Below, one piece after another: positions 1 through 64,000 of a DNA stretch of 64,000 nt. Source of the DNA: Actinokineospora inagensis DSM 44258 (GTDB taxonomy: Bacteria > Actinomycetota > Actinomycetes > Mycobacteriales > Pseudonocardiaceae); the NCBI RefSeq assembly GCF_000482865.1, contig NZ_AXWW01000033.1, positions 1 through 64,000 of the forward strand, written 5' to 3'. Every line of letters begins with the position of its first letter. Position 1 is the stretch's first letter. The notes beneath the pieces are model-generated. The model was not told the origin of the DNA and searched no databases. It saw nothing but the letters and a program-made list of their open reading frames with translations. The translations under genes were made by a program, and so were the position numbers.

Positions 1-277
1 CCCGCCGCAGGACCTCGTTCTCCTGCTCCAGCAGCGTGATCCGCTTGCGGGCCTCACGCAGCTCGGCCGAGTCGCTGCGACTCACACCTGGTTTGACGCC
101 CTCGTCGGTGTCGGCCTGGCGCAGCCACTTGAACAAGGTCATCGGGTGGACCCCGAAGTCCTTCGCGATCTGCTCGACGGTCACACCGGGCTCACGGTCA
201 CGGGCGACCCGCACTACATCGTCGCGGAACTCCTGGGGGTAGGGCTTGGGCACAACGACATCCTCCCAGCTCACCAT
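1..277 (-). CDS. IS3-family transposase OrfA, C-terminus beyond left edge
   Basis: The reverse strand from the ATG at 277 reads a 92-residue N-terminal fragment beginning MVSWEDVVVPKPYPQEFRDD. It has the hallmarks of IS3/IS911 OrfA proteins: a helix-turn-helix (VEQIAKDFGVHPMTLFKWL, about residues 36-54) followed by a leucine-zipper-like helix (LREARKRITLLEQENEVLRR) that mediates transposase multimerisation. OrfA normally joins OrfB (DDE catalytic domain) by programmed -1 frameshifting; OrfB would lie left of the window. The gene enters from the left edge, so completeness of the element cannot be judged. I could not define a terminal inverted repeat in 278-399. Confidence 0.85.
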   Translation of the reverse strand, partial: MVSWEDVVVPKPYPQEFRDDVVRVARDREPGVTVEQIAKDFGVHPMTLFKWLRQADTDEGVKPGVSRSDSAELREARKRITLLEQENEVLRR

Positions 278-399
278 CACGGCAAGCCAACTCAGATGTC
301 ACCTACTCGTGCAGCAGACCCGATTCCATGGTATGCGCGAGATCCCTGCGGAAGCGCCCGCTGGCAGGCCGACCGGGTTGCCGGTTGACCGGTCGTGGG

Positions 400-1182
400 T
401 CAGTTGAGCGGGCGGGTGTCCTCGGGGACGCCGCCGCCTTGGTGGATGGATTCGACCAGTTCTGCCAGGGCGGTGAGGGCGACTCGCTGGGACAGGGGGC
501 CGAAGGATACCCGGGCGACGCCTGCTTTTTCCAGGTCGGCGAGGGGTGGGGTGCCGGGGATGCCGATCAGGGTGAGTCGTTGGGGGCCGAGGGCGTCGAC
601 CAGGGCGTTGACCTGGTCGATGGTCAGCCTGCCGGGCACGAAGACTACTGGGGCGCCTGCGTCGAGGTAGGCGCGGCTGCGTTCGATGGCGTCGGCCAGG
701 ACTTCGGCGGGGTCGCGGTCGCCTGCTTTGACGAACACGTCGGTGCGGGCGTTGAGGACGAAGTCCGGTACGCCCTCCGCCGCCGCGGCGGCGATGACCG
801 CTGCTACCTGTGCGGCGGCCTCGGTGATCGGTTTGACCTGGTCTTCGAGGTTGGCCCCGACCACGCCCACGGCGATCGCGCGGCGCACTGTGTCGGCGGC
901 GTCGCCGTAGCCGCCTTCGAGGTCGGCGGTTACCGGGAGGTCGGTGGCGTCGACGATGTTCTTGACCTCGGCGATCATCTCCGCCACCGGGATGACCTCA
1001 CCGTCCGGGTACCCGCGGCTGGCGGCGATCGAGTGGCTTGCGGTGGCCAGGGCCTTCGTCCCCGGGATGTCGGCGACGACCTTGGCGGTGATGGCGTCCC
1101 ACACGTTCACCACGGTGAGCAGGGCAGGGTCCCGGTGCAAGCGCAGCAACTCCCGCGCACGGTCCGACTGGCTGCTGGACAT
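400..1182 (-). CDS. isocitrate lyase/PEP mutase family enzyme
   Basis: A 260-residue TIM-barrel protein of the PEP mutase/isocitrate lyase superfamily, which makes or breaks C-C or P-C bonds next to a carboxylate using Mg2+. Visible signatures are WDAITAKV near the N-terminus, the metal-site strand ADLEGGYGD, and the LNARTD segment after it. The KKCGH motif of true isocitrate lyase is absent, so methylisocitrate lyase-like or oxaloacetate/carboxy-PEP-type chemistry is possible; the substrate cannot be read from sequence. Two ATGs compete (1188 and 1182). The Shine-Dalgarno GGGGAG abuts the first and sits 6 bases before the second, so 1182 is chosen. It is isolated, with decayed DNA upstream. 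Confidence 0.85.
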   Translation of the reverse strand: MSSSQSDRARELLRLHRDPALLTVVNVWDAITAKVVADIPGTKALATASHSIAASRGYPDGEVIPVAEMIAEVKNIVDATDLPVTADLEGGYGDAADTVRRAIAVGVVGANLEDQVKPITEAAAQVAAVIAAAAAEGVPDFVLNARTDVFVKAGDRDPAEVLADAIERSRAYLDAGAPVVFVPGRLTIDQVNALVDALGPQRLTLIGIPGTPPLADLEKAGVARVSFGPLSQRVALTALAELVESIHQGGGVPEDTRPLN

Positions 1183-1461
1183 CGGCATCTCCCCGACTCG
1201 ACGTGACAGATCAGTAAGAGGGATAGTGGTCGAGATTCCGCGGCCGCGCCAGGGGCGACCACGAGGCCCACATCACGGCCCGTGGTCTATGAGGTGGGAA
1301 CCGAGAGATCCGTTCGGATGGCAGATGCGAGCCTGGTCGGCAGCAGCGCGGGGGAGCACCGACTCGTACAGGTACCAACTCACCAAGATCCGCCCGTACT
1401 GCCCGGCGATCGGGAACATCGCGCTCCCCAAGCCCGACCGCGTTCAACGCCGCCCCACCGC

Positions 1462-1618
1462 CGCAACACGCTGCTCCGCAGTCAACGAACGCTCCTGCTG
1501 TTCACCGACGGACTCATCGACCGGCCCGGCCGCAACTACCTGCGCACCCTCGCCACGAAGATCTCCTGATCCCACCCCCGCCGACGACATCGCCCTCCTG
1601 GCCATCCACACCACCTGA
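1462..1618 (+). pseudogene. remnant of SpoIIE/PP2C-type phosphatase C-terminus
   Basis: One frame gives LLLFTDGLIDRPGR, the metal-binding strand typical of SpoIIE-like Ser/Thr phosphatases (usually LLLYTDGLVER). It ends at a stop (1569), and the adjoining frame then continues with PADDIALLAIHTT, the usual final strand of the same fold (DDVALLAVR). The two pieces are in different frames and no start or N-terminal part is present, so this is a broken gene tail. The identification rests on these two short motifs only. Confidence 0.5.
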
Positions 1619-1639
1619 CCGATCAAAAACCCGGGGCAC

Positions 1640-1917
1640 GGCCGACCACTTGTCGAGCCGAACTGTGCCGGCTCACCGTTGATGTTCACGGCCGGATTCC
1701 TGCGAGGCGAGGAAGACGTAGGCCTGGGCCAGTTCGGCGGGCCGGCCGGCCGGCCCAGGGGGGCTTGCGCGTCGAAGGACTCTACTTTGTCCGGAGGGCA
1801 TGGTGGCCGGGATCAGCGGTGTCCACACCGGACCGGCGCCACCGACTTCACCTGGATCCTGCGGTCGGCCAGATCCAGCGCCAAGCCCTTGGTGGAGTTG
1901 ACGATCCCGGACTGCCT
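1640..1917 (-). pseudogene. remnant of short-chain dehydrogenase/reductase C-terminus
   Basis: Three successive reverse-strand frames together spell an SDR C-terminal third: GIVNSTKGLALDLADR..IQVKSVAP (1908 to about 1834), then after a shift GPVWTPLIPATMP and RPAELAQAYVFLASQES (to about 1690), then after another shift NINGEP..FGSTSGRP. In intact SDRs these are the helix after the catalytic Tyr/Lys, the PGP(V/I)xTPLIP loop, and the PAELAxAYVFLAS segment before the GxxxxVxGG end. The Rossmann N-terminus and YxxxK are missing. At least two frameshifts make it a pseudogene. Confidence 0.65.
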
Positions 1918-2303
1918 GCCCATCAGCGCACACCTCGCCGCATCACCGCGAAGTTCGCCACCCAGTGGTGGCGATGGTTGTTCTTCGCCCGAGGCGCGCA
2001 CGCTCGGCGAGGTGCACTCCGGGGGGTGGACAACCGCATACCCGGACACGGTGGCAGACCGCGTTGCCGATGAAACTGCTGCGCCAGGGCATTGAAGAAC
2101 ATGGCACCGTGTGCATCTGTGGCCGGGAAGACATGCGCGCTCCGCAGGTTTCGACAGGGCAAGGATCGAGTCCGCGGACGCCGAGGAGCCAGTGGTCACC
2201 AGGGGAGCTGTGCAGAAGGAGGTACCGGGGTCCGGCAGGGCCCAGGTCGTGCAAGGTCGACGGCTGCAGGCGATCGTGTGGCCAGGCGGCAGTGTGGGAC
2301 AGG
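1918..2303. other. no recognisable gene
   Basis: Between the SDR remnant and the end of the lectin-like gene at 2304 I see no frame with a convincing start, ribosome site and codon bias. The stretch probably holds further decayed coding DNA, possibly the missing SDR N-terminal part, but no motif is clear. Confidence 0.4.
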
Positions 2304-2816
2304 TTATCGCGGTGGTTGTTTGACGGGTAGGAGGTCGAACTTGCCGAGGGGGCCGGGTTCCGAGTAGGGGGCGTTGACGATCCAGTGTTCGCTGCCCTGG
2401 CTGATGACGCTGTAGCCGGCGCCGTTGCGCAGTGTCCACGGGGCTTCCGCGCCGCCCAGGAAGGACCAGGTCATGCGGACGTCACTGGGATCGCAGGGCC
2501 TGATCGTCAACTTGTTGTCCAGGGGTGGGGATGCGGTGAAGTCGCCGAACAGGCAGCTTTCGCGGGCCCAGTCGTTGCGCAGCAGACTTGTCTCCGGTTC
2601 GTAGATCCACCGCTGGGTGTTCTCGTCGTCCCGGCACGCGTCGCCGCGGATGAGGTGCGGCCGCCAGCCCTCCACGGTGAGGCAGACGTCGTTGGCCGTG
2701 CTTTTGATCATGAGTTTGCCGGTGGGCACGTCCGCGGTCGAGGCCGATGACGCGGGCGCGAGCATGAACATCAGAGCGGTGACCGCCAGAGCGGCGGCCG
2801 TGGTCGACCTGAGCAT
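2304..2816 (-). CDS. secreted ricin-B/beta-trefoil-like protein
   Basis: A 170-residue protein with a signal peptide (MLRSTTAAALAVTALMFMLA, cleavage expected near ASSASTA). The mature part has beta-trefoil character: LMIKSTANDVCLTVEGW, an NTQRWIY segment equivalent to the QxW repeat, KLTIRPCD and MTWSFLG. Such folds bind sugars; the ligand is unknown. Four cysteines in the mature protein could form disulphides. The start at 2816 is preferred over the ATG six bases upstream because AAGGAG abuts that one and is 6 bases from this one. A second protein of this type lies at 6802-7335, on the other side of the acyl-transfer cassette. Confidence 0.7.
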   Translation of the reverse strand: MLRSTTAAALAVTALMFMLAPASSASTADVPTGKLMIKSTANDVCLTVEGWRPHLIRGDACRDDENTQRWIYEPETSLLRNDWARESCLFGDFTASPPLDNKLTIRPCDPSDVRMTWSFLGGAEAPWTLRNGAGYSVISQGSEHWIVNAPYSEPGPLGKFDLLPVKQPPR

Positions 2817-2893
2817 GACCATCTCCTTCGCAGCAAGACAATGGATGTGTTCGGGTGGTGTCGGACCGGGACGGTGGGACCGGTCGCGGGCGA

Positions 2894-3676
2894 TCACTCC
2901 GACGGCCACCTGCTGCCCTTGGGGCCCTGGGTGGTGATGACCTCGTTGCACATGAAGGGGAGGATCTTGAAGAAGACCTCGGCCTGCTTGGTCTCGTACT
3001 TCGTGTCGTAGAGGTACACGAGGTAGGTGTCGCCCTTGCGCAACTGGCCGGTCAGCCACTTCTCCTTGGCGAGTTCGTCGCGGACGGTGTCCCTGGTGGC
3101 CTTGTCGAGGATGCGGACGCGCAGGTCGGCCGGGGCGTCCGCCGGGATCTCCCACTCGACCCTCGGGGTCTCGTCCCAGTAGGAACACGTGGAGCCTGCG
3201 AGATTCGGCGCCCACCCGGTGTTCTGCTTGGGCGGGTCCCCCTGTCCGGTGCCCGGCCAGGCGCTGTCGCGGGGGCCTTGGACGTGGATGGACTCGTTGC
3301 ACATGAAGGGGAGGATCTTGAACTCCACCTCGGCGCGCTCGGTCTCGTACTTCGTGTCGTAGAGGTAGACCAAGTAGGTGTCGCCCTTGCGCAACTGCCC
3401 GGTCAGCCACTTCTCCGACGCGAGCTCGTCGCGGACGGTGTTGTTGCTTCCCTTGGCGAGGATCCGAACCCGGAGATCGGCCGGAGCCCCCTTCGGGATC
3501 TCCCACTCGACCCTCGGGGTCTCGTCCCAGTAGGAACACGTGGAATCCTTGAGGTTGGGTGCCCACCCGGTGCTCTCCACCGCGGTGCCTGCCTGGGCGC
3601 TCACCGATGGCGTGACCGCTGCGACAAAGGCCGCGGCGAGGACGACGAAGACTTTTCCCGTGAACGGCTTCTTCAT
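2894..3676 (-). CDS. secreted protein with two tandem ~105-residue repeats
   Basis: A 260-residue exported protein: signal peptide MKKPFTGKVFVVLAAAFVAA, then two nearly identical repeats. Each begins GWAPNL..STCSYWDETPR, continues VEWEIP..APADLRVRIL and KWLTGQLRKGDTYLVYLYDT, and ends with FKILPFMCNE and QGP..S.WP. Each repeat carries two cysteines (STCSYW and FMCNE), likely one disulphide per unit. I do not recognise the family; a beta-sandwich is plausible. The nucleotide copies are also very similar, indicating recent internal duplication. It lies upstream of, and on the same strand as, the ricin-like gene with a 77-bp gap, so they may be co-transcribed. The ATG at 3676 has GAGG nine bases upstream; an alternative ATG lies at 3685. 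Confidence 0.75.
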   Translation of the reverse strand: MKKPFTGKVFVVLAAAFVAAVTPSVSAQAGTAVESTGWAPNLKDSTCSYWDETPRVEWEIPKGAPADLRVRILAKGSNNTVRDELASEKWLTGQLRKGDTYLVYLYDTKYETERAEVEFKILPFMCNESIHVQGPRDSAWPGTGQGDPPKQNTGWAPNLAGSTCSYWDETPRVEWEIPADAPADLRVRILDKATRDTVRDELAKEKWLTGQLRKGDTYLVYLYDTKYETKQAEVFFKILPFMCNEVITTQGPKGSRWPSE

Positions 3677-4089
3677 GCCCACCATCCTCGGGGGCGCTTT
3701 CCACAGCCGCCAGGGAGTTCACCGAAAAGTGCACCATGCATTAATGCGGTACGGCCTGAATTCAGGATATTCCGCACCCGCCCAACAAGTGACTTTCGGT
3801 GAACCCGATGTGACCATGTGTCGCAGGCGCCGCAGGACGTCTCGATGATCCGACAAGGAGTGGCGCCGCAATGCGATGAGGGATACTGGTTGTGCAATAT
3901 GACGACCAAGGCGCCAAGAAATCGCGATGGCGAACTCCTTGCGAACAGACACAGAATTCTCCGACGTCGTCTTGGCGAACGAGGTTCACGCGATTGAGTG
4001 AGATCCCGGTCGGTTTCCCGGCCACGCCCAGGGACACGGATATGCTGCTCGACCTCATTGGTGTCACCCTCCGTGCAGCGAGGATTCGC
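3677..4089. promoter_or_regulatory. divergent intergenic region with two palindromes
   Basis: 413 bases separate the divergently transcribed secreted-protein genes and the ACP gene. The segment is locally AT-richer than its surroundings and holds two perfect palindromes close together: GCATTAATGC (3738-3747) and CCTGAATTCAGG (3755-3766). They are candidate operators for divergent control; no regulator gene is adjacent. I see no coding sequence; a frame reading into the ACP from about 3892 lacks a ribosome site and typical codon use. Confidence 0.4.
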
Positions 4090-4317
4090 ATGTCTTTTGC
4101 CGAGTGGAAGCCGGTTCTGGTGTCGATCGGGTTGTCCGAGGACGAGGTGACAGCGGAAGCGACACGAGAGGAAGCCGGGCTGGATTCGCTGGCGTTGATG
4201 GAGTTGTCATTGGTGTTGCGGCAGCGGTTCGGGGTGGTGGTCACCGACGAGGAGATGCACGAGGCGACGACGATCGCCGAGGTGGTCGAGTTGATCGACG
4301 CCCGCCGGGCCGGGTGA
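4090..4317 (+). CDS. acyl carrier protein
   Basis: A 75-residue free-standing carrier protein. The phosphopantetheine site is Ser33 in EEAGLDSLALMEL (usual form GxDSL), followed by the helix LVLRQRFGVVVTDEEMHEATTIAEVVELI typical of ACPs. The ATG at 4090 has GAGG seven bases upstream; upstream in-frame ATGs lack a ribosome site. The stop overlaps the next start (ATGA-type overlap at 4317), so it is translationally coupled with the ketosynthase and is presumably its substrate carrier. Confidence 0.88.
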   Translation: MSFAEWKPVLVSIGLSEDEVTAEATREEAGLDSLALMELSLVLRQRFGVVVTDEEMHEATTIAEVVELIDARRAG

Positions 4318-5528
4318 TGGCGGCCGGCGAAGTGTGTGTGACCGGGCTCGGGCTGCTCACCGCCGCCGGTGACGGGGTCGCGGCGACGTGGGAGCGGGTG
4401 CTGCGGGGCGAGCCGACCGCCGTCGTGGAACACGACCCGGGACCGGTACACCTGGCGTGCCGGGTCGCCGCGTTCGATCAGGCGCGGATCGGCGCGATAC
4501 GGGCGCGGAAGCCTGACCGCAGCACCGAACTGGCTGTGCTGGCCGCGCGAGAGGCTGTGGCGGACGCGGGTTGGGACACCGCCCGGTGGGATGGTGCCCG
4601 TGTCGGGGTGGTGGTCGGCACGAGCAGCGGCAACGCCCACACCCACGAGGTGCAGCACCGGGCGCTGCTCGATGGCGGGCCGCAGGACATGTCACCGTTC
4701 GCGGTGCCCAGCACGCTGGGCAACTCGGTGGCCGCGCAACTGTCGATGGACCTGGCCGCCAAGGGCGGCTGCCTGACGGTCAACACCGCCTGCGCCTCCG
4801 GGGCCACCGCGCTGGGGGTGGCGCTGGACCTGTTGCGCGCGCACCGCTGTGACGTCGTTGTCGCCGGGGGGACCGACGCTCCGCTGACCCCGTACTACAT
4901 CGCCGGGCTCGACCGGGTGCGCGCGTTGTCGCAGCGTTTCGACGATCCGGCCGGCGCGCCACGTCCGTTCGACGCCGACCGCGACGGGTTCGTGCTGGCC
5001 GAGGGCGCCGGAATGCTGGTACTCGAACGCTCCGACGACGCCCGTGCCCGCGGAGCCCGTCCACGCGCCCGACTTCTCGGCTACGGCGCCGCGTCTGACG
5101 CCCACCACGTGGCGCAGCCTTGTCCGGCAGGCAGTGGGTTGACCGCCGCCATCCGCGCGGCGCTGCACGACGCACAGGTGACCGCGGGCGAGGTCGGGTA
5201 CGTCAACGCTCACGCCACCGGCACGCCGCTGGGTGACCGGATCGAGGCCGCCGTGCTCGCCGAGCTGCTGCCGCACCGGCCCGCGGTGTCCTCGACCAAG
5301 GCGGTCACCGGGCACCCGCAAGGCGCGGCCGGGGCGATCGAGGTCGCGCTCACCGTGCTCACTGTCCAAACCGGAACGATGCCGCCCAACGTCAACCTCG
5401 ACCAAGCCGATGTCGGCGTGGACCTCGACCTGCTCACCCGCCCCCGCACCGGCCCCGTGCCGCTGGCGTTGACCACGTCGGTCGGTTTCGGCGGTCACAA
5501 CGCCGTCCTCGCCGTCGCCGCCCCCTGA
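4317..5528 (+). CDS. beta-ketoacyl-ACP synthase II (FabF-like)
   Basis: 403 residues of thiolase-fold KAS II. The Cys-His-His triad is intact: Cys159 in NTACASGA, His299 in NAHATGTPLGD, His333 in VTGHPQGAAGA. It condenses an acyl group with malonyl-ACP. It starts inside the ACP stop codon and is followed after 21 bases by the acyltransferase gene, giving a three-gene unit. No chain-length-factor partner, ketoreductase or acyltransferase domain accompanies it, so this is not a classical type II PKS. A specialised single elongation of a primary-metabolism acyl-ACP before transfer is the simplest reading (inference). Confidence 0.88.
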   Translation: MAAGEVCVTGLGLLTAAGDGVAATWERVLRGEPTAVVEHDPGPVHLACRVAAFDQARIGAIRARKPDRSTELAVLAAREAVADAGWDTARWDGARVGVVVGTSSGNAHTHEVQHRALLDGGPQDMSPFAVPSTLGNSVAAQLSMDLAAKGGCLTVNTACASGATALGVALDLLRAHRCDVVVAGGTDAPLTPYYIAGLDRVRALSQRFDDPAGAPRPFDADRDGFVLAEGAGMLVLERSDDARARGARPRARLLGYGAASDAHHVAQPCPAGSGLTAAIRAALHDAQVTAGEVGYVNAHATGTPLGDRIEAAVLAELLPHRPAVSSTKAVTGHPQGAAGAIEVALTVLTVQTGTMPPNVNLDQADVGVDLDLLTRPRTGPVPLALTTSVGFGGHNAVLAVAAP

Positions 5529-5549
5529 TAGTCCACAAAGGATGATCCA

Positions 5550-6821
5550 GTGCCGCACACGGTCCACCCGTTGTCCGTAGTCGACCGCATCGTGTTCCAC
5601 ATGGTCCGCCAGATCGGCGACCCCGCACTACACCTCGGGCTGCTGATGCGGTTCGACGGCGCGGCACCGTCGCTGACCGAGATCACCGAGCACCTGGCCC
5701 CCCGCGTCGCGAACACCCCCGAACTGCGCCACCGGCTCGGCGGCCCCACGCGGCGCCCGCACTGGGAACCAGACCCCGCCTTCGACCTCATCCACCACGT
5801 GCACGAACACACCCTGGCAGAACCGAGCGACGACCCCGACCCGATCCTCACCGCCCTACACTGCCTTCCCCTGGACCGCGAACGCCCGCTGTGGGGCGTC
5901 TGGCTGATCCGCGGTGTGCACGGCTACGCGCTCTGCTACAGGGCACACCACGCCTTCCAAGACGGCCTCACCGCCATGCGAACCTGCGAAGCCCTCTTCG
6001 GCATCCCACGCCCCACCCCGGTGTCCGCCGCGCCGCCCGCTCTCTCACTGCGGGACAAGGCAACATTCCTGCGCGGCGTGGTGATCGAGGACCTGCTGCC
6101 GTCACTGCGCCCCAACACCCACTGGTCCGGTTTGGACGAACCGCTGAGCGGGCAGCGGGTCGCGCTCACCACGACCGTCGACCTGCCACGCCTGCACGCC
6201 ATCGGCCGGGCGACCAACACCACCCTCAACCACATCTGCCTCGCCGCCCTCACCGCGACACTGCGCTCCTGGCACCCCCACGACTGGACACGACCCGGCA
6301 GCGGGCTGCGCACCAGCATGGCCATCAACGTTCGCGACCCCCACGAACCACTCCCACTCCTGGGCAACCGCGTCGGCGTCGCCTCCGTCTTCCTCCCCAC
6401 CGGCGAACCCGAACCACTCCAACGACTCGCCCGCGTCAAAGACGAAGCCGCCTATCGACGCCTCACCGCCACCGGACGCCGCCACCGCTTCCTCTACCGC
6501 CACATCCCCTACCGGATCGGCCTGCTCGCCACCACACGCTCAACCAACCCCCGCACCGCGCCCCTCACCCTGGCCGACGTACGACCCCGCGGACCACTCA
6601 CCTTCGCGGGCACCACCGCCGTCAGCGCCCACATCCTCCCCGTGGCCGTGCCCAACCAGCCCCTGTTCGCCGCCTGGACCACCCACGGCGGCCAACTCCA
6701 CACCACCTTCCTCATCGACACAGCCCTATCCGGCTACGAACAACTCCCCACCCTGTGGCACAACGCCCTCGACGCCCTTGAACACACCGCACCACCACCC
6801 ACTACGTCCACAGCGGGATGA
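5550..6821 (+). CDS. WS/DGAT-family acyltransferase
   Basis: A 423-residue member of the wax ester synthase/diacylglycerol acyltransferase family, a condensation-domain-like fold. The catalytic HHxxxDG motif is HHAFQDG (residues 133-139), and the N-terminus MPHTVHPLSVVDRIVFHM matches the family's opening helix. The enzyme would move an acyl group onto an alcohol or amine. Start is a GTG with AAAGGA eight bases upstream. Its 3' end overlaps the convergent secreted-protein gene by 20 bases. Its partners suggest it takes its acyl chain from the dedicated ACP rather than from CoA; the acceptor is unknown. Confidence 0.8.
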   Translation: MPHTVHPLSVVDRIVFHMVRQIGDPALHLGLLMRFDGAAPSLTEITEHLAPRVANTPELRHRLGGPTRRPHWEPDPAFDLIHHVHEHTLAEPSDDPDPILTALHCLPLDRERPLWGVWLIRGVHGYALCYRAHHAFQDGLTAMRTCEALFGIPRPTPVSAAPPALSLRDKATFLRGVVIEDLLPSLRPNTHWSGLDEPLSGQRVALTTTVDLPRLHAIGRATNTTLNHICLAALTATLRSWHPHDWTRPGSGLRTSMAINVRDPHEPLPLLGNRVGVASVFLPTGEPEPLQRLARVKDEAAYRRLTATGRRHRFLYRHIPYRIGLLATTRSTNPRTAPLTLADVRPRGPLTFAGTTAVSAHILPVAVPNQPLFAAWTTHGGQLHTTFLIDTALSGYEQLPTLWHNALDALEHTAPPPTTSTAG

Positions 6822-7335
6822 AGCTGATCACGTCTTTCGAGTGCGGGAAGACGATGGGACCCTCATTCAGTTCGACATTCCAGAAGTTGTCCCGATTCGG
6901 GCTGATGAACCGCTTTCCGGTGGTGACCACGCACCGGAAGTCCCCGTCGCCACCTGTCAGCACCGCCACTGTCCACTGCTGGAGTTCCTTGCCGAAGAGA
7001 AGCGACGTGTCGCACTTCTCGAGCATCAACTGACCGCCGTCGGCGGTGACGCACATGCCGAAGTGGTGCGGGTCCCAGCTCACGATGTGCCGCAGGTCGC
7101 TGTCGTAGGTCCAGCGCTGGTTCATCTGGTTGGAATCGCACGCGACCCCGACTATCTGGTATTTCTTCACCACGGAGCTCCACGGACCGATGGCCGCGCA
7201 CTGCTTGATCTCGGTGGCTTGCATCACAAAGGGCTTGCGGGGGAAGTCGTCATCGGCCGATGCGGTCGCGTTGGACGCGACCAGGGAGACGAAGGTCAAA
7301 CTGACGACCGCGACAGCCTTGGCGAATACAGACAT
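6802..7335 (-). CDS. secreted ricin-B/beta-trefoil-like protein
   Basis: 177 residues with signal peptide (MSVFAKAVAVVSLTFVSLVA, cleavage near ATASADD). The mature domain has QxW-type positions (MNQRWTYD, LQQWTVAV) and an MCVTADGGQLMLEKC repeat unit as in ricin-B lectins. It resembles the protein at 2304-2816 in size, architecture and topology but is clearly diverged. The ATG at 7335 has GAGG seven bases upstream, better placed than the in-frame TTG at 7341. It is convergent with the acyltransferase gene and shares 20 bases with it. Confidence 0.68.
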   Translation of the reverse strand: MSVFAKAVAVVSLTFVSLVASNATASADDDFPRKPFVMQATEIKQCAAIGPWSSVVKKYQIVGVACDSNQMNQRWTYDSDLRHIVSWDPHHFGMCVTADGGQLMLEKCDTSLLFGKELQQWTVAVLTGGDGDFRCVVTTGKRFISPNRDNFWNVELNEGPIVFPHSKDVISFIPLWT

Positions 7336-7507
7336 CAGCAATCCTCACGGTTGACCGGCAACGACCGCATGGTAATTCCGCTCGCCGCACGGCCGCACTC
7401 GGTGGGCACGATTGGGTGACCGATTGTTGCGCCACCGTGGGTGAACAGGAGTTTGTTCATCTTCTCGGCGGGTTTGTGCCGCCGAGGATGAGGTCGCCAT
7501 GCCCCGA

Positions 7508-9478
7508 TCAACTCGTGCGGACTCGGGAGCCTGCGAGCAGGCTCGCGCGGGCGACCGAATCCGCGTCGGCGAGGATTACCGAGTTGGCGCCTGGGCGGAT
7601 GCCAGCGGCGGTGGCCCAGTGGACGGCCTCGGTGGGGATGCCGAAGGCGAAGCGGCGGGGGTGGGGGGTGTGGGTGGCGTCGAGCAGGTGGTAGGGGCGG
7701 CGGGTGACGGCCAGGCCGCCGGTTTCGTAGTGGCCGCCGTCGCGGGTGGGGATGTGGTGGAGGGTGCAGGCGCCCCGGGTGAAGAGGGTTTTCAGGAGGG
7801 GGTCGGCGGTCCTTCGCAGGTCCGGCTCGGGGATGCGGGCCTCGATGAGGGCCGTGGTGGTGGCGCCCGGCCCTGGGGTCGTGGGGGAGCCGACCAGCCA
7901 GCCGCCGGTGTCGGGGTCGGTGGTGACGGTCATGCCGGGGCCGGTGACCGCCAGCACGCCGCTGTCGATCAGGGCGATCATCTCCTCGATCCGGTGCGCG
8001 GGCGGGCCGATGGACACGAACGCGTTGAGCGGGGTGTACCAGGCCTGCAGGTCGTCCCGGTAGGAATCGCCGGAGAGGCCGCCGTGGTCGACCACCAGGC
8101 GGATCTCGTTGCGCAGGTCACGCAGGACGTCCAGGGCCGCCTTGATCGGGCTGTCGACGTTGCCAGCGCGCGCCTGCCGCAGGTCTTCGTCCAAATAGGA
8201 CGTCAACCACGCGGCGAAGTCGCCGTCGGGCGGGTGCGGGCGGGCGACGCGCTTCCAGTCCCAGTGCTCCTCGACCGGCACGCCGTTGTCGGCCAGTAGG
8301 GCGATCTCCGCGTCGGACGTCTTGTGCACCAACGGATCGCCCGGATGCGGGGTCGGGGCACCTTGTAGGGCAACGTAATCGCGGGAGAACCGGTGTGCTT
8401 CGCCCGCGCCGCGGCGGGTGCGGACGAGGGTGCTGTAGTAGGTCACGCGGACCTCGTGGTCGACCAGCGGCCAGACCTCGGCGCGGAAGTCGACCGGCGA
8501 CCGCCGGGAGCCGAGGTCGGCCAAGACGTCGGCGGTGAGGAACAGCGGGACGTGGCGGCCGTACGGGCCCTTCTGGTTCTCGCCGCGGGCGTGGTACGGG
8601 ACGCCGCGGCGCGACCCGGCGTACAGGCGCGGTTCGCGGCCGGAGCGGTGGTAGGTGAGGCCCCGGCCCGGCTCGCGCGAGTACGTCCCGCCGCGGCCCA
8701 CCGTGAGCAGGGTCAGGTAGTCGAAGAAGGTCAAGCCGAGGCCGCGCAGGGTGGTCGGCTGGCCCGCGGCCAGCACGGCGAGATCGGCATCGGCCGGGTT
8801 GCCCGGTGCCAGGTAGCACAGCCCGCGGACCCGCGCGTAGTCCGACAGCGCGGCCTCCTCTTCGCTTACCCGCGGCTCCACGTGGCCCTGGGTGAGCACG
8901 ACCGCGTCGACGCCGGTGAGGCGGGTGCCGCCCGCGAGGGTGACGACCTGGGACCCGTCCGCGGCGTCGGTGACGTCGACGGCCTGCTCCGCGTGCGGCC
9001 GCACGGTGAGACCCGCCGGGGCCGTGGCGATCAGGTGCCGCAGCACCCAGGACAGGTACTGCCCGTAGAACGTCCGCGAGGGGTAGGAATCCGGTCCGAG
9101 GGCCAGCGCCTCCCGGCGCACGTGGGCCGGAACGGAGTCGGACGCGGTGTCGGGCACCGCGTCCAGGGCCATCAGCCGTGCCCACTCGTACAGGCTCGGT
9201 CCCGGCACCACCGGTCCGGCGCACTCCACGGTGTCGTCGGCGAACATGGTCACCTGCGAGCACACCGTGTTCATCAGCAGCTCCGGTGCCTGCCCGACCC
9301 GCCACACGCGGCTGCCGTCGAGCACGTGCGGGTCGACGACGTGCACCAGCAGGTCGCGGCCCGAGGCGTTGGCGCGCAGGCGTTCGAGCACCGAGAGCCC
9401 CCGCGGGCCGAGGCCGACGATGCAGATCACGGTGGTGGGGTTGGCCATCAGGTCGGCGTCGTCCGTCGGGTTGGTCAC
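7508..9478 (-). CDS. FAD/NAD(P)-binding protein (NAD_binding_9 type)
   Basis: About 656 residues. The dinucleotide-binding motif IVGLGPRGLSVLERL lies near the N-terminus and a second Rossmann half (VDAVVLTQGHVE, GLGLTFFDYL) follows, the organisation of the large FAD/NAD(P)-binding proteins often found near siderophore or peptide biosynthesis genes. Its reaction is not predictable from sequence. The chosen GTG at 9478 has TAGGGT seven bases upstream, a leaderless promoter pattern; an ATG at 9448 is the alternative. It lies 58 bases downstream of a sensor kinase gene on the same strand. Confidence 0.75.
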   Translation of the reverse strand: MTNPTDDADLMANPTTVICIVGLGPRGLSVLERLRANASGRDLLVHVVDPHVLDGSRVWRVGQAPELLMNTVCSQVTMFADDTVECAGPVVPGPSLYEWARLMALDAVPDTASDSVPAHVRREALALGPDSYPSRTFYGQYLSWVLRHLIATAPAGLTVRPHAEQAVDVTDAADGSQVVTLAGGTRLTGVDAVVLTQGHVEPRVSEEEAALSDYARVRGLCYLAPGNPADADLAVLAAGQPTTLRGLGLTFFDYLTLLTVGRGGTYSREPGRGLTYHRSGREPRLYAGSRRGVPYHARGENQKGPYGRHVPLFLTADVLADLGSRRSPVDFRAEVWPLVDHEVRVTYYSTLVRTRRGAGEAHRFSRDYVALQGAPTPHPGDPLVHKTSDAEIALLADNGVPVEEHWDWKRVARPHPPDGDFAAWLTSYLDEDLRQARAGNVDSPIKAALDVLRDLRNEIRLVVDHGGLSGDSYRDDLQAWYTPLNAFVSIGPPAHRIEEMIALIDSGVLAVTGPGMTVTTDPDTGGWLVGSPTTPGPGATTTALIEARIPEPDLRRTADPLLKTLFTRGACTLHHIPTRDGGHYETGGLAVTRRPYHLLDATHTPHPRRFAFGIPTEAVHWATAAGIRPGANSVILADADSVARASLLAGSRVRTS

Positions 9479-9536
9479 GTCCCCGACCCTAGGCGCGGGC
9501 ACCGCAGCGGCCGGGCAACGCCGGTGCACCACCGGG

Positions 9537-10976
9537 TCAGGAGTCCGGCAGGTCCGTTCCCCGGCCGCCCCGGCGGCGCGCGCGTCCGCCCCCGACCGCC
9601 GGGTCGTCCCAGGACTGCAGTCCCACGACCACGTCGAGCCCGCGGGGCGTGACGTCCTCGAAGGTGAGCGTGCCGCCGACCGAGCCCATCAGCGTCGAGG
9701 CGATCGCCAGGCCCAGGCCGGATCCGCTGCGGTCGCCCTGGCCGCCGCCGCGCCAGAACCGCTCGCAGGCCCGCTCCTTGTCCGCCGCGGACATCCCCGG
9801 GCCCTGGTCGGCCACGTGCACCGCCACGCCCGTCTCGCCGACCTCCGTGCGGATCCGCACCGTGCTGCCCACCGGGGCGATGTGCAAAGCGTTGTCCAGC
9901 AACACGTCCAGCACCTGGTCGAGCACGTCCGGGGCGCACGAGGCCGGTGCGGGCGGCCCGGTCAAGGTGAGCCGCACCCCGAGCCTGCGGGCCGCGGGGC
10001 TCCAGAGGTCGACGCGTTCGCCCGCCACGGCGTGCGCGTCCATCCGGACCGGGTGGATCTCCCTGGCCTCGGTCCGCGCCAGCGAGAGCAGCGCGTTGAC
10101 CAGCCCGGCGAACCGGCGGGCCGCCACGATCGCCCTGTCCAGCTCGCCCCGGCCCGCCGGGTCGACGAACGGTTCGAGGTTCTCCACCCGCAACCGCAGC
10201 GCGGTCAACGGGTTGCGCATCTGGTGCGCGGCGTCGGCGACGAAGTTGCGCTGCGCCTGCGACAGCGCCGTCAGCCGATCGGCCATCGTGTTGACGGCGC
10301 GGCCGAGCCTGCGGATCTCCGGCGGTCCCGCGTCCACCGGGGCCCGCGTGCGCAGCCTGCCCGCGGCGATCGCCGCCGCGGCCACGTCGAGGCGGCGGAT
10401 CTGCCAGGCGAGCCCACGGCGCAGCAGGCGACCGGACACCAGCACGCAGGCCAGCAGGGCGAGCGCGCCGCAGGTCAGCAGGGCAAGGCGGACTCGGGCC
10501 TGATCGCGCAGGGCGGTGGTCGGCGAGACGGTGACCACGGCGCCGAACACCGCGGCACCCCACCGGACCGGCTCGACGACGACCAGGGGTTCGGCGTCGA
10601 AGACACCCGAGTTGTCCGGCGGCACACCGGTCCGCGCGCCCGCCAGCGCCCGCTCCACCTCCCCGTGCCAGCGCGGGTCGAGCCCGGTCAGGCCCGCGGG
10701 GACCGAGTCCACGACCGTTCCCCGGGTGTCGAGCAGCAGGATCGCGCCGCCGTTGGCCCGCTGCCGGGCCGACATCGCCTCCCGGGTCGCCGCGGCGTCC
10801 TCGTGGCGCACCAGGGTCGGGGCGGCCTGGCCCGCGAGGGCGCCGGTGTCGTCGACCCGGTCGAGGGTGAACCGCTCGAACGCCGCCGTCGACAGGCCCA
10901 GCGCGATCGCCGCCGCGAGGGACAGCACCAGCGCGCCGATCAGCACGAGGAGTGCAGGCGTCCAGCGCCGGGGCAC
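9537..10976 (-). CDS. sensor histidine kinase, HAMP-containing
   Basis: 479 residues: TM1 about 7-29, extracytoplasmic sensor about 30-160, TM2 about 163-183, HAMP, then the kinase core. H-box His251 in AAHQMRNPLT, N-box LLDNALHIAP, G1 DQGPGM, G2 GSGLGLAI, all intact. Membrane-bound autokinase paired with the response regulator ending 7 bases upstream. GTG start. The signal is unknown. The basic C-terminal tail (GGGRARRRGGRG) is unusual but may be only low complexity. Confidence 0.9.
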   Translation of the reverse strand: MPRRWTPALLVLIGALVLSLAAAIALGLSTAAFERFTLDRVDDTGALAGQAAPTLVRHEDAAATREAMSARQRANGGAILLLDTRGTVVDSVPAGLTGLDPRWHGEVERALAGARTGVPPDNSGVFDAEPLVVVEPVRWGAAVFGAVVTVSPTTALRDQARVRLALLTCGALALLACVLVSGRLLRRGLAWQIRRLDVAAAAIAAGRLRTRAPVDAGPPEIRRLGRAVNTMADRLTALSQAQRNFVADAAHQMRNPLTALRLRVENLEPFVDPAGRGELDRAIVAARRFAGLVNALLSLARTEAREIHPVRMDAHAVAGERVDLWSPAARRLGVRLTLTGPPAPASCAPDVLDQVLDVLLDNALHIAPVGSTVRIRTEVGETGVAVHVADQGPGMSAADKERACERFWRGGGQGDRSGSGLGLAIASTLMGSVGGTLTFEDVTPRGLDVVVGLQSWDDPAVGGGRARRRGGRGTDLPDS

Positions 10977-10983
10977 CGGGGGC

Positions 10984-11673
10984 TCAGCCCCGCTCGACGG
11001 GCGGGGTGCTCTCGGCGCCGGTGAGCCGGAACCCGACCCCGCGCACGGTCTCGATCCGGTCCGCGCCGCCGAGTTTCGCCCGCAGCGAGCCGATGTGGAC
11101 GTCGAGGGTGCGGGTGGAGCCGAACCAGTTCTCGTCCCACACCGCGTCGATGATCTCCTCGCGGGTGCGCACCGCGCCGCGGTCGTGGGACAGGAACAGC
11201 AGCAGCTCGAACTCCTTGCGGGTCAACGCGAGCTCGACGCCGTCGAGGGTGGCGCGCCGGGTCCGCGCGTCGATCACCAGCCCGGCCACCGGCTCGCCCG
11301 CGGTGGTCTCGTCCGACCCGGCGGTGCGCACCCGCCGGGTGACCGCGTCGATGCGGGCCAGCAGTTCCCGGAACCCGTAGGGCTTGATGACGTAGTCGTC
11401 GGCGCCGATCCGCAGGCCGAGCACCCGGTCGATCTCCTCGGCTCGGGCGGTGAGCACGATGATCGGGACGTCGGAGGCCGCGCGCAGCCTGCGGCAGACC
11501 TCGTAGCCGTCGAGATCGGGCAGGCCGAGGTCGAGCAGGACCAGGTCGGGCGGTTCGGCCCGCAGCGCCTCCCCGCCGGTGGCGACGTGCCGCACGACGT
11601 GCCCGTGCCGGGTGAGCCCGGTGACCAGCGGGTCGGCCACGTGGTCGTCGTCTTCCACCAGCAGGATCCGCAC
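10984..11673 (-). CDS. OmpR/PhoB-family response regulator
   Basis: About 229 residues: receiver domain (VRILLVEDDDHVADPL, phospho-Asp in LLDLGLPDLDGY, Lys in YVIKPYGF) and C-terminal winged helix (LTRKEFELLLFL, VDVHIGSLRAKL-type strand, RGVGFRL). It binds DNA as a phosphorylation-dependent dimer. GTG at 11673 is chosen because GGGGA lies five bases upstream; GTG at 11685 is possible. It forms an operon with the kinase at 9537-10976. Confidence 0.9.
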   Translation of the reverse strand: MRILLVEDDDHVADPLVTGLTRHGHVVRHVATGGEALRAEPPDLVLLDLGLPDLDGYEVCRRLRAASDVPIIVLTARAEEIDRVLGLRIGADDYVIKPYGFRELLARIDAVTRRVRTAGSDETTAGEPVAGLVIDARTRRATLDGVELALTRKEFELLLFLSHDRGAVRTREEIIDAVWDENWFGSTRTLDVHIGSLRAKLGGADRIETVRGVGFRLTGAESTPPVERG

Positions 11674-11836
11674 GAAGGTCCCCACTTCGTCGTCGTCCGG
11701 CCACCACCTCGGGGCGGCGCCGTCCGGGTCCGGTGGCCACTGGTGATGGTACCCAGCCGGGACGGCCGCGCGCTGGCGTTCGCGCCGGCCGTTTCCCGCC
11801 TGGACAAGCGTTGTCGGTGCGCCACCGTGACCGGGG

Positions 11837-12097
11837 TCAGGCCCGTGGGCCGCGGCAGGAGGTCAGGATCGCCGAGGCCAGCGCGGTCCCGGGCTTGCCG
11901 AGCTCGCCGCTGTACCGCTTGAGGACGCTGATCTCCCGGGCGTTGTGCAGCCGGGGTTCGCCCGCGTCCACCCGCGCCTGTTGCACGCCCGCGGCGGCCT
12001 GCTGCCGCTCGCGGACGAGACGGATGATGGTGCCGTCGATGCTGTCGATCACCTGTCGGCCGCTGTCGACCTTGGTGGTCAGTGTGCTGTCGGTCAT
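11837..12097 (-). CDS. chorismate mutase type II (AroQ-like), monofunctional
   Basis: 86 residues, all helical. The AroQ fold signature is present: RQVIDSIDGTIIRLVRER, then a QQARVD..EPRLHNAREISVLKR segment supplying the other active-site residues. It would convert chorismate to prephenate or, in secondary pathways, aminodeoxychorismate to its prephenate analogue. Being free-standing inside a cluster of unusual enzymes, it probably serves a specialised aromatic precursor. GGAGG lies 10 bases before the ATG. It is 59 bases downstream of the formyltransferase-like gene on the same strand. Confidence 0.8.
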   Translation of the reverse strand: MTDSTLTTKVDSGRQVIDSIDGTIIRLVRERQQAAAGVQQARVDAGEPRLHNAREISVLKRYSGELGKPGTALASAILTSCRGPRA

Positions 12098-12156
12098 GGG
12101 TTTCGAGCCTCCAGTGGCGTTCGGAGCAGTGGGGGACAACGGGATCCGGGTGGTGC

Positions 12157-13131
12157 TCAGCCGCTCGCGCCGAGGTCCAGGGCGTCGAGCAGGGCCGGGA
12201 CGTTGGTGACCGTCAGGCGCTCCTCTGGCTCGGAGTCGGCCCCCAGCCCGAGGCTGGTGACCGCGAGCCAGCCGTCGGCGGCGCGGATCGCCAGGACGCC
12301 GTGGCCGAACACGCGCAGCTCGCCCGGGTCGCCGAGGTCCTCGGCGTGGCCGGGCATCGCCTCCGCGGAGAGCACCCGGAAGGTCGACCCGGAGGAGGTG
12401 ACCGCGAGCGCGCCGACCTCGGCCGAGCAGGCCCGCACCGTCCGCAGCACCGCCTCGACCGGCTCGTCCCAGTCCAGGGTTCGGTCCTGCGCCCGCGGCT
12501 TGCCGAAGTACGTCCGCGCCGCGCCGTCCTGGTCGGTCAGCTCGACCGCCCCGGTGATCAGGGCGGGCAGCACGTCGTCGAGCAACTGCCAGGACGCCTG
12601 GAAGTGCAGGTCCATGATGCGCCGGGCGGTCTCGGTGCCGTTGAGCACCACGCGGCGCTGGGCGACCAGCGGGCCGCCGTCGATCTCCGGGGTGGTCCAC
12701 ACCATCGACGTGCCGCCCGCGCGCTCGCCGTTCTTGGCCATCCAGAAGAAGGGCGCGAGCCCCGCGTAGCGCGGCAGCGGACCGGGGTGCAGGTTCACCG
12801 TTCCCCGCGCCGGGACGGCGAGCACCGGCTCGCGCAGGATCAGCCGGTAGTTCGCGATCATCAGGTAGTCCGGGGCCAGCTCCCGCAACCGCTCGACCAG
12901 CTCGGGGTCGTTGACCTTGGCGGGCCGCAACACCGGGATGCCCGCCGCGGCGGCGGACTCGGCCACGTCGACCGGATCGGGGTCGTCGGCGTAGTACTCG
13001 CACAGCACGCCGGGCTCGCGGGTCACCACGGCCACGACCTCGACCCCGGGGTACTCCACCAGCCTGCGCAGCACGGGGGCGCCGAACTTCGAGTTGGTCT
13101 CGGTCAGCAGGACGATCCGGGTCGGGGTCAC
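12157..13131 (-). CDS. formyltransferase-like protein (Fmt/ArnA-type)
   Basis: About 324 residues. N-terminal formyl-transfer Rossmann domain with the substrate motif TVNLHPGPLPRYAGLAPFFW (the family's N-x-H-x-S-LLP..RG element) and the catalytic-Asp strand TTPEIDGGPLV. A C-terminal Fmt_C-like beta domain follows. These enzymes transfer a formyl group from N10-formyl-tetrahydrofolate to an amine. It is not the housekeeping Met-tRNA enzyme by context: it overlaps the E1-like gene by four bases (GTGA) and sits in a biosynthetic-looking cluster. The sugar, amino acid or peptide acceptor is unknown. Confidence 0.8.
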   Translation of the reverse strand: MTPTRIVLLTETNSKFGAPVLRRLVEYPGVEVVAVVTREPGVLCEYYADDPDPVDVAESAAAAGIPVLRPAKVNDPELVERLRELAPDYLMIANYRLILREPVLAVPARGTVNLHPGPLPRYAGLAPFFWMAKNGERAGGTSMVWTTPEIDGGPLVAQRRVVLNGTETARRIMDLHFQASWQLLDDVLPALITGAVELTDQDGAARTYFGKPRAQDRTLDWDEPVEAVLRTVRACSAEVGALAVTSSGSTFRVLSAEAMPGHAEDLGDPGELRVFGHGVLAIRAADGWLAVTSLGLGADSEPEERLTVTNVPALLDALDLGASG

Positions 13132-14012
13132 CTGGCCCACCACGCGCGGTCGACCAGCTTGGCCGTCCAGGTCAGCGAGTCGAAGACGGCGTAACCGGGC
13201 TGCACGGGCAGTTCGGCCCCGCCGGGGATCCCCATGATGTCCTGGGCGAGCCGCTCGACGAGCACGCCCTCGGCCAGCGGCGGGCAGGCGCCGAAGATCG
13301 GCATCTTGCCCAGCTCGACGAACCAGTGGTCGAGCGCGGCCGGGCCGGGGAACTCGGGCAGCTCCGGCATGATCCGCTCCATCAGCCTGCGCACCACCGC
13401 CGGGGTCATCTCGGCGTCGGCCGGCAGGTCGTAGACCTCCTCGATCTGCATGGAGTCCTTGGTGTACTTGAAGATGAACGTCGAGTGCGCCACGGTCGGG
13501 ATCTTGTACATGAACCGGCAGCGCTCGGCCGCGCGGAACGCGCGGTGCAGCGCGTAGCGGTTGGCGATCTGGAAGAACTCCATCTGGTCCATCACGTAGT
13601 CGCAGCCGTCGACGAACTCCGCCGCCGACTCCGGGGTGATGCCCTCGGGGAAGACGTCGATGTTGACGTCCCCGGTCAGGTCGTAGGCCATCTCGGCGAC
13701 CACCTCGGCCTTGTTGCGGCCGATGGTGTCGCGGGCCGCGCCGACCTGGCGCTGCACGTTGGTGAGGTCGAACCGGTCGGGGTCGGCGAGCTTGAGGTTG
13801 CGGGCGCCCATCCGGACCAGGCGCAGGGCCACCGCGCCGCCGATGCCGCCGGTGCCGACGACGCCGATCACCGCGTCCCGCAGCAGTTCCTGCCTGCCGC
13901 GCTGCTCGGCGGGGGTGGTGCCCAGCCAGCCCAGGTTGCGGTCGACGCGCTCCCAGTAGAACTCGTCGTCGTACTCCCCGCGGTAGAGCTTGCGGTTGAC
14001 CGTCTGCGTCAT
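13128..14012 (-). CDS. E1/ThiF-like adenylyltransferase
   Basis: 294 residues. ATP-binding E1 signature IGVVGTGGIGGAVALRLVRMG, then ADPDRFDLTNVQRQ (the D..N..RQ element) and NKAEV lysine. No CxxC zinc pairs are seen, unlike MoeB/ThiF; Cys candidates lie in DGCDYV, AERCRF and FGACPP. E1-like enzymes adenylate a carboxylate, classically the C-terminus of a ubiquitin-like protein or, in MccB-type pathways, of a peptide. No partner ubiquitin-like protein or peptide gene is obvious nearby. GGAG lies seven bases before the ATG. Overlaps the formyltransferase gene. Confidence 0.82.
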   Translation of the reverse strand: MTQTVNRKLYRGEYDDEFYWERVDRNLGWLGTTPAEQRGRQELLRDAVIGVVGTGGIGGAVALRLVRMGARNLKLADPDRFDLTNVQRQVGAARDTIGRNKAEVVAEMAYDLTGDVNIDVFPEGITPESAAEFVDGCDYVMDQMEFFQIANRYALHRAFRAAERCRFMYKIPTVAHSTFIFKYTKDSMQIEEVYDLPADAEMTPAVVRRLMERIMPELPEFPGPAALDHWFVELGKMPIFGACPPLAEGVLVERLAQDIMGIPGGAELPVQPGYAVFDSLTWTAKLVDRAWWAR

Positions 14013-14245
14013 GGTGGATCTCCGGGATCTGCTCGGGTGAGCGGGATTCGGTGTGCGCGGCGGCCGTTCTCGTTGTCCGTGACCGCTTCCGTGCCGTCCG
14101 TGCCTTCCACCACTGACGCTACGGATCGTCCCCGCAACGGCCGGACAACCCGGCGGCAAGGGAACGTCAGCTACCGCAGCGGGTTTCCCCGTGCTGACCG
14201 GAAAACGGCGGTCGCGAAGGGGAATCCTGTTCGGGACCGCCGTAC

Positions 14246-14977
14246 TCAGCCGCCCGCGGGTTCGGCGAGGTCCTCGGCGGGCCGGAACCCGAAGGCGGTG
14301 TCCAGTCCGCGTGAACCCTCCGCGCTGATCCGCACGGCCCGGTGGCGTACCGGGGACCGCGTGACCCAGCCCAGGTCGAACAGCCGCGCGGCCAGGGCGG
14401 CACCCAGCCCGCCCGCGAGGTGGTGGCGGCGTTCGCTCCAGTCCAGACACGCGCGTGCGAGCGGGCGCCGCGCACCCGCCAGCCGCGAGCACCGCACGCC
14501 GAGGGGCGCCCGCGCGTCCCATTCCGCCGCGTCGACGGCGAACCCGTCGTCGGTGCGGCGTAGCAAACCCTGGCGCCACAGGGAATCCGCGAGTCGCACG
14601 CCCAGCTCACCGGCCAAGTGGTCGTAGCACATCCGGGCGCCGCCGAGCGCTGCCAACTCGCGTGAGGTGCGCAGCGAGTGCGGCCGCCGGTGCGGGGCGA
14701 TCACCGCCAGCGCCTCCAGCGCGCCCGCCACGTCGGCGCTCGCCATCCGGTAGTAGGTGTGCCTGCCGCACCGCTCGGTGACCAGCAGGCCCTGCTCGAC
14801 CAACCGGGACAGGTGCTCGCTGGCCGTGGACCGGGAGATCCCGGCCAGCAGGGCCAGTTCGCTCGCCGGGAGGGCGCGGTCGTCGGTCAGCGCGGTGAGC
14901 ATGGCCAACCGGGTGCGGTCCCCGAGCAGGCCCGCGACCGCGGCGATGTCGGGTCCAGACGGTCCGGTCCCGGTCAC
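14246..14977 (-). CDS. ArsR/SmtB-family transcriptional regulator, extended
   Basis: 243 residues. N-terminal winged helix typical of ArsR proteins (LLGDRTRLAMLTAL, LPASELALLAGISRSTASEHLSRLVEQGLLV, GRHTYYRM). The protein continues about 140 residues beyond the ~100-residue minimal family, a common actinobacterial architecture in which the extra domain may sense a ligand. Metal-binding cysteines of ArsR/CadC are not present in the recognition helix. It lies 28 bases downstream of ridA on the same strand, so it is probably made from the capA-type promoter and autoregulated through the palindromes at 16706-16803 (inference). Confidence 0.82.
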   Translation of the reverse strand: MTGTGPSGPDIAAVAGLLGDRTRLAMLTALTDDRALPASELALLAGISRSTASEHLSRLVEQGLLVTERCGRHTYYRMASADVAGALEALAVIAPHRRPHSLRTSRELAALGGARMCYDHLAGELGVRLADSLWRQGLLRRTDDGFAVDAAEWDARAPLGVRCSRLAGARRPLARACLDWSERRHHLAGGLGAALAARLFDLGWVTRSPVRHRAVRISAEGSRGLDTAFGFRPAEDLAEPAGG

Positions 14978-15005
14978 CGCCGCACCCCGTCCACCCGGCC
15001 GGACC

Positions 15006-15440
15006 TCATGGCGGCGGGACGGCCGCGACCGCCTGGACCTCGACCAGCAGGCCCGGCAGCGGCAGCCCGCTGACCGCGACCGTGGTGCTGGCGACGAGCA
15101 CGTCGCCCAGCAGTCGGGAGCGGATCTCGAAGAACCGCGCGCTGTCGCCCATGTCCACCAGGTAGACCGTCATGGACACCAGGTGCGCCGCGTCCGTCCC
15201 GCCCGCCCGCAGCGCGGCGAGCACGTTGGTCAGCGTGCGGGTGGCCTGGTCGTCGAAATCGCCGCTCGGCACCCGGTAGTCGGTGTCGATGCCCATCTGC
15301 CCGGCCAGGAACAGCAACCCGCCCGCGGCCACCGCGTGCGCGTAGCCGAACCGGCGCGGGTCGCCCAGACCCGGGACGTCGACGTGCCGGGTGACCGGGT
15401 TCAACGGAGTCGGCCCGGTCGTCGGGGTTGGCGGGGTCAT
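15006..15440 (-). CDS. RidA/YjgF family protein
   Basis: 144 residues of the YjgF/RidA fold: FGYAHAVAAGGLLFLAGQMGID, QATRTLTNVLAALRAGG, VSMTVYLVDM, ASTTVAVSGLPLPGLLVEVQAVA. RidA members hydrolyse reactive enamine/imines; cluster-borne versions often process pathway intermediates. The usual catalytic Arg of the RidA subfamily is not evident in the C-terminal VSGLPLPG segment, so a non-deaminase subfamily is possible. The start overlaps the upstream capA-like stop by four bases (ATGA), indicating translational coupling. Confidence 0.82.
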   Translation of the reverse strand: MTPPTPTTGPTPLNPVTRHVDVPGLGDPRRFGYAHAVAAGGLLFLAGQMGIDTDYRVPSGDFDDQATRTLTNVLAALRAGGTDAAHLVSMTVYLVDMGDSARFFEIRSRLLGDVLVASTTVAVSGLPLPGLLVEVQAVAAVPPP

Positions 15441-16636
15441 CGGGTCGGCTCCGGGGCAGGCACGAGTTGGACGCTGCCCGTGGGCAGTCCCGAGTCGGCG
15501 CGCGGCGGCATGACGTTCGTGGCCAGCAACTCCTCGTCGCAGCAGCGCCGCAGGTAGTCGACCACCCTGCGGCCCTCGGGGCTGTCCGGGGCGACGCCGA
15601 CCGGTTCGTTGGTCTCGTCGATCACCGCCGGGCAGAACCCGGCCGAGACCACGCCCTCGGCGCTCACCCGGATCACCGCGACCCCGGTCATCCGCGAGTC
15701 CTCGTGGAAGGGCAGCAGCGGGTATCCCACGCGCGGTCGGATCCGGTACTCGCCGAACCGCCGGTCCAGCGCGAGTTCGGCGGCGGGCGAGGCGGCGCTG
15801 AGGTAGCCGTCCTTGGCCAGCCGCTCGGACAGGTTCGGCAGGTCGAACAGGTAGTGCCCCAGCCCGTAGTAGATCGGCTTGCCGCGGTGGAACTCCACGC
15901 CGCGCAGCATGTGCTGGTGGTGCCCGAGGACGATGTCCACCCCGGAGTCCACGGCCAGGTGGGCGATGGTGCGCTCGTGGTCGGTGAGCACGAACGGGCG
16001 GGTGAAGTCGCCCCAGTGGAAACTCGCCACCAAGACGTCGACCTCGGCCCGAGCGGCCTTGACGTCGCGCACGAACGCGTCGACGTCCTCGGGGAAGGGC
16101 TCGGTGCTCACCCGGGGCGCCAGGCCGGGGTTCCACTCGTTGAGCTCCCACGGGGTGTAGCGGCTGTGCGCCCGCAACGGCGCCAACCCCGGTGTGGCGG
16201 AACGGGCCTCGTAACCGTGCGGGAAGACCGCGGCGTAGGAGAGGAACCCGACGCGCAGGTCGCCCCGGCGCACGACGGCCACCTCCCGCGCCTCGCGGGC
16301 ATCGGCACCCGCCCCCGAGGTCGCGATCCCCAGACCGCGCAGGGTGTCGCGGGTGGTGAGCATCGCGGCGTGCCCGCCGTCGACGCTGTGGTTGTTGGCC
16401 AGGGACATCACCGAGAAACCGGCGGCGGCCAAGGGGGTGGCGTGGGCGGCCGGGGACACCACGGGGGAACCGCAGCTCGGTGCGCGCTCCCAGACGTCGC
16501 TGAAGGTCCCCTCGCAGTTGCCGAAGACGATGTCCCCGGCGGAGAGGACGTCCCGCGCCTTCCGCAGCGCGGAGGCGGGGTCGGCACGATCGATGAACAC
16601 GTCACCGACGGCGAAGATCGAGATCTCTGCGGCCAT
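15437..16636 (-). CDS. CapA-type metallophosphatase-fold protein
   Basis: 399 residues of the CapA (poly-gamma-glutamate synthesis) family, a calcineurin-like fold: ISIFAVGDVFIDR, GNCEGTFSD, MSLANNHSVDGG, ASFHWGDF and VLGHHQHMLRG are the metal-ligand segments in expected order. In biosynthetic clusters such proteins have been linked to peptide or polymer bond chemistry; the role here is unknown. No signal peptide. ATG at 16636 with AAAGG eight bases upstream. First gene of a capA-ridA-arsR transcription unit, divergent from the MFS pump. Confidence 0.8.
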   Translation of the reverse strand: MAAEISIFAVGDVFIDRADPASALRKARDVLSAGDIVFGNCEGTFSDVWERAPSCGSPVVSPAAHATPLAAAGFSVMSLANNHSVDGGHAAMLTTRDTLRGLGIATSGAGADAREAREVAVVRRGDLRVGFLSYAAVFPHGYEARSATPGLAPLRAHSRYTPWELNEWNPGLAPRVSTEPFPEDVDAFVRDVKAARAEVDVLVASFHWGDFTRPFVLTDHERTIAHLAVDSGVDIVLGHHQHMLRGVEFHRGKPIYYGLGHYLFDLPNLSERLAKDGYLSAASPAAELALDRRFGEYRIRPRVGYPLLPFHEDSRMTGVAVIRVSAEGVVSAGFCPAVIDETNEPVGVAPDSPEGRRVVDYLRRCCDEELLATNVMPPRADSGLPTGSVQLVPAPEPTR

Positions 16637-16696
16637 GCGCAACACCTTTCACGGGCCGTCCGCGGCCCTCGGCGGGCAGCGGACCGGCCACCTCCG

Positions 16697-16812
16697 ACCC
16701 TAGCCCCGGACGCGTCCGGCGCCCGCCGAACAGTGCCCGCGACAGTGCCGCGACCGTGCCCGCGCACCCCGGCCACGGTTCGGCCGTCGCCGGACGCGTC
16801 CGGCCCTACCGT
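16697..16812. promoter_or_regulatory. divergent promoters with twin identical operators
   Basis: Two copies of the perfect 14-bp palindrome CCGGACGCGTCCGG lie at 16706-16719 and 16790-16803, start-to-start 84 bp (eight turns of B-DNA). Each is followed, reading outward, by three bases and a TANNNT -10 hexamer: TAGGGT (reverse strand, 16697-16702) towards the capA-like gene and TACCGT (16807-16812) towards the MFS gene. The mirror placement between -35 and -10 is that of a repressor operator pair. The ArsR protein at 14246-14977 is the obvious candidate. A degenerate relative (GGACGATCC next to TAGCGT, reverse strand, 14116-14131) precedes the E1-like gene. Confidence 0.7.
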
Positions 16813-16868
16813 TGTGGGTACCCCGCAGACCCCCGGCACCGAACGCTCCCGAGGAGACCTGACCTGTT

Positions 16869-18317
16869 GTGACAATCCCCGACCAGGACGGGCGCGCGCG
16901 GACCGGCGCCCGATCCGGGTTCCTGCCGCTCGCGGCCATCTGCCTGGGCTTCTTCATCGTCATGGTCGACACCACCATCGTCAACGTCGCCCTGCCCGCC
17001 ATCAGCCACGACTTCGGCGGCGGCGTGGTCCTGCAGCAGTGGGTGGTCGACAGCTACACGCTGGTCTTCGCCGCCCTGCTGCTCAGTGCGGGCGCCGCCG
17101 CGGACCGGCTCGGCCCGCGCCGGGTGTTCGAGGCCGGTCTGCTGGCTTTCGCGGTGTTCTCCGCGGCCTGCGCGTTCGCCCCGAACGGCCCGCTGCTGGT
17201 GCTCGCCCGCGCCCTGCAGGGCCTCGGCGCCGCCGCGCTGGTGCCCGCCTCGCTCGCCCTGATCAACACCACCTACCACGACCGCGCGGCCCGCGCGAAG
17301 GCGATCGGTGTCTGGGGCGGCATGGGCGGCATCGCCGCCGCGGTCGGCCCGGTGGTCGGCGGCGCACTGATCACCCTGGCGGGCTGGCCGTCGGTGTTCC
17401 TGGTCAACGTGCCGGTCTCGCTCGCGGCCTACCTGCTCGTGCGGCACGCGGTGCCCAGGTCGGTGCCGAACCCGACCAGAAGCGTCGACGTCACCGGTCA
17501 GGTGCTCGCCGTGGTGTCCCTGGTGGTGCTGGTGTACGGCATCATCGAGGGCGGCGGCCCGGCCGGGTGGTCCCCGCGCACGCTCGGGATCGTCGCCGCG
17601 GGCCTGGCGCTGGTGGCGGTGTTCCTCGTGGTGGAACACCGCAAGGCGCAGGCGATGCTGCCGACCACCCTGTTCCGCGATCGCGTTTTCTCCGCCGCCG
17701 CGGCCACCGGTCTGCTGCTGAACTTCGGCTTCTACGGCCAGTTCTTCGTGCTCACCCTGTACTTCCAGCAGTTGCGCCACTTCTCCCCGCTGACCGCGGG
17801 CCTGCTGCTGGTGCCCGAGGCGGTGGGCGCGATCATCGGCTCCCCACTCGGCGGCCGCGCCGCGGCCCGGATCGGCGCCCGGTACACGATGGTCATCGGG
17901 CTGACCGCGGGCGCGCTGGGCTTCCTCGCCTTCGTGCTGGTGGACGCGGGCAGCGGCTACGCCCTGATCGTCCCGGCCGCCTTCGCCGCGGGACTGGGCA
18001 TGGGCTTCGCGATGCCCGCCGCCACCACGGCGGCGATCGAGGCGGCACCCCGCGACCTCGCGGGCCTGGCCTCCGGTGCGGTCAACACCGCCCGCCAACT
18101 CGGCAGCGTACTGGGCGTGGCGGTACTGGGCGCCTTGGTCGCGACCGGACTGCCGTTCCTGACCGGCTTCCACCTCGCGGTCGCCGCATCGGCCGTGGTG
18201 TTCCTGGCGGGCGCGGCGCTCAACCTGATCGTGCGACCACGCCGCCCGTCCTCGGTGGACGCAGACGGCGAACCCGTTGCCCTCGTGCCGGTTTCGCCGG
18301 TACCCGGCCCGAAGTGA
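16869..18317 (+). CDS. MFS drug efflux transporter, DHA2 (14-TM) type
   Basis: 482 residues, about 14 transmembrane helices. Family signatures: ICLGFFIVMVDTTIVNVALP in helix 1, GAAADRLGPRRVFEAG in loop 2-3, ARALQGLGAAALVPASLALI in helix 4 and GPVVGGAL in motif C of drug:H+ antiporters. Exports a drug-like molecule by proton antiport across the plasma membrane. GTG start preceded by GAGGAGA. Divergent from the capA-ridA-arsR unit and carrying the same operator, so it is likely co-induced with it as export or self-resistance. Confidence 0.9.
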   Translation: MTIPDQDGRARTGARSGFLPLAAICLGFFIVMVDTTIVNVALPAISHDFGGGVVLQQWVVDSYTLVFAALLLSAGAAADRLGPRRVFEAGLLAFAVFSAACAFAPNGPLLVLARALQGLGAAALVPASLALINTTYHDRAARAKAIGVWGGMGGIAAAVGPVVGGALITLAGWPSVFLVNVPVSLAAYLLVRHAVPRSVPNPTRSVDVTGQVLAVVSLVVLVYGIIEGGGPAGWSPRTLGIVAAGLALVAVFLVVEHRKAQAMLPTTLFRDRVFSAAAATGLLLNFGFYGQFFVLTLYFQQLRHFSPLTAGLLLVPEAVGAIIGSPLGGRAAARIGARYTMVIGLTAGALGFLAFVLVDAGSGYALIVPAAFAAGLGMGFAMPAATTAAIEAAPRDLAGLASGAVNTARQLGSVLGVAVLGALVATGLPFLTGFHLAVAASAVVFLAGAALNLIVRPRRPSSVDADGEPVALVPVSPVPGPK

Positions 18318-18346
18318 GCCATCGATCGCCGCTACGCGCCGTGTTG

Positions 18347-18766
18347 TCAGTCGGATTCGAGGAGTTCGGCCAGCCGGAGGGTGTCTTTGAGGTAGCGTTC
18401 GTAGGGGAAGCCTGCTGCGGCGAGTTCGGTGCGGAGTTCGTCGTAGAGTGGCTTCCCGGCGGTGTGGAAGGCTTTTCGGCCTGCGTCGGTGAGGCGGACC
18501 AGTCGTCGTCGGGCGTGGTCGGGGTCGATGGTGATGTGCACCAGGCCGTTGGTTTCGAGTGGTCGCAGGGCCCGGCTGATCGCTGGGTCGGACACGGACA
18601 GCGCCTGTGCGAGCCGGTGCTGTGTCGCGGGCTCGATCTCCTCCAACGTTCCCAAAAGTCGTATCTGGCTGTAGGTCAAGCTGTCACGGTCGTCGATGCG
18701 CCGCCGGGCCGCCTCGCCCAGCAGCATGACCACGCGGTGCAGCAGATCTGCGAGTCCTTCGTCCAC
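18347..18766 (-). CDS. MarR-family transcriptional regulator
   Basis: About 139 residues with the MarR winged helix: LTYSQIRLLGTLEE, ATQHRLAQALSVSDPAISRALRPLETNGLV, PDHARRRLVRLTDAGRKAF (wing and helix). GTG at 18766 is chosen because TACGGT lies six bases upstream (leaderless pattern). It is divergent from the small membrane-protein gene at 18823 and the 18-bp palindrome between them is the probable operator for both. Confidence 0.88.
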   Translation of the reverse strand: MDEGLADLLHRVVMLLGEAARRRIDDRDSLTYSQIRLLGTLEEIEPATQHRLAQALSVSDPAISRALRPLETNGLVHITIDPDHARRRLVRLTDAGRKAFHTAGKPLYDELRTELAAAGFPYERYLKDTLRLAELLESD

Positions 18767-18791
18767 GGCACCACCGTAACACAAGTGTTGA

Positions 18792-18809
18792 CTGGTTAAT
18801 ATTAACCAG
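18792..18809. promoter_or_regulatory. perfect 18-bp palindrome, likely MarR operator
   Basis: CTGGTTAATATTAACCAG, a perfect AT-centred palindrome in an otherwise GC-rich region, sits between the divergent MarR and membrane-protein genes and ends 13 bases before the latter's ATG. Just upstream, AACAC-AA-GTGTT forms a second, shorter inverted repeat. Size, symmetry and position fit a MarR dimer site. Confidence 0.65.
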
Positions 18810-18822
18810 GTAAGAATGAGCC

Positions 18823-19344
18823 ATGGACACCTCCTACCTCGCCCAATCCGCCTTTCCCCTGGTCTGGCTCCTGGTGCCCGCCATCGGGGCGTTCGTACGA
18901 GCCCGCCGTGCCCGTTCCCCCCAGGAGGCGCTGGAAATCTGGCAGCGCTGGTGGGCGATCGGGGCGCTCGGCTTCGGCAGCCTGTGGATGACGGTCGCGT
19001 TCCTCGCCTTCCCGGACGTCATGGCCACCGCGATCGGCTTCAACCGGACGCCCTTCCTGTTCGAGATCGCCTTCGCCAACCTCGGGCTGGCCATCATGGG
19101 CTTCCGCGCCGCCTCGGCCACACCGCGCGAGCGCATCACCATCGGCCTCGGCGCAGGCATGTTCCTCTGGGGAGCCGTGGTCGGCCACATCTACCAGTGG
19201 TTCGCCAACGGTGACCACGCCCCGGGCAACACCGGCGGAGTCCTCGTCAACGACCTCCTGATCCCGGCAGTCATGATCACCCTCGCCCTGCGATCCCGAC
19301 GGCTGGCGCCCACACCCCAGCCCACCGTGGAAATCGCCGCCTGA
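18823..19344 (+). CDS. small integral membrane protein, DUF6790-like
   Basis: 173 residues with four predicted transmembrane helices (about 9-27, 45-68, 73-95, 102-125) and a weaker hydrophobic segment near 140-155. The core LFEIAFANLGLAIMGFRA and GLGAGMFLWGAVVGHIYQWF resembles the DUF6790 family of unknown function. No catalytic motif. Divergent partner of the MarR gene and probably its regulatory target. Confidence 0.7.
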   Translation: MDTSYLAQSAFPLVWLLVPAIGAFVRARRARSPQEALEIWQRWWAIGALGFGSLWMTVAFLAFPDVMATAIGFNRTPFLFEIAFANLGLAIMGFRAASATPRERITIGLGAGMFLWGAVVGHIYQWFANGDHAPGNTGGVLVNDLLIPAVMITLALRSRRLAPTPQPTVEIAA

Positions 19345-19417
19345 CACCGCGGGGGCCGACCTCACCGTGGCGACTCACACCAGCCGCAAGCCTGACGAGG
19401 CACGATCCCGTCACACG

Positions 19418-21040
19418 TCATCGCGGCGAGCAACTCATCCCGTATCGCGTCCGGAATCGTCCGCAGCGCTTGGCTCGGGGACACGCTGCCGCAGCCAAGC
19501 CTGCTTGCCTCGGTTTCATTGGACCCCGGTGCGCCAACGCAGGTTCATGACGACGACACGAGGAGAACAGGACGTACGCGGAAGGTTCGACGTCCACAGT
19601 CAGTTCGTGCAGGTTCCAGGCGCCGTCCACACCGAAGATGGTGAGGCGATCCACGAACGTATCTGCCAAATTGTCCAGGGACTGCTTGTTGCGCGCCTTC
19701 ACTGCGGCTTGGGAGACAACTTTCGGACGAACTGTTCCTCTGAGTTCGAAAGCCGATACGCGTTCCCGGTGTGGCGACTTGCGAGTACTCGGTTGGCCGA
19801 CCCGTGCGTCGAAGCCGTATTCCTCGGTCGGGCGGGGGCATCGCCAGACGATCCGGAACTGGTCGTCGATCGGCAACACGGGTGGTCCTATCACTACGTC
19901 TTTGACCAGGTAAAACGTGACGAGTCGGCGGGCCTTGTCCGACATCTTGAGCCACGGCTTCGAGAGCGCTTCGGCATGTGCCACGGCATCCGACTCCAAC
20001 TCGGCGGCTATGGTGGCGAGGTCGTGGTTGGTCGCGGTTTCGGTGCGGAGTGCCTGGATCGACCGGGCCAACGCATCTGGTTCGACCTGAAGATGGTGTT
20101 CGACCCGGTTGGCCACGTAGTTGTCACGTGCGTGGGTGTTGGTGTGAAGCGGTGGATCGTCGGTGGCGGGTTTGCGTGCCCACTGAGCCGCGTCGAGGCA
20201 GGCCGCCAGCCATTGTGCCTCGGGTGTGTTCAGTATCGTGGTTCCCACCACGGACATGCCGGGAAGAAGGCCCGGTCGACCATGGGGATGGAAATGCTCG
20301 GGGCCGAAGTGCGTCGGATGCCAGTCGAGGTCGCTGTGGAGCAGGGTTGCGAATCCCTCGCCCCAATGTTGCCAGAAGATCATGTCCTCGCCGTGCACAT
20401 TCACGTAGTGCTGCACGATGTCCGATGTGCCGAACTCGACACCCGCCATATCGCCCAACTGGGCCTGGATGATCCGGTTGCCTCGATAGCGGCTCAGGTA
20501 GCCTCTGGCCTCGGCGACGAAGTCCGTGATGGATTCGTCGTCCAACTTCCGGTTCGGGCTGATGGTGATCGTCTTGAGCACCTCGCCGTCGCGCCGCGCC
20601 GACAGCAGTTGTTTGGTGGCGTTGGCCCAGTAGAGTCCGTCGGTGTCCGGGTCGTGCACAACGCAGAGCACCGGGATGTTGCCATCGGCCCAGGTGCTGC
20701 CGTGGTCACCGATCGGCACGGCGTATCCGTTGGACCTGCGCCACGAGCGGCCGCCTTTGACCTGGATCTTGACCAGGTCGCCGGTGACCTCACCGGCCTC
20801 GGTGAACGTGACGTGTTGGTCCTCGCCGAAGTCGTTCTGGCCGTCTACCTCCTGAACGATGTGATTGTGTCGCTCCAGGAGCGTCCGCAGCGCGTTGACC
20901 GCCGCACGGCCGGGTTTGCGGGAGTCAGGCACCTTCGGCAAAGCACCCTCCGGATCATGGCGCGCGGCGCCCGGATGGGTGGCCCGCGACAAGTTCAGTA
21001 TGGCCGGAGGATAGTGGATAGGGTCGTGTGATCCGGGCAC
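19418..21040 (-). CDS. DUF4365-domain protein
   Basis: About 540 residues. The N-terminal ~170 residues match DUF4365: GRAAVNALRTLLERH, a D/E-rich turn DGQNDFGEDQHV, and GDLVKIQVKGGRSW, an arrangement like the core of PD-(D/E)xK nuclease folds (the QVK strand). YAVPIGDHGSTWADGNIPVLCVVHD follows. The rest (a long middle and a basic, cysteine-containing C-terminus) is unrecognised. DUF4365 genes are frequent in defence neighbourhoods, but this one stands alone. The GTG at 21040 has no good ribosome site, so the true start may be internal. Confidence 0.65.
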   Translation of the reverse strand: MPGSHDPIHYPPAILNLSRATHPGAARHDPEGALPKVPDSRKPGRAAVNALRTLLERHNHIVQEVDGQNDFGEDQHVTFTEAGEVTGDLVKIQVKGGRSWRRSNGYAVPIGDHGSTWADGNIPVLCVVHDPDTDGLYWANATKQLLSARRDGEVLKTITISPNRKLDDESITDFVAEARGYLSRYRGNRIIQAQLGDMAGVEFGTSDIVQHYVNVHGEDMIFWQHWGEGFATLLHSDLDWHPTHFGPEHFHPHGRPGLLPGMSVVGTTILNTPEAQWLAACLDAAQWARKPATDDPPLHTNTHARDNYVANRVEHHLQVEPDALARSIQALRTETATNHDLATIAAELESDAVAHAEALSKPWLKMSDKARRLVTFYLVKDVVIGPPVLPIDDQFRIVWRCPRPTEEYGFDARVGQPSTRKSPHRERVSAFELRGTVRPKVVSQAAVKARNKQSLDNLADTFVDRLTIFGVDGAWNLHELTVDVEPSAYVLFSSCRRHEPALAHRGPMKPRQAGLAAAACPRAKRCGRFRTRYGMSCSPR

Positions 21041-21130
21041 CTGGTGAGGTAGGTGTTATGCCGACGTGTACCAGACCACCGGGAGCGGCATGTTCGTAGC
21101 GGCGTTGTTCGAGCGGTTTGGCGTGGGTCA

Positions 21131-21189
21131 CGAGGGCCTCCGTTGCCCGGTGCAGACGTCGCGGTCCACGCCGGACCCGGAGGCCCTCG
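21131..21189. repeat. 12-bp inverted repeat, possible terminator
   Basis: CGAGGGCCTCCG (21131-21142) and its exact reverse complement (21178-21189) are separated by 35 bases in the gap between the DUF4365 and tachylectin-like genes. Immediately after comes GATCTA-TTCC-TAGATC, a small second hairpin. No U-run follows. Termination of the tachylectin-like transcript (reverse strand) is the simplest role. Confidence 0.35.
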
Positions 21190-21237
21190 ATCTATTCCTA
21201 GATCATCTGAGCTGAACCGTTCGCGGCCTCGGTGTGG

Positions 21238-21972
21238 CTAGCCGAGGAGGCGTGTGTTGTTCCAGCCGCCGCCGATGATGGTGGGGGTCCAGGTGTTGGC
21301 GGTTGTGTTGTTCCATTCGACGAGGACGCCGTCGGTGCGGGCGGTGACCAGGCGGGTGGTGTCGATGCCTGCGATGAGGCGGACGTTGTCCCAGTCGGGG
21401 CCGACGTAGGCGCCGGACCAGCCGCCCGCGTCGCGGGTGAAACGGTTGGCGTCGCCGGAGTTGGTGATTCCGAAGATTCGGGAGTAGCTGAGTCCGGCGA
21501 TCAGGCGGTGGTTGCCCCAGACGGGCCAGGTGCCTTGGACGGAATAGGCGTGGTTGCTCGATGGGGACCAGTACTCGGTGAGGACGCCGCCGGAGGTCAG
21601 GGCCAGGAAACGGTCGGTTCCGATGCCCGCGAGCTGGGTGACGTTTTCCCAGTTGGGGCTGACGTAGTAGCCCTTCCACTTGCCGTCGGCCGGGTCGACC
21701 TTCCAGTCCCACAGCGTGCCGTCCACGCGGATCTGGAGCAGTTGCGTGGTGCTCAGCCCGGCGATCAGTCTCGTGTCGCCCCAGCCGGGGCCGATCAACT
21801 GCCGTGTGTAGCCGCCGTTGGTGCCGCGCTGCCAGAACACCAACTCCTCGGTGCCGTTGTGGATCTCGTAGAAGCCCGTGGCGTTCGCCACGGCACCGGC
21901 GGGGGTCGGACCCGCGACGCCGAGGGTCGCCAACAGTGTGAGCAGGGCGATGAGTACCTTGCGGAATTTCAT
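21238..21972 (-). CDS. secreted tachylectin-like beta-propeller protein
   Basis: 244 residues with a signal peptide (MKFRKVLIALLTLLATLGVA, cleavage near PAGAVA). The mature protein is built of ~45-residue repeats of the type W.N.RLIAG....R...VR.DG.L.EW, as in tachylectin-2-type propellers that bind N-acetylated sugars. It ends with GGGWNNTRLLG. The neighbouring paralogue begins 12 bases upstream on the same strand, so the two are an operon of duplicated secreted lectins. Confidence 0.75.
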   Translation of the reverse strand: MKFRKVLIALLTLLATLGVAGPTPAGAVANATGFYEIHNGTEELVFWQRGTNGGYTRQLIGPGWGDTRLIAGLSTTQLLQIRVDGTLWDWKVDPADGKWKGYYVSPNWENVTQLAGIGTDRFLALTSGGVLTEYWSPSSNHAYSVQGTWPVWGNHRLIAGLSYSRIFGITNSGDANRFTRDAGGWSGAYVGPDWDNVRLIAGIDTTRLVTARTDGVLVEWNNTTANTWTPTIIGGGWNNTRLLG

Positions 21973-21984
21973 GGTGTCTCCGGT

Positions 21985-22722
21985 TCAGCCGAGCAGCCGG
22001 GTGTTGGCCCAGCCGCCGCCGATGGGGGTGCCGATCCAGGGGCCGAGGACGCTCGCCTGGTTCCATTCGACGAAGACGCCGTCGGTGCGGACCACGGCGA
22101 AGCGGAAGTCGCTGATGCCCGCGACGAGCCGGACGTTGCCCCAGTTCGGGCCAAGGCCGGCGGTGGCGCTCCAGGTGCCGCTGCCCCAGCCGTAGCTGGC
22201 GGCGTTGCCGGAGAAGTCGATCCCGATGAAGGCGCCGCTGCCCCGACCGGCGATCTTGTCCAGGCCCGCGAACCCGGACGCGGTCCGTGGCTGGGTGTAG
22301 ACGTGGTTGCCCAACGCCGAGAAGTACTCCTTGAGCACCCCGTCGGTGGTCAGCGCGAGGAAGTTGTTCGACCCGAGACCGGTGATCGCCCGGACGTCAC
22401 TCCAACCGCCGCCGACGAAGTAGCCCTTCCAGCGGTCGTTGTCGGTGTGGTCGACTTTCCAATCCCACAGCGTGTTGTCGTTGCGGACCTGCACGACCTG
22501 GTCGGTGCTCAGCGCCGCGATCAGCTTCGTGTCCTGCCACTCTGGCCCGATCAGTTGCGACTGGTAGCTGCCGCTGCTCTTGTCCCAGTGCACCAGTTCG
22601 TTGCTCTGGTTGATCTCGAAGAAGCCGGTGTAGTTGTTGCCGGTATAGGCCGTCGCGGGACTCACCAGCCCCAGCGCCGCGACGAAGGTGAGCACGGTGG
22701 TGAGCACCATCCGAAGTCTCAC
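21985..22722 (-). CDS. secreted tachylectin-like beta-propeller protein, paralogue
   Basis: 245 residues, same architecture as the gene product at 21238-21972: signal peptide (MRLRMVLTTVLTFVAALGLV), FFEIN..NELVHWD opening, LWDWKVD blade, DGVFVEWN and an almost identical C-terminus GGGWANTRLLG. Overall divergence shows an old tandem duplication with conserved blade ends. Transcribed first in the pair; the 238 bases upstream hold no gene. Confidence 0.75.
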   Translation of the reverse strand: MRLRMVLTTVLTFVAALGLVSPATAYTGNNYTGFFEINQSNELVHWDKSSGSYQSQLIGPEWQDTKLIAALSTDQVVQVRNDNTLWDWKVDHTDNDRWKGYFVGGGWSDVRAITGLGSNNFLALTTDGVLKEYFSALGNHVYTQPRTASGFAGLDKIAGRGSGAFIGIDFSGNAASYGWGSGTWSATAGLGPNWGNVRLVAGISDFRFAVVRTDGVFVEWNQASVLGPWIGTPIGGGWANTRLLG

Positions 22723-22960
22723 GGTTCCTCCTCGTGTGTGAGCCGATCCAGGCGACCGTAGGCCAGACCGCTATCAGCTCGTTCTCACCCGGGTAACACG
22801 GGAGTACGCCGGTGGCGCACCACCTGGTTGACTCCACAGTGGACTAAGTCGACCGGTGTGGTATTGCCCCTGGCCGCCGCCGACCAGGCAGCCCTCCCAG
22901 ATGCCGTCCGTCGGGGTTGACCTTCCAGCCTCAGCGCGCCAGCTCGTTGTCACCTGGGTG

Positions 22961-25900
22961 TCATCGACCGTCTACACGCGACTCGGTGGCGTCTACTCCT
23001 TGAACAACGGCTGCCGCTTGCCGGTGCGGTTCGGCGGTGGCGGGCTCGGCGAGGTCGCTGAGTAGGCGTAGGGCCTGGGCCTCGCCGGGGCGGTGGCCGG
23101 TTTCGCGGTGGATGTGGAGTGCTTCGGTTGCCTGGGTTGAGGCGGTCTTGTGGTCGCCCAGGTCGAGGTGGGTGCGGGCGAGTGAGGTCAGGACCCGGCC
23201 GCGGCGCACCCGGAGGCCGATCTTGTCGGTGAGGGCCAACGCCTCGTGGCCGAACTCCAGGGCCTCTGTGGGGCGCCCCGCAACCCTGGTGGCGTCGGCC
23301 AGTCCGATGAGCGCGCCGACCTCCGCTCGCTGGTATCCCAGGTCGCGAGCTGCTCGGAGGGCGTGCGTGTGGTGCTCGACCGCTGCTTCCGGGTGTCCCT
23401 GGCTCAACCGCGCAGCGCCGAGAGTGTTGTGTACCTCGGCCACTTGACGGGGTTGATCGGTCTCCTCGGCCAGACGCAGCGCGGCGCCGGCGCGCTTCAG
23501 GGCCTGCTCCACTTCTCCCTGGTCGAGGTGGAGCCGAGCGAGGTTGTCGAGGACCTCGACCTCGGCTTGCAGGGATCGGTTGTCGTGCAACGCTTTGAGC
23601 GTTTCCTCGAAGATCGTGCGCGCCTGGTCGATCCGGCCGAGCTCCCGCTGGACGGACCCGAGGTTGACCGACATCGTGATCCTGGTCGAGGTGTTGTCGC
23701 ACAACGAGAGCGCGCGCTCGTAGCATTCGACGGCCTTGTCCAGCTCGCCTTGGTCCTGCCAACAGCAGGCCAGGTTGTTCAACGTCGCCGCGACCAACTG
23801 CTCGTGCCCGGTCCGCCCCGCGATCAGCAGCGCCTGGTCGTAGTGGGTGATCGCGGTGGGGGAGTCGCCCAGGCTTGAGCGCAGGGTTCCCAGGCTCAGG
23901 TGCATCGCGGCCGTCGCTTCGTCGTCGCCTGCGATTGTCGCGGCTCGCAACCCTGCTCGCGCCGAGGACTGCCACGCCGTGTGGTCGGACTGGATCCAGA
24001 AGTACCCGCGCAGCGCGTCGGTCAACTGCCAGGCGGGGCGGTGTGGGCCCGCGTCGGCGGCGTGGCAGACGATCGAGGCGAGGTTGATCCGCTCACCGTC
24101 CAACCAGGACAATGCGCTCCCGCTGTCCGGGAAGGGTTTCTCGGCACGTGGACCATCGAGCCGGTTCATCTCGGGGTAGAGCAGGTCCGCCGCGCGGTGT
24201 GCGACGCCGACGTACCAGGTGAGCAGCCTGGGTAGCACGTCGGTGGGGGAGTCCTCGACCTCGGCGCGGCGCGCGGCGTAAAGGCGGAGCAGGTCGTGGT
24301 ACTGGTAGCGGCCAGGCAGGGCCTGCTGCACCAAATGGCTGGAAGCCAGCTCGCGCAACAGGTACAGCGCGTCGTCCTCGCTGATACCGGCGATGATCGC
24401 CGCGTTCTCCGCCGTGATGTCCGGTGTCGGAACCACCCCGCAGAGGCGGAACAGCCGCTGGGCGGCGGGGGAAAGGGCGTCGTAGGACAGGTCGAACGTC
24501 GCGCTCACCGCGATGTCGCCGGTGACGGTGAGCGTCCGCAACCGGTCGCGGCGGGACAGCTCGCGCACGTGGTCGGCGATCCTGCCGTCGATGTTGGCCG
24601 CCGCGATCCGCAGTGCGAGCGGGAGCGCGCCGCAGAGCCGGATCAACTGGGCCACCGCCTCCGGCTCGGCGTCGACCGCGGCGCCCAGCATCTCGCCGAG
24701 CAGGTGCCGCGCCTCGGTGTCGGTCAGCACGCCCACCGACACCACGCGGGCGCCGTGGGTGACCGCGAGGCCGCGCATCTCGTCGCGGCTAGTGATCAGC
24801 ACCGCGCAACCCGGGCCGGATGGCAGCAGGGACCGGACCTGCTCGGCGTCCGCGGCGTTGTCGAGCACGAGCAGCGTCCGCTTGTCCGCCAACAGGGCCC
24901 GCAGCAGGTCGGACTGCGCGTCGACGTCGAGCGGGACGCGTTCCGCTGCCACACCAAGGGTTCTGAGCAGGTGTGCGAGCGCTTGTTCGGCCGTTGTGGA
25001 CGGACGGGTCGAGTAGCCGTGCAGGTTGAGGAAGAGTCTGCCGTCGGGGAATCGTGCGTGCAGTTGGTGCGCCACGTGCACCGCCAAGGCCGTCTTGCCG
25101 ACTCCCGGCGGTCCGACGATCGCCACGATCGGCATCGCGTTTCCTTTTGGCACCAACAGGTTCACGGTGCGCTCTAGCAGGTCTTCCCGGCCGACGAAGT
25201 CCCGTAGGTCTGGTGGGAGCCGCACCCGTTGCGGCACGGGGTGGTCGGTCGCGGTGCCGTCGAGCATGTCCTCGAACAGCCGCCGCAGTTCGGGGCCCGG
25301 GTCGACGCCGAGTTGGTCGGCGAGCACTTCCCGGACCTGGTGGTAGGCGGCCATCGCCTCACCAGCGCGGCCCGTCGCGAGCAGCGCCCGCACCAGCAGG
25401 GTCCACAACCGTTCCCGCAGCGGGTGCTCCGCGGTCAGCGTCCGCAACTCGCCGACGACCTCGTGCCCGCCCGCCGTGATGTCCAGTTCCAGCCGCCGCT
25501 CCACCGCCGCCAGCCGCAACTCCCACAGCCGTGGCGCGACCCGCTCCCGCACCGGCTCGATGTCGACGTCCGCCAGCGGCTCCCCCCGCCACAGCCGCTC
25601 CGCCGACCGCAGCAATCCGACCGCCACATCCGGTTCGGCGTCGCCTGCCTCGCCGATCGCCCGCTCGAAGTCCGTCACGTCGACCGGCGCGACCAGCCGG
25701 TACCCGTCCGCGGTGGTCAGGATCGAGTCGGCGCCCATCAGCCTGCGCAGGCGCATCACGTAGACCTGCACGGTATGCCGCGGGTTGGCGGGCGCGTCCT
25801 CGTCCCACAGCCACCCGACCAGCTCATCGGTCGACACCGACTCGTTCGCCCGAGCAGCCAACGCCGCGAGCACCGCCCGCGGCTTACCCGCCCCCACCCC

Positions 25901-25972
25901 CACGACGGCGCCATCGACCACGACCTCGACCGGCCCCAACACCCGGACCAGGACATCCGCTTGTCCAGTCAT
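22961..25972 (-). CDS. SARP/AfsR-type regulator: wHTH-BTAD-NB-ARC-TPR
   Basis: 1003 residues. OmpR-like winged helix and BTAD domain in residues ~9-245 (VRVLGPVEV, YVMRLRRLMGAD), the SARP DNA-binding half. NB-ARC ATPase follows with P-loop GPPGVGKT (287-294) and Walker B LLVLDNA. The C-terminal third (~690-980) is tetratricopeptide repeats. Proteins of this design activate secondary-metabolism promoters and use ATP and the TPRs as switch and sensor. ATG at 25972 has a G-rich stretch before it; a further in-frame extension to 26182 has atypical codon use and is not favoured. Its target may be the tachylectin genes downstream or a remote cluster. Confidence 0.88.
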   Translation of the reverse strand: MTGQADVLVRVLGPVEVVVDGAVVGVGAGKPRAVLAALAARANESVSTDELVGWLWDEDAPANPRHTVQVYVMRLRRLMGADSILTTADGYRLVAPVDVTDFERAIGEAGDAEPDVAVGLLRSAERLWRGEPLADVDIEPVRERVAPRLWELRLAAVERRLELDITAGGHEVVGELRTLTAEHPLRERLWTLLVRALLATGRAGEAMAAYHQVREVLADQLGVDPGPELRRLFEDMLDGTATDHPVPQRVRLPPDLRDFVGREDLLERTVNLLVPKGNAMPIVAIVGPPGVGKTALAVHVAHQLHARFPDGRLFLNLHGYSTRPSTTAEQALAHLLRTLGVAAERVPLDVDAQSDLLRALLADKRTLLVLDNAADAEQVRSLLPSGPGCAVLITSRDEMRGLAVTHGARVVSVGVLTDTEARHLLGEMLGAAVDAEPEAVAQLIRLCGALPLALRIAAANIDGRIADHVRELSRRDRLRTLTVTGDIAVSATFDLSYDALSPAAQRLFRLCGVVPTPDITAENAAIIAGISEDDALYLLRELASSHLVQQALPGRYQYHDLLRLYAARRAEVEDSPTDVLPRLLTWYVGVAHRAADLLYPEMNRLDGPRAEKPFPDSGSALSWLDGERINLASIVCHAADAGPHRPAWQLTDALRGYFWIQSDHTAWQSSARAGLRAATIAGDDEATAAMHLSLGTLRSSLGDSPTAITHYDQALLIAGRTGHEQLVAATLNNLACCWQDQGELDKAVECYERALSLCDNTSTRITMSVNLGSVQRELGRIDQARTIFEETLKALHDNRSLQAEVEVLDNLARLHLDQGEVEQALKRAGAALRLAEETDQPRQVAEVHNTLGAARLSQGHPEAAVEHHTHALRAARDLGYQRAEVGALIGLADATRVAGRPTEALEFGHEALALTDKIGLRVRRGRVLTSLARTHLDLGDHKTASTQATEALHIHRETGHRPGEAQALRLLSDLAEPATAEPHRQAAAVVQGVDATESRVDGR

Positions 25973-26329
25973 CCCCCCACCCCCGACCCCCATCCAACCC
26001 CAGCGGGTCGGTTGTACGCCACCGGTCGGGAATTGGTCCACACTGTTGTGGCAGGACGGGCCCGTGCCGCGGACCTTGTCGTACTTGGCCATCTGCTGGA
26101 AGTCGGTGTAGCTGGTGTCCTGGTCGTCAGCGGAACGACGGACAAGGTCCACAGTGATTATCCCGTTTCCCGGACGGTACATGCCAACAAAGCACCAGTT
26201 TCGTCCATGGCCCGTTCACACCTTCGCAACTAGGGCGAATCTCGTCGTGGAGTTCGGCCGGAGGGGAATATGTGGCGGGTCGGTGGCGCTGAGTGGGGTA
26301 GTCAGGTGGGTTGACCGTGGGAGGTATGG
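25973..26329. other. divergent intergenic region, no gene seen
   Basis: 357 bases between the SARP regulator (leftward) and the PAC2 gene (rightward). AT-richer than its surroundings with no coding bias; it should hold both promoters. I could not identify a clear operator. Confidence 0.4.
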
Positions 26330-27229
26330 GTGGCGTTGGACCCCGAGGAGCTGTTCGAGGTCGACTCGGATGTGCCGGATCTGAGCGGGGTGGTGCTCCT
26401 GCACCACTTCAGCGGGTTCATGGACGCGGGGTCGGCCGGGGCGGCGCTGGTTGAGCATCTGTTGGCGGTTTGTGAGCATCGGGTGGTGGCTCGGTTCGAC
26501 GTGGATGGGCTGATCGACTACCGGGCTCGGCGGCCGATGATGACCTACGACACCGACCGGTGGCAGGGCTATGACCGGCCTGAGCTCGTGGTCCGCCTGC
26601 TGCACGACGCCGAGGGGGTGCAGTTTCTGCTGCTCACGGGGCCGGAGCCGGATCGTCGGTGGGAGGCGGTGGTCGCGGCGGTGCAGGGTCTGGTGGAGCG
26701 TTGGGGGGTGCGGCTGACTGTGGGTGCTCACGGGATTCCGATGGCCGTTCCGCATACCCGTGCGCTGTCGGTGATCTCGCACGCGACCAGGGCCGAGTTG
26801 GTCACCGAGCGGTTCCCGGTCAGCCGGGTGCAGGTGCCGGGCAACCTGTCGGCGCTGGTGGAGTTCCGGCTCGGCGAGGCGGGGCACGACGCCATGGGGT
26901 TTGCCGCTTATGTGCCGCATTACCTCGCGCAGAGCACCTACCCCACGGCCGCGCTCGGGCTGCTGGGTGCCGTGACGTCGGCCACCGGGTTGGTGATCAA
27001 GACCGACGCCCTGCGCGCCGCCGCGGAGTTGGCCGATGCCGAGGTCGCCCGCCAGGTCGCGGACTCGGCGGAGATCAGCCAGGTCGTCGAGGCCCTCGAA
27101 CGGCAGTACGACGCCTACGCCGAGTCCTCGAACAACCTGCTCGTCGCCGAGGGTGAGCAGGTACCGAGCGCCGACGAGTTGGGTGCCGAGTTCGAGCGGT
27201 TCCTCGCCGAACTCCCACGGGACCCCTGA
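26330..27229 (+). CDS. PAC2-family protein
   Basis: 299 residues of the PAC2 (proteasome assembly chaperone 2-like) family common in actinobacteria: LLHHFSGFMDAGSAGAALVEHLL at the N-terminus, RRPMMTYD, LLLTGPEPDRRW, GAHGIPMAVPHTR, and VPHYLAQSTYPTAALGLL. The family has a nucleoside-phosphorylase-like fold; the bacterial function is not settled. GTG start with GGGAGG six bases upstream. No proteasome genes nearby; probably a conserved stand-alone gene at the border of the island that follows. Confidence 0.85.
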   Translation: MALDPEELFEVDSDVPDLSGVVLLHHFSGFMDAGSAGAALVEHLLAVCEHRVVARFDVDGLIDYRARRPMMTYDTDRWQGYDRPELVVRLLHDAEGVQFLLLTGPEPDRRWEAVVAAVQGLVERWGVRLTVGAHGIPMAVPHTRALSVISHATRAELVTERFPVSRVQVPGNLSALVEFRLGEAGHDAMGFAAYVPHYLAQSTYPTAALGLLGAVTSATGLVIKTDALRAAAELADAEVARQVADSAEISQVVEALERQYDAYAESSNNLLVAEGEQVPSADELGAEFERFLAELPRDP

Positions 27230-27651
27230 TCCTCCGCGCCTGGCGCGGGCTCTCTGTCGTTCGAGGTGTGCCGACCCCGGCTCTGGCCGAGTCGGGGTGT
27301 TCGTGCTGGCCGTGTTCGGGACCGGGTCCTGGGCGCGGCCAGTCGTGTTTGTGGCGGGGATCACCTGCGCCGATGGGTTGTCCATTGTGGAATTCAGCGG
27401 GTCGGTTCCGGTGGTTCGCCGTGGGAAAGTGGCGAAAAATCGCGGGTGAATGGTTTTTGGGTTGTCATGTTTTTGGCAGGTGTGCGGTGTGGATGGCCGA
27501 GGGTGATAACGATCCGTGTCAGTAGTCGTGAATTTGTTGCGGGACGCGGGCGGGGTTGTAACGGTGGTATGGGGAGCCGCGATCTTCGCGGTACTTGATG
27601 CCTGGAAAAGTGCGGTGTGTTGGCGCACGGAGCGAGGATTGGCGCGGCCTC
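27230..27651. other. intergenic with a hairpin; no gene seen
   Basis: 422 bases between PAC2 and the island's first gene. CCGCGC-CTG-GCGCGG (27234-27248), directly after the PAC2 stop, is a compact hairpin and likely its terminator. The remainder is lower in GC and should carry the promoter of the nine-gene island. No operator or RNA gene was recognised. Confidence 0.45.
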
Positions 27652-30021
27652 ATGTCAGTTCGCGGGAAAAGGACACCGAGGACGGCGTTGTCGTTGCTCG
27701 GGGTCGTCGGGGTGCTGTTGTCGCTGGTTGGCGGGCCTGCGGTGGCGCAGGACCAGCCCGCGGTACTGCCTGCGCTGCAGGTGGTGGTGCTGGTCGACGA
27801 GTCGGGGAGTATCGGGGACGCGGACCTGGTCGCCGAGAAGGAAGCGGCGCGGACCATTGCGGCGAGTGTTCTGGCGCCGGGCTCGATCGTTTCAGTCGTC
27901 GGGTTCGGTAGTTCGGAGAAACCGGGGCAGAGCGCGGTGGATGTCGTTTGTCCGCCGACCGGTGTGGATGAGTCGCAAAGTCGAGACGGGCTCGCGAAAT
28001 GTGTTGACGGGCTGCACAAGCGTCAGGTTTCCGAGGGCGCCGGAACCGACCACGTCGCCGCGTTGCAGCAGGCGCTGGACACGGTGCGCTCCGGGGGGCC
28101 GGACCGCAAGGTGGTGTTCCTGCTGACCGACGGGGTGCTCGACGTGTCGAACAGCCCGTCCTGGGGGGACACCCCCGACCGGCGCAACCGGGCGGCGGCG
28201 GCCGAGATCAAGAACGTGCTCGGCGCGCTCGACCGGCAACACGCCCAGGTGTGGCCGCTCGGCTTCGGCAAGGTCGACCTCGGTGGGCTCGCGGGCCTGG
28301 CCAAGGGCACCAGTTGCACGCCCGCCGCGCCGAACCCGAAGGAGCGGGTGGTCGGCGCCGGTGACCTGCGGGGGGCGATCCAGGACGCGTTCCGGTCGGC
28401 CAGTTGCGGCAGTTACAACACCTCGGACCGCGGCGACGTCCCGAAGGGCGGCTCCCTCGACCTCACGGTGGACATCCCGGAGGTCGCCAGCGACGCCTCG
28501 ATCATCGTCTACAAGCGCGACCGGCGGGTCCAGGTCGAGTACCGCGCCCCCGGGTCCGGCAAGCCCGCGCCCGCCGAGGGCGGGTCGCACTTCGAGTTCG
28601 CCGGGCAGAGCACCGAGACCGAGTCGGTGGTCATCGCCGACCCGGTGCCCGGCCGCTGGACCATCCGGCTGTCCTCGGCCGACGTCGACGCGCGGGATGT
28701 CGCCGCCGCCGTGTTCTTCCAGGCCGCGGTGAAGGCGTACCTGACCGCCGTGCCCGCCCAGCCCGCCGCGGGCCAGACCGTCGACGTCGGCATGCAGGTG
28801 CGTGCCAGGGACAAGGCGATCGCCGACCCGGACATCCTGCGCGGCCTGACCTTCGTCGTCACCCTCACCGGCTCGTCCGGCTTCCCCGCGCAGACCGTCC
28901 AACTGACCGACCCGGACGGCGACGGCGCGTTCACCGGTCAACTGAAAGTCCCCGACGGCGCCAAGGGGGACCTCACCTTCACCGGTGACGTCAGCGGGGT
29001 CGGCATCGGCGGCGACCGGCGGGTCCTGTCGACGAAGGTGCGCGGCGAGCCTGCCGCCGTGCAGGGCCAGATCCTGTTCGACGACAACCGCGCCACCGTC
29101 ACCCCCGGCGGTTCGATCACCGGGACCGCCCGGGTCGCCAACAACTCCGGCGCGCCCGTCCGGCTGCGCTTCCAGACCTCGGACGTCACCGCGGGCACCA
29201 CCCTGACCGTGGATCCCTCCGCGCCGCAGGCCGAGCCGGGCAACAGCGACATCCCGTTCACGTTGCACTTCGGGCCCGGCACCCCGGAAGGCGTCAGCGG
29301 CGCCCGGCTCAGCCTGGTCACCGAGTCGGACGGGGCCGTTGTCGCCGAGCGGCTGCTGGCCACCGAGGTCGCGCCGGAACCGGGGGTGTTCGAACGGTTC
29401 TTCTGGATGTGGGTGGGGCTCGGGGTGCTCGTGCTGGCCGCCCTGGTGTTCCTCCTGCTGCGGCTGCGGACGAAGCTCGCCGACCTGTCGGTGGGTGGCC
29501 TGCGCGTCCAGTTGCGCCGCGGCGGGTTCCAGGTCTCGGAACTCGTCGCGCCGGACCCGTCCGCCAGGACCTTCGGTTTCGTGGTGCACGACGACTTCAC
29601 CGGACTCCAGTTGCAGCCCGCGGGACCGGACGAACCCAACACCTTCCACATCCGCCGCGTGTCCGGGCGGCTGGAGTTCGGCGGACCGGGCGTGCCCACC
29701 GCCATGCTGCAGCCGGGCTCGCCGCGGGCCATCGGACCGGACATGGACGTCGTGATCCTCGACGACCGCGCCGCCGCGGGCGTCAACTCCGGCCCCCCGA
29801 CCGACCCCTTCGCCACCACGGCCCACCCGGCAGGCGGCAACGGGTACGCGGGGCCACCGGTGGACCCGTTCGCCCAGACCACCGCCGTACCGACGGAAGG
29901 CACGTCCCACCTCGACAACCCGTTCGGCGACAGCCAGTTCCCCCGCCCGGCGAACGAGCCGGAGCAACGCACCGAGCAGCGCCCCTCACCGCAGATCGAC
30001 CCGTACAACCCGTTCGCCTGA
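27652..30021 (+). CDS. membrane-anchored von Willebrand factor A protein
   Basis: 789 residues. Signal sequence 11-33 (TALSLLGVVGVLLSLVGGPA). vWA domain about 42-250 with an intact MIDAS: D49-E-S51-G-S53 in VLVDESGS and FLLTDGVLD. Two Ig-like beta domains follow, then a transmembrane helix near 580-602 (WVGLGVLVLAALVFLLLRL) and a cytoplasmic C-terminus rich in Pro, with repeated DPF motifs (TDPFATT, VDPFAQT, NPFGDSQ, YNPFA) that look like short binding motifs. It would sense something outside and signal inwards. First gene of the island; next gene 21 bases on. The ATG at 27652 is chosen for signal-peptide fit; the ribosome site is weak. Confidence 0.8.
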   Translation: MSVRGKRTPRTALSLLGVVGVLLSLVGGPAVAQDQPAVLPALQVVVLVDESGSIGDADLVAEKEAARTIAASVLAPGSIVSVVGFGSSEKPGQSAVDVVCPPTGVDESQSRDGLAKCVDGLHKRQVSEGAGTDHVAALQQALDTVRSGGPDRKVVFLLTDGVLDVSNSPSWGDTPDRRNRAAAAEIKNVLGALDRQHAQVWPLGFGKVDLGGLAGLAKGTSCTPAAPNPKERVVGAGDLRGAIQDAFRSASCGSYNTSDRGDVPKGGSLDLTVDIPEVASDASIIVYKRDRRVQVEYRAPGSGKPAPAEGGSHFEFAGQSTETESVVIADPVPGRWTIRLSSADVDARDVAAAVFFQAAVKAYLTAVPAQPAAGQTVDVGMQVRARDKAIADPDILRGLTFVVTLTGSSGFPAQTVQLTDPDGDGAFTGQLKVPDGAKGDLTFTGDVSGVGIGGDRRVLSTKVRGEPAAVQGQILFDDNRATVTPGGSITGTARVANNSGAPVRLRFQTSDVTAGTTLTVDPSAPQAEPGNSDIPFTLHFGPGTPEGVSGARLSLVTESDGAVVAERLLATEVAPEPGVFERFFWMWVGLGVLVLAALVFLLLRLRTKLADLSVGGLRVQLRRGGFQVSELVAPDPSARTFGFVVHDDFTGLQLQPAGPDEPNTFHIRRVSGRLEFGGPGVPTAMLQPGSPRAIGPDMDVVILDDRAAAGVNSGPPTDPFATTAHPAGGNGYAGPPVDPFAQTTAVPTEGTSHLDNPFGDSQFPRPANEPEQRTEQRPSPQIDPYNPFA

Positions 30022-30042
30022 GCACGAGGAGCGCGCGACCCG

Positions 30043-30999
30043 ATGGAGCGAGGAAGTCGGCCCAAGCTCGACCTGGCCGGGATGCTGGACGCACCCCGGA
30101 CTCGTCGAATGGTCGGCCGGGCCGCCCTGTTCGCGTTGCTGGTCGCCATTGTCGTGGCCGTGGTCACCATCTGCGGCTTCGGGTACTCGGCGTGGGCTTT
30201 CGCCGTGGTCGTGGCCCTGGTCGGCGCGGTGGTGGCGTTGGCGAACTGCTGGACGATCCGGCTCGGTGGCCAGGTCTTCCAGATCTGGCGGGTGCTGATC
30301 TCGTTGCTGGTCGCGTTCGCCGTGTCCTACGCGGCCGCCAGTTGGGTTTTCCGCTCCGACATCGAGGCGTTGACAGGCCCCGGAACCCAGGAGCAGTGGC
30401 GCAAGGACCAGGCGGAGTGGACGCGGCAGCGCGGCGCGTTGGAGAAGGTGTTGCGGGAGACGACGATCCCGGCCATCGACACGGATCCCGAGGTCGTCCG
30501 ATCGCACGCCGACGTCACCCGGTCCAGTGTGGACACCGGGCACGCGGCGGACGTGGCCGCGGCCGCGCGCAGGTCGCTGTGCCAGGGCGAGGGCAGCGGC
30601 CCGACTCCGTTCTGCGAGCAGCAGGCGGACGTGTACAAGTCCGAAGAGGACAACCGAGCCCGGTCGGCCGACTCCATGCTGCGCGCGCAGACGAACCTCA
30701 CCGTCGCCGTGGTGAACGCCGTGGACAAGGCCCGCACCGCCGCCGTGACCCGCGCTGTGGCCAAGGCGGACCTGGATGCCGTCAACGCGAGACTGGCGGG
30801 CCACGGTGAGCACGAGCCGCCCAGGCTCAACTGGCTCGATGCCCGGGAGGTCGTGGGTGACCGGAACCCGGTCGGCGTCATCGTGGTGATCTTCGTGGTG
30901 ATCGCGGCCTTCGTCCTGCTCGACTGCGTCGCTTTCGACCGAGTCCTCCGCCGTCTGCGCGCACGGGACCCGGACCAGCAGGAAGGACTCTCCGCATGA
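30043..30999 (+). CDS. membrane protein with periplasmic-type loop, unknown
   Basis: 318 residues: three N-terminal transmembrane helices (about 26-44, 48-68, 82-100), a ~180-residue hydrophilic region predicted largely helical (QEQWRKDQAEWTRQRGALEKVL; two Cys in LCQGEGSGPTPFCEQQ), and a C-terminal helix (VGVIVVIFVVIAAFVLLDCV). No catalytic motif is recognised. It overlaps the next gene by four bases (ATGA). Context makes it a subunit of the membrane platform of this island. Confidence 0.7.
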   Translation: MERGSRPKLDLAGMLDAPRTRRMVGRAALFALLVAIVVAVVTICGFGYSAWAFAVVVALVGAVVALANCWTIRLGGQVFQIWRVLISLLVAFAVSYAAASWVFRSDIEALTGPGTQEQWRKDQAEWTRQRGALEKVLRETTIPAIDTDPEVVRSHADVTRSSVDTGHAADVAAAARRSLCQGEGSGPTPFCEQQADVYKSEEDNRARSADSMLRAQTNLTVAVVNAVDKARTAAVTRAVAKADLDAVNARLAGHGEHEPPRLNWLDAREVVGDRNPVGVIVVIFVVIAAFVLLDCVAFDRVLRRLRARDPDQQEGLSA

Positions 31000-31976
31000 G
31001 CGAGTGGAGCGCCGAACTGGCTACCGTGACGAGGGCCGTCACCACGCTGGCCGACCGGCTCGCGCGGTGGCCCAACGGGGCCAACCCGGTGATCGGTGAC
31101 GCCCGCACCGCGGTGAAGCTCACCGCGGAGTTCTTCAAGCAGTTACCCGGCGCGGTGGACGCGCACGCGAAGCTGCGCGAGGCGGTGGCCGGACGCGACG
31201 GCATGACCGAGATGTTGCGCGAACTCCGATCCATTGTGGACTTGTTGGACGGTTGCTTCCACGCCATCGACAACGGCCGCGCCAGGACCCGGGGGCCTGC
31301 CAAGCTCCGCGAGTTGGCCAACCGGCTGTGTGAACGGCTCGACGAGTTCCTGGTCGAGCTCATCGCCGTGGCGAACCAGGCCGCCGAGGTGGACCGGGTG
31401 GTCGGCGCGGCGCGGAACACCACGGTCGAGGTCGTCACGCAGACCAAGCACAAGATCGACCTCTGGTACCTGGAGGCCGAGGGCGCCCAGGAGCCCACGC
31501 CCGCCGTCGACCCCAGCGACGTCGCGGCGTACCGGCTGGCCAAGCACTTCCGGGAGCACGAGGAGAAGGAGACCAGGCTGGCCAACCGGTGGCGGCTCGC
31601 CGTGGTCGGGTTGCTCGTGATCATCACGGCGTCGGCCGTGACGATCACCCTGGTCTTCCACACCGACCTGCTCACGACCGACCTGGTCCGGTTGTCGGCG
31701 ACCATCCCGGCCGCGGTGCTCGCCGGGTACGTGGCCAAGGAGTCGGCGCGGCACCGGGCGGCGGCGAAGTGGTCCGGTGAGCTGTCCATCGCCCTCAGGA
31801 CGCTGGTGCCCTACACCGAGCCGCTGGGTGACCAGGGGGCTGAGCTGCGTCGCGCGCTGGGGTTGCGCGTGTTCGGGGCGCCGGTGATGGAGAAGGCGGA
31901 GGGCTTGGGCGTTGACCTCGTCGAGCGGTTGGAGGCACTGGTGCGGAGATTGCTCGACCGCGAGGGGAAGTCGTGA
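30996..31976 (+). CDS. helical membrane protein, unknown
   Basis: 326 residues. Long N-terminal helical region (about 1-190, heptad-like) followed by two transmembrane helices (WRLAVVGLLVIITASAVTITLVF about 200-222; LVRLSATIPAAVLAGYVA about 232-250) and a cytoplasmic tail. No known domain recognised. Translationally coupled to the upstream membrane protein; 46 bases before the tubulin-like gene. Confidence 0.7.
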   Translation: MSEWSAELATVTRAVTTLADRLARWPNGANPVIGDARTAVKLTAEFFKQLPGAVDAHAKLREAVAGRDGMTEMLRELRSIVDLLDGCFHAIDNGRARTRGPAKLRELANRLCERLDEFLVELIAVANQAAEVDRVVGAARNTTVEVVTQTKHKIDLWYLEAEGAQEPTPAVDPSDVAAYRLAKHFREHEEKETRLANRWRLAVVGLLVIITASAVTITLVFHTDLLTTDLVRLSATIPAAVLAGYVAKESARHRAAAKWSGELSIALRTLVPYTEPLGDQGAELRRALGLRVFGAPVMEKAEGLGVDLVERLEALVRRLLDREGKS

Positions 31977-32022
31977 GTGAGTTGGCCAGCACACCGCCTG
32001 TGATCGTGAGGACGATGCCGCG

Positions 32023-35000
32023 ATGAGGATCTACCAACCGATGTTGTTCGTCGGCCTCGGTGGGACCGGCTGCAAGGTCGGTGCCGAGTTGGAGAAGCGA
32101 CTGCGTGAGGAGTTGTGCGGGCCGGACGGGACCAGGCTGGTGGGGGAGATCCAGGACCCCGGTTACCTGCCCTACCAACTCCCGTCGTGCCTGCAGTTCG
32201 TCTACGCGGACCTGAGCACCACCGAGTTGCACCGGGTGCGCCGGGAGGTGGTGCCCGGCCGCGAGCACGAGCAGGCGGCGCAGCGCACCATGCACCAGAT
32301 CGCCGACCTGGTGCCCGCGAAGTTGGCGAACTCGGCCGATGTGGCGCAGAGCCTGCGGATCAACACCGACGAGGACACGATCGACTGGTTGCCGGGCAAG
32401 GAGGGCGACCCGCGGATCGGGCCGCTGGTGCGCGGGGCGGGGCAACTGCCCACGGTCGGGCGGGCGGTGCTGTTCGAGACGTTGCGGCGCAACGCGGACA
32501 CGGCGCTGCTGGGGGTCAAGGAGGCATTGGCCGCGATCAACGAGTCCGCGGGCGACCTGTATGTGGTGAGCGGCAAGCGGGCCCAGCAGGTTGACCCGGT
32601 CGTCGTGTTCGTCGTGTTCTCCGTGGCCGGTGGCACGGGCAGCGGGATCTTCTACGACTACCTGCACCTGATCGGCAACCTGATGCACGACGGCGGCAAG
32701 CGCGCCGAGATCTACCCGTTGGTGCTCATGCCTTCCGCGTTCGACGACGGCCAAGGTGGTGGCAGGCCCGCTGAGCTCAACGCGGGTTCCGCGCTGGTGG
32801 ACCTGTTCCGGCTCATCGACGACCAGAACGCGCAGGGGTCCCCGGACGCGCTCGACGCGCGCGGTACGCACGGCGCCGTGTCGGTGCGCTACCCCGGCAT
32901 GGGGCAGGTGCAGTTGCAGCCGAACGTGGTCCAGACCGCGTTCCTGTTCGGCAGGCCGGTCGGCGGGGTGCGCCGGGACGACCTGAACCGGTCGATGGTG
33001 TCGCTGATGGTCTCGCTCATCGGCGCGGGGCCGACCGAGCCGGACGACGACGACGGGGCCGCCACCCGGTCCTACCAGTCCTTCGCCGACGGGTTCATCA
33101 ACAGCAAGGTCGACCGGCACGCCACCGCCGACACCGGGGTCGGCCGCCGCGGTGTCACCACCAGCGCCGTCGCGGCGCTCACCACTCCACTCCTGGAACT
33201 GACCGACGTGGTGTCGTCGCACCTGTTGGCCAACGCGGTCACCGAACTGCTCGTACCGCCCGGCGCCGTCGAGACCAACAAGCAGCACATCCGCCAGTTC
33301 ATCACCGCCGCGGGACTCGACCGGGTGCTGGAGGCCGCCCCGGCGCGGATTCCGCCACAGGGCAGCCCGGTGGGCTACGGACCCGTGGTCGCCGCGTTGA
33401 CCGAGCGGGCCAACCACATGGCCGCCGCGATCGATCGGGGCCAAGAGGCGCTGGCCGCCCCGGTCGCTGCGCTGGCGCAGGACTACGACCCGTCCGCCGC
33501 CGCGACGGCCGTGCTGCGGCACGTGGACCTCTTCCGGTTGTGGCGCACCGTGTTCGGGCACCGCGACCTGGTGGACCCGTTGGACAAGGGCGGTTTCCGG
33601 TCGTTGCTGGAGGGGTGGCGCACGCCGCCGCCGACGCCGCCGGGCATGAACAACGCGGTCCCGCCGATGCCGACCAACCTGCCGAAGCGGTTCATGCAGC
33701 GGATGCGGCTGGTCGACGAGCCGGTGCGGGCGGTGCTGCGCGCCCAGGACAACTGGTACCAGTGGCAGACCCGGCGGATCTGGAACGCGGCCTGGAACGA
33801 CAGCCACCGGCTGTGGAGCAGGCCGTGGCAGGCGTTCGTGGAGGAGTTCACCGCCATCCACGGCGCGTTCGTCGCGCACGCCCAGACCGACCCGCACCTG
33901 TTCGACCAGCGGTCCAAGGACCTCTACAAGCCCAGGGTGGGGGTGGCCTACCTGCTGCCGCCCGAGGACCGCGGCCTGGAGGGCTTCTACCAGGGCGTGC
34001 TCGCCCGGTTGAAGCAGGACTTCGCCCAGCACCTCGGTCCCAACGCGCACGAGGGCCACCTGCTGAACCTGCTGCTCGGCCAGGACGGCTGGGTCGCCGC
34101 GTTCGACAAGGGGCGCAAGGACCCGGAGGCCGCCGTCGCCGACGTGCGGCAGCGGATCAAGGAGGCGGTCACCGAGCGGGTGCGCCCCGGTGACCGGAGC
34201 AGGCCCGCGTTGGTGCCCAGGATGGAGGACCTGCTGGCCAACGCGGTGCAGCGGCGGGACAACAGCGTCACCGACGGCGACCTCAACCGGTTCCGGCAGA
34301 AGCTGGCCGAACTGGTGCCCGGCGGGTTCGCCCCCGAGGGCCACGCCGCGCTGAAGGTGCTGTTCACCTACCCGGCCGCCCAGCACGACGTGGAGATCGA
34401 GCGGTTCCTGCGGCACGAGGTGTCGCTGCCGATCGACATGGTCGGCGAGCCGGAGTTCCGCGCCGTGCAGGCCGACTCGATGGTGGTCGTGCTCAACCGC
34501 AGCTCGATGGGGGTCACCGAGGTGCCCGAGCTGCGCAAGGTGATCAAGCTGTGGACGGTGGCCCAGCAGGCCCCCAAGCCGATGGACACGCTGTCCTGGC
34601 GGCGCAGGCTCGACCACGGCGACTACCTGCTGATGGACCGGCGGGACCGGGCGCAGGTGCTGCACCGGCTGCTCTGCGCGGCGTGGGACGGCAAGATCGA
34701 GGTGGTCGGCGACCCGTGCAGCCCGGACCGGATCACCGTCGCCCTGGGCAGCCGCGAGGCCGTGTCGATGGAGCTCGCGCTGGCCCCGCTGGGTTCGCTG
34801 TCCTCGTGGGCCAGCGTGTTGCAGGCCTACGAGCGGTGGATCATCACCGACGACAACCCGACCCGCCGCGGCCTGGCTGCCCGGTTGATGTCCAGCGTCC
34901 CCGCCGGTGCCGCCACCTCGCCGTCCCGCCCGGCGGAGGAGTTCACCGCGCTGGTCGACCTCGCCGAGCGCGAGCTGGCCAAGGTCGCCGAGGCCAGGGA

Positions 35001-35169
35001 CAACCGGGTGCTGCGGGTCGACCCGCAGTTGGCGGTGTTCGCCGAGTTCTGGTCGGAGCTGCTGCCTGCCGCGCTCCGGCTGCCGGTCGACGGGACCCGC
35101 AAGAACCTCGACGACCTGCGGGAACAGGTCGAGGCCTCGTTCCGGCTCGGTGGGCAGGAGCGGGGATGA
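32023..35169 (+). CDS. tubulin-like GTPase (Tubulin_2 family)
   Basis: 1048 residues. Opens with FVGLGGTGCKVG (11-20), a GxGGxG nucleotide-binding loop, and carries the tubulin/FtsZ signature as VAGGTGSGIF (GGTGSG at 203-208), matching the Tubulin_2 family of large bacterial tubulin-like proteins. The remaining ~750 residues are a helical extension typical of that family and not of FtsZ. Expected to bind GTP and possibly polymerise or act as a scaffold or switch. GAGGACG precedes the ATG. Its stop overlaps the next start (ATGA), indicating stoichiometric production with the other subunits. Confidence 0.85.
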   Translation: MRIYQPMLFVGLGGTGCKVGAELEKRLREELCGPDGTRLVGEIQDPGYLPYQLPSCLQFVYADLSTTELHRVRREVVPGREHEQAAQRTMHQIADLVPAKLANSADVAQSLRINTDEDTIDWLPGKEGDPRIGPLVRGAGQLPTVGRAVLFETLRRNADTALLGVKEALAAINESAGDLYVVSGKRAQQVDPVVVFVVFSVAGGTGSGIFYDYLHLIGNLMHDGGKRAEIYPLVLMPSAFDDGQGGGRPAELNAGSALVDLFRLIDDQNAQGSPDALDARGTHGAVSVRYPGMGQVQLQPNVVQTAFLFGRPVGGVRRDDLNRSMVSLMVSLIGAGPTEPDDDDGAATRSYQSFADGFINSKVDRHATADTGVGRRGVTTSAVAALTTPLLELTDVVSSHLLANAVTELLVPPGAVETNKQHIRQFITAAGLDRVLEAAPARIPPQGSPVGYGPVVAALTERANHMAAAIDRGQEALAAPVAALAQDYDPSAAATAVLRHVDLFRLWRTVFGHRDLVDPLDKGGFRSLLEGWRTPPPTPPGMNNAVPPMPTNLPKRFMQRMRLVDEPVRAVLRAQDNWYQWQTRRIWNAAWNDSHRLWSRPWQAFVEEFTAIHGAFVAHAQTDPHLFDQRSKDLYKPRVGVAYLLPPEDRGLEGFYQGVLARLKQDFAQHLGPNAHEGHLLNLLLGQDGWVAAFDKGRKDPEAAVADVRQRIKEAVTERVRPGDRSRPALVPRMEDLLANAVQRRDNSVTDGDLNRFRQKLAELVPGGFAPEGHAALKVLFTYPAAQHDVEIERFLRHEVSLPIDMVGEPEFRAVQADSMVVVLNRSSMGVTEVPELRKVIKLWTVAQQAPKPMDTLSWRRRLDHGDYLLMDRRDRAQVLHRLLCAAWDGKIEVVGDPCSPDRITVALGSREAVSMELALAPLGSLSSWASVLQAYERWIITDDNPTRRGLAARLMSSVPAGAATSPSRPAEEFTALVDLAERELAKVAEARDNRVLRVDPQLAVFAEFWSELLPAALRLPVDGTRKNLDDLREQVEASFRLGGQERG

Positions 35170-37370
35170 GGACATCCGAGGTGGTCGTCGTCGATCTTCG
35201 GCACGGTGGGTCGCCGCCCAGCTCGCCCGCGGGCGGCGTGGTGGTGGTGGACTCGGCCGACCAGTTGGCCGTGCACGCCGAGGTATACCTGTCGCTGGTG
35301 GGCGCGGACATGGTCACCGACGTCATCTGCGTCGCGGTGGGCGAGTCCGGGACCGGCGACCCGCTGGACGGGGTCGTGCTGACCATGCCGCCCGCGCTCC
35401 GGCACGCCACCGTGCTGTGGGTCGGTGACCCGGTCGGCGTCGAGTGGGCGCCCGAGCACACCGTGCCGCGCCCCGCCGCCCGACCGGGTGAAGACCTCGA
35501 CGCGCTGGTGGCCGCGCTGCGCGACCCCACCCTGTTCGACCGGGTCGTCGCCGCGGCCGAGGAACTGCCCGCCGCCGCCGCGAGTCCCGGGATCCGGTTG
35601 GTCTCGCACGCTGTCGACCGGACCGAGCTGGCCGAGGCGCGGGCCGCCGCGGTCCGCTCGCTGTGCGCGGCCGACCAGCCCGCCACCGACGACATCAGCG
35701 TCACGATCCGGCAGTCGTTCCTGCTCGGCGGCCACGAAGGCGCGGTACTCACCGGACCAGTGCGCGACGCGCGGGTCGAGGCGCTGCGCAGGCTCGCCGA
35801 CGTCGCGGCGCTTGCCAAGCAGGTGGGCACGCCGCAGGCCCTGTTGGGTACCGCTCGCCCGACCGGTTCGATCGCCACCCAGACGGCGTGGGCCGGGCAG
35901 GCGGCGGAGAACTACCGCTTGGGCGTCGGCGAACTGCTCAACCGGATGGACGGCCAACTACAGGTCGGGCACCCGTCGGTGGACGCGGTGCGCGAACTGG
36001 GAGCCCCCGCCCCGCGCGATGTTGACGGCCACGAGATCGCGGGCGCGCTGCGGCAGGCGGTCGACGCCCGGCTGGCCGCCGGGGCCGCGTTGCCGACGGT
36101 GAGCCGGGAACTGCGCCAGCTCGCCGCGTCGGCAAAACCGCAGGGCTGTGTGTCCGCTTTGGACCAGGTGGCCGCGATCGGGCCGTTGTCGTTGTCGCTA
36201 CCGGAGTTCCGCCGCTGGCCGATCCCGATCCTGGCGTTGCCGCTGATCTTCCTGACCTGCGCCGCGGTCGCGTTCCTGCTCGGACCGGGGTGGACCGGCT
36301 GGCTCGCCGGTGCGCTGCTGGCGTCGGGGTGGACGTGCGCTGGGTGGCTGTTCCTCGCCCGGCGCCCGGGGCCGGAGGGAGAACCGGGGTTCGGCACCGT
36401 CGTCCCGGCGGCGCTGAGCGTCTATGGCCTGAGTTCTCTCGTTGGGGCGGTGGCGGGCGCGTTACCCCGTGGCTTGGTCACCGAACTCGCTCGGCCGCTG
36501 ATGCCCGAGTTGGTCGCGGATCTGTTGGCGGTCGCGGTGGTGTTGGTCTCCGCCGTCGTGGTCGCGTTCAGTTGGCGCGGCGCGGTTCGCCAGTGGCGGG
36601 CGGCGTTCGCCATCGACGGGGTGCGCACGGCGATCGGTGAACTCACCACGGTCGCCGACGACACCACGGCCCGCGAGTGGTTGCCGTTGTTGAGAAGGCG
36701 CGCGACAGCCGCCGCGGCCGCGGAAGTCGCCGCGGGCTTGGACGAAGTGGCGGGCACCCTCGTCGACACGGGGGACCAGTTGTTCCCCCCACCCGCGTTG
36801 TCCGTCCCAGGTGGACAACAGATGGCCCGCCCCGTCCCGCGCGAGCTGTACACCGTCGTCCGCGGCGACCTGGTCGACCTGGCCAGGACCGCGCTGCAAC
36901 CGGCGTGGCCCGCGGCCGAGTCTGCCCTGCGGGCCAACCCCGGCGTCTACGCGGCCCGGCTGGAACGGCTGGTCGACGAGTACAGCACCGAGGTGCGCAG
37001 GCGGGGTCTGCTGTCGTCGACCACGCACAGCAGCGACAACAGCACCCGCGACGACATGCTCAACCGGACCTGGCAGGAGTCGCCCGACGCGCTCGCCGCC
37101 CTGCGCACCCATGCGGGCGCCGACATGACCCAGCTCTGCGCGGGCGGCCAACTGCGTTACCTGAGCACGGCGGTGGAACCGGTACTGGTCCGCTTCGCGC
37201 CCGCCCAACTGCGTCGGGCGCTGAGCCGGGACAGTGTCCACACCGGACTCGCGGGTGATCCGAGTGTGGTGTGGAGCGAGGGCGGGGAGTTCGTCGGCGC
37301 GCTCCGGCTGCTGCCGCTGCGCGCGGAGTCGGTGCTGCACGTGTACAGCAGTGGAGGGGTGAACGGGTGA
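35166..37370 (+). CDS. large protein with central membrane segment, unknown
   Basis: 734 residues. N-terminal ~340 residues soluble; four transmembrane helices between about 352 and 472 (WPIPILALPLIFLTCAAVAFLL, WLAGALLASGWTCAGWLFLA, AALSVYGLSSLVGAVAGALP, LVADLLAVAVVLVSAVVVAF); C-terminal ~260 residues soluble. No recognised enzymatic motif. The start codon lies inside the tubulin-like stop and the stop inside the next start (GTGA). Likely the membrane tether of the tubulin-like protein (inference from coupling). Confidence 0.75.
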   Translation: MRTSEVVVVDLRHGGSPPSSPAGGVVVVDSADQLAVHAEVYLSLVGADMVTDVICVAVGESGTGDPLDGVVLTMPPALRHATVLWVGDPVGVEWAPEHTVPRPAARPGEDLDALVAALRDPTLFDRVVAAAEELPAAAASPGIRLVSHAVDRTELAEARAAAVRSLCAADQPATDDISVTIRQSFLLGGHEGAVLTGPVRDARVEALRRLADVAALAKQVGTPQALLGTARPTGSIATQTAWAGQAAENYRLGVGELLNRMDGQLQVGHPSVDAVRELGAPAPRDVDGHEIAGALRQAVDARLAAGAALPTVSRELRQLAASAKPQGCVSALDQVAAIGPLSLSLPEFRRWPIPILALPLIFLTCAAVAFLLGPGWTGWLAGALLASGWTCAGWLFLARRPGPEGEPGFGTVVPAALSVYGLSSLVGAVAGALPRGLVTELARPLMPELVADLLAVAVVLVSAVVVAFSWRGAVRQWRAAFAIDGVRTAIGELTTVADDTTAREWLPLLRRRATAAAAAEVAAGLDEVAGTLVDTGDQLFPPPALSVPGGQQMARPVPRELYTVVRGDLVDLARTALQPAWPAAESALRANPGVYAARLERLVDEYSTEVRRRGLLSSTTHSSDNSTRDDMLNRTWQESPDALAALRTHAGADMTQLCAGGQLRYLSTAVEPVLVRFAPAQLRRALSRDSVHTGLAGDPSVVWSEGGEFVGALRLLPLRAESVLHVYSSGGVNG

Positions 37371-38353
37371 GCAACGGGACGCGGCAAGTGGTCTGCCGCA
37401 CGGTCCTCGGCGCGCGGCAGGAGATCGCCATCGAGGACGTCAACGAGTTCCAGACCCCGGGGGCGCGGCTGTCCCAACAGTTGGTGCGGGTCAAGGGTGC
37501 GCCTTTCGTGCGCAAGTACGTCCCCGCCGCCTTGGGCGCGCGGCTCCCCGCGCTCTACGCCTTGCTGGACAACGAGATCCGCGCGGGTTGCAGGCTCGCG
37601 CAGGCATACGGCGCCAACTACCCTTCCGAGCTGGCGCACCTGGTCGCCTACAACGTCGACGCCGAGGAACCGTTCGCCCTGTTCCACGAGTACCGCGGCG
37701 TGGCGCTCGGACCGGGACCGCGCTTCGACGACGACGAGATCCGCCAGTTCGAGCTCGGCCTGCTGCGCGCCTTGCAGTACACCTCCGCCGCCGGGGTCGT
37801 GCACGGCTCGGTGGGCCCGGACGCGCTGCGCTGGAACGCGGGCCACGTCCAACTGGTCGACTTCGAGTCCGCCGAACGGGTCGGCGAACCGCGTCGACCG
37901 TCCACCACGCGTGTCCGCTCACCCGAGCAGACAGCCGGAACCGGCCTGGTCAGCGCCCGTGACGACGTGTGGGCCGCCGGTCACCTCATCCGCGTCACCC
38001 GCCTGCAGGCCCGCCCCGGCGACCAACTCCCCGACCACCGCCACGACCCAGAGGGCCTGCGCACCGTCCTCTCCCCGGTGTTCGACAACCCCGTCGACCA
38101 CCGCCCCGAACCCGTCGAACTGCTGCGGCGCCTGCGGGACAACACCCGGTTCCCCGTCCCCGACGACCTCGACGTGAACTACTCGGCGGGCCGGGAACGG
38201 TTCGAACAGGTCAGCCTCGCCAAACGCCTACAGCTCCCCAACCCGTCCGCCAACGGCGGAAAACCCGCCAAGCGCGGCAAACGCGTCTTCCCGTTCCTCG
38301 GCACCATGCTCCTCGTCGCCTGCGCCATCATCACCGCGGCGGTGACCCTATGA
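37367..38353 (+). CDS. degenerate Ser/Thr kinase-like protein, tail-anchored
   Basis: 328 residues with the order of protein-kinase motifs but altered residues. The catalytic loop HRDxKPxN appears as HGSVGPDALRW (146-156), lacking the Asp base; the DFG strand is VDFES (164-168); APE is SPEQ (185-188); helix F is RDDVWAAGHLI (198-208). VRKYV (about 48-52) may keep a Lys. The glycine-rich loop is not clear. The protein is therefore probably a pseudokinase or an atypical kinase. It ends in one transmembrane helix (about 306-327), placing the kinase-like domain in the cytoplasm. GTG start overlapping the previous stop, GGAGG nine bases upstream. Confidence 0.72.
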   Translation: MSNGTRQVVCRTVLGARQEIAIEDVNEFQTPGARLSQQLVRVKGAPFVRKYVPAALGARLPALYALLDNEIRAGCRLAQAYGANYPSELAHLVAYNVDAEEPFALFHEYRGVALGPGPRFDDDEIRQFELGLLRALQYTSAAGVVHGSVGPDALRWNAGHVQLVDFESAERVGEPRRPSTTRVRSPEQTAGTGLVSARDDVWAAGHLIRVTRLQARPGDQLPDHRHDPEGLRTVLSPVFDNPVDHRPEPVELLRRLRDNTRFPVPDDLDVNYSAGRERFEQVSLAKRLQLPNPSANGGKPAKRGKRVFPFLGTMLLVACAIITAAVTL

Positions 38354-39423
38354 CCGGCATCACCCCGTTCCCCCGGCTGATCCGCTGCCCCATCTGCGCC
38401 GACGAGTTCCCCTGGTCGCACGACCCGATCATCTCGGTGTGGGACGACGAGAAACGCGACTACCTGCACATCGACACGTCGTCGTGGTCCGCGGAGAAAC
38501 GCGCCGACCTCGCCCAGCGCGGCTACCGGCAGTGCCCCAACCCGTCCGGCGACACCCAGGAGGAGCACTACCTGCCCGCGACCTTCGGCGACTTCGGCGA
38601 CCCGATGGTCATCGGCCTGGTCGGCGGCGGCGCCTCGGGCAAGACCCACCTGCTGACGGCGATGATCCGACAGGCCTACCTCAACGGCCTGGCGCCGTAC
38701 GACATCACCGTCAAGGCGCTCGACCACCGGCGGCACCGGTCGTTCCGCGAGAAGTTCATCGAGGAGTTCGAACGCGGCGCCGCGCTGGCAGGCACCGACA
38801 CCGGCATCTCCGACGCCGCCGACATCCTGCTGCTGCGCGGGCCCGCTGGTGTCCGGCCGATCACGTTCTTCGACGTGGCGGGGGAGGACCTGCGCGACAT
38901 CGACGCCCGCAACCGGTCGACCCGGTTCCTGATCGGCGCCACCGCGGTGATCTTCGTGCACCCGTGCGACGACCGCGGCCCGGACGGCCAGGTGATCCGG
39001 CGGACCGAGAACCTGGCCTTCGACCTCGCCGTGGAACGGTTGCGCAGCAAGCGGTTGCCCGCGGTCGTCGCGGTCACCAAGGCCGACCGGCTGCGGTACG
39101 CGCCCCCGGTCGAGCGCTGGCTGCGCCGCGGCGACGAAACCTCGGTCGACGCGGACCGGATCCGCGCCGAGAGCCGGGACGTCTACGCGTTCCTGCACCA
39201 CTCCGGCGCGGGCGGTTCGCTGGAGCCGTACCAGGCGTTCCCCCGCTGCACCCTGCACTTCGTCTCCGCCAGCGGCGGCGAGGCGGCCAAGGGCGCCGCG
39301 GCGGGCAAGAACGTCTTCCCCCGTGGGTTCCACCCGACCCGGGTGCTGGAACCCCTCGTGTCCATCCTGGCCATGACGGGGATGATCACCGGTCCCGAGG
39401 CGGAAAGAGTGGGCATGCCGTGA
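38350..39423 (+). CDS. DO-GTPase-type P-loop GTPase with N-terminal zinc ribbon
   Basis: 357 residues. N-terminal zinc-ribbon-like part with C13PIC16 and a second CP at 62-63. P-loop GGGASGKT (92-99), Walker B FFDVAGED (173-180, the DxxG of GTPases) and TKAD (243-246, guanine specificity). This arrangement matches the DO-GTPase families described in bacterial conflict systems. It is coupled by overlap to the kinase-like gene upstream (ATGA) and to the GAP1-N2 gene downstream (GTGA), exactly the partner expected for a GTPase-associated protein. Confidence 0.82.
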   Translation: MTGITPFPRLIRCPICADEFPWSHDPIISVWDDEKRDYLHIDTSSWSAEKRADLAQRGYRQCPNPSGDTQEEHYLPATFGDFGDPMVIGLVGGGASGKTHLLTAMIRQAYLNGLAPYDITVKALDHRRHRSFREKFIEEFERGAALAGTDTGISDAADILLLRGPAGVRPITFFDVAGEDLRDIDARNRSTRFLIGATAVIFVHPCDDRGPDGQVIRRTENLAFDLAVERLRSKRLPAVVAVTKADRLRYAPPVERWLRRGDETSVDADRIRAESRDVYAFLHHSGAGGSLEPYQAFPRCTLHFVSASGGEAAKGAAAGKNVFPRGFHPTRVLEPLVSILAMTGMITGPEAERVGMP

Positions 39424-41237
39424 CCAGCACCAAACTCCTTGTGCACCAATTGTTCTTCGGCTTCAACGAGTCACGCGGCGAGCACACCCTGCTGGACGCG
39501 TCGTTCTCCGGGGCCTCGGCGAGGGACGCTTGGGCGAGCAAGTTGCGCAACCACACCAGGTTGAAGGTCGACGGCGGCGGTGAGGTCCCCCCGCGCGCGT
39601 TCAGCTACCTGCGGTTTGCCGACGGCACCGCCGCCGTGATCACCCGGTTTGCCGACGGGCACTCCGCAGGGCGCGGTGACGCGCACGCGCTGACCGGGAC
39701 CGCGGAGGTTCTGACCCCGGAGATCGCGATGGGTCTGGAGTCGTGGCCGGAGTGGCAGGCCAGGTCCAGCGCCAAACGACCACCGAGGGAGATCACCGCG
39801 GCTGAGTTGGCCGCGGTGGCGGATGATCTGTCGGTGGAGCGGGCGAATCGAGTGCGGGGCCTGTTGGGCGTGGTGCTGACCACCATGCTCCCGCAGCCGG
39901 GTGCTCCGATCAGTATCATCAACTGCCGGGAAGAAGACAAAGTACCACTGCTACGCGCCATTTACGTCGCTGCAGACGTCTACCTGCGCAATAGTCTCGG
40001 TGTCAACCGGAGTTGGACGTTCTCGACTTTCGAACATCGGCACGGCGACACTCTCGAGAACCTGCCCGAGTTGGTGTTCCTCTCGGCATGGCCCGATGAG
40101 CGGCGCCCCAACCGCGTCCACGTCGACCTCAGCCAGCCCGCCGTGTTGTCGGCGGAGGCCCAACGCCTCGTGGACCGGATGTTCGACCAGACGGGCGCCC
40201 AGCCCTCGACAGCAAACCAGGTCGAGGCTCCGGTTCCCACCGTGCCCAGCCCGATCGCGCGCCGACCTGACCCACAGCCGCAGGAGAACGCGGTGCGGCA
40301 GGTCGCCCAGCCCGCCGCGACCGTGTCGCGGCCCGCGCCGACCTCGGCGGTCGACGCGTTGTTGCGGGCCACTTCCATGGCCGAGTTCCAGGCCACGCTC
40401 GACGCCGTCGCGCGCGGCGGCGACCTCCTCTGGAAGTCGACGACCGTCGAGGACATCGATCGGCTCACCGACCGGATCGACCAGTTCGCGTTGGTGGACA
40501 GCCTGGTCAAGTTGGGGCACGCCTGCTACGGCACGCAGGTGGAGAACCTGGGCGACCCGCAGGCCCGCAGGCACGCGATGGATGTCATCGCCCAAAGCCA
40601 CTCGACGCGCTTCACCAACATGTTGGTGGCATCGCTGTTGGCGAACCCACACCAAGATGTCATCGACGCGTTGCGGAAACGCTTGCAAGGCAAGGCATGG
40701 GAAGCGCCGTCCACGCGGCCGGGTAGGTTCGTCGGGCGGGCCGAGCAGTTGCTCCGGCAACACAACCGGTGGCAGCGGGTGGCGATCATCCTGCTGTCCG
40801 TGGTGACTGTGTTCGTTGTCGGCCTCTTCGTGGGCAGGAGCCTCGTGGCGAACCAATCCACCCCGACCGCGACTCCGCAGACGACCTTGCCTACCAAGGC
40901 AAACGTGCCGGCGCCCACGACCACACAGCCGGACGTGACGCTGCCCCCTGTGCAGCTCCAGTCCGAAGCGATTGATGTAGTCCTGCCCGTGGCGGAGGGC
41001 AGCAAGTTGTGGTCGTTCGTCCGGACTGCCACAGGGGTGTACCCACAAATGCAGTGCACAGATACCTCGCCGCGCAAGTGGGTCTGTGTGCGGCAGCTCG
41101 AACACAAGGGGCTGTATGGCGCGGACGGCGAGTTCCTGTTTGCCGTTGTGACGAAGGACTTACTGGCAACGGTGGCGGCGAACGTGGACAAGCCGTTGCA
41201 GGACATCGGGTTGGCCTACCAGAGGGTCGGTGGCTGA
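39420..41237 (+). CDS. GAP1-N2-type GTPase-associated protein, membrane-spanning
   Basis: 605 residues. The N-terminus VHQLFFGFNESRGEHTLL (about 8-25) fits the GAP1-N2 domain that accompanies DO-GTPases; LESWPEWQARS and a long helical middle follow. A transmembrane helix near 451-475 (AIILLSVVTVFVVGLFVG) leads to a Thr/Pro-rich linker and a ~100-residue external domain with two Cys (MQCTDT, WVCVRQ). So a cytoplasmic GTPase partner is joined to an external domain. GTG start within the GTPase stop. Confidence 0.72.
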   Translation: MTSTKLLVHQLFFGFNESRGEHTLLDASFSGASARDAWASKLRNHTRLKVDGGGEVPPRAFSYLRFADGTAAVITRFADGHSAGRGDAHALTGTAEVLTPEIAMGLESWPEWQARSSAKRPPREITAAELAAVADDLSVERANRVRGLLGVVLTTMLPQPGAPISIINCREEDKVPLLRAIYVAADVYLRNSLGVNRSWTFSTFEHRHGDTLENLPELVFLSAWPDERRPNRVHVDLSQPAVLSAEAQRLVDRMFDQTGAQPSTANQVEAPVPTVPSPIARRPDPQPQENAVRQVAQPAATVSRPAPTSAVDALLRATSMAEFQATLDAVARGGDLLWKSTTVEDIDRLTDRIDQFALVDSLVKLGHACYGTQVENLGDPQARRHAMDVIAQSHSTRFTNMLVASLLANPHQDVIDALRKRLQGKAWEAPSTRPGRFVGRAEQLLRQHNRWQRVAIILLSVVTVFVVGLFVGRSLVANQSTPTATPQTTLPTKANVPAPTTTQPDVTLPPVQLQSEAIDVVLPVAEGSKLWSFVRTATGVYPQMQCTDTSPRKWVCVRQLEHKGLYGADGEFLFAVVTKDLLATVAANVDKPLQDIGLAYQRVGG

Positions 41238-42588
41238 GCGGCGTCGTCCATCTGTGGTGGGCGGCGAGGTGGTGGTGTGGCTGGTGGCGTTCCTCGTGCT
41301 GCCCACGGTTGTGGACCGCGCGGGGAACGACCACGGCGGGATGTGGGTCGCGTCGGCCGGTGGGTGGTTGGCGCTGTTCTGGCTCGTGCCCTGCGCCGCT
41401 GTCGCCGTGGTGGTGTGGCGGAGCAGGGTCGGAGTCGTCGCCGTGGTCACGGCCGTTTGCACGGTGGGATACGTCGTGGCGTTGCTGGTGTTCTCGCATC
41501 CGGCAGGGGAAGCGGCCGTCTACGAGGCGGGAGTCGATCCGGCGGTAGGGATCGGATGGGGGCTGCCGATCGTCGTCGGGACCATGGTGGTGGTGCTGGT
41601 CCGATGCGCGCGGCGGTTGCGGAACCCGTACGGGGGCGGGGCGGTGGCGGGAGTCGCCCTGGGTACGGCGGTGGCGGTCGTGCTCTTGGTGGTGCGGCAC
41701 GAGGATGACCGGGTCAGCGCCGTGTTGCTGGCCGCGGAGTCCAATACGGCGGTCGACGCCGCACACGGGGACAAGGCGGCGGGCGACGAACCACGGCTGT
41801 ACACCGGGGTGCTCGGCTCATCGAAGTGCGGCCCGCTGCCGTCGGATGACCTGACGGCGGTGGTGTTGCGATGGGACACCCGCGTCACCGCATTCGGTGC
41901 ATACGGCAGTTCGCCCTACCCCTATGCGGCCGTCTTGCAGGCCGGGACCTCGGTGCTGGTCGATCAGCACGGCGTGCCCAAGATCCGCTGCGGCGATGGC
42001 ACCCGGTTGGACCGGCCGACGGGCGTGCCCGAGCGCTTCCGGGGTACGCCGTGGCCGGGTTTCGCGGCCGACCACACCGTCGAGGTGACCCCTGCTCCCA
42101 CCGCGATCACGTCGTTCACCCTCGCTGGCCGTGAGCAGATCAACCGGCCGAGCGGTACCGCGGGGGAGCGGGACTGGCTGGACAAGCCGGACAGTGCCAT
42201 CCTCAATGGACAGTACTCCCTCAGCGGCACACTGACCACGTGCAACCTGTCGGACTGCTCGGGGCTGCAGACGTTCACCAGGGGACTCAAGGTTTCCGGG
42301 TGCCCCAACGCTTGCCTGGTTACCGTCGTGGACTGGCCCTCGCCGAGTCGGCTTTCCGTTGCCGGGGGCACCTGGTCGGCCACGGGCACGCCGGACAGGC
42401 CGTACCGTTGTCAAGGCGTGGACACCCACACCGCGGCGGCCATCACCTTCACCGTCAAGTCCGGCAAGGTCGTCAACGGCCAGTGGAACGCCGACCGGGT
42501 CGAAGGCGACTACCGCATCTACACCGACATACCGGATGCCTGCACCGATGCCAACGTGATCTGGCACTTCACCGGCACGCTCGACTGA
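41230..42588 (+). CDS. polytopic membrane protein with external beta domain
   Basis: 452 residues. About five transmembrane helices in the first ~155 residues, then a ~290-residue extracytoplasmic region with paired cysteines (SSKCGP, IRCGDG, TTCNLSDC, GCPNAC, YRCQG, DACTD) suggestive of a disulphide-rich sensor. No family is recognised. GTG start overlapping the GAP1-N2 gene by eight bases. Last gene of the island; its stop faces the NUDIX regulator gene across one base. Confidence 0.68.
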   Translation: MAERRRPSVVGGEVVVWLVAFLVLPTVVDRAGNDHGGMWVASAGGWLALFWLVPCAAVAVVVWRSRVGVVAVVTAVCTVGYVVALLVFSHPAGEAAVYEAGVDPAVGIGWGLPIVVGTMVVVLVRCARRLRNPYGGGAVAGVALGTAVAVVLLVVRHEDDRVSAVLLAAESNTAVDAAHGDKAAGDEPRLYTGVLGSSKCGPLPSDDLTAVVLRWDTRVTAFGAYGSSPYPYAAVLQAGTSVLVDQHGVPKIRCGDGTRLDRPTGVPERFRGTPWPGFAADHTVEVTPAPTAITSFTLAGREQINRPSGTAGERDWLDKPDSAILNGQYSLSGTLTTCNLSDCSGLQTFTRGLKVSGCPNACLVTVVDWPSPSRLSVAGGTWSATGTPDRPYRCQGVDTHTAAAITFTVKSGKVVNGQWNADRVEGDYRIYTDIPDACTDANVIWHFTGTLD

Positions 42589-42589
42589 C

Positions 42590-43303
42590 TCACGAATGGG
42601 ACCTGGGGGTCCGCTGCATCGGTGGGTGCAGGACGGCGGCGGGGCCCGCGCGGTAGAGGGTGGCGGGTCGGCCGTTCTTGGGGTGGCGCTTCTCGTCGGT
42701 GGATATCACGAATCCCTCCGCGTCGGTGACCTTGCGGTGGAAGTTGGGGCGGTCGAGTTCGATGCCCCACACCGCCTCGTACACCTCGCGCAGGTCGGCG
42801 ATGGTGAACAGGGGGGCGCAGAACGCGGTGGCGATGGTGGTGTTCTCCAGTCTGAGCCGCGCCTGTTCGACCGCGTCGGCGAGGATGTGGTCGTGGTCGA
42901 AGGCCAGGGTGACCTCCGGCGACATCGCCTCGGTGACCTCCACCCAGCCCGCGGCCGCGGCGTCCGACCCGGCGGACGGGATCGGCAGCCGCGGTGCGAT
43001 GGCGAGGAAGGCGCAGGTCACCACCCGTCCCCGGCTGTCCCGGTCGGGCGCCGAGTACACCCCCACCTGCTCCAGGTGGAAGGTCTCGGCGTCCAGCCCG
43101 GTCTCCTCCAGCAGCTCCCGCGCCGCGGTCTCCTCCACCGTCTCCCTGCCCCGGAGGAACCCGCCGGGGAGCGCGAGCATCCCCTGGTGCGGCTCGTTGG
43201 CCCGGCGGACCAGCAGCACCCGCAGGGCACCCCCGGTGATGGTGAGGATGACCAGGTCCGCGGTGAGGTGGACGAGTTCGCGCTTGCGCCTGCCTGGAGC
43301 CAT
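42590..43303 (-). CDS. NrtR-like NUDIX domain transcriptional regulator
   Basis: 237 residues. N-terminal NUDIX domain with an intact box (GGFLRGRETVEETAARELLEETGL, the GX5EX7REUXEEXGU pattern spans this stretch) and C-terminal winged helix (FTIADLREVYEAVWG, DRPNFHRKV) typical of NrtR, which senses ADP-ribose and controls NAD genes. Because the NUDIX catalytic glutamates are kept it could be an active pyrophosphatase, regulator, or both. TATGAT lies six bases before the ATG (leaderless pattern) and a TGTCA element lies about 25 bases further upstream. Confidence 0.85.
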   Translation of the reverse strand: MAPGRRKRELVHLTADLVILTITGGALRVLLVRRANEPHQGMLALPGGFLRGRETVEETAARELLEETGLDAETFHLEQVGVYSAPDRDSRGRVVTCAFLAIAPRLPIPSAGSDAAAAGWVEVTEAMSPEVTLAFDHDHILADAVEQARLRLENTTIATAFCAPLFTIADLREVYEAVWGIELDRPNFHRKVTDAEGFVISTDEKRHPKNGRPATLYRAGPAAVLHPPMQRTPRSHS

Positions 43304-43357
43304 TCCGCCATCATACCCATTTCTAGTCGGCCTGACATGAACCGGGTACCGGCGCCG

Positions 43358-45709
43358 TCAGTCTTCCTCCGTCCACTCGGCATCGACGACATCCGGGTCG
43401 TCGGTCGCCCCCGGCCCCAATTCCCGGACCCGCCGGGTGTCGATGAACCGCTGCTCCGTGCTCCGACCGGTCCACTCGTCCCACCGGCGGTTGCGCCGCT
43501 CGTACTCGCGCTGCACCCACTTGGGGCCTTCAGCGGCGATCGCCTCCAGGATGTGCAGCGACGCGGTCACCCCGGACGCGTCCAACGCCAGGTCCTTGAG
43601 CCGGTCGGGGTCCTCGGTCTTGGTGCCGTGCAGCCCTTCCGGGTTCTCCACGATCACGGTGATGTCCTCCTGGTTGCGCAGCGCGATGTGCAGCGCCCGG
43701 CTGAAGACCACGTTGTCGGTGGCCTCGGTGACCGAGAGGTTGCGGCGCGAGGTGTAGAGCACCTGCCGCCGCTCGCCCGCGAACTGCACGCCGACCTCGG
43801 ACACCTTGACCGCGGTCAGCGACCCGTAGCTGAACGAGAGCCGGTTCTCGTCGTGGATCGCGCCGTCCTCGAAGTCGAGGTCCACGCTGACCTGGCGGAC
43901 CCCGTTCTCGGTAAGCAGGAAGATCAGCACCGTGTAGGCCGAGTACCGCGGCGGCCCGTAGACGACCCGGCCCATCTTGGCGTTCGCCTTGCCCTCGACC
44001 AGGATGATGTGGCCGACGATGTCGCTGCTCACCAGGTTGGACCGGCGCATCGCGGTGGACTTGAGGTAGTCCTTGTCCCAGGCCAGCCAGGTGGCCATCT
44101 CGGCGTCGGTCGGCCGGTCCGCCAAGACCGCGCGCCACTCCTCGTACGCCTTGGTCTCCTCCTCGTGCAGTCGCCGCATGTCGGCGAGTTCCAGGCGCCG
44201 CGCGAACAGCTCGCCGAGCAGCTTGACACCGCCGTAGAGCCCGCCGACGAGGGCGAGGCAGCCCAACACGAGCAGCGTCAACGGCTTCGGCTCCCACGAC
44301 TGGGCGCTGGAGACCAACCGCGCGAATCCGAACAAGCCCACGGCGACGGCGGCGAACGCGATGAGCCCGGACCGGACCGTCGGGAACCTCAGCTTGCGGA
44401 AGTCGTGGAGCGTCCCCTCCTGCCATTCGCGCGTGGTGCGCTTGGCGTGCCACCTGATCAACCAGTCGAGCGTGTTGCCGCCGATCTCCTCGGTGTGGTC
44501 CGGTCCGCGCCGGTACACCAGATCGGACAGGTCGCCCGCGTAGACGGAGTCGTCGTCCTCGTCGTCCACCCGTTCGACGGGTTCGCCGTAGGTGCGGATC
44601 AGCCGGGCGATCAGCGCGATCGCGGACCCGGCCATGGCGGTGACCCACTCGTCGGTCTGCTTGCGCTGCACGCCCCGGCGCAACTCCCGCCTGGTGAACT
44701 GGTACCGCACCAGCGCGTCGATCTGCTCGCGGAAGTCCTCGCTGCCGTACTCGACCTCCGGCTGCTTGCGGGACGGCGGCACGGCGCCCGACTCGCCCAG
44801 TTCGAACTCGTGCCTGCGGCGCTCCCCCCGGTACGCGAGCAGGTCGGCGCCGAACCAGCAGGTGGCGCCCGCGCCCACCACGAACAGGGCGAGGAACCCG
44901 ACCGTCGCGACGCCCGCGGCGGCCTGGAGCGTGGCGAACGCGGCGATCACCGCGACCAGGAACCCCAAGACCCCGCCCACCGCGAGGCACCAGAGCCGCA
45001 GGTCGAACCGCCCGTTGTAGTAGGGCTGCGCCTGCCGCGGCGCGGTGGGGTCGGGGTGGAAGAACAGCCGCGCCCGCCGTTGCCTGCCCTTGGCGATCCG
45101 CTCGGTGCGGATCAGGTCGCCCACCAGCCGGTCGACGTGGTCGCGCACCGTGCCGTTGAGCATCTTCGCCAGGTGCCGGGTGACCTCGCCGCGGCGCTCG
45201 TCGGAGAGCCCCTTGAACCGGTCGAGCACCCCGGCCAGCCGCTCCCGCTGTTCGGGTGAGTCCCGCCGCTGCTGCTCGAAGGCGCACCCGAGCAGGTTGC
45301 TGATCACCTCGACCGCGGCGCTCCACTCGTCGTCGAAGCCCTGCGCGACGCTCTGCGCCAGGCGCAGGTCGGCCACGTCGTCCGGGCTCAGGTCGGTGAT
45401 CGTCCGGTCGCCGAGGATGGCGAGCGTGTAGTGGTAGGCGATCCGCGATGTGCGCACCCCGGAGCGCACGACGTCGCCGAGCAGGCCCTCGGCCTTGCGC
45501 GGGAAGCCGCCGTCGAGGAAGTCCTCGGCGAGCTCCACCTTCCGCTCCGGCGGGTCGTCCTTGTGCTGGATGTAGATGTCGGACTGGAAGACCGCGTGGT
45601 TGATCTGGGTCTCCACCCGGGCGTTGCCGGACATGGTGTTGTGGATGTCGCCCGAGTTGGGTGGGCCTGCGTTGGGTGGGGCGTTGTTGGGGAAGTCCTG
45701 GTTGTTCAC
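43358..45709 (-). CDS. SGNARV-module membrane protein, unknown
   Basis: 783 residues. The N-terminus holds a short module HNTMSGNARVETQI..A.FQSDIYIQHKD (about 23-51) that recurs at the C-terminus of the nucleosidase encoded just upstream. A helical region follows, then two transmembrane pairs (about 240-285 and 440-490) and a C-terminal ~240-residue cytoplasmic domain without known motif. GTG start overlapping the nucleosidase stop (GTGA). The shared module suggests that the two proteins assemble through like-with-like contacts. Confidence 0.72.
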   Translation of the reverse strand: MNNQDFPNNAPPNAGPPNSGDIHNTMSGNARVETQINHAVFQSDIYIQHKDDPPERKVELAEDFLDGGFPRKAEGLLGDVVRSGVRTSRIAYHYTLAILGDRTITDLSPDDVADLRLAQSVAQGFDDEWSAAVEVISNLLGCAFEQQRRDSPEQRERLAGVLDRFKGLSDERRGEVTRHLAKMLNGTVRDHVDRLVGDLIRTERIAKGRQRRARLFFHPDPTAPRQAQPYYNGRFDLRLWCLAVGGVLGFLVAVIAAFATLQAAAGVATVGFLALFVVGAGATCWFGADLLAYRGERRRHEFELGESGAVPPSRKQPEVEYGSEDFREQIDALVRYQFTRRELRRGVQRKQTDEWVTAMAGSAIALIARLIRTYGEPVERVDDEDDDSVYAGDLSDLVYRRGPDHTEEIGGNTLDWLIRWHAKRTTREWQEGTLHDFRKLRFPTVRSGLIAFAAVAVGLFGFARLVSSAQSWEPKPLTLLVLGCLALVGGLYGGVKLLGELFARRLELADMRRLHEEETKAYEEWRAVLADRPTDAEMATWLAWDKDYLKSTAMRRSNLVSSDIVGHIILVEGKANAKMGRVVYGPPRYSAYTVLIFLLTENGVRQVSVDLDFEDGAIHDENRLSFSYGSLTAVKVSEVGVQFAGERRQVLYTSRRNLSVTEATDNVVFSRALHIALRNQEDITVIVENPEGLHGTKTEDPDRLKDLALDASGVTASLHILEAIAAEGPKWVQREYERRNRRWDEWTGRSTEQRFIDTRRVRELGPGATDDPDVVDAEWTEED

Positions 45710-46815
45710 GGCAGTGCCTCGATGATCTCGGAGAGTTGGTCGTGCAGTCGCGGCACGTCGCGGAAGAGTTCGGCGAGGGCGAGCACGCTGGTGCGCGGCG
45801 CGGCCGGGTCGGCCCCGGCCGCCACCGCCTTCCTGAGGTTGTCCAGTTCCAGCATCGCCGTGCCGAACTGGTCCTCGTCGAGGCCGCCGGTGTTGAAGGT
45901 GGTGTACGCGGCACTGGTCAGGCGCGCGATCATCGGCCCGACGGCCGGGCCGGGTGCGCCGTGGTCGGGGTGCACCGTCAGGCCGCCGTGCAGCACGCCG
46001 ATCTGGTTGGTGACCCGCGCGTTGCCGCTCATGTTGTTGTGGAACGTCATATCCGCCTTCCCGGACTCGGTGTGGTGGCTCGCCGGTGGGACCTCGGCGT
46101 GCTCGGCGACGAGCGCCGCGGCGAACGCGGCGGCGTTGCCCGCGGCCAGGTCCCTGGCCCCTGACCCGCGGGTGCGGTCCTTGTCCCGGTCCGCGAAGTC
46201 GCTGATCCCGCGGATCGACATCGTGGGGGTCGCCCCGTTCAGGTGCCCCGCGTGCGCCATGCCCGCGCTCTCGGTCTCGATGGCCGTCGCGTCGTTGAAG
46301 TGGTGCCCGAGCCGGCGGGCCAACTCCGACTCGCGGTCAGCCAGGATGACCTCGCCCGCGGCGATGGGGGCGAAGTGGACCGCCGCCTCGCGGCCCGCCC
46401 GAGCGTGCCGCCACCACGGCGTCCGGCCGACGTGGCGGGCGGTCTGCAGGAGGTCGTGCGGCGCCTCGAAGGCCTGCGGCCGCGCGTGGAACCCGTTCTC
46501 GTCCAGCCTGCCGCCCTGGTAGGCGTAGATCCGGGTGCCGACGACGACGTCGCCGATGGCCACCCGGTCGCGCAGTCCACCCGCGATGCCGACGAACAGC
46601 ACGAACCCGGGCCGGTACCGGGTGATCGCGCTGCCGGTGATGGTGGCGGTGGTGCCGTTGCCGGTGCCGGAACAGGCGATGGCCACCTCGTGGCCGCCGG
46701 TGACCCGGCCGACCTCGAACCGGGTGCGCAGGTGGTCCCACTCGGTGCGCAGGCCGGTGCAGTGGTGTCGGATGGCGAGGTATTCCTCGTCCAGTGCGGT
46801 GAGGATGACGAACAT
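45706..46815 (-). CDS. nucleosidase (MTA/SAH-nucleosidase-like) with C-terminal SGNARV module
   Basis: 369 residues. Residues 1-240 are a PNP_UDP-type nucleosidase: VILTALDEEYLAI, FVLFVGIAGGLRD, AIETESAGMAHAG (purine/ribose glutamate), RGISDFADRD (the catalytic Asp loop). It would cleave a nucleoside or nucleotide N-glycosidic bond; such domains are effectors in several conflict systems, but a housekeeping MTA role is not excluded. Residues 258-283 are the MSGNARVTNQIGVLHGG module, then ~85 helical residues. Divergent from a NUDIX gene across a palindromic promoter region. Confidence 0.78.
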   Translation of the reverse strand: MFVILTALDEEYLAIRHHCTGLRTEWDHLRTRFEVGRVTGGHEVAIACSGTGNGTTATITGSAITRYRPGFVLFVGIAGGLRDRVAIGDVVVGTRIYAYQGGRLDENGFHARPQAFEAPHDLLQTARHVGRTPWWRHARAGREAAVHFAPIAAGEVILADRESELARRLGHHFNDATAIETESAGMAHAGHLNGATPTMSIRGISDFADRDKDRTRGSGARDLAAGNAAAFAAALVAEHAEVPPASHHTESGKADMTFHNNMSGNARVTNQIGVLHGGLTVHPDHGAPGPAVGPMIARLTSAAYTTFNTGGLDEDQFGTAMLELDNLRKAVAAGADPAAPRTSVLALAELFRDVPRLHDQLSEIIEALP

Positions 46816-46943
46816 CCGGTTGCTCCATCTGGGCCGAATCCGGTTGTCAGGCCGACACTAGCTTTAGTGTCTGGGTGACATCAACCATGACATTTCAATG
46901 TCAACGGTGTGATGTCCCACTGACAAGAACTTAGGGTGCCGGT
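46816..46943. promoter_or_regulatory. divergent promoter region with TGTCA palindrome
   Basis: 128 bases between the nucleosidase (leftward) and NUDIX (rightward) genes. TGACATT-TC-AATGTCA (46888-46903) is a 7-bp-arm palindrome, flanked by outward GTGACATC and GATGTC elements. TAGGGT six bases before the NUDIX ATG is a leaderless -10. On the reverse strand TTGACA within the palindrome is a consensus -35. The same TGTCA core recurs upstream of the NrtR-like gene and in the operators at 48829-48887, so one regulator, possibly the NrtR-like protein, may control the group (inference). Confidence 0.55.
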
Positions 46944-47414
46944 ATGGCTGAACAAGCGGGCGCGGCACGGGCGGTGGTCGGTCTCACCGTGGACCTGGTG
47001 GTCCTCGGGGACTCGGGAGGTGTCCCGGTGGTACTCGCCGTCGAACGCGCGAAACCGCCGTTTCGCGGCCATTTGGCGCTACCCGGCGGATTCGTGGAGC
47101 CGGACGAGGGATTGGCGCGAGCGGCGGTGCGCGAACTCGCGGAGGAGACCGGGGTGGTCGTCGGATGTCGACAGTTGCGACAGGTCGGTATTTATGGTGA
47201 CCCCGGCCGCGACCCACGCGGCCGAATCGTCAGCGTCGCGTACCGAGTGCGCCTCGACGGCGTGCCCGCACCGGTCGCGGGCAGCGACGCCAAAGCCGCG
47301 CGGTGGGTGCCGGTGACCGTGTTCCTGGACGCCGCGACCCCGGTGGCCTTCGACCACCGCGAGATCCTGCACGCCGCCCTCCGATGCGGATCATGCGGCT
47401 GCCCGGCCCACTAG
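46944..47414 (+). CDS. NUDIX hydrolase
   Basis: 156 residues, a single NUDIX domain. The catalytic box (GGFVEPDEGLARAAVRELAEE then TGV) is intact. The LALPGGFVEPDEGL and QVGIYGDPGRDPRGR segments resemble ADP-ribose/NAD-type pyrophosphatases. It lacks the C-terminal winged helix of the protein at 42590-43303. Divergent from the nucleosidase gene and likely co-regulated with it, which suggests paired turnover of an adenine-nucleotide signal (inference). Confidence 0.85.
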   Translation: MAEQAGAARAVVGLTVDLVVLGDSGGVPVVLAVERAKPPFRGHLALPGGFVEPDEGLARAAVRELAEETGVVVGCRQLRQVGIYGDPGRDPRGRIVSVAYRVRLDGVPAPVAGSDAKAARWVPVTVFLDAATPVAFDHREILHAALRCGSCGCPAH

Positions 47415-47658
47415 GAAGCGAGGCTTGTTCAGTGGCATGGAAGTAGAGGCCGACGACGGCTGAGATAGTATCGGCGAAGATGGTGAAAGGCATTCCTCCG
47501 GTCGTCGAGGAACCGGGACTGCCTGAGGTTGACGATGCACTCGATCCGGACGTTGGCCCCTGGGTGGTGCGGTGTTCGCCGGAGAACTCCCCGATACAGT
47601 CCCGGGGTGAGCCCGGTGGCGTGACATGTCGCGGCGGCCCGTCTTCAGCGGTTTCAGG

Positions 47659-48588
47659 TCAGTGCCACTGCCATTGGATGCCGTAGGAGTTGCCCGGTCG
47701 CAGGTTCGTGAACTCGGCGGCCACCTCGCCCGCGAGGTCGGGGACCAGTGGCTCGCCGGACGCGGCGGGTTCGTCGAACTGGCGGGTGAACACCCCGTCC
47801 ATCCGCCACACCCGGGCCGGTGGCCGGGTCGGGTCGAAGCGCACCCGGAGTGCGAACCGCACGTGTGGGCGGCTGGGTGTGCAGGCGAACCGGTCGGCGA
47901 TCCGGTCGGCGCGCACGATCTGGCCGTAGGTGTGCCGTTCGCCCTGGTGCAGTGGTCGCGGGAGGACGATGTCGGTGACCAGGCTGCGGTCCTGCCTGCT
48001 GGTGTCGGTCGCGGTCACCGCGCCGAACAGGATTTCCAGCCGGGTCTTCGGTTCCGCGTTCGACTCGGTCGGCACGTCCACCCGGTTGGCGATGGTGTGG
48101 ACCCCGTCGACGTGCGCCAGGATGGTTCGCCGTTCGTGCGCCTCGGGGGGCGTGGTGTCCAGCCGCAGCAGGACGTCCAGGTACAGCACCGACCAGTCGG
48201 TCTCCGGGACCCACCGGCAGGCGCAGAGCCGCTCGGCGAGCTCGCCGAGCGCGTTGTCGATCTTGCGTTGGACGTGCCGGGTGGTCAGCCGCAAGGTCCC
48301 GGCCAGCCGCTCCAACCGCGCGTTGAAGGTGTCGCCGTAGCCGTGCGGGGCGAGGTTCAGGGCGACCGTGACCAGGTGCCGGTCGCCGTCGTCGGACAGG
48401 CCCTGGACGGCAGCGGCCAGCGCGGCGTCGAGCTTCGCGCGCAGCTCATCGCCGGACTCCAGGTCGATCGCGTTGACCGCGCGCAGGTTCGGGATCGTGG
48501 CGCCGTCGACGGCGTCGGCGAGGCCGCGGCCTGGGCGGAGCGATTTCAGTTCGAGCAGGAGCTGGGCGTTCGGGCTGCCAGTGTTCAT
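47659..48588 (-). CDS. hypothetical protein, 309 aa, unrecognised
   Basis: Codon bias, ATG with AAGAGG five bases upstream and length support a real gene. Residues ~85-120 (TLRLTTRHVQRKIDNALGELAERL) look like a helix-turn-helix-like helical pair; the C-terminal half is beta-rich (RTILAHVDGVHTIANRV, VRFALRVRFDPTRP, VWRMDGVF). No catalytic motif, signal peptide or membrane helix. It is downstream of the 16-codon peptide gene and its terminator, and beside the NUDIX/nucleosidase module. Its function is unknown; a DNA-binding or adaptor role is only a guess. Confidence 0.6.
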   Translation of the reverse strand: MNTGSPNAQLLLELKSLRPGRGLADAVDGATIPNLRAVNAIDLESGDELRAKLDAALAAAVQGLSDDGDRHLVTVALNLAPHGYGDTFNARLERLAGTLRLTTRHVQRKIDNALGELAERLCACRWVPETDWSVLYLDVLLRLDTTPPEAHERRTILAHVDGVHTIANRVDVPTESNAEPKTRLEILFGAVTATDTSRQDRSLVTDIVLPRPLHQGERHTYGQIVRADRIADRFACTPSRPHVRFALRVRFDPTRPPARVWRMDGVFTRQFDEPAASGEPLVPDLAGEVAAEFTNLRPGNSYGIQWQWH

Positions 48589-48709
48589 CGGCCTCTTCCG
48601 GTCGCGGTGGTGGGAGCCGGATGGCGTCGCGGGTCACGCCTGTGTCAGTCGCTCGTGGTGGCCCTCGCGTGGCGGGCGACGCGGGGTTGCGATCAATTCG
48701 TAGCGTAGG

Positions 48710-48747
48710 GGTATCGGCTGGGGAGGTCGGGCTTCCCAGCCGATACC
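48710..48747 (-). terminator. intrinsic terminator-like hairpin of the 16-codon gene
   Basis: GGTATCGGCTGGG (48710-48722) and its exact complement (48735-48747) form a 13-bp stem with a 12-base loop. It begins 17 bases after the peptide gene's stop on the reverse strand. No U-run, as is common in actinobacteria. Confidence 0.65.
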
Positions 48748-48763
48748 GGTCCGCCGTGGCCGA

Positions 48764-48814
48764 TCAGTGCGCCGACAACGCCATCAGCAGCAGCGCGATC
48801 ACATGGGTCTCCAT
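48764..48814 (-). CDS. 16-codon hydrophobic peptide METHVIALLLMALSAH
   Basis: A very short frame with unusually complete signals: AAAGGGG about six bases before the ATG, a plausible promoter (TTGACC, 18 bases, TAGCCT on the reverse strand), two operator-like repeats, and a strong hairpin right after the stop. The product has a hydrophobic core VIALLLMALS, too short to span a membrane alone. It may be a membrane-active or signalling peptide, or a leader peptide of an attenuator, though the next gene starts beyond the hairpin, 176 bases away. No known peptide is recognised. Confidence 0.55.
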   Translation of the reverse strand: METHVIALLLMALSAH

Positions 48815-48828
48815 CCCGCACCCCTTTC

Positions 48829-48887
48829 TTGTCGGTATGACAATTAAGAGGCTACGAGCGCGGCCCGATTGGGGTCAATACGACAAT
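48829..48887 (-). promoter_or_regulatory. promoter and two operator-like repeats of the 16-codon gene
   Basis: On the reverse strand -35 TTGACC (48873-48878) and -10 TAGCCT (48849-48854) are 18 bases apart. The inverted repeat TTGTC-GGTAT-GACAA (48829-48843) lies just downstream of the -10 and a related element, ATTGTCGTATTGAC (reverse strand, 48874-48887), overlaps the -35. Two similar sites bracketing a promoter suggest repression, and the TTGTC/GACAA core resembles the TGTCA elements of the NUDIX genes nearby. Confidence 0.55.
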
Positions 48888-48930
48888 AAAAGGTCACCGG
48901 GCTCGACTCGGCCGGTTGGCCCAGGGTGCT

Positions 48931-48947
48931 GGGTCCACTGTGGACCC
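48931..48947 (-). terminator. short perfect hairpin after the response regulator
   Basis: GGGTCCAC-T-GTGGACCC forms an 8-bp perfect inverted repeat starting nine bases beyond the stop of the LuxR-type regulator gene, which reads leftward. A one-base centre would need end-of-stem opening to form a hairpin; a dimer-binding site is the alternative. Confidence 0.45.
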
Positions 48948-48955
48948 GGTGTGGA

Positions 48956-49576
48956 TCAGAGGATGCCGTTGTCCCTGGCGTGGATGGCGGCCTGGGTGCG
49001 GTCGCGCAGGTTGAGCCGGGTGAGGATCCGGGAGATGTGGTTCTTGACCGTGCCCTCGCTGAGGTAGAGCCGGGTGGCGATCTCGCGGTTGGTCGCGCCG
49101 CGCGCGACGAGCCGCAGGATGTCGGTCTCCCGGGCGGTCAGCGGGTTGGCGGCGGGCGACGGCGAGAGGGCGGCGGTGACGTGCCGGGCCGCGGTGGGGT
49201 CGAGGGGCGTGATGCCCGCGTGGGCCAGGCGGACGGCGTCGGCGAGGGCGGTGGTCGGGAGGTCCTTGAGCAGGTAGCCCGTGGCACCCGCGCGGAGGGA
49301 CCGCAGGACCAGGTCCTCGTCGTCGAAGGTGGTGAGCATGAGGACGCGGCAGGCGGGGGCCTGGGCCCGCAGCACGGCGACGGCGGCGACACCGTCCAAC
49401 TCGGGCATCCGGACGTCCATCAGCACCACGTCGGGGGCGTCGGCCAGCACCCGCTCGACGGCCTCCTTGCCGTCGGCGGCGGTCCCGATCACCTCGATCC
49501 CGTCCTGCAACCCCAGCAGCGACGCGATGCCCTCCCGGATCAACTGCTGGTCGTCGACCACCAGGACCCGGATCAC
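48956..49576 (-). CDS. NarL/LuxR-family response regulator
   Basis: 206 residues: receiver (IRVLVVDDQQLIREGI, phospho-Asp in VVLMDVRMPELDG, Lys in GYLLKDLP) and C-terminal LuxR helix-turn-helix (LTARETDILRLVARGATNREIATRLYLSEGTVKNHISRIL spans the domain). GTG start overlapping the kinase stop (GTGA), a typical coupled NarL-type pair. Targets unknown; the adjacent ABC- or MFS-type genes usually regulated by such systems are absent. Confidence 0.92.
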   Translation of the reverse strand: MIRVLVVDDQQLIREGIASLLGLQDGIEVIGTAADGKEAVERVLADAPDVVLMDVRMPELDGVAAVAVLRAQAPACRVLMLTTFDDEDLVLRSLRAGATGYLLKDLPTTALADAVRLAHAGITPLDPTAARHVTAALSPSPAANPLTARETDILRLVARGATNREIATRLYLSEGTVKNHISRILTRLNLRDRTQAAIHARDNGIL

Positions 49577-50628
49577 GACCCCACCCGCAGGCTGACCGTC
49601 GTCCCCGCGCCCGGCGCGCTGTCCACCGCCACGACACCACCGACGATGGCGGCGCGCTCGCGCAGACCAACCAGCCCGAACCCCGGCGCGGGCGAGGTGA
49701 AGCCGCGACCGTTGTCACGCACGGTGAGGCACACCTCGGCCGCCGTGAACCGCAACGTCACCGTGACCCGGGTCGCCCCGCTGTGCCTGCTGGCATTGGT
49801 CAACGCCTCCTGGGCGGCGCGGTACAAGGTGGTCACCGCGGCTTGGTCCAGCGGCCGCTCGTCGCCCTCCACCCGCAGGGTCGCGGCGGACCCGTCGACC
49901 AGGTCGCGGAGCGCGGTGACGAGGGAGACGGGGGTGCGCAGCGCCCCGACGGACGCGCGGACGTCCTCCAGCGCCAACCGGGCCGACTGCCGGGCGTCGG
50001 CGACGGCGCGGTCGGCCACCGCCGGGTCGTGCGCGCGGAACGCCCCGGCCTTGTCCAACTGCACCGCGATCGCCGTGAGGTGGTGGCCGAGGCTGTCGTG
50101 CAGGTCGCGCGCCAGCCGGTTCCGCTCGGCCGCCGCGGACAGCTCACCGATCCGCGCCGCCGACCGCCGCTCCCGCACCACCAGGTCGGCCATCGCGATC
50201 GCCAGCACCAGACCGAGGCTGAACATCAGCAGGTCGGCGACGTACTCCGGGGCGCGGTACCAGCCGGGCGCGAACACGCTGTACCCGATCACGAGCAGCC
50301 CGAGGCACACGCCCGCGAGCACCAGCCCGGTCCGGCGCCCCAGGCCCAGGTACGCCAGGAACGGCACCAACACGAACAACGCCCGCGACAACCCCGACTC
50401 GTCGAGCACCGCGACCACGCCGAACAGCACGACCCTGGCCGCGAGGAACACGGCCGGTCGGTCCCGCGAGATGACCTCGACCACGCACAACGCCGCGATA
50501 CCCGCGCAGAACCCGAGCAGCCGGAGCGGCACCAGCGGCCCGAGCCCGGCGAACACCCAGTACAACTCGGCCAGCAGCACGATCCCGTACACGGTGCCGG
50601 TGACCCACAACCCCACCCGCCTGCTCAC
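49573..50628 (-). CDS. HisKA_3-type sensor histidine kinase
   Basis: About 351 residues. Six or so transmembrane helices in the first ~160 residues form the sensor; then the dimerisation/phosphoacceptor helix RNRLARDLHDSLGHHLTAIA (His in DLHDSLGHHL) and the ATPase (DNGRGF, GFGLVGLRERA). GTG at 50628 is chosen because TACTGT lies seven bases upstream (leaderless pattern); ATG at 50670 would add 14 residues. Partner of the LuxR-type regulator. Confidence 0.9.
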   Translation of the reverse strand: MSRRVGLWVTGTVYGIVLLAELYWVFAGLGPLVPLRLLGFCAGIAALCVVEVISRDRPAVFLAARVVLFGVVAVLDESGLSRALFVLVPFLAYLGLGRRTGLVLAGVCLGLLVIGYSVFAPGWYRAPEYVADLLMFSLGLVLAIAMADLVVRERRSAARIGELSAAAERNRLARDLHDSLGHHLTAIAVQLDKAGAFRAHDPAVADRAVADARQSARLALEDVRASVGALRTPVSLVTALRDLVDGSAATLRVEGDERPLDQAAVTTLYRAAQEALTNASRHSGATRVTVTLRFTAAEVCLTVRDNGRGFTSPAPGFGLVGLRERAAIVGGVVAVDSAPGAGTTVSLRVGS

Positions 50629-50791
50629 GGGGCCGACAGTACGCCGAGCCGCGCCCGCCGTCGGACACATGACTTCCGGCCGCGTGGACCGTGACCGGTG
50701 GCCGCCAGGTCCGGTCGCGCGGCACTCCCGGTCGCCGCGCCACCGCCCTTACCTTCCGCGGTGACGAAATCCCTCTCCGCAAGGAATGCCC

Positions 50792-51346
50792 ATGTCTTTG
50801 TTGACGCGCCTCAGCTCGTGGTCCGGTATCGCGGCGGGCCTGCTCATCGCCATACCGTCCGCGGTCGAGATCGGCACCGGCGAAACCGCCGCGACGAGCT
50901 TCCTGCTCGGTATCTCACCGGCCCTCGCCACACCACTGCTGATAGCGCTCCACCTGCGGCAACAGCAGTCTTCCGGTTCTTTCGGCGTGGTCGCCTTCGT
51001 CCTCAACACCATCGGCCTCAGCCTTTTCGGCGGCGCCGCTTTCATGCTCAACATGGGCGTCTACTACCTGCCCGACCCGGTGGCGCAAACCCTGCTGCAC
51101 GGCCCGACGATGTACGCGTTGTTGGGCGCGGGCATCGTGTTCAGCGTGGGAACTGTCCTGTTCAGCGTCAGCATGATCCGGTCCCACGTCCACCCCAGGA
51201 TTCCGTCGATCACCTACGGCCTGGCACTCCCGGTACTGGCCCTGGCGGCCCCGCTACCGGACAACTGGCTCATCAGTTGCGTGCACATCACCTCCGGCCT
51301 CACCCTCCTCTGGCTCGCCTCCGCTTTGGCCGCACCGTCCATTTGA
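50792..51346 (+). CDS. integral membrane protein, unknown
   Basis: 184 residues, six predicted transmembrane helices evenly spaced through the protein (for example GIAAGLLIAIPSAVEIG, FLLGISPALATPLLIAL, YALLGAGIVFSVGTVLFSV, YGLALPVLALAAPL). No charged motif that would suggest transport chemistry. AAGGA lies seven bases before the ATG at 50792; an ATG at 50786 is too close to it. Divergent from the two-component pair and perhaps its target. Confidence 0.75.
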   Translation: MSLLTRLSSWSGIAAGLLIAIPSAVEIGTGETAATSFLLGISPALATPLLIALHLRQQQSSGSFGVVAFVLNTIGLSLFGGAAFMLNMGVYYLPDPVAQTLLHGPTMYALLGAGIVFSVGTVLFSVSMIRSHVHPRIPSITYGLALPVLALAAPLPDNWLISCVHITSGLTLLWLASALAAPSI

Positions 51347-51411
51347 TACGTCGGGCGGGGCAGGACCGGCGGCTCGCGGACGTCGGTGTTACGCGAGCCG
51401 GGGTCCCGGCG

Positions 51412-52503
51412 ATGGATCACCGGACGGTGTGGGCGGAGCGGTGGGAGTCGGTTGTGGCGGGCGCGGTCATCGGGCACGGGTCGTACGACGGGAAGCACGT
51501 GGTCACCGTGCCGCGGGGCTTGGAGGTGCGGTTCTTCACCGAGGAGAACTCGCCGCTGATGCTGGTGAACCTGCTGGCGTTGCTGCGGCGCGACCACCAC
51601 CGGACCCCGATGCACACGGCGAAGTCGGGCACGACGGTGCCGAACTACGTGTACGAGCCCATGCGGGACTACGAGCTGGACGCGATCAAGACGTTCGACC
51701 AGCTCACCGACCCGGTGATCCTCGTCGGCACCCCCGGGCAGCCGGAGCCGGTGCGGTTGTGCGAGACGCCGGACAAGTGCAAGGGGGACGCGCCGCACAC
51801 CTGTGGCGGGGTCTTCGGGGCCGCGGCGCGGGGCAACTGGGGCGTGCTGCTCGTGCTGTCCTGCCGGTTGCACCTGGGCACCCAGCCCGTGATCACCCGC
51901 TACCTCACGTCCCCCACCGGCTGCCAGGACACCTCGGTGTTCGACGAGCTGTTCGGCTGGGTGGGCCGGTTCCTCGCCATGGCCGCCCCGGCCCAGGACG
52001 CCACCTGGGACGCCACGCCCGGCGAGCAGCAACTCCGGCTGTACGCGGTCGAGGACGAGATCCGCGAGTGGGCGGACTGCTACTTCACCCGTCGGCAGAT
52101 CGCCGCCGACCGGGCCAAGGCGATCAGCCTGGTCAAGGAGGAGTCGGTCGCGACCCGGTTCCGGCTGCTGCGCGACTACCCCGCGCTCGGCGACCTGGTG
52201 GTCGCCGACCCGCCGCTGGTCCCGACCGAGCGGCAGCGGATCGCGGACTTCCTGCGGGCGCCCCGGGCCGGCCAGGTGACGACCTGGGCGGCGCTGTCGC
52301 CCGCGGACCAGGTCCGGTGGCTGACCGTCCACGGTGTCCCGTCGTGGGCCGCCGCCGACAACGCCCTGACGTTCTTCGCCGCCGGGCTCCGCGGCGACAA
52401 CCTGGTCGGCCTGCTGCGCAAGCTGGACCCGGTGGCCAAGAAGGCCGTCCAGGCGGACCCGGCGCTGGTCCGGCACCTGCAGGACAAGGGCGTCACCCTC
52501 TGA
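51412..52503 (+). CDS. Stv-type putative adhesin domain protein (tentative)
   Basis: 363 residues. The first ~180 residues resemble the putative adhesin Stv domain: VIGHGSYDGKHVVTVPRGLEVRFFTEE, GTTVPNYVYEPM, and HTCGGVFG...NWGVLLVLSCR. The remaining half is helical and rich in Arg, without a known motif. No signal peptide, so secretion would need a specialised route. The resemblance is from memory of the family and is moderate. Its end overlaps the convergent glycosyltransferase gene by 11 bases. Confidence 0.5.
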   Translation: MDHRTVWAERWESVVAGAVIGHGSYDGKHVVTVPRGLEVRFFTEENSPLMLVNLLALLRRDHHRTPMHTAKSGTTVPNYVYEPMRDYELDAIKTFDQLTDPVILVGTPGQPEPVRLCETPDKCKGDAPHTCGGVFGAAARGNWGVLLVLSCRLHLGTQPVITRYLTSPTGCQDTSVFDELFGWVGRFLAMAAPAQDATWDATPGEQQLRLYAVEDEIREWADCYFTRRQIAADRAKAISLVKEESVATRFRLLRDYPALGDLVVADPPLVPTERQRIADFLRAPRAGQVTTWAALSPADQVRWLTVHGVPSWAAADNALTFFAAGLRGDNLVGLLRKLDPVAKKAVQADPALVRHLQDKGVTL

Positions 52504-53584
52504 CGGTCGCCGCTCGCCGCGGTCCGGGTTGGACGGTGATCTTGTCCGCTGTGGACTTGGTCCGGACCGCGAGCGGCAGGACCAGGGCGATCAGTGCGTA
52601 CGCGAAGTAGGCGTCGGTCACCGCGGGGATGCCCAGCATGTGCGGGGCGACCATGAACAGCACCGCGCCGACCGCCGCCAACACCCGCCTGCCCTCGACC
52701 GCGAAGATGACCAGGGCGGGCAGGCACCACACCCAGTGGTGCGACCACGAAATCGGCGACACAAGCAGAATCGCCAACGAGTTGAGCGCGAACGCCGTGG
52801 CGGGCGGGACCCGGCGCATCGAAACCACCGTCACGGCGATCACCACGAGCGACAACACCGGCCACAGCGCGGCCGCGTCCGCGCGGGTCAGCACGCCCAG
52901 GACGGATTGGTTGGTGAAGAACCCGGTGCCGACTTTCTCGCTCGTGCTGAAGACCTCGGACGTCCAAAAGCGCACCGATTCATCCCACGCCAGCGCGAAC
53001 CCGACGGCGGTGGCGGCGACGAAGGAAATGCCCGCGTTGGCCAGGGTTTTCCAGTCGCGGCGGAGCAGGAAGTACAGCACGAACGCCGCCGGGGTCAGCT
53101 TGACCGCGGCGGCGATGCCGACCAGCACGCCCCGGGGCCAGTGCGGCTCGGGGATCAGGCAGTCCACGGTGACCAGGGCCATGATGATCACGTTGATCTG
53201 CCCGTAGTCCAGGGTCGCCCGCACCGGTTCGAGGAACAGCACCAGCGGCAGCAACGCCATCCAGTTCCGCGACAGCTTCAGCGCGGAAATCAGGACATGC
53301 AGGGTCACCCCGGTCAGCACCACGGTTGCGATGCTCAGAATGATGTTCGCTGCCTGCTGCGATATGACCGTCAGCGGCACCATCGCGGCTGCGGCGAACG
53401 GCGGGTAGATGAACGGAAGGCTGACCCCGGTCGCCGTTTCGGGCAGGGTTCCGTAGATGTCGCCGCCGGACAGCCACGCATTCACGCCAATCCGGTAGAC
53501 CTCCAAATCAAGGTGGTACCGGGTGGCCGTGAAAATGATCCATAGACCGGAAAGCAGAACGGCAGACGTGACGAGTACCCGCAT
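52493..53584 (-). CDS. GT87-family polyprenyl-phosphate mannosyltransferase-like protein
   Basis: 363 residues, about ten transmembrane helices. N-terminal HLDLEVYRIGVNAWLSGGDIYG provides the acidic residue typical of GT-C enzymes (PimE/DUF2029 family), FIYPPFAAAAMVPL and LDYGQINVIIMALV are characteristic loops, and NSLAILLVSPISWSHHWVWCLP closes the family signature. It would transfer mannose or another sugar from a lipid carrier on the outer side of the membrane. Divergent from a response-regulator gene across a 102-base gap that holds direct repeats. Confidence 0.85.
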   Translation of the reverse strand: MRVLVTSAVLLSGLWIIFTATRYHLDLEVYRIGVNAWLSGGDIYGTLPETATGVSLPFIYPPFAAAAMVPLTVISQQAANIILSIATVVLTGVTLHVLISALKLSRNWMALLPLVLFLEPVRATLDYGQINVIIMALVTVDCLIPEPHWPRGVLVGIAAAVKLTPAAFVLYFLLRRDWKTLANAGISFVAATAVGFALAWDESVRFWTSEVFSTSEKVGTGFFTNQSVLGVLTRADAAALWPVLSLVVIAVTVVSMRRVPPATAFALNSLAILLVSPISWSHHWVWCLPALVIFAVEGRRVLAAVGAVLFMVAPHMLGIPAVTDAYFAYALIALVLPLAVRTKSTADKITVQPGPRRAATVRG

Positions 53585-53631
53585 GCCGCCAGATCTACCC
53601 GGACCGCGGTTCGAACCCGATAAGCGAGGTC

Positions 53632-53653
53632 TTTATCCGATTTTTATCCGGCC
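53632..53653. promoter_or_regulatory. 11-bp direct repeats, OmpR/PhoB-type operator
   Basis: TTTATCCGATT and TTTATCCGGCC (TTTATCCG at 53632-53639 and 53643-53650) repeat with exactly 11-bp spacing, the spacing used by OmpR/PhoB-family dimers. They lie between the GT87 gene and the response-regulator gene, about 35 bases before the latter's ATG, so autoregulation and control of the GT87 gene are likely. Confidence 0.5.
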
Positions 53654-53686
53654 TGCGGTAGACAGGAGCGACCTGGGGAGGAAACC

Positions 53687-54350
53687 ATGCGAGTCCTGGT
53701 CGCCGAGGATGAGGAACTGCTGGCCGACGCCATCGCGGCGGGGCTGCGGCACATGCACATGGCCGTCGACGTCTGCTACGACGGCGACGCCGCCATGGAG
53801 CGGGTCGCCGTGCACCGCTACGACGTCGTCGTGCTCGACCGCGACCTGCCGAAGGTGCACGGCGACGAGGTGTGCAGGCGCATCGTGGCGGGCGACGGCG
53901 AGACCCGGGGTGCTGATGCTCACCGCGGCGTCGAGCATCCGGGAGCGGGTGGACGGTCTCGGCATCGGCGCCGACGACTACCTCACCAAGCCGTTCGCCT
54001 TCGCCGAGCTGGTCGCCAGGGTCGAGGCGCTGAGCAGGCGCGCCCACCGGGCGCTGCCACCGGTCCTCGACCGCGACGGCGTCGTGCTCGACCCGGCCCG
54101 TAGGCACGCCTCGCGCGACGGTCGACCGCTGGCCCTCTCGCCCAAGGAGTTCGCCGTGCTCAAGGTCCTCATGCGAGCCGAGCCGGGAACCGTTGTCAGC
54201 GCCGAGGAACTGCTGGAGAAGGCATGGGACGAGAACGTGGACCCGTTCACCAACACGGTCCGGGTCACCGTGATGACGCTGCGCCGCAAGCTGGCCGAGC
54301 CGCCGGTGATCCACACCGTCCCCGGCGTCGGGTATCGCTTCGGATCGTGA
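53687..54350 (+). pseudogene. OmpR-family response regulator, frameshifted
   Basis: The ATG at 53687 (GGGGAGGAAACC upstream) opens a receiver domain: MRVLVAEDEELLADAI, VVVLDRDLPKVHGDEV. At the GGGG run 53907-53910 the frame shifts by one extra base; the other frame then continues normally with VLMLTAASSIRERVDG, YLTKPFAFAELVARVEAL and a winged helix ending VPGVGYRFGS. Removing one G gives a regulator of about 220 residues, the family's usual length. Either a real inactivating indel or a homopolymer sequencing error. Its stop overlaps the kinase start (GTGA), and the kinase is intact, which favours an error or a recent mutation. Confidence 0.85.
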
Positions 54351-55396
54351 CCCCGCTGTCCCTGCGCGCCAGGGTCGCCTGCTGGTTCGCGGCGACGCTG
54401 GTCATCGGTTTCCTCCTCGGCCGGGCCACGTTCGGCCAGTTCCGCGACGGCTTCATCGCGTTGACGAGCGAATGCCACTACTACAACTGCACCCCGTACT
54501 CGCAGTGGGACCTCATCTTCTGGTTCGTCAGGATGATCGGGCTGCCAATCGGTTTCGTGCTGCTCGTCTGGTTCGGGCCGCGGCGCGCGCTGGCCCCGCT
54601 GCGCGGCATGGCCACCGTGGTCGACCGGCTCGGCCCGCACAACCTCGGCCAACGCATCCGCCGCGGCGGCACCAAGGACGACCTGCGCGTCCTGTCCGAC
54701 GCGGTGGACGACCTGCTGGACCGCATGGTCGTCAACTTCGAAAACCAACGCCGCTTCGCCTCCAACGCCTCCCACGAACTGCGCACCCCGCTCGCCGTCC
54801 AACGCACGCTTGTGGAGGTCGCCATGGTCACCGGCAACGACGACCCGGAACTCAACCGCCTCGGCGCGCAGTTGCTGCTGGTCAACGAACGCAACGAACG
54901 CCTCATCGAAGGCCTCCTCGTCCTCGCCGAAAGCGACCGCGGCCTCCCCAGCACCGTCCCGGTCCGCCTGGACACCCTCGTCGCCGAGGTCATCACCAAC
55001 TACGAAGCCCTCGCCACCGACCACCAGATCACCATCCGCCGAGGCCTCGTCACCCGCACCACCCCCGGCGACCCCGTCCTCCTGGAACGAATGATCTCCA
55101 ACCTCATCCACAACGCCATCAAATACAACACCCCCGGCGGCTGGATCGAAGTCGTCGTAGCCGACCACCCCGCCCTCTCCATCCACAACTCCGGCGCCCT
55201 CATTCCCCCCACCGCCATCACCACCCTCTTCGACCCCTTCCGCCGCCTAGCCCCCGACCGCATAAACCACCGAGACGGCGCAGGCCTAGGCCTCTCCATA
55301 GTCCGCTCCATAGTCGCCGCCCACCACGGCACCGTCTCCGCCCACCCCGGCACCACCGGCGGCCTCCGCATCGACGTCACCCTCCCCCCACCTTGA
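54347..55396 (+). CDS. sensor histidine kinase
   Basis: 349 residues. TM1 about 10-28, short external loop with two Cys (ECHYYNCTP), TM2 about 56-77, HAMP, then H-box His143 in NASHELRTPLA, N-box NLIHNAIKYN, a degenerate G1 (HNSGALIPP instead of DNGxGI) and G2 DGAGLGLSIV. The loss of the DxG motif in G1 is seen in several actinobacterial kinases. GTG start within the regulator's stop codon. Confidence 0.88.
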   Translation: MTPLSLRARVACWFAATLVIGFLLGRATFGQFRDGFIALTSECHYYNCTPYSQWDLIFWFVRMIGLPIGFVLLVWFGPRRALAPLRGMATVVDRLGPHNLGQRIRRGGTKDDLRVLSDAVDDLLDRMVVNFENQRRFASNASHELRTPLAVQRTLVEVAMVTGNDDPELNRLGAQLLLVNERNERLIEGLLVLAESDRGLPSTVPVRLDTLVAEVITNYEALATDHQITIRRGLVTRTTPGDPVLLERMISNLIHNAIKYNTPGGWIEVVVADHPALSIHNSGALIPPTAITTLFDPFRRLAPDRINHRDGAGLGLSIVRSIVAAHHGTVSAHPGTTGGLRIDVTLPPP

Positions 55397-55559
55397 CCCC
55401 ACCCCACCCCCACCCCCACCTCCTCCACCTCATTCCCGCCCCCAAATCCCCCCACGCTTCATCAACAAATCCCCACACTCGCCCCGCGCGCCAAACCCAC
55501 ACCCTCATCGACGACGCACCACTCCCGTACCGCGCCCCGAGAAACCCCCACGCAAATCG

Positions 55560-55855
55560 ACGAAGTCCCACACCGGCACCGCGCGCCTCGAAACCCGCCG
55601 ACACCAACCGCCCGTTGTGGTGAAGTTGTTTTGTTTGGGGGGAGCGGTGGCCTAAGCCGGCTGGCGGGTAAGGCCACGCTTTCCAGTGGCCCCGCCTTTT
55701 TGCCTTACCCAGGCTGCCGCTAGGGGCCCCAAACAAAACAACTTCACCACAACGGGCACCCCAGCTTTAATCTGGCGCCCAAGCGCCGGCGTCGCCGAAG
55801 GCGACCAGGCCGACCCCCGAGGCGCAGCCGAGGCCCAGTGCCCCCTCACACCAAC
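55560..55855. repeat. left arm of ~300-bp inverted repeat, with 146-bp palindromic element
   Basis: The core, 55611-55756, is bounded by perfect 30-bp inverted repeats (55611-55640, starting CCCGTTGTGGTG, and 55727-55756), with inner partial palindromes. The whole core reappears in reverse complement at 60095-60240 with a few mismatches, and similarity continues on both sides: outward (about 55560-55610 matching 60241-60290) and inward (55757-55855 matching about 60000-60094). The arms contain T-rich stretches such as TTGTTTTGTTTGGGG that are foreign to the local composition. The preceding stretch 55397-55559 is C-rich, low-complexity and holds no gene; 55856-56011 leads to the peptide gene. 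Confidence 0.85.
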
Positions 55856-56011
55856 CCCCAATAAACGTTGGCAGGTAAGCTCCGCAGCTCCAGAAAAACG
55901 AAGATTCCCGCCACAAGCCACAACACCGGCACCTTCAGCCAGCAGCCTTGGATCTCGCCCACCCCCCCGCTAACGTAAAAAGTCCGAACACCATCAAAGG
56001 AGGCACACCTC

Positions 56012-56140
56012 ATGCCTAATCCCGCCGAGCTGCAAGAACTGCTCACCGCCATGGCCGAGTCCGAGCCCGCACCCGAGCAGAGCACCGCCGAGCAGCGGAC
56101 CGAGTTCGGAATCATCGCGTGGTACCTCAACACCCGGTGA
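56012..56140 (+). CDS. 42-aa candidate RiPP precursor peptide
   Basis: AAGGAGG eight bases before the ATG is the strongest ribosome site in the window. The peptide opens MPNPAELQELLTAMAE, an acidic amphipathic helix suited to a leader, continues with a Glu/Pro/Gln-rich linker, and ends TEFGIIAWYLNTR. The aromatic cluster AWY near the C-terminus resembles the cross-linked cores of P450-modified peptides (tryptorubin-type cores contain AWYIWY; biarylitides and cittilins use Tyr/Trp pairs). It is followed by a perfect hairpin, then peptidase, P450 and exporter genes on the same strand. No Cys, so lanthipeptide or sactipeptide chemistry is excluded. Confidence 0.75.
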   Translation: MPNPAELQELLTAMAESEPAPEQSTAEQRTEFGIIAWYLNTR

Positions 56141-56162
56141 TCTCGGGTTGCCCATGAGCAGT

Positions 56163-56197
56163 GGCGGCTCCTCCGGCCCACAACCGGAGGAGCCGCC
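56163..56197 (+). terminator. 14-bp perfect hairpin between peptide and enzyme genes
   Basis: GGCGGCTCCTCCGG (56163-56176), a seven-base loop, and the exact complement (56184-56197) lie 22 bases after the peptide stop and 39 before the next ATG. No U-run. A leaky terminator or an RNA-stabilising stem at this position would give more precursor than enzyme, a frequent RiPP arrangement. Confidence 0.75.
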
Positions 56198-56236
56198 AAA
56201 GATCGTCACTTCAGCCGCTATTCCTGGGGAGCAACA

Positions 56237-57379
56237 ATGACTGCGCAGATGGTCGATGAGCGTGTCTTCGAGGGTGTTGACGCGTTGTTGGACGATTTCG
56301 TGGTGATCACCGATGAGGACACCGTCGTGGTCACCTACACGCCGGACAGCCGTGAGCCCGCCGCCTGGGTCGCGCTCGGTCTCAAGCACCGCGGTTTCAC
56401 CGCCGCCATCGTTCCCATGCTCCCGTTGCAGGACGAGAGCTTCGCCGGGCGGCTCGCCGAGGCGCTGCCGGACCGGTCCGCGGTGCAGGGCCGGTTGGTC
56501 ATCATCACCCTGGAGCGGGACACCATGTCGCACTTCGAGGTGCTCCAGCCCATCCTGCGCGACTACGGGCCGGACAAGACCATGATCCTGCGAATCATCA
56601 GCGCGTCCGCTGACTTCTTCACCAAGGCGCTCAATGTCAGCCCTCTGGAGTTGTCGGCGCTCAATGCCACGTTGCTCCACCGGGTCAACAGCGCCAAGCG
56701 GGTGCGGGTGACGACCTCCGGCGGAACTGACATCACCGTTGAGCTCGACAGCGAGAAGTACCAGTGGATCAGCAACCGAGGTGTGTGGCGCCCCGGTGGC
56801 TTCACCATCCTCCCCGCTGGGGAGATCGCCACTTACCCGGTCACTGTCGAAGGGGTCCTGGTCGCCGACGGCGCGTACAACGCCAACATCATCAGTGACC
56901 TGAACGCGAAGCTGGCCGACAACCCGGTCCGAGTCGAGATCGAGGCCGGAAAGGCGCGTGATCTCACCTGCGCCAACCCGGAGCTCCAAGAGATGTTCCG
57001 GCTCTGCCTGGACAGCCCGAATGGCCGCAATGTCGGCGAGTTCGGGCTCGGCACGAACCACGGTATCAACGAGTACATCACCACGAACTCCCATATCAAC
57101 GAGCGCCGGTGCGGTCTCCACCTGGGTTTCGGGCAACACAACCAGAGCTTCTCCCGCGTTGCCTACGCGGCCTATGCGCACCTGGACCTGATCTGTGACG
57201 GTGGTCTGATGTGGATAGACGACGACGTCGACCCCATTGACCTGTCACATGTCGAGCCCATTGACGTTCCCCACCCGGTCGACGCGCTCGACGAGGACAT
57301 CACGGGCGACTGCTGCGGCATGGGGTACCGCCAACTGAGGGGGCTCTCGGAGGACCCGACCTGCGCGGTTCCCCAGTAG
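56237..57379 (+). CDS. M29 aminopeptidase-like protein
   Basis: 380 residues. The C-terminal half resembles M29 (aminopeptidase T/PepS) metallopeptidases: GVWRPGGFTILPAGEIATYP, VEGVLVADGAYN, NVGEFGLGTNHGIN, HINERRCGLHLGFGQHNQ, where Glu and His of GEFGLGTN and LHLGFG sit at positions that bind the two metals in the family. The N-terminal half is less conserved. In this cassette it could trim the leader or the core peptide, or have been recruited for another step. GGGGAG lies seven bases before the ATG. A C-terminal CC pair (GDCCGMGY) is unusual. Confidence 0.7.
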   Translation: MTAQMVDERVFEGVDALLDDFVVITDEDTVVVTYTPDSREPAAWVALGLKHRGFTAAIVPMLPLQDESFAGRLAEALPDRSAVQGRLVIITLERDTMSHFEVLQPILRDYGPDKTMILRIISASADFFTKALNVSPLELSALNATLLHRVNSAKRVRVTTSGGTDITVELDSEKYQWISNRGVWRPGGFTILPAGEIATYPVTVEGVLVADGAYNANIISDLNAKLADNPVRVEIEAGKARDLTCANPELQEMFRLCLDSPNGRNVGEFGLGTNHGINEYITTNSHINERRCGLHLGFGQHNQSFSRVAYAAYAHLDLICDGGLMWIDDDVDPIDLSHVEPIDVPHPVDALDEDITGDCCGMGYRQLRGLSEDPTCAVPQ

Positions 57380-57486
57380 CAGAAGGCAATTGACCGGGAC
57401 CGTCCAGGCGCGCGCAGCGGCCGAACGGCCGTTCGGTCCACCTCTGAACGGCCGTTTCGTCCCACCTCCGAGGGGAGAGTTCCGAA

Positions 57487-58722
57487 GTGGTCAACCCGCC
57501 CACGGACGACACCGGTCCGCGACCATTCCCCATGCCGCGGTCCTGCCCGATGCGCCCGCCGGACCAGTACGCCGAGCTGCGCGCCGGGGCACCGCTCGCA
57601 AAGATCACCCTGCCCAGCGGGCGGACCGCCTGGTTGATCACGCGCTACGAGCACGTCCGCCGGTTCCTCACCAACCGGAATGTCAGCACGAACCGGCTAC
57701 ACCCCAACTTTCCCTTCTACCTCCCGTTGTCCCGAAAACTGGTGGAAGACGTCAACGCGTCCCTGATGAGCCTGGACCCGCCGGAACACACCCTGCTCAC
57801 CCGGATGGTGATCCCCGAGTTCACCCACAAACGCACGCAGGAACTGCGGCCCCGCGTGCAGAAAATCGTGGACGACCACATCACGACCATGCTGACCGGC
57901 GATCGGCCGACCGACCTGGTGGACGCTCTCTGTCGCCCGATCACCTCGCAGGTCATCTGTGAGGTGATCGGCGTCCCCTACCACGATCGCGAACTCTTCC
58001 AATCGACCAGCAAGGTGATGGCCAGCCGGAACAGCAGCTCGCCCGAACGCTACGCGGCGGACGCCATGCTTCGGGACTACCTCCGCGATCTGGTTGCGGC
58101 GAAGGCGAAGGAGGCCGAGTCGGGTGCCGCGCCGGGCGACCATCTGATCGGCCGGGTCATCGCCAAGAACCAGAAGCAGCGTGTCCTCCGCCAGGAGGAC
58201 ATCGCCGCGTTGTGCCTGGCGCTGCTGAGCGCCGGGCACGAGACCACGGCCAACGTGATCTCACTCGGGACCGTGCTGTTGCTCGAAAACCCCGAGCAGC
58301 TCGCCGCGATCCGGGCCGACCCGGCGCGCACCCCGGGCGCGGTGGAGGAGATCCTGCGCCACACCAGCATCACCGACCCGAGTGGGCTGCGGGTGGCGCT
58401 GGCCGACATCGAGGTCGGCGACATGGTGGTCAAGGAGGGCGACGCCGTTGTCGTGTCCACCGCGGCGGCCAACTGGGATGACAGTGTCTTCGCCGAGCCG
58501 GAGAAACTCGACTTCGACCGCGACGCGCGGCATCAGCTCGCCTTCGGCCACGGCATCCACCGGTGCATCGCCCAGAACCTGGCCCGGGTCGAACTGGAGA
58601 TCGTGTTCAACACCCTGTTCGCCCGGGTTCCCAGTCTCCGGCTCGCCGCCCCCGTCGAGGAACTGTCCTTCAAGGATGGCGCGCTCCTCTACGGCATCCA
58701 CACCTTGCCCGTCACCTGGTGA
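57487..58722 (+). CDS. cytochrome P450
   Basis: 411 residues of a bacterial class I P450. Proline-rich opening, I-helix oxygen motif AGHETT (about 249-254), K-helix EEILR, and heme loop FGHGIHRCIAQNLAR with the axial Cys near 360. Soluble; needs ferredoxin and reductase from elsewhere, as none is encoded here. In the context of the peptide AWY motif the likely reaction is oxidative coupling of aromatic side chains (C-C, C-O or C-N) rather than hydroxylation; this is inference. GTG start with AGGGGAGAG upstream; 107 bases after the peptidase gene. Confidence 0.92.
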   Translation: MVNPPTDDTGPRPFPMPRSCPMRPPDQYAELRAGAPLAKITLPSGRTAWLITRYEHVRRFLTNRNVSTNRLHPNFPFYLPLSRKLVEDVNASLMSLDPPEHTLLTRMVIPEFTHKRTQELRPRVQKIVDDHITTMLTGDRPTDLVDALCRPITSQVICEVIGVPYHDRELFQSTSKVMASRNSSSPERYAADAMLRDYLRDLVAAKAKEAESGAAPGDHLIGRVIAKNQKQRVLRQEDIAALCLALLSAGHETTANVISLGTVLLLENPEQLAAIRADPARTPGAVEEILRHTSITDPSGLRVALADIEVGDMVVKEGDAVVVSTAAANWDDSVFAEPEKLDFDRDARHQLAFGHGIHRCIAQNLARVELEIVFNTLFARVPSLRLAAPVEELSFKDGALLYGIHTLPVTW

Positions 58723-58752
58723 GAAGATGCCGCCACCGAAGGGGAGGCGCGC

Positions 58753-59997
58753 GTGACGACAGGCCCAGGCCAGGTCGCAGCCGTAAAGCCTGCTGTCCGC
58801 TTGTTGGCTCCGCTGCGGGAACGGCGCTTCGCGCTGTACCTCGTCGGCCAACTGCTCTCGCAGTTCGGCGACGGCATCTACCTCGTCACACTGCCGTTCG
58901 TCGTGCTCAACCAGGGTGGCGGTCCGGCGAACCTCGGCGTGGTGCTGGCCTGCTACGGAACGGCCAGGTTGGTCTTCCTCCCGGTCGGCGGAACGCTGGC
59001 CGACCGGTTGGGCGCCCGGTCGGTGATGCTGGCCGCGGACGCGCTCCGGGCCGTCGTCGTGCTCGGATTCGTCGCGCTCGCTGCCGGTGGTCGCATTCCG
59101 CTGTGGGCCATGATTGCGGTTGCGGTCCCGTTTGGCGTCCTCGGTGGGATTTTCATGCCTGCCTCGTTCGCTGTGTTGCCGCGAATCGTGCGCCCGGAGT
59201 CGTTCGCTGCGGGGAACTCGCTGATCCAGGTCATGCAAAGCACGTCGAGGATCGCGGGGCCTGCGCTGGGTGGAACGCTGGTCGGGTCGCTCAAGAGCGG
59301 GGTGGGGCTGCTGATCGACGCGGCTACGTTCCTGGTGTCCAGCCTGACTCTGATGGCGATCCGGCCGTCCACCGTTCCGGCGGCCCCGGACGACGGCGAT
59401 CGACTGCGGACTTGGCGGTCGGTGCTGCGGTACGCCTTCGGTTCTGTCCTGGTGAGGATGACGCTGCTGACCACGCTTGTGTTCAACCTCGCGGCTGTCG
59501 GGTTGATCGAGGTCGCGCTGCCGGTCTTCGCGCGGGACTCGCTGGGGAATGGCGCGTTGGGGTTCGGAGTGATGATGACCGGGCTGGGTGTTGGCTCGGT
59601 TGTCGGGGCGCTGCTGGGGCCGGTGCTTCTCCGGCTGCGGCGGCGGGGCCTGGTCGCGCTTTGGCTTGGGGTTGGTGAGGGGCTTGCGTTGTTGAGTGTG
59701 CCGGTGGGGTCTTCGCTGGTGGTGGCGACGGGGGCGCTGTTCGTGGGGGCGTGCTTGCAGGCGGTGGTGAATGTGTTTTATATGACGATGCTTCAGCAGA
59801 CGGTGCCTGGTCGGGCGTTGGGGAGGGTGATGAGTCTGCTGGCTGGTTGTGCTGGTGTCGCGTATCCGGTGTCGGCGTTGCTTGCTGGGAGTGTGCTGGG
59901 GGTGGTTGGGGTGGGGGTTGTGATTGTTGTTGCCGGGGTGGGGGTGGTGGGGGCTTTTTCGGTTGGGTTCTTTAGTGGGGTGTACCGGAATCTGTAG
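58753..59997 (+). CDS. MFS exporter (MFS_3/TetV type)
   Basis: 414 residues, 12 transmembrane helices: FALYLVGQLLSQFGDGIYLV in helix 1, GTLADRLGARSVML motif A, and the helix 7-12 half repeating the pattern. Family members export drugs, siderophores and peptides. GTG start with GGGGAGGCG seven bases upstream, 30 bases after the P450 stop, so it is in the same transcription unit and probably exports or detoxifies the mature product. The last ~120 codons are G-rich with many Gly/Val codons, and their GC skew differs from the preceding part. Confidence 0.9.
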   Translation: MTTGPGQVAAVKPAVRLLAPLRERRFALYLVGQLLSQFGDGIYLVTLPFVVLNQGGGPANLGVVLACYGTARLVFLPVGGTLADRLGARSVMLAADALRAVVVLGFVALAAGGRIPLWAMIAVAVPFGVLGGIFMPASFAVLPRIVRPESFAAGNSLIQVMQSTSRIAGPALGGTLVGSLKSGVGLLIDAATFLVSSLTLMAIRPSTVPAAPDDGDRLRTWRSVLRYAFGSVLVRMTLLTTLVFNLAAVGLIEVALPVFARDSLGNGALGFGVMMTGLGVGSVVGALLGPVLLRLRRRGLVALWLGVGEGLALLSVPVGSSLVVATGALFVGACLQAVVNVFYMTMLQQTVPGRALGRVMSLLAGCAGVAYPVSALLAGSVLGVVGVGVVIVVAGVGVVGAFSVGFFSGVYRNL

Positions 59998-59999
59998 GG

Positions 60000-60374
60000 T
60001 GGTGTGAGGGGGCTCTGGGCCTCGCTGCGCTCGGGTTTCGGCCTGGTCGCCTGGCGGCGACGCCGGCCTCGGGCGCCAGATGAAAGCGGGGGTGCCCGTT
60101 GTGGTGAAGTTGTTTTGTTTGGGGCCCCTAGCGGTGGCCTGGGTAAGGCTAAAAGGCGGGGCCACTGGAAAGCGTGGCCTTACCCGCCAGCCGGCTTAGG
60201 CCACCGCTCCCCCCAAACAAAACAACTTCACCACAACGGGCGGTTGGTGTCGGCGGGTTTCGAGGCGCGCGGGGCGAGTATGGGGCTTCGTCGATTTGGG
60301 GGAGGTTTTTTTGAGCGCGCGGTGTGCGTGTGGGGCTTCGTTGATATGGGGTTGGGGTTTCGAGGGGCGGTGTG
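60000..60374. repeat. right arm of inverted repeat, with 146-bp palindromic element
   Basis: The core 60095-60240 is the near-exact reverse complement of 55611-55756, with identical 30-bp terminal arms (60095-60124 and 60211-60240). Inside, AGCGGTGGCCT/AGGCCACCGCT and GGTAAGGC/GCCTTACC pair, so this copy is more palindromic than the left one. Flanking similarity to the left arm extends from about 60000 to 60290. Beyond it, short G/T-rich motifs of the kind GGGGCTTCGTTGAT repeat up to the AT-ACP gene's end. No gene seen. Confidence 0.85.
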
Positions 60375-61607
60375 TTAGGTGGGGATTCGTGAGCGGAGTG
60401 TGGTGATGGTGTCGTGGAGGGAGGTTTTGCCGGTGGCGTGGTTGTGGAGGAGGGTGAGGACGTCGGGGTCTTGGTAGTCCTGGAACGGGGTGGGGGTGGA
60501 GGTTGGGGTGGGGGTTGGGGTGGGGGTGGGGGTTTGCGGGGATTGGTGTGCCAGTAGGTAGTCGGCTAGGGCGGTGCAGGTGCGGGTGGTGTGGATGGTG
60601 TCGGGTTTGCAGGGGATGTTGAAGACTGATTCGACTTTTCTGGCTATGCGGATGTAGATGATGGAGTCTAGGCCGAGGTGGCGGAAGGAGTGGGTTTCGG
60701 GGAAGGTTAGGGCTTTGTCGCCGATGAGGGGGTGGAGGACGTCTTCTCTTATTTTGGTGATGAGGGCCTGGTGGGGGGTGGGTGGGGTCTTGTCGATGAG
60801 GGTGGTCAGGACTGTGCTGTTGCCGAGTTCGACGAAAGTGGTTACGCCTGCGGTGCGGAGGTGGTGGATGGTGTCGGACCAGCGGACGGGGTGGGTGAGG
60901 TGGTTGGCGAGGGCGGCTCGGATCGCGTTGGGGTTTGGGGGGTGGGGGGTGGCGGTGACGTTGGAGATGACGGGGGTTTGGGGTGGGGTGAGGGGGATTG
61001 AGGTGAGGAAGTGGCGGTAGGCCTCAGCGGCCTGGGACATGTGCGGGGAGTGGAATGCGCCGCTGACTCGGAGGGGGATGTAGGTGGCGCCGAGGGTTTC
61101 GAAGAGGGGGCGGAGGTGGGTGATCTCTGCTCGGGTGCCGGAGATCACGTATTGGGTGGGGGCGTTGTGGTTGGCGATGGCGACAGTGGGGGAGGCGTTG
61201 GTGTGCAGTACGTTGAAGATTTCTTCTTCGGGGAGGCCGATGATGGCGGCCATGCTGCCGTCGCCTGCTTCGGCCATCAGTGACGAACGTCGTTGGACCA
61301 GGCGTAGGCCGGTGGCGAAGTCGAAGGTGCCTGCGGCGAGCAGGGCGTTGTATTCGCCGAGGCTGTGGCCTGCCAGGTAGTCGGCGGGGGTGACCGTCAA
61401 GTGGTGCAGGGCGTTGACGACGTAGATGGCGGGTTGGGCGTATTCGGTGCGGTTCAACAGGCGTGATGGGTCGGTGAGGCAGAGGTCGACGATGGAGTAG
61501 CCCAGTATTTCGTCCGCTGTGCGGCACAGGTCGGGGAATTGGGGGAAAAGGTCGCGGCCCATGCCTTTTCGTTGGACGCCCTGGCCGGGGAACACGTACG
61601 CGCGCAT
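60375..61607 (-). CDS. acyltransferase-ACP didomain protein
   Basis: 410 residues. Malonyl-type acyltransferase domain about 1-290: YVFPGQGVQRKGMG, active-site Ser82 in AGHSLGEY, His in SGAFHSPHM. ACP about 291-355 with Ser315 in HLGLDSIIYI. A Thr-Pro repeat linker (TPTPTPTPTPTS, about 359-370) leads to a short helical tail that could dock to a partner. It would load an acyl unit onto its own carrier, a starter-loading or trans-acting role. GAGGTG precedes the ATG; two bases after the KAS III-like stop. The right-arm repeat borders its 3' end. Confidence 0.85.
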   Translation of the reverse strand: MRAYVFPGQGVQRKGMGRDLFPQFPDLCRTADEILGYSIVDLCLTDPSRLLNRTEYAQPAIYVVNALHHLTVTPADYLAGHSLGEYNALLAAGTFDFATGLRLVQRRSSLMAEAGDGSMAAIIGLPEEEIFNVLHTNASPTVAIANHNAPTQYVISGTRAEITHLRPLFETLGATYIPLRVSGAFHSPHMSQAAEAYRHFLTSIPLTPPQTPVISNVTATPHPPNPNAIRAALANHLTHPVRWSDTIHHLRTAGVTTFVELGNSTVLTTLIDKTPPTPHQALITKIREDVLHPLIGDKALTFPETHSFRHLGLDSIIYIRIARKVESVFNIPCKPDTIHTTRTCTALADYLLAHQSPQTPTPTPTPTPTSTPTPFQDYQDPDVLTLLHNHATGKTSLHDTITTLRSRIPT

Positions 61608-61609
61608 GG

Positions 61610-62641
61610 TCACCTCGTGGCCCAGGAAGGGCGGTCGACGATCTGGACCACCGCGCCGGTCCAGGTGAAGCCCGCGCCGACACCAAGCAGCACGCAGTGG
61701 TCGCCGGGGTTCACCGCGCCGGATTCGACGAGGTGGCCGAGGCCGGAGATCTGGTCGCCCGCGCCGATGTGGCCGACTGTGCGGCCCCAGGACCAGGTGG
61801 AGCGGGACTCCTCGATGCCCAGGGCGAGGAAGTATTCGCGTTGCAGGACGATTCGGCCCGCGTGTGGGAGGACGAAGCGGGTGATGTCGCGGAATTCGAT
61901 GCCCGCGTCGGCCAGGGCTGTGTCGACGCAGGTTGTGAGGCCGGTGCGGAAGCGGCGGGTGAACTCGTCGAGTTCCACGTCGCCGAGGTACTGCAGTTTG
62001 CGCAGGCGCAGGTCGACGGGGCGGTTGGGGTCGCTGTGCGGGGCGAAGGGCTCGTCGCCGCGGTGGAGGCGTTCGAGGGTCGGGTCCGACACGGTGGCGG
62101 TGCTCAGGACCCGGGCGAACCCGCTGGTGCGACTGAGGACCATCGCGGTGGCGCCGTCGCCGGGGACGATGCCGATGTCGCAGTTCCAGCGGTCGATCGC
62201 GGGGAGGGAGCACTTGTCGGCGGTGGTGATCAGGGCGGCGCCGTGGTCCGACCCGGCGAGGTAGTGCGCGGCGACGTCCAAAGAGGTCATTCCGCCGTTG
62301 GAGGCGTGCTTGACCTCGAACGCGAGCGCCGAGTGGTCACCCAGTGCGGCCCGGTGGATGTAGGACGCCGTGGAGTACAGCTCCAGACCCTGGAAGTAGA
62401 TGCTGGCGTGCAGGATCAGCGAGATGTCCGCCGCGGCAACACCGGAGCGCGCCAGGGCGGTCCGGGCGGCGCTGACGGCCATGTCCGGCGGTGTCTCGTC
62501 GGTGGCCTCGCAAATGGACTCCAACTCGGTGTCCTCGGCCTCCTGCGGGTCGTACCGACCGTCGGCGACGGCCTGCTCGACCTTGGTGGCCTGCGGCAGG
62601 TACGTGCCGATACCCGCGATGTACAACTCCTGAACCTTCAC
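61610..62641 (-). CDS. KAS III-like acyltransferase with Cys-to-Ser active site
   Basis: 343 residues of the FabH fold. The nucleophile position reads VKHASNGGMTSL with Ser114 where FabH has Cys (AACSG). His260 (FVLPHAGR) is kept and the Asn position reads GHIGAGDQ (His291, Asp296). Ser and Asp in these places recall DpsC and the ChlB3/CerJ group, which select starter acyl units or move acyl groups onto alcohols instead of condensing. GTG start with AAGGAG nine bases upstream. Between the PKS gene (21-base gap) and the AT-ACP gene, so starter or acyl transfer to the loaded ACP is expected. Confidence 0.8.
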   Translation of the reverse strand: MKVQELYIAGIGTYLPQATKVEQAVADGRYDPQEAEDTELESICEATDETPPDMAVSAARTALARSGVAAADISLILHASIYFQGLELYSTASYIHRAALGDHSALAFEVKHASNGGMTSLDVAAHYLAGSDHGAALITTADKCSLPAIDRWNCDIGIVPGDGATAMVLSRTSGFARVLSTATVSDPTLERLHRGDEPFAPHSDPNRPVDLRLRKLQYLGDVELDEFTRRFRTGLTTCVDTALADAGIEFRDITRFVLPHAGRIVLQREYFLALGIEESRSTWSWGRTVGHIGAGDQISGLGHLVESGAVNPGDHCVLLGVGAGFTWTGAVVQIVDRPSWATR

Positions 62642-62662
62642 CTGCGGTGCTCCTTCTCGGGT

Positions 62663-64000
62663 TCAGACGCCGCGCTCGCGCAGCAGTGCGGCGATGGCGT
62701 CGGCGGTGGGGTAGTCGAATGCCAAGGTGGCGGGCAGTTTCAGCTTGGCGCGTGTGGACAGTCGGTTGCGGAGCTCCACCATGGTCAGCGAGTCAAGCCC
62801 GAGCGACCGCAGCGTCTTGTCCGGCGGCACTGCCTCCGGTCCGGGCAGCCCGAGCACCGCCGCCACCTCACCCCGCACGACATCGAGGACCACGGTCTCC
62901 CGATGCTCAGCCCGGGTGTCCATTGTGTCCAGAGGCGCCGTCCGCACCAGTGCCCGCAGCACCGCGGGTGGACGGGCGGCGCCGAGTGCGTGCCGCAACG
63001 AGGCCAGTTCGAGCCGAACCGGCACCAGGTACGGTTCCGGCCGGGTCAACGCCACGTCCAGCGCCCGCAGGCCCTCCTCGACGGACAGCGTGCCGACCCC
63101 TTGCCGACGCAGGCGTCCCAGCTCAGCCTTGCCCAGGTGCGCGGTCATTCCGACGCCGGACTGCTCCCACAGCCCGAACGCGAGGCTGATCCCCGCCAGC
63201 CCCCGCTTCCGCCGCCGTGCCGCCAACGCGTCCAGGCTCGCGTTCGCGGCCGCGTACCCGCTTTGACCAGCGGTTCCGACCGTGCCCGCCACCGACGAGA
63301 ACAGCACGAACGCCGCCAGGTCCAGTCGCTCGGTCAGCTCGTCGAGATGCCGCGCCCCGTCGACCTTGGGCGCCAGCACCCGGCGCAGCCGGTCCTCGGT
63401 GAACCCTGGTACCAGCCCGTCGTCCAGCACCCCGGCGAGGTGGAAGACCCCCGTCCACGACTCCTCGGAGTCCACCAGGGCGGCGACCTCATCCCGATTG
63501 GCGACGTCGCAGGCCACCACCCGCACCGAGGCCCCCAACGCCTCCAGGTCGCGCACGATCGACTCAGCCGCAGGGCCGGCGCCACCCCGCCGCGACGACA
63601 GGACGAGCCGCCGCACCCCGTACTCGCGCACGAGATGATCGGCGAGTGCCCGGCCCAGCTCACCCAGACCACCGGTGATCAGCACCGTGCCCTCGGGGTC
63701 CAGACCACGCGGCATGGTCAGCACCACCTTGCCCACGTGCCGCGCCTGTTGCATGTACCGCAACGCTTCCGGCGCGTGCCGCACGTCATAAGCCTCGAAC
63801 GGCAACGGTTCCAGCACACCCTTGTCGAACAGAACAGCCAGTTCGGTCAACATCGCGCTGAACCGCTCAGGCGGGATGTCGGTCGTGACGTCGTAGGCGT
63901 GGTATTCCACGCCTACGGGAACCTGCGACCGTAGATCCGTCTTGCCGATCTCATAGAACCGCCCGCCTTCGCGCAACAGCCGCAACGACGCGTCCGTGAA
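62663..64000 (-). CDS. modular type I PKS, C-terminal ER-KR-ACP part (partial)
   Basis: 445 codons in frame to the right edge; the N-terminus lies beyond it. The first ~110 residues are the end of an enoylreductase (LREGGRFYEIGKTDLR). KR follows: TVLITGGLGELGRALADHLV, VFHLAGVLDDG (LDD motif, B-type stereochemistry), SSVAGTVGTAGQSGYAAANASL with the catalytic Ser/Tyr. ACP ends the protein: LGLDSLTMVELRNRL. No thioesterase, and a short C-terminus after RERGV, so the chain is passed to another protein. Full reduction is predicted for this module if the upstream DH is present. Confidence 0.92.
   Translation of the reverse strand, partial: FTDASLRLLREGGRFYEIGKTDLRSQVPVGVEYHAYDVTTDIPPERFSAMLTELAVLFDKGVLEPLPFEAYDVRHAPEALRYMQQARHVGKVVLTMPRGLDPEGTVLITGGLGELGRALADHLVREYGVRRLVLSSRRGGAGPAAESIVRDLEALGASVRVVACDVANRDEVAALVDSEESWTGVFHLAGVLDDGLVPGFTEDRLRRVLAPKVDGARHLDELTERLDLAAFVLFSSVAGTVGTAGQSGYAAANASLDALAARRRKRGLAGISLAFGLWEQSGVGMTAHLGKAELGRLRRQGVGTLSVEEGLRALDVALTRPEPYLVPVRLELASLRHALGAARPPAVLRALVRTAPLDTMDTRAEHRETVVLDVVRGEVAAVLGLPGPEAVPPDKTLRSLGLDSLTMVELRNRLSTRAKLKLPATLAFDYPTADAIAALLRERGV

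Follow-up and report, generated by a model that had tools for sequence, protein, structure and literature searches.

A P450-equipped gene cassette in Actinokineospora inagensis that appears to belong to a widespread family of peptide loci built around an M29-fold protein

What does a compact run of four genes in Actinokineospora inagensis DSM 44258 make, and what is a peptidase-like protein doing in it? The window, i.e., the 64,000-nt stretch of contig NZ_AXWW01000033.1 analysed here, carries on its + strand, in this order, genes for a 42-aa peptide, an M29-like protein, a cytochrome P450 and an MFS exporter, lying between the arms of an inverted repeat. The original prediction read them as a self-contained RiPP set of precursor, modification, trimming and export. 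The features are as follows.

55542..55783, + strand: dispersed palindromic repeat, left copy, outside the cassette proper
56012..56140, + strand: RiPP precursor peptide, 42 aa, with an acidic helical leader (about residues 1-30) and a core ending in AWYLNTR; preceded by a strong ribosome site, under purifying selection, and with homologues in front of M29-like genes elsewhere
about 56162..56198, + strand: hairpin in the interval between the precursor and M29-like genes, 15-bp stem, from folding against shuffles
56237..57379, + strand: M29-fold protein, 380 aa, with six metal ligands and C-terminal DEDITGDCCG; proposed leader-binding, class-defining enzyme
57487..58722, + strand: cytochrome P450, 411 aa, tailoring oxidase, from profile match and motifs read by eye
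58753..59997, + strand: MFS exporter, 414 aa, from profile match
60068..60309, - strand: dispersed palindromic repeat, right copy, outside the cassette proper

The peptide gene with its ribosome site, the hairpin and the three larger genes on the same strand were all found in the sequence as predicted, with profile matches at E 6.5e-25 for the P450 and 7.4e-31 for MFS_1. The same four genes occur in four further genomes (identities of 84-88% for the P450, 78-79% for the MFS protein and 79-90% for the M29-like protein), and in loci L026 and L027 they are still together despite a rearranged gene order. The expectation that peptide, peptidase and P450 would co-occur in relatives as one unit with the exporter is thus borne out. 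A leader/core precursor is encoded beside modifying enzymes and is conserved together with them, and the RiPP reading of the cassette is well supported by these comparisons, the product itself being a prediction. The parts of the earlier reading that did not fare as well are the repeat enclosure, trimming by the M29-like protein and kinship with tryptorubin/biarylitide.

The repeat arms do exist: they are 242 nt each and 94% complementary, and each arm itself holds 31-nt perfect inverted repeats. Near-full copies of at least 200 bp occur at least 41 times in the host genome, a lower bound because scoring covered 40 of 215 first-look candidates. In the genus, diverged matches turned up in 7 other genomes, making 8 of 16 with the host, and in 19 of the 25 copies inspected among the at least 41, by crude gene calls, a gene reads toward the left side of the arm. 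The inverted repeat was rejected as a mobile-element or cassette boundary, since the arm is a dispersed element, and enclosure by it therefore tells little about the cassette.

The ATG-initiated frame at 56012-56140 encodes the 42 residues MPNPAELQELLTAMAESEPAPEQSTAEQRTEFGIIAWYLNTR, with AAAGGAGG immediately upstream. We compared it with its counterpart in Actinokineospora terrae (L024), one sequence pair with 17 base differences, and obtained in-frame pN/pS of 0.088/0.287 (dN 0.09, dS 0.36), with 0 nonsynonymous and 2 synonymous differences in core codons 30-42; in either of the alternative frames pN is higher than pS. A poorly conserved frame would have spoken against the prediction; as judged from this sequence comparison, conservation of the precursor peptide is greater than chance. 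The whole intergenic region after the precursor gene folds with a z of -4.2 relative to 60 dinucleotide shuffles, and no more than 3 of 60 shuffles were equally stable in 14 of the 16 loci folded (window included).

The P450 branch found here has five members (window included), drawn from two orders of actinobacteria; the AWYL of the core is invariant in all five and the leader varies. Peptide-side and P450-side searches of 397 genomes of the order, the latter scoring only 4 first-look candidates per genome, returned the same 2 genomes. In the P450 we read by eye stretches that we take to be the I-helix (AGHETT), ExxR and heme-Cys motifs. Of the named solved P450s it best matches compactin hydroxylase (2z36), P450-SU1 and pentalenic acid synthase, i.e., hydroxylases of small molecules.

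The M29-like protein matches Peptidase_M29 (PF02073) weakly, at 22.3 bits (E 6.7e-5) and hence below the curated cut-off of 27, with no match in G000; a second copy was not found in the host genome at E 0.001. Among the 50 Foldseek matches listed for its structure model (pLDDT 93), the best was NicX (7cn3, E 2.1e-16), with the M29 peptidases PepS, AmpS and AmpT at E 1.5e-13 to 4.2e-12. NicX, a 2,5-dihydroxypyridine 5,6-dioxygenase, is a mononuclear iron dioxygenase. Its TM score to the cassette protein is 0.57-0.63 over three NicX rows at 16% identity, and the cassette protein, unlike NicX, retains the full M29 ligand set. These ligands (E196, E268, E289, H295, H315 and D317) all align with those of one genuine M29 peptidase, and the EEEHHD set is retained in 63 of 65 M29-like copies. 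The protein thus has its fold in common with the aminopeptidases AmpS, AmpT and PepS, and differs from them in falling below the Pfam cut-off, in being linked to a precursor and in H286, N288, R290 and a C-terminal CC motif. Across the family the three residues vary little or not at all; they differ in the compared M29 peptidase, as does C245, which is present in 62 of 65 copies; the CC motif is conserved in the family. An hhalign comparison of the family with one true M29 peptidase gave E 0.0043 at a probability of 8%. In a fusion model of the precursor and the M29-like protein, leader residues 1-20 have a mean pLDDT of 90-93, and in that model the leader would dock on the protein; residues 23-77, partly drawn as helix too, are below 50, with the core unplaced.

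Crocagin, whose genes CgnA/B/C/E are from Chondromyces crocatus, is the closest characterised system. As described in PMC10070186, CgnB and CgnE derive from the M29 fold and work with the 2OG oxygenase CgnC; the ligands of CgnB are E, E, E, H, H and D, CgnE has lost two of its own, and homologues occur in about 100 genomes, single-copy ones too, from which candidate precursors were mined. The cassette likewise has a small RiPP precursor with an aromatic core, a partner oxygenase and an M29-derived protein with an intact two-metal site, the ligand set being that of CgnB. It differs in its leader (acidic, versus basic in crocagin), in its oxygenase (a P450 rather than a CgnC-type 2OG dioxygenase), in having a single M29-like copy rather than two, and in its core, which is AWYLNTR here and W-x-[ILV] in the family, versus a C-terminal Tyr-Trp in crocagin. 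Crocagin's esterase, methyltransferase and carbamoyltransferase are absent between the repeat arms. Family profiles of 7 and 56 rows reached CgnB (6zsv) at E 0.97 at best with part of the metal motif aligned, 6zsu was not listed by them, and neither structure was among the 50 listed Foldseek matches; kinship with CgnB is therefore not shown by sequence. A search for CgnB-like proteins among 98 genomes from the family to which the Polyangium locus L077 belongs gave some match at E up to 1 in 39, none of which was identified as CgnB. By analogy, the P450 may here replace crocagin's 2OG oxygenase.

We collected further loci with the M29-like protein as the query, so that it is present in each by construction. 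Of 79 loci found, 62 were examined, which together with L019 and the window make 64; the 17 left out before counting are partial or distant and mostly archaeal (L078, L084, L087, L088 and L090-L102). The hosts include actinobacteria, proteobacteria, cyanobacteria, myxobacteria, acidobacteria and others, and in the 56-row alignment 8 of the 64 loci are omitted, two as near-identical and six because they are partial or contain stops. The supplements of PMC10070186 may already list some of the 64 among their homologues and candidate precursors.

With L069 set aside for its short upstream DNA, 63 loci were screened for precursors. A small ORF with an acidic leader and a W-x-[ILV] core lies just upstream of the M29-like gene in 36 of 63, compared to 0 of 63 antisense and 16 of 3186 control windows. 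This looser rule is not blind because it was written after reading the precursors, and among its matches L070 is probably in the wrong frame and L031 has a doubtful start. A strict leader regular expression matched 22 of 63 loci, with 3 of 3186 control windows, 1 of 63 antisense and 4 of 1260 shuffles. The automatic screen returned nothing in 27 of 63 loci, several of which have a candidate by eye; the TYKT-repeat precursors of L045 and L062 are without Trp.

The neighbouring genes are variable and encode P450, PhyH, JmjC/cupin or aKG-HExxH oxygenases, a methyltransferase and transporters. In at least 27 of the 64 loci an oxygenase of one of these four kinds was found no more than about 5.5 kb away, a lower bound from the neighbours scanned. 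Neighbour clusters are single-linkage and counted over whole loci, and each takes its name from one or two representatives. Many loci gave no oxygenase of the types sought (e.g., Sphingomonas L056, L063-L067, L071), so an oxygenase is not obligatory, and the smallest clusters seemingly consist of precursor, M29-like protein and methyltransferase. A transporter assigned to the C39 peptidase-ABC neighbour cluster occurs along with the M29-like gene in 9 loci, the C39 domain having been checked in the representative L043 only. No NCBIfam model matched over its cut-off among the 6 precursors and 5 M29-like proteins scanned, and we know of no product or reaction for any family member found.

Gene linkage, peptide conservation, predicted fold and metal ligands form the computationally established part of our explanation; leader docking comes from the fusion model, and we infer the role of the M29-like protein, the site and kind of modification, the protease, the export and the role of the hairpin. 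On balance we favour a small secreted RiPP, the leader of which docks on the M29-fold protein, which in turn modifies the core near Trp together with an oxygenase. The leader helix (residues about 4-20, with a recurrent L..[LM]...E[PSN]) would dock so that the protein holds the core close to its two-metal site, and the protein and the oxygenase would act at or near the conserved Trp of W-x-[ILV], a division of labour as reported for CgnB and the oxygenase CgnC in crocagin. The P450 would be the oxygenase of this branch, oxidising the Trp/Tyr pair of AWYL, and a 2OG (PhyH, JmjC/cupin) or aKG-HExxH hydroxylase would take its place in sister branches. A protease encoded outside the cassette, or perhaps the M29-like protein itself, would remove the leader, and the MFS pump would export the product. 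The hairpin 3' of the precursor gene would set the ratio of precursor to enzyme and maintain precursor excess.

The original prediction assigned trimming to the M29-like protein: the P450 would cross-link Trp and Tyr, and the M29-like enzyme would then cut off the leader. It could still be a protease because its metal ligands are intact; the same six stand in the genuine M29 peptidase, the fold matches PepS/AmpS/AmpT and the cassette holds no other protease. However, the M29-like gene also occurs in the loci with the C39-ABC cluster transporter, H286, N288, R290 and C245 set it apart from the compared peptidase, and a recruit for trimming only would hardly account for a W-x-[ILV] core across phyla. 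CgnB and CgnE, moreover, had no aminopeptidase activity (PMC10070186). We therefore regard a maturation protease as unlikely; trimming is probably not the task of the M29-like protein. Quite unlikely, too, is a non-catalytic chaperone that presents the substrate, with the chemistry left to the P450 alone. CgnE brings in substrate apparently without catalysis (PMC10070186), and the fusion model positions the leader and not the core; but the ligands are retained in nearly all copies here, unlike in CgnE, and some loci were found without any oxygenase.

A biarylitide precursor is an MxYxW-type pentapeptide, a type that the 42-aa precursor does not match. It is highly improbable that the cassette makes a P450 cross-linked RiPP of a known type, either atropopeptide or biarylitide, with the M29-like gene as an accessory. 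It shares with these a short Trp/Tyr-core precursor and a P450, and Trp is the second residue of atropopeptide cores. But characterised atropopeptide clusters consist of precursor and P450 only and their leaders carry a KSLK-type motif (PMC11450843), which is absent from the 42-aa precursor, the solved P450s nearest to ours are the hydroxylases named above, and in 53 of 64 loci a precursor-like ORF and M29-like gene lack a P450 within about 5 kb.

The cassette appears to represent, within a widespread but uncharacterised family of peptide loci, the branch that carries a P450. Tentatively, it could belong to a RiPP class without a name so far, which spans at least five phyla and has several branches, and in which an M29/NicX-fold metalloprotein both recognises the leader and modifies a W-x-[ILV] core and is interchangeably paired with P450, PhyH, JmjC/cupin or aKG-HExxH oxygenases; such a class would produce related Trp-centred scaffolds from interchangeable oxygenase partners. 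To our knowledge, crocagin is the only case known in biochemical detail in which a protease fold has become a protein that binds and probably modifies a peptide. With its many single-copy members and compact clusters, the present family allows the chemistry of the M29-like protein to be isolated, and the P450 branch, with five members of four genes, is a ready target for heterologous expression. The different oxygenase types paired with a single partner amount to a natural experiment in the diversification of RiPP pathways.

Re-reading the sequence confirmed the positions that the original prediction had given for all four genes, for the ribosome site and hairpin, and for the inverted repeat. 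The features are as follows.

56012-56140, + strand, precursor peptide of 42 aa
56237-57379, + strand, M29-like gene
57487-58722, + strand, P450 gene
58753-59997, + strand, MFS gene
55542-55783 and 60068-60309, opposite orientation, two arms of a dispersed palindromic repeat around the cassette
60375-63985, - strand, adjoining polyketide-type genes (acyltransferase with carrier domain, ketosynthase III, ketoreductase with carrier domain)

Pfam matches of the cassette were Peptidase_M29 (below cut-off), P450 and MFS. The NCBIfam scan gave no model over cut-off for the peptide or the M29-like protein, nor for five further precursors and four further M29-like proteins. Apart perhaps from the M29-like protein itself, the cassette has no evident protease. 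When the hairpin region between the genes was folded for 16 loci, it was unusually stable in 14, with no more than 3 of 60 shuffles as stable; the exceptions were L036 (28/60) and L051 (13/60). A second palindromic stretch, GGCCGAACGGCCGTTCGG / AACGGCCGTT, was seen by eye at about 57417-57462 between the M29-like and P450 genes.

The peptide frame shows a purifying pattern when compared with the locus of Actinokineospora terrae (L024), with dN of 0.09 below dS of 0.36, and we judge the peptide to be real. There are no amino-acid changes in codons 30-42, and pN exceeds pS in both alternative frames. Peptides upstream of the same M29-like gene in relatives end in AWYLNTR, AWYLDQR, AWYLATQ and AWYLDTP, all four with AWYL. 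The proposed association of peptide, M29-like gene and P450 also held, in the own genome and in G002, another genome of the genus, where the peptide and P450 matches adjoin the M29-like gene. The peptide search (E 0.01) and the P450 search (E 1e-130), in one of which 4 first-look candidates were scored per genome, returned these same 2 of 397 sampled genomes of the order. The M29-like protein was found in 8 of the 397 at E 0.001 (own included; 5 below 1e-30), and within the genus 4 of 16 genomes have it, own included; A. terrae, A. auranticolor and A. enzanensis belong to the same genus as A. inagensis.

The inverted repeat had been read as enclosing the cassette. Its arm is a dispersed element, and the own genome holds at least 41 copies that are no shorter than 200 bp. 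Diverged copies occur in 7 more genomes of the genus (8/16 positive, own included), a gene reads toward the repeat in 19 of 25 copies inspected, and copies (further ones at L140-L159) sometimes form close inverted pairs. An element of this kind can by chance leave two opposite copies around the cassette, and they provide no evidence of a mobile unit.

A scan of species genomes with the M29-like protein as query returned 79 loci, of which 62 were examined. Small ORFs upstream of the M29-like genes have in common a Trp core behind a helical, acidic leader, as in precursors of Micromonospora (...GGQVAWKISYSTYRA), Streptomyces (...LMAWFVAT), Sphingomonas (...AAWTISYST and a second of the same kind), Nostoc (...GGWEVSYKT) and Pseudomonas (...PPWEITWAT). 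An automatic rule, composed after the sequences had been read, found such an ORF in 36/63 loci (23/36 actinobacterial, 13/27 others), compared to 0/63 in antisense and 16/3186 in other windows; a stricter rule gave 22/63. Two alphaproteobacterial precursors upstream of the M29-like gene (L045, L062) consist largely of TYKT repeats and have no Trp, which suggests multi-core precursors. The Mycobacterium relatives L081, L082, L083 and L085 all have a distant P450 upstream on the opposite strand, and all except L083 have a DDAWLC precursor candidate.

The M29-like protein was predicted with pLDDT 93.0 and pTM 0.91, and its structure matches are NicX and M29 aminopeptidases. The ligands E196, E268, E289, H295, H315 and D317 are kept in 63/65 copies; of the two exceptions, one comes from a truncated contig and the other from a frame interrupted by stops. 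All of them align with those of one genuine M29 peptidase, in which Q303 also has an aligned Gln, whereas H286, N288 and R290, conserved across the family, are absent from it. The C-terminal motif DEDIxGDCCG hardly varies across a 56-row alignment; it is absent from the Mycobacterium gastri protein, and the Mycobacterium protein of L020/L085 is without the CC tail. We also modelled the precursor joined to the M29-like protein by reading through the intergenic DNA, a modelling device whose alignment included four close precursors. The first 20 peptide residues had mean pLDDT of 90-93, and the linker and core fell below 50, though in part drawn as helix. We take the model as support, not proof, that the M29-like protein recognises the leader.

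The M29-like gene is in all 64 loci by construction, and no other gene cluster nears its frequency (MFS-type 22, methyltransferase-type 16, C39-ABC-type 14, counted over whole loci and named from one representative each). Also present are P450, PhyH, JmjC/cupin, radical SAM and aKG-HExxH hydroxylases, the last over the TIGR04267 cut-off in 2 of 3 tested (third 39.9 vs 40). The cyanobacterial hybrid locus L043 has a YcaO cyclodehydratase and a ThcOx-type oxidase at 11539-15193, 3' of the M29-like gene. A P450 lies within about 5 kb in 11/64 loci. Only those of L024-L027 are 84-88% identical to that of the window (five loci with the window); the remaining six, at 25-30% identity, seem to have been recruited separately. 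The window and L024-L027 make up one branch of the drawn tree, beside L028, L030, L031, L029 and L032, four of which carry PhyH. L025 is from Actinoallomurus (Streptosporangiales), a different order from Actinokineospora and Amycolatopsis (Pseudonocardiales), while M29-like identity is 88%, which suggests horizontal transfer. L026 and L027 have the cassette genes in rearranged order plus an HExxH hydroxylase, to which the own genome has a weak match on another contig.

In the searched open-access literature, M29-derived RiPP proteins were found only through crocagin, and the crocagin paper mentions single-copy homologues and mined precursors in its supplements (PMC10070186). The M29-like ligands match in order those that it names for CgnB (PMC10070186). 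We do not file the cassette as a crocagin family member, because it has a single M29-like copy, a different core, a different leader charge and a P450 where crocagin has a dioxygenase, and because sequence kinship of the M29-like family to CgnB is not significant. Two M29-like copies do occur on one contig of Sphaerisporangium perillae (L028; 801-1931, - strand, and 10001-11140, + strand); in contrast to the CgnB/CgnE pair, each of the two has its ligands intact.

According to the same paper, CgnB and CgnE bind the crocagin precursor, its Tyr and Trp are hydroxylated by the 2OG oxygenase CgnC, and the CgnB metals are proposed to serve elimination ahead of ring closure (PMC10070186). By analogy, this logic fits the cassette. 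The leader would be held by the M29-like protein and Trp-Tyr would be oxidised by the P450, with hydroxylation weakly favoured over cross-linking because the best solved P450 matches (2z36, 2zby, 4ubs) are, by name, small-molecule hydroxylases. A metal-assisted step would take place at the core, and the product would be exported by the MFS protein.
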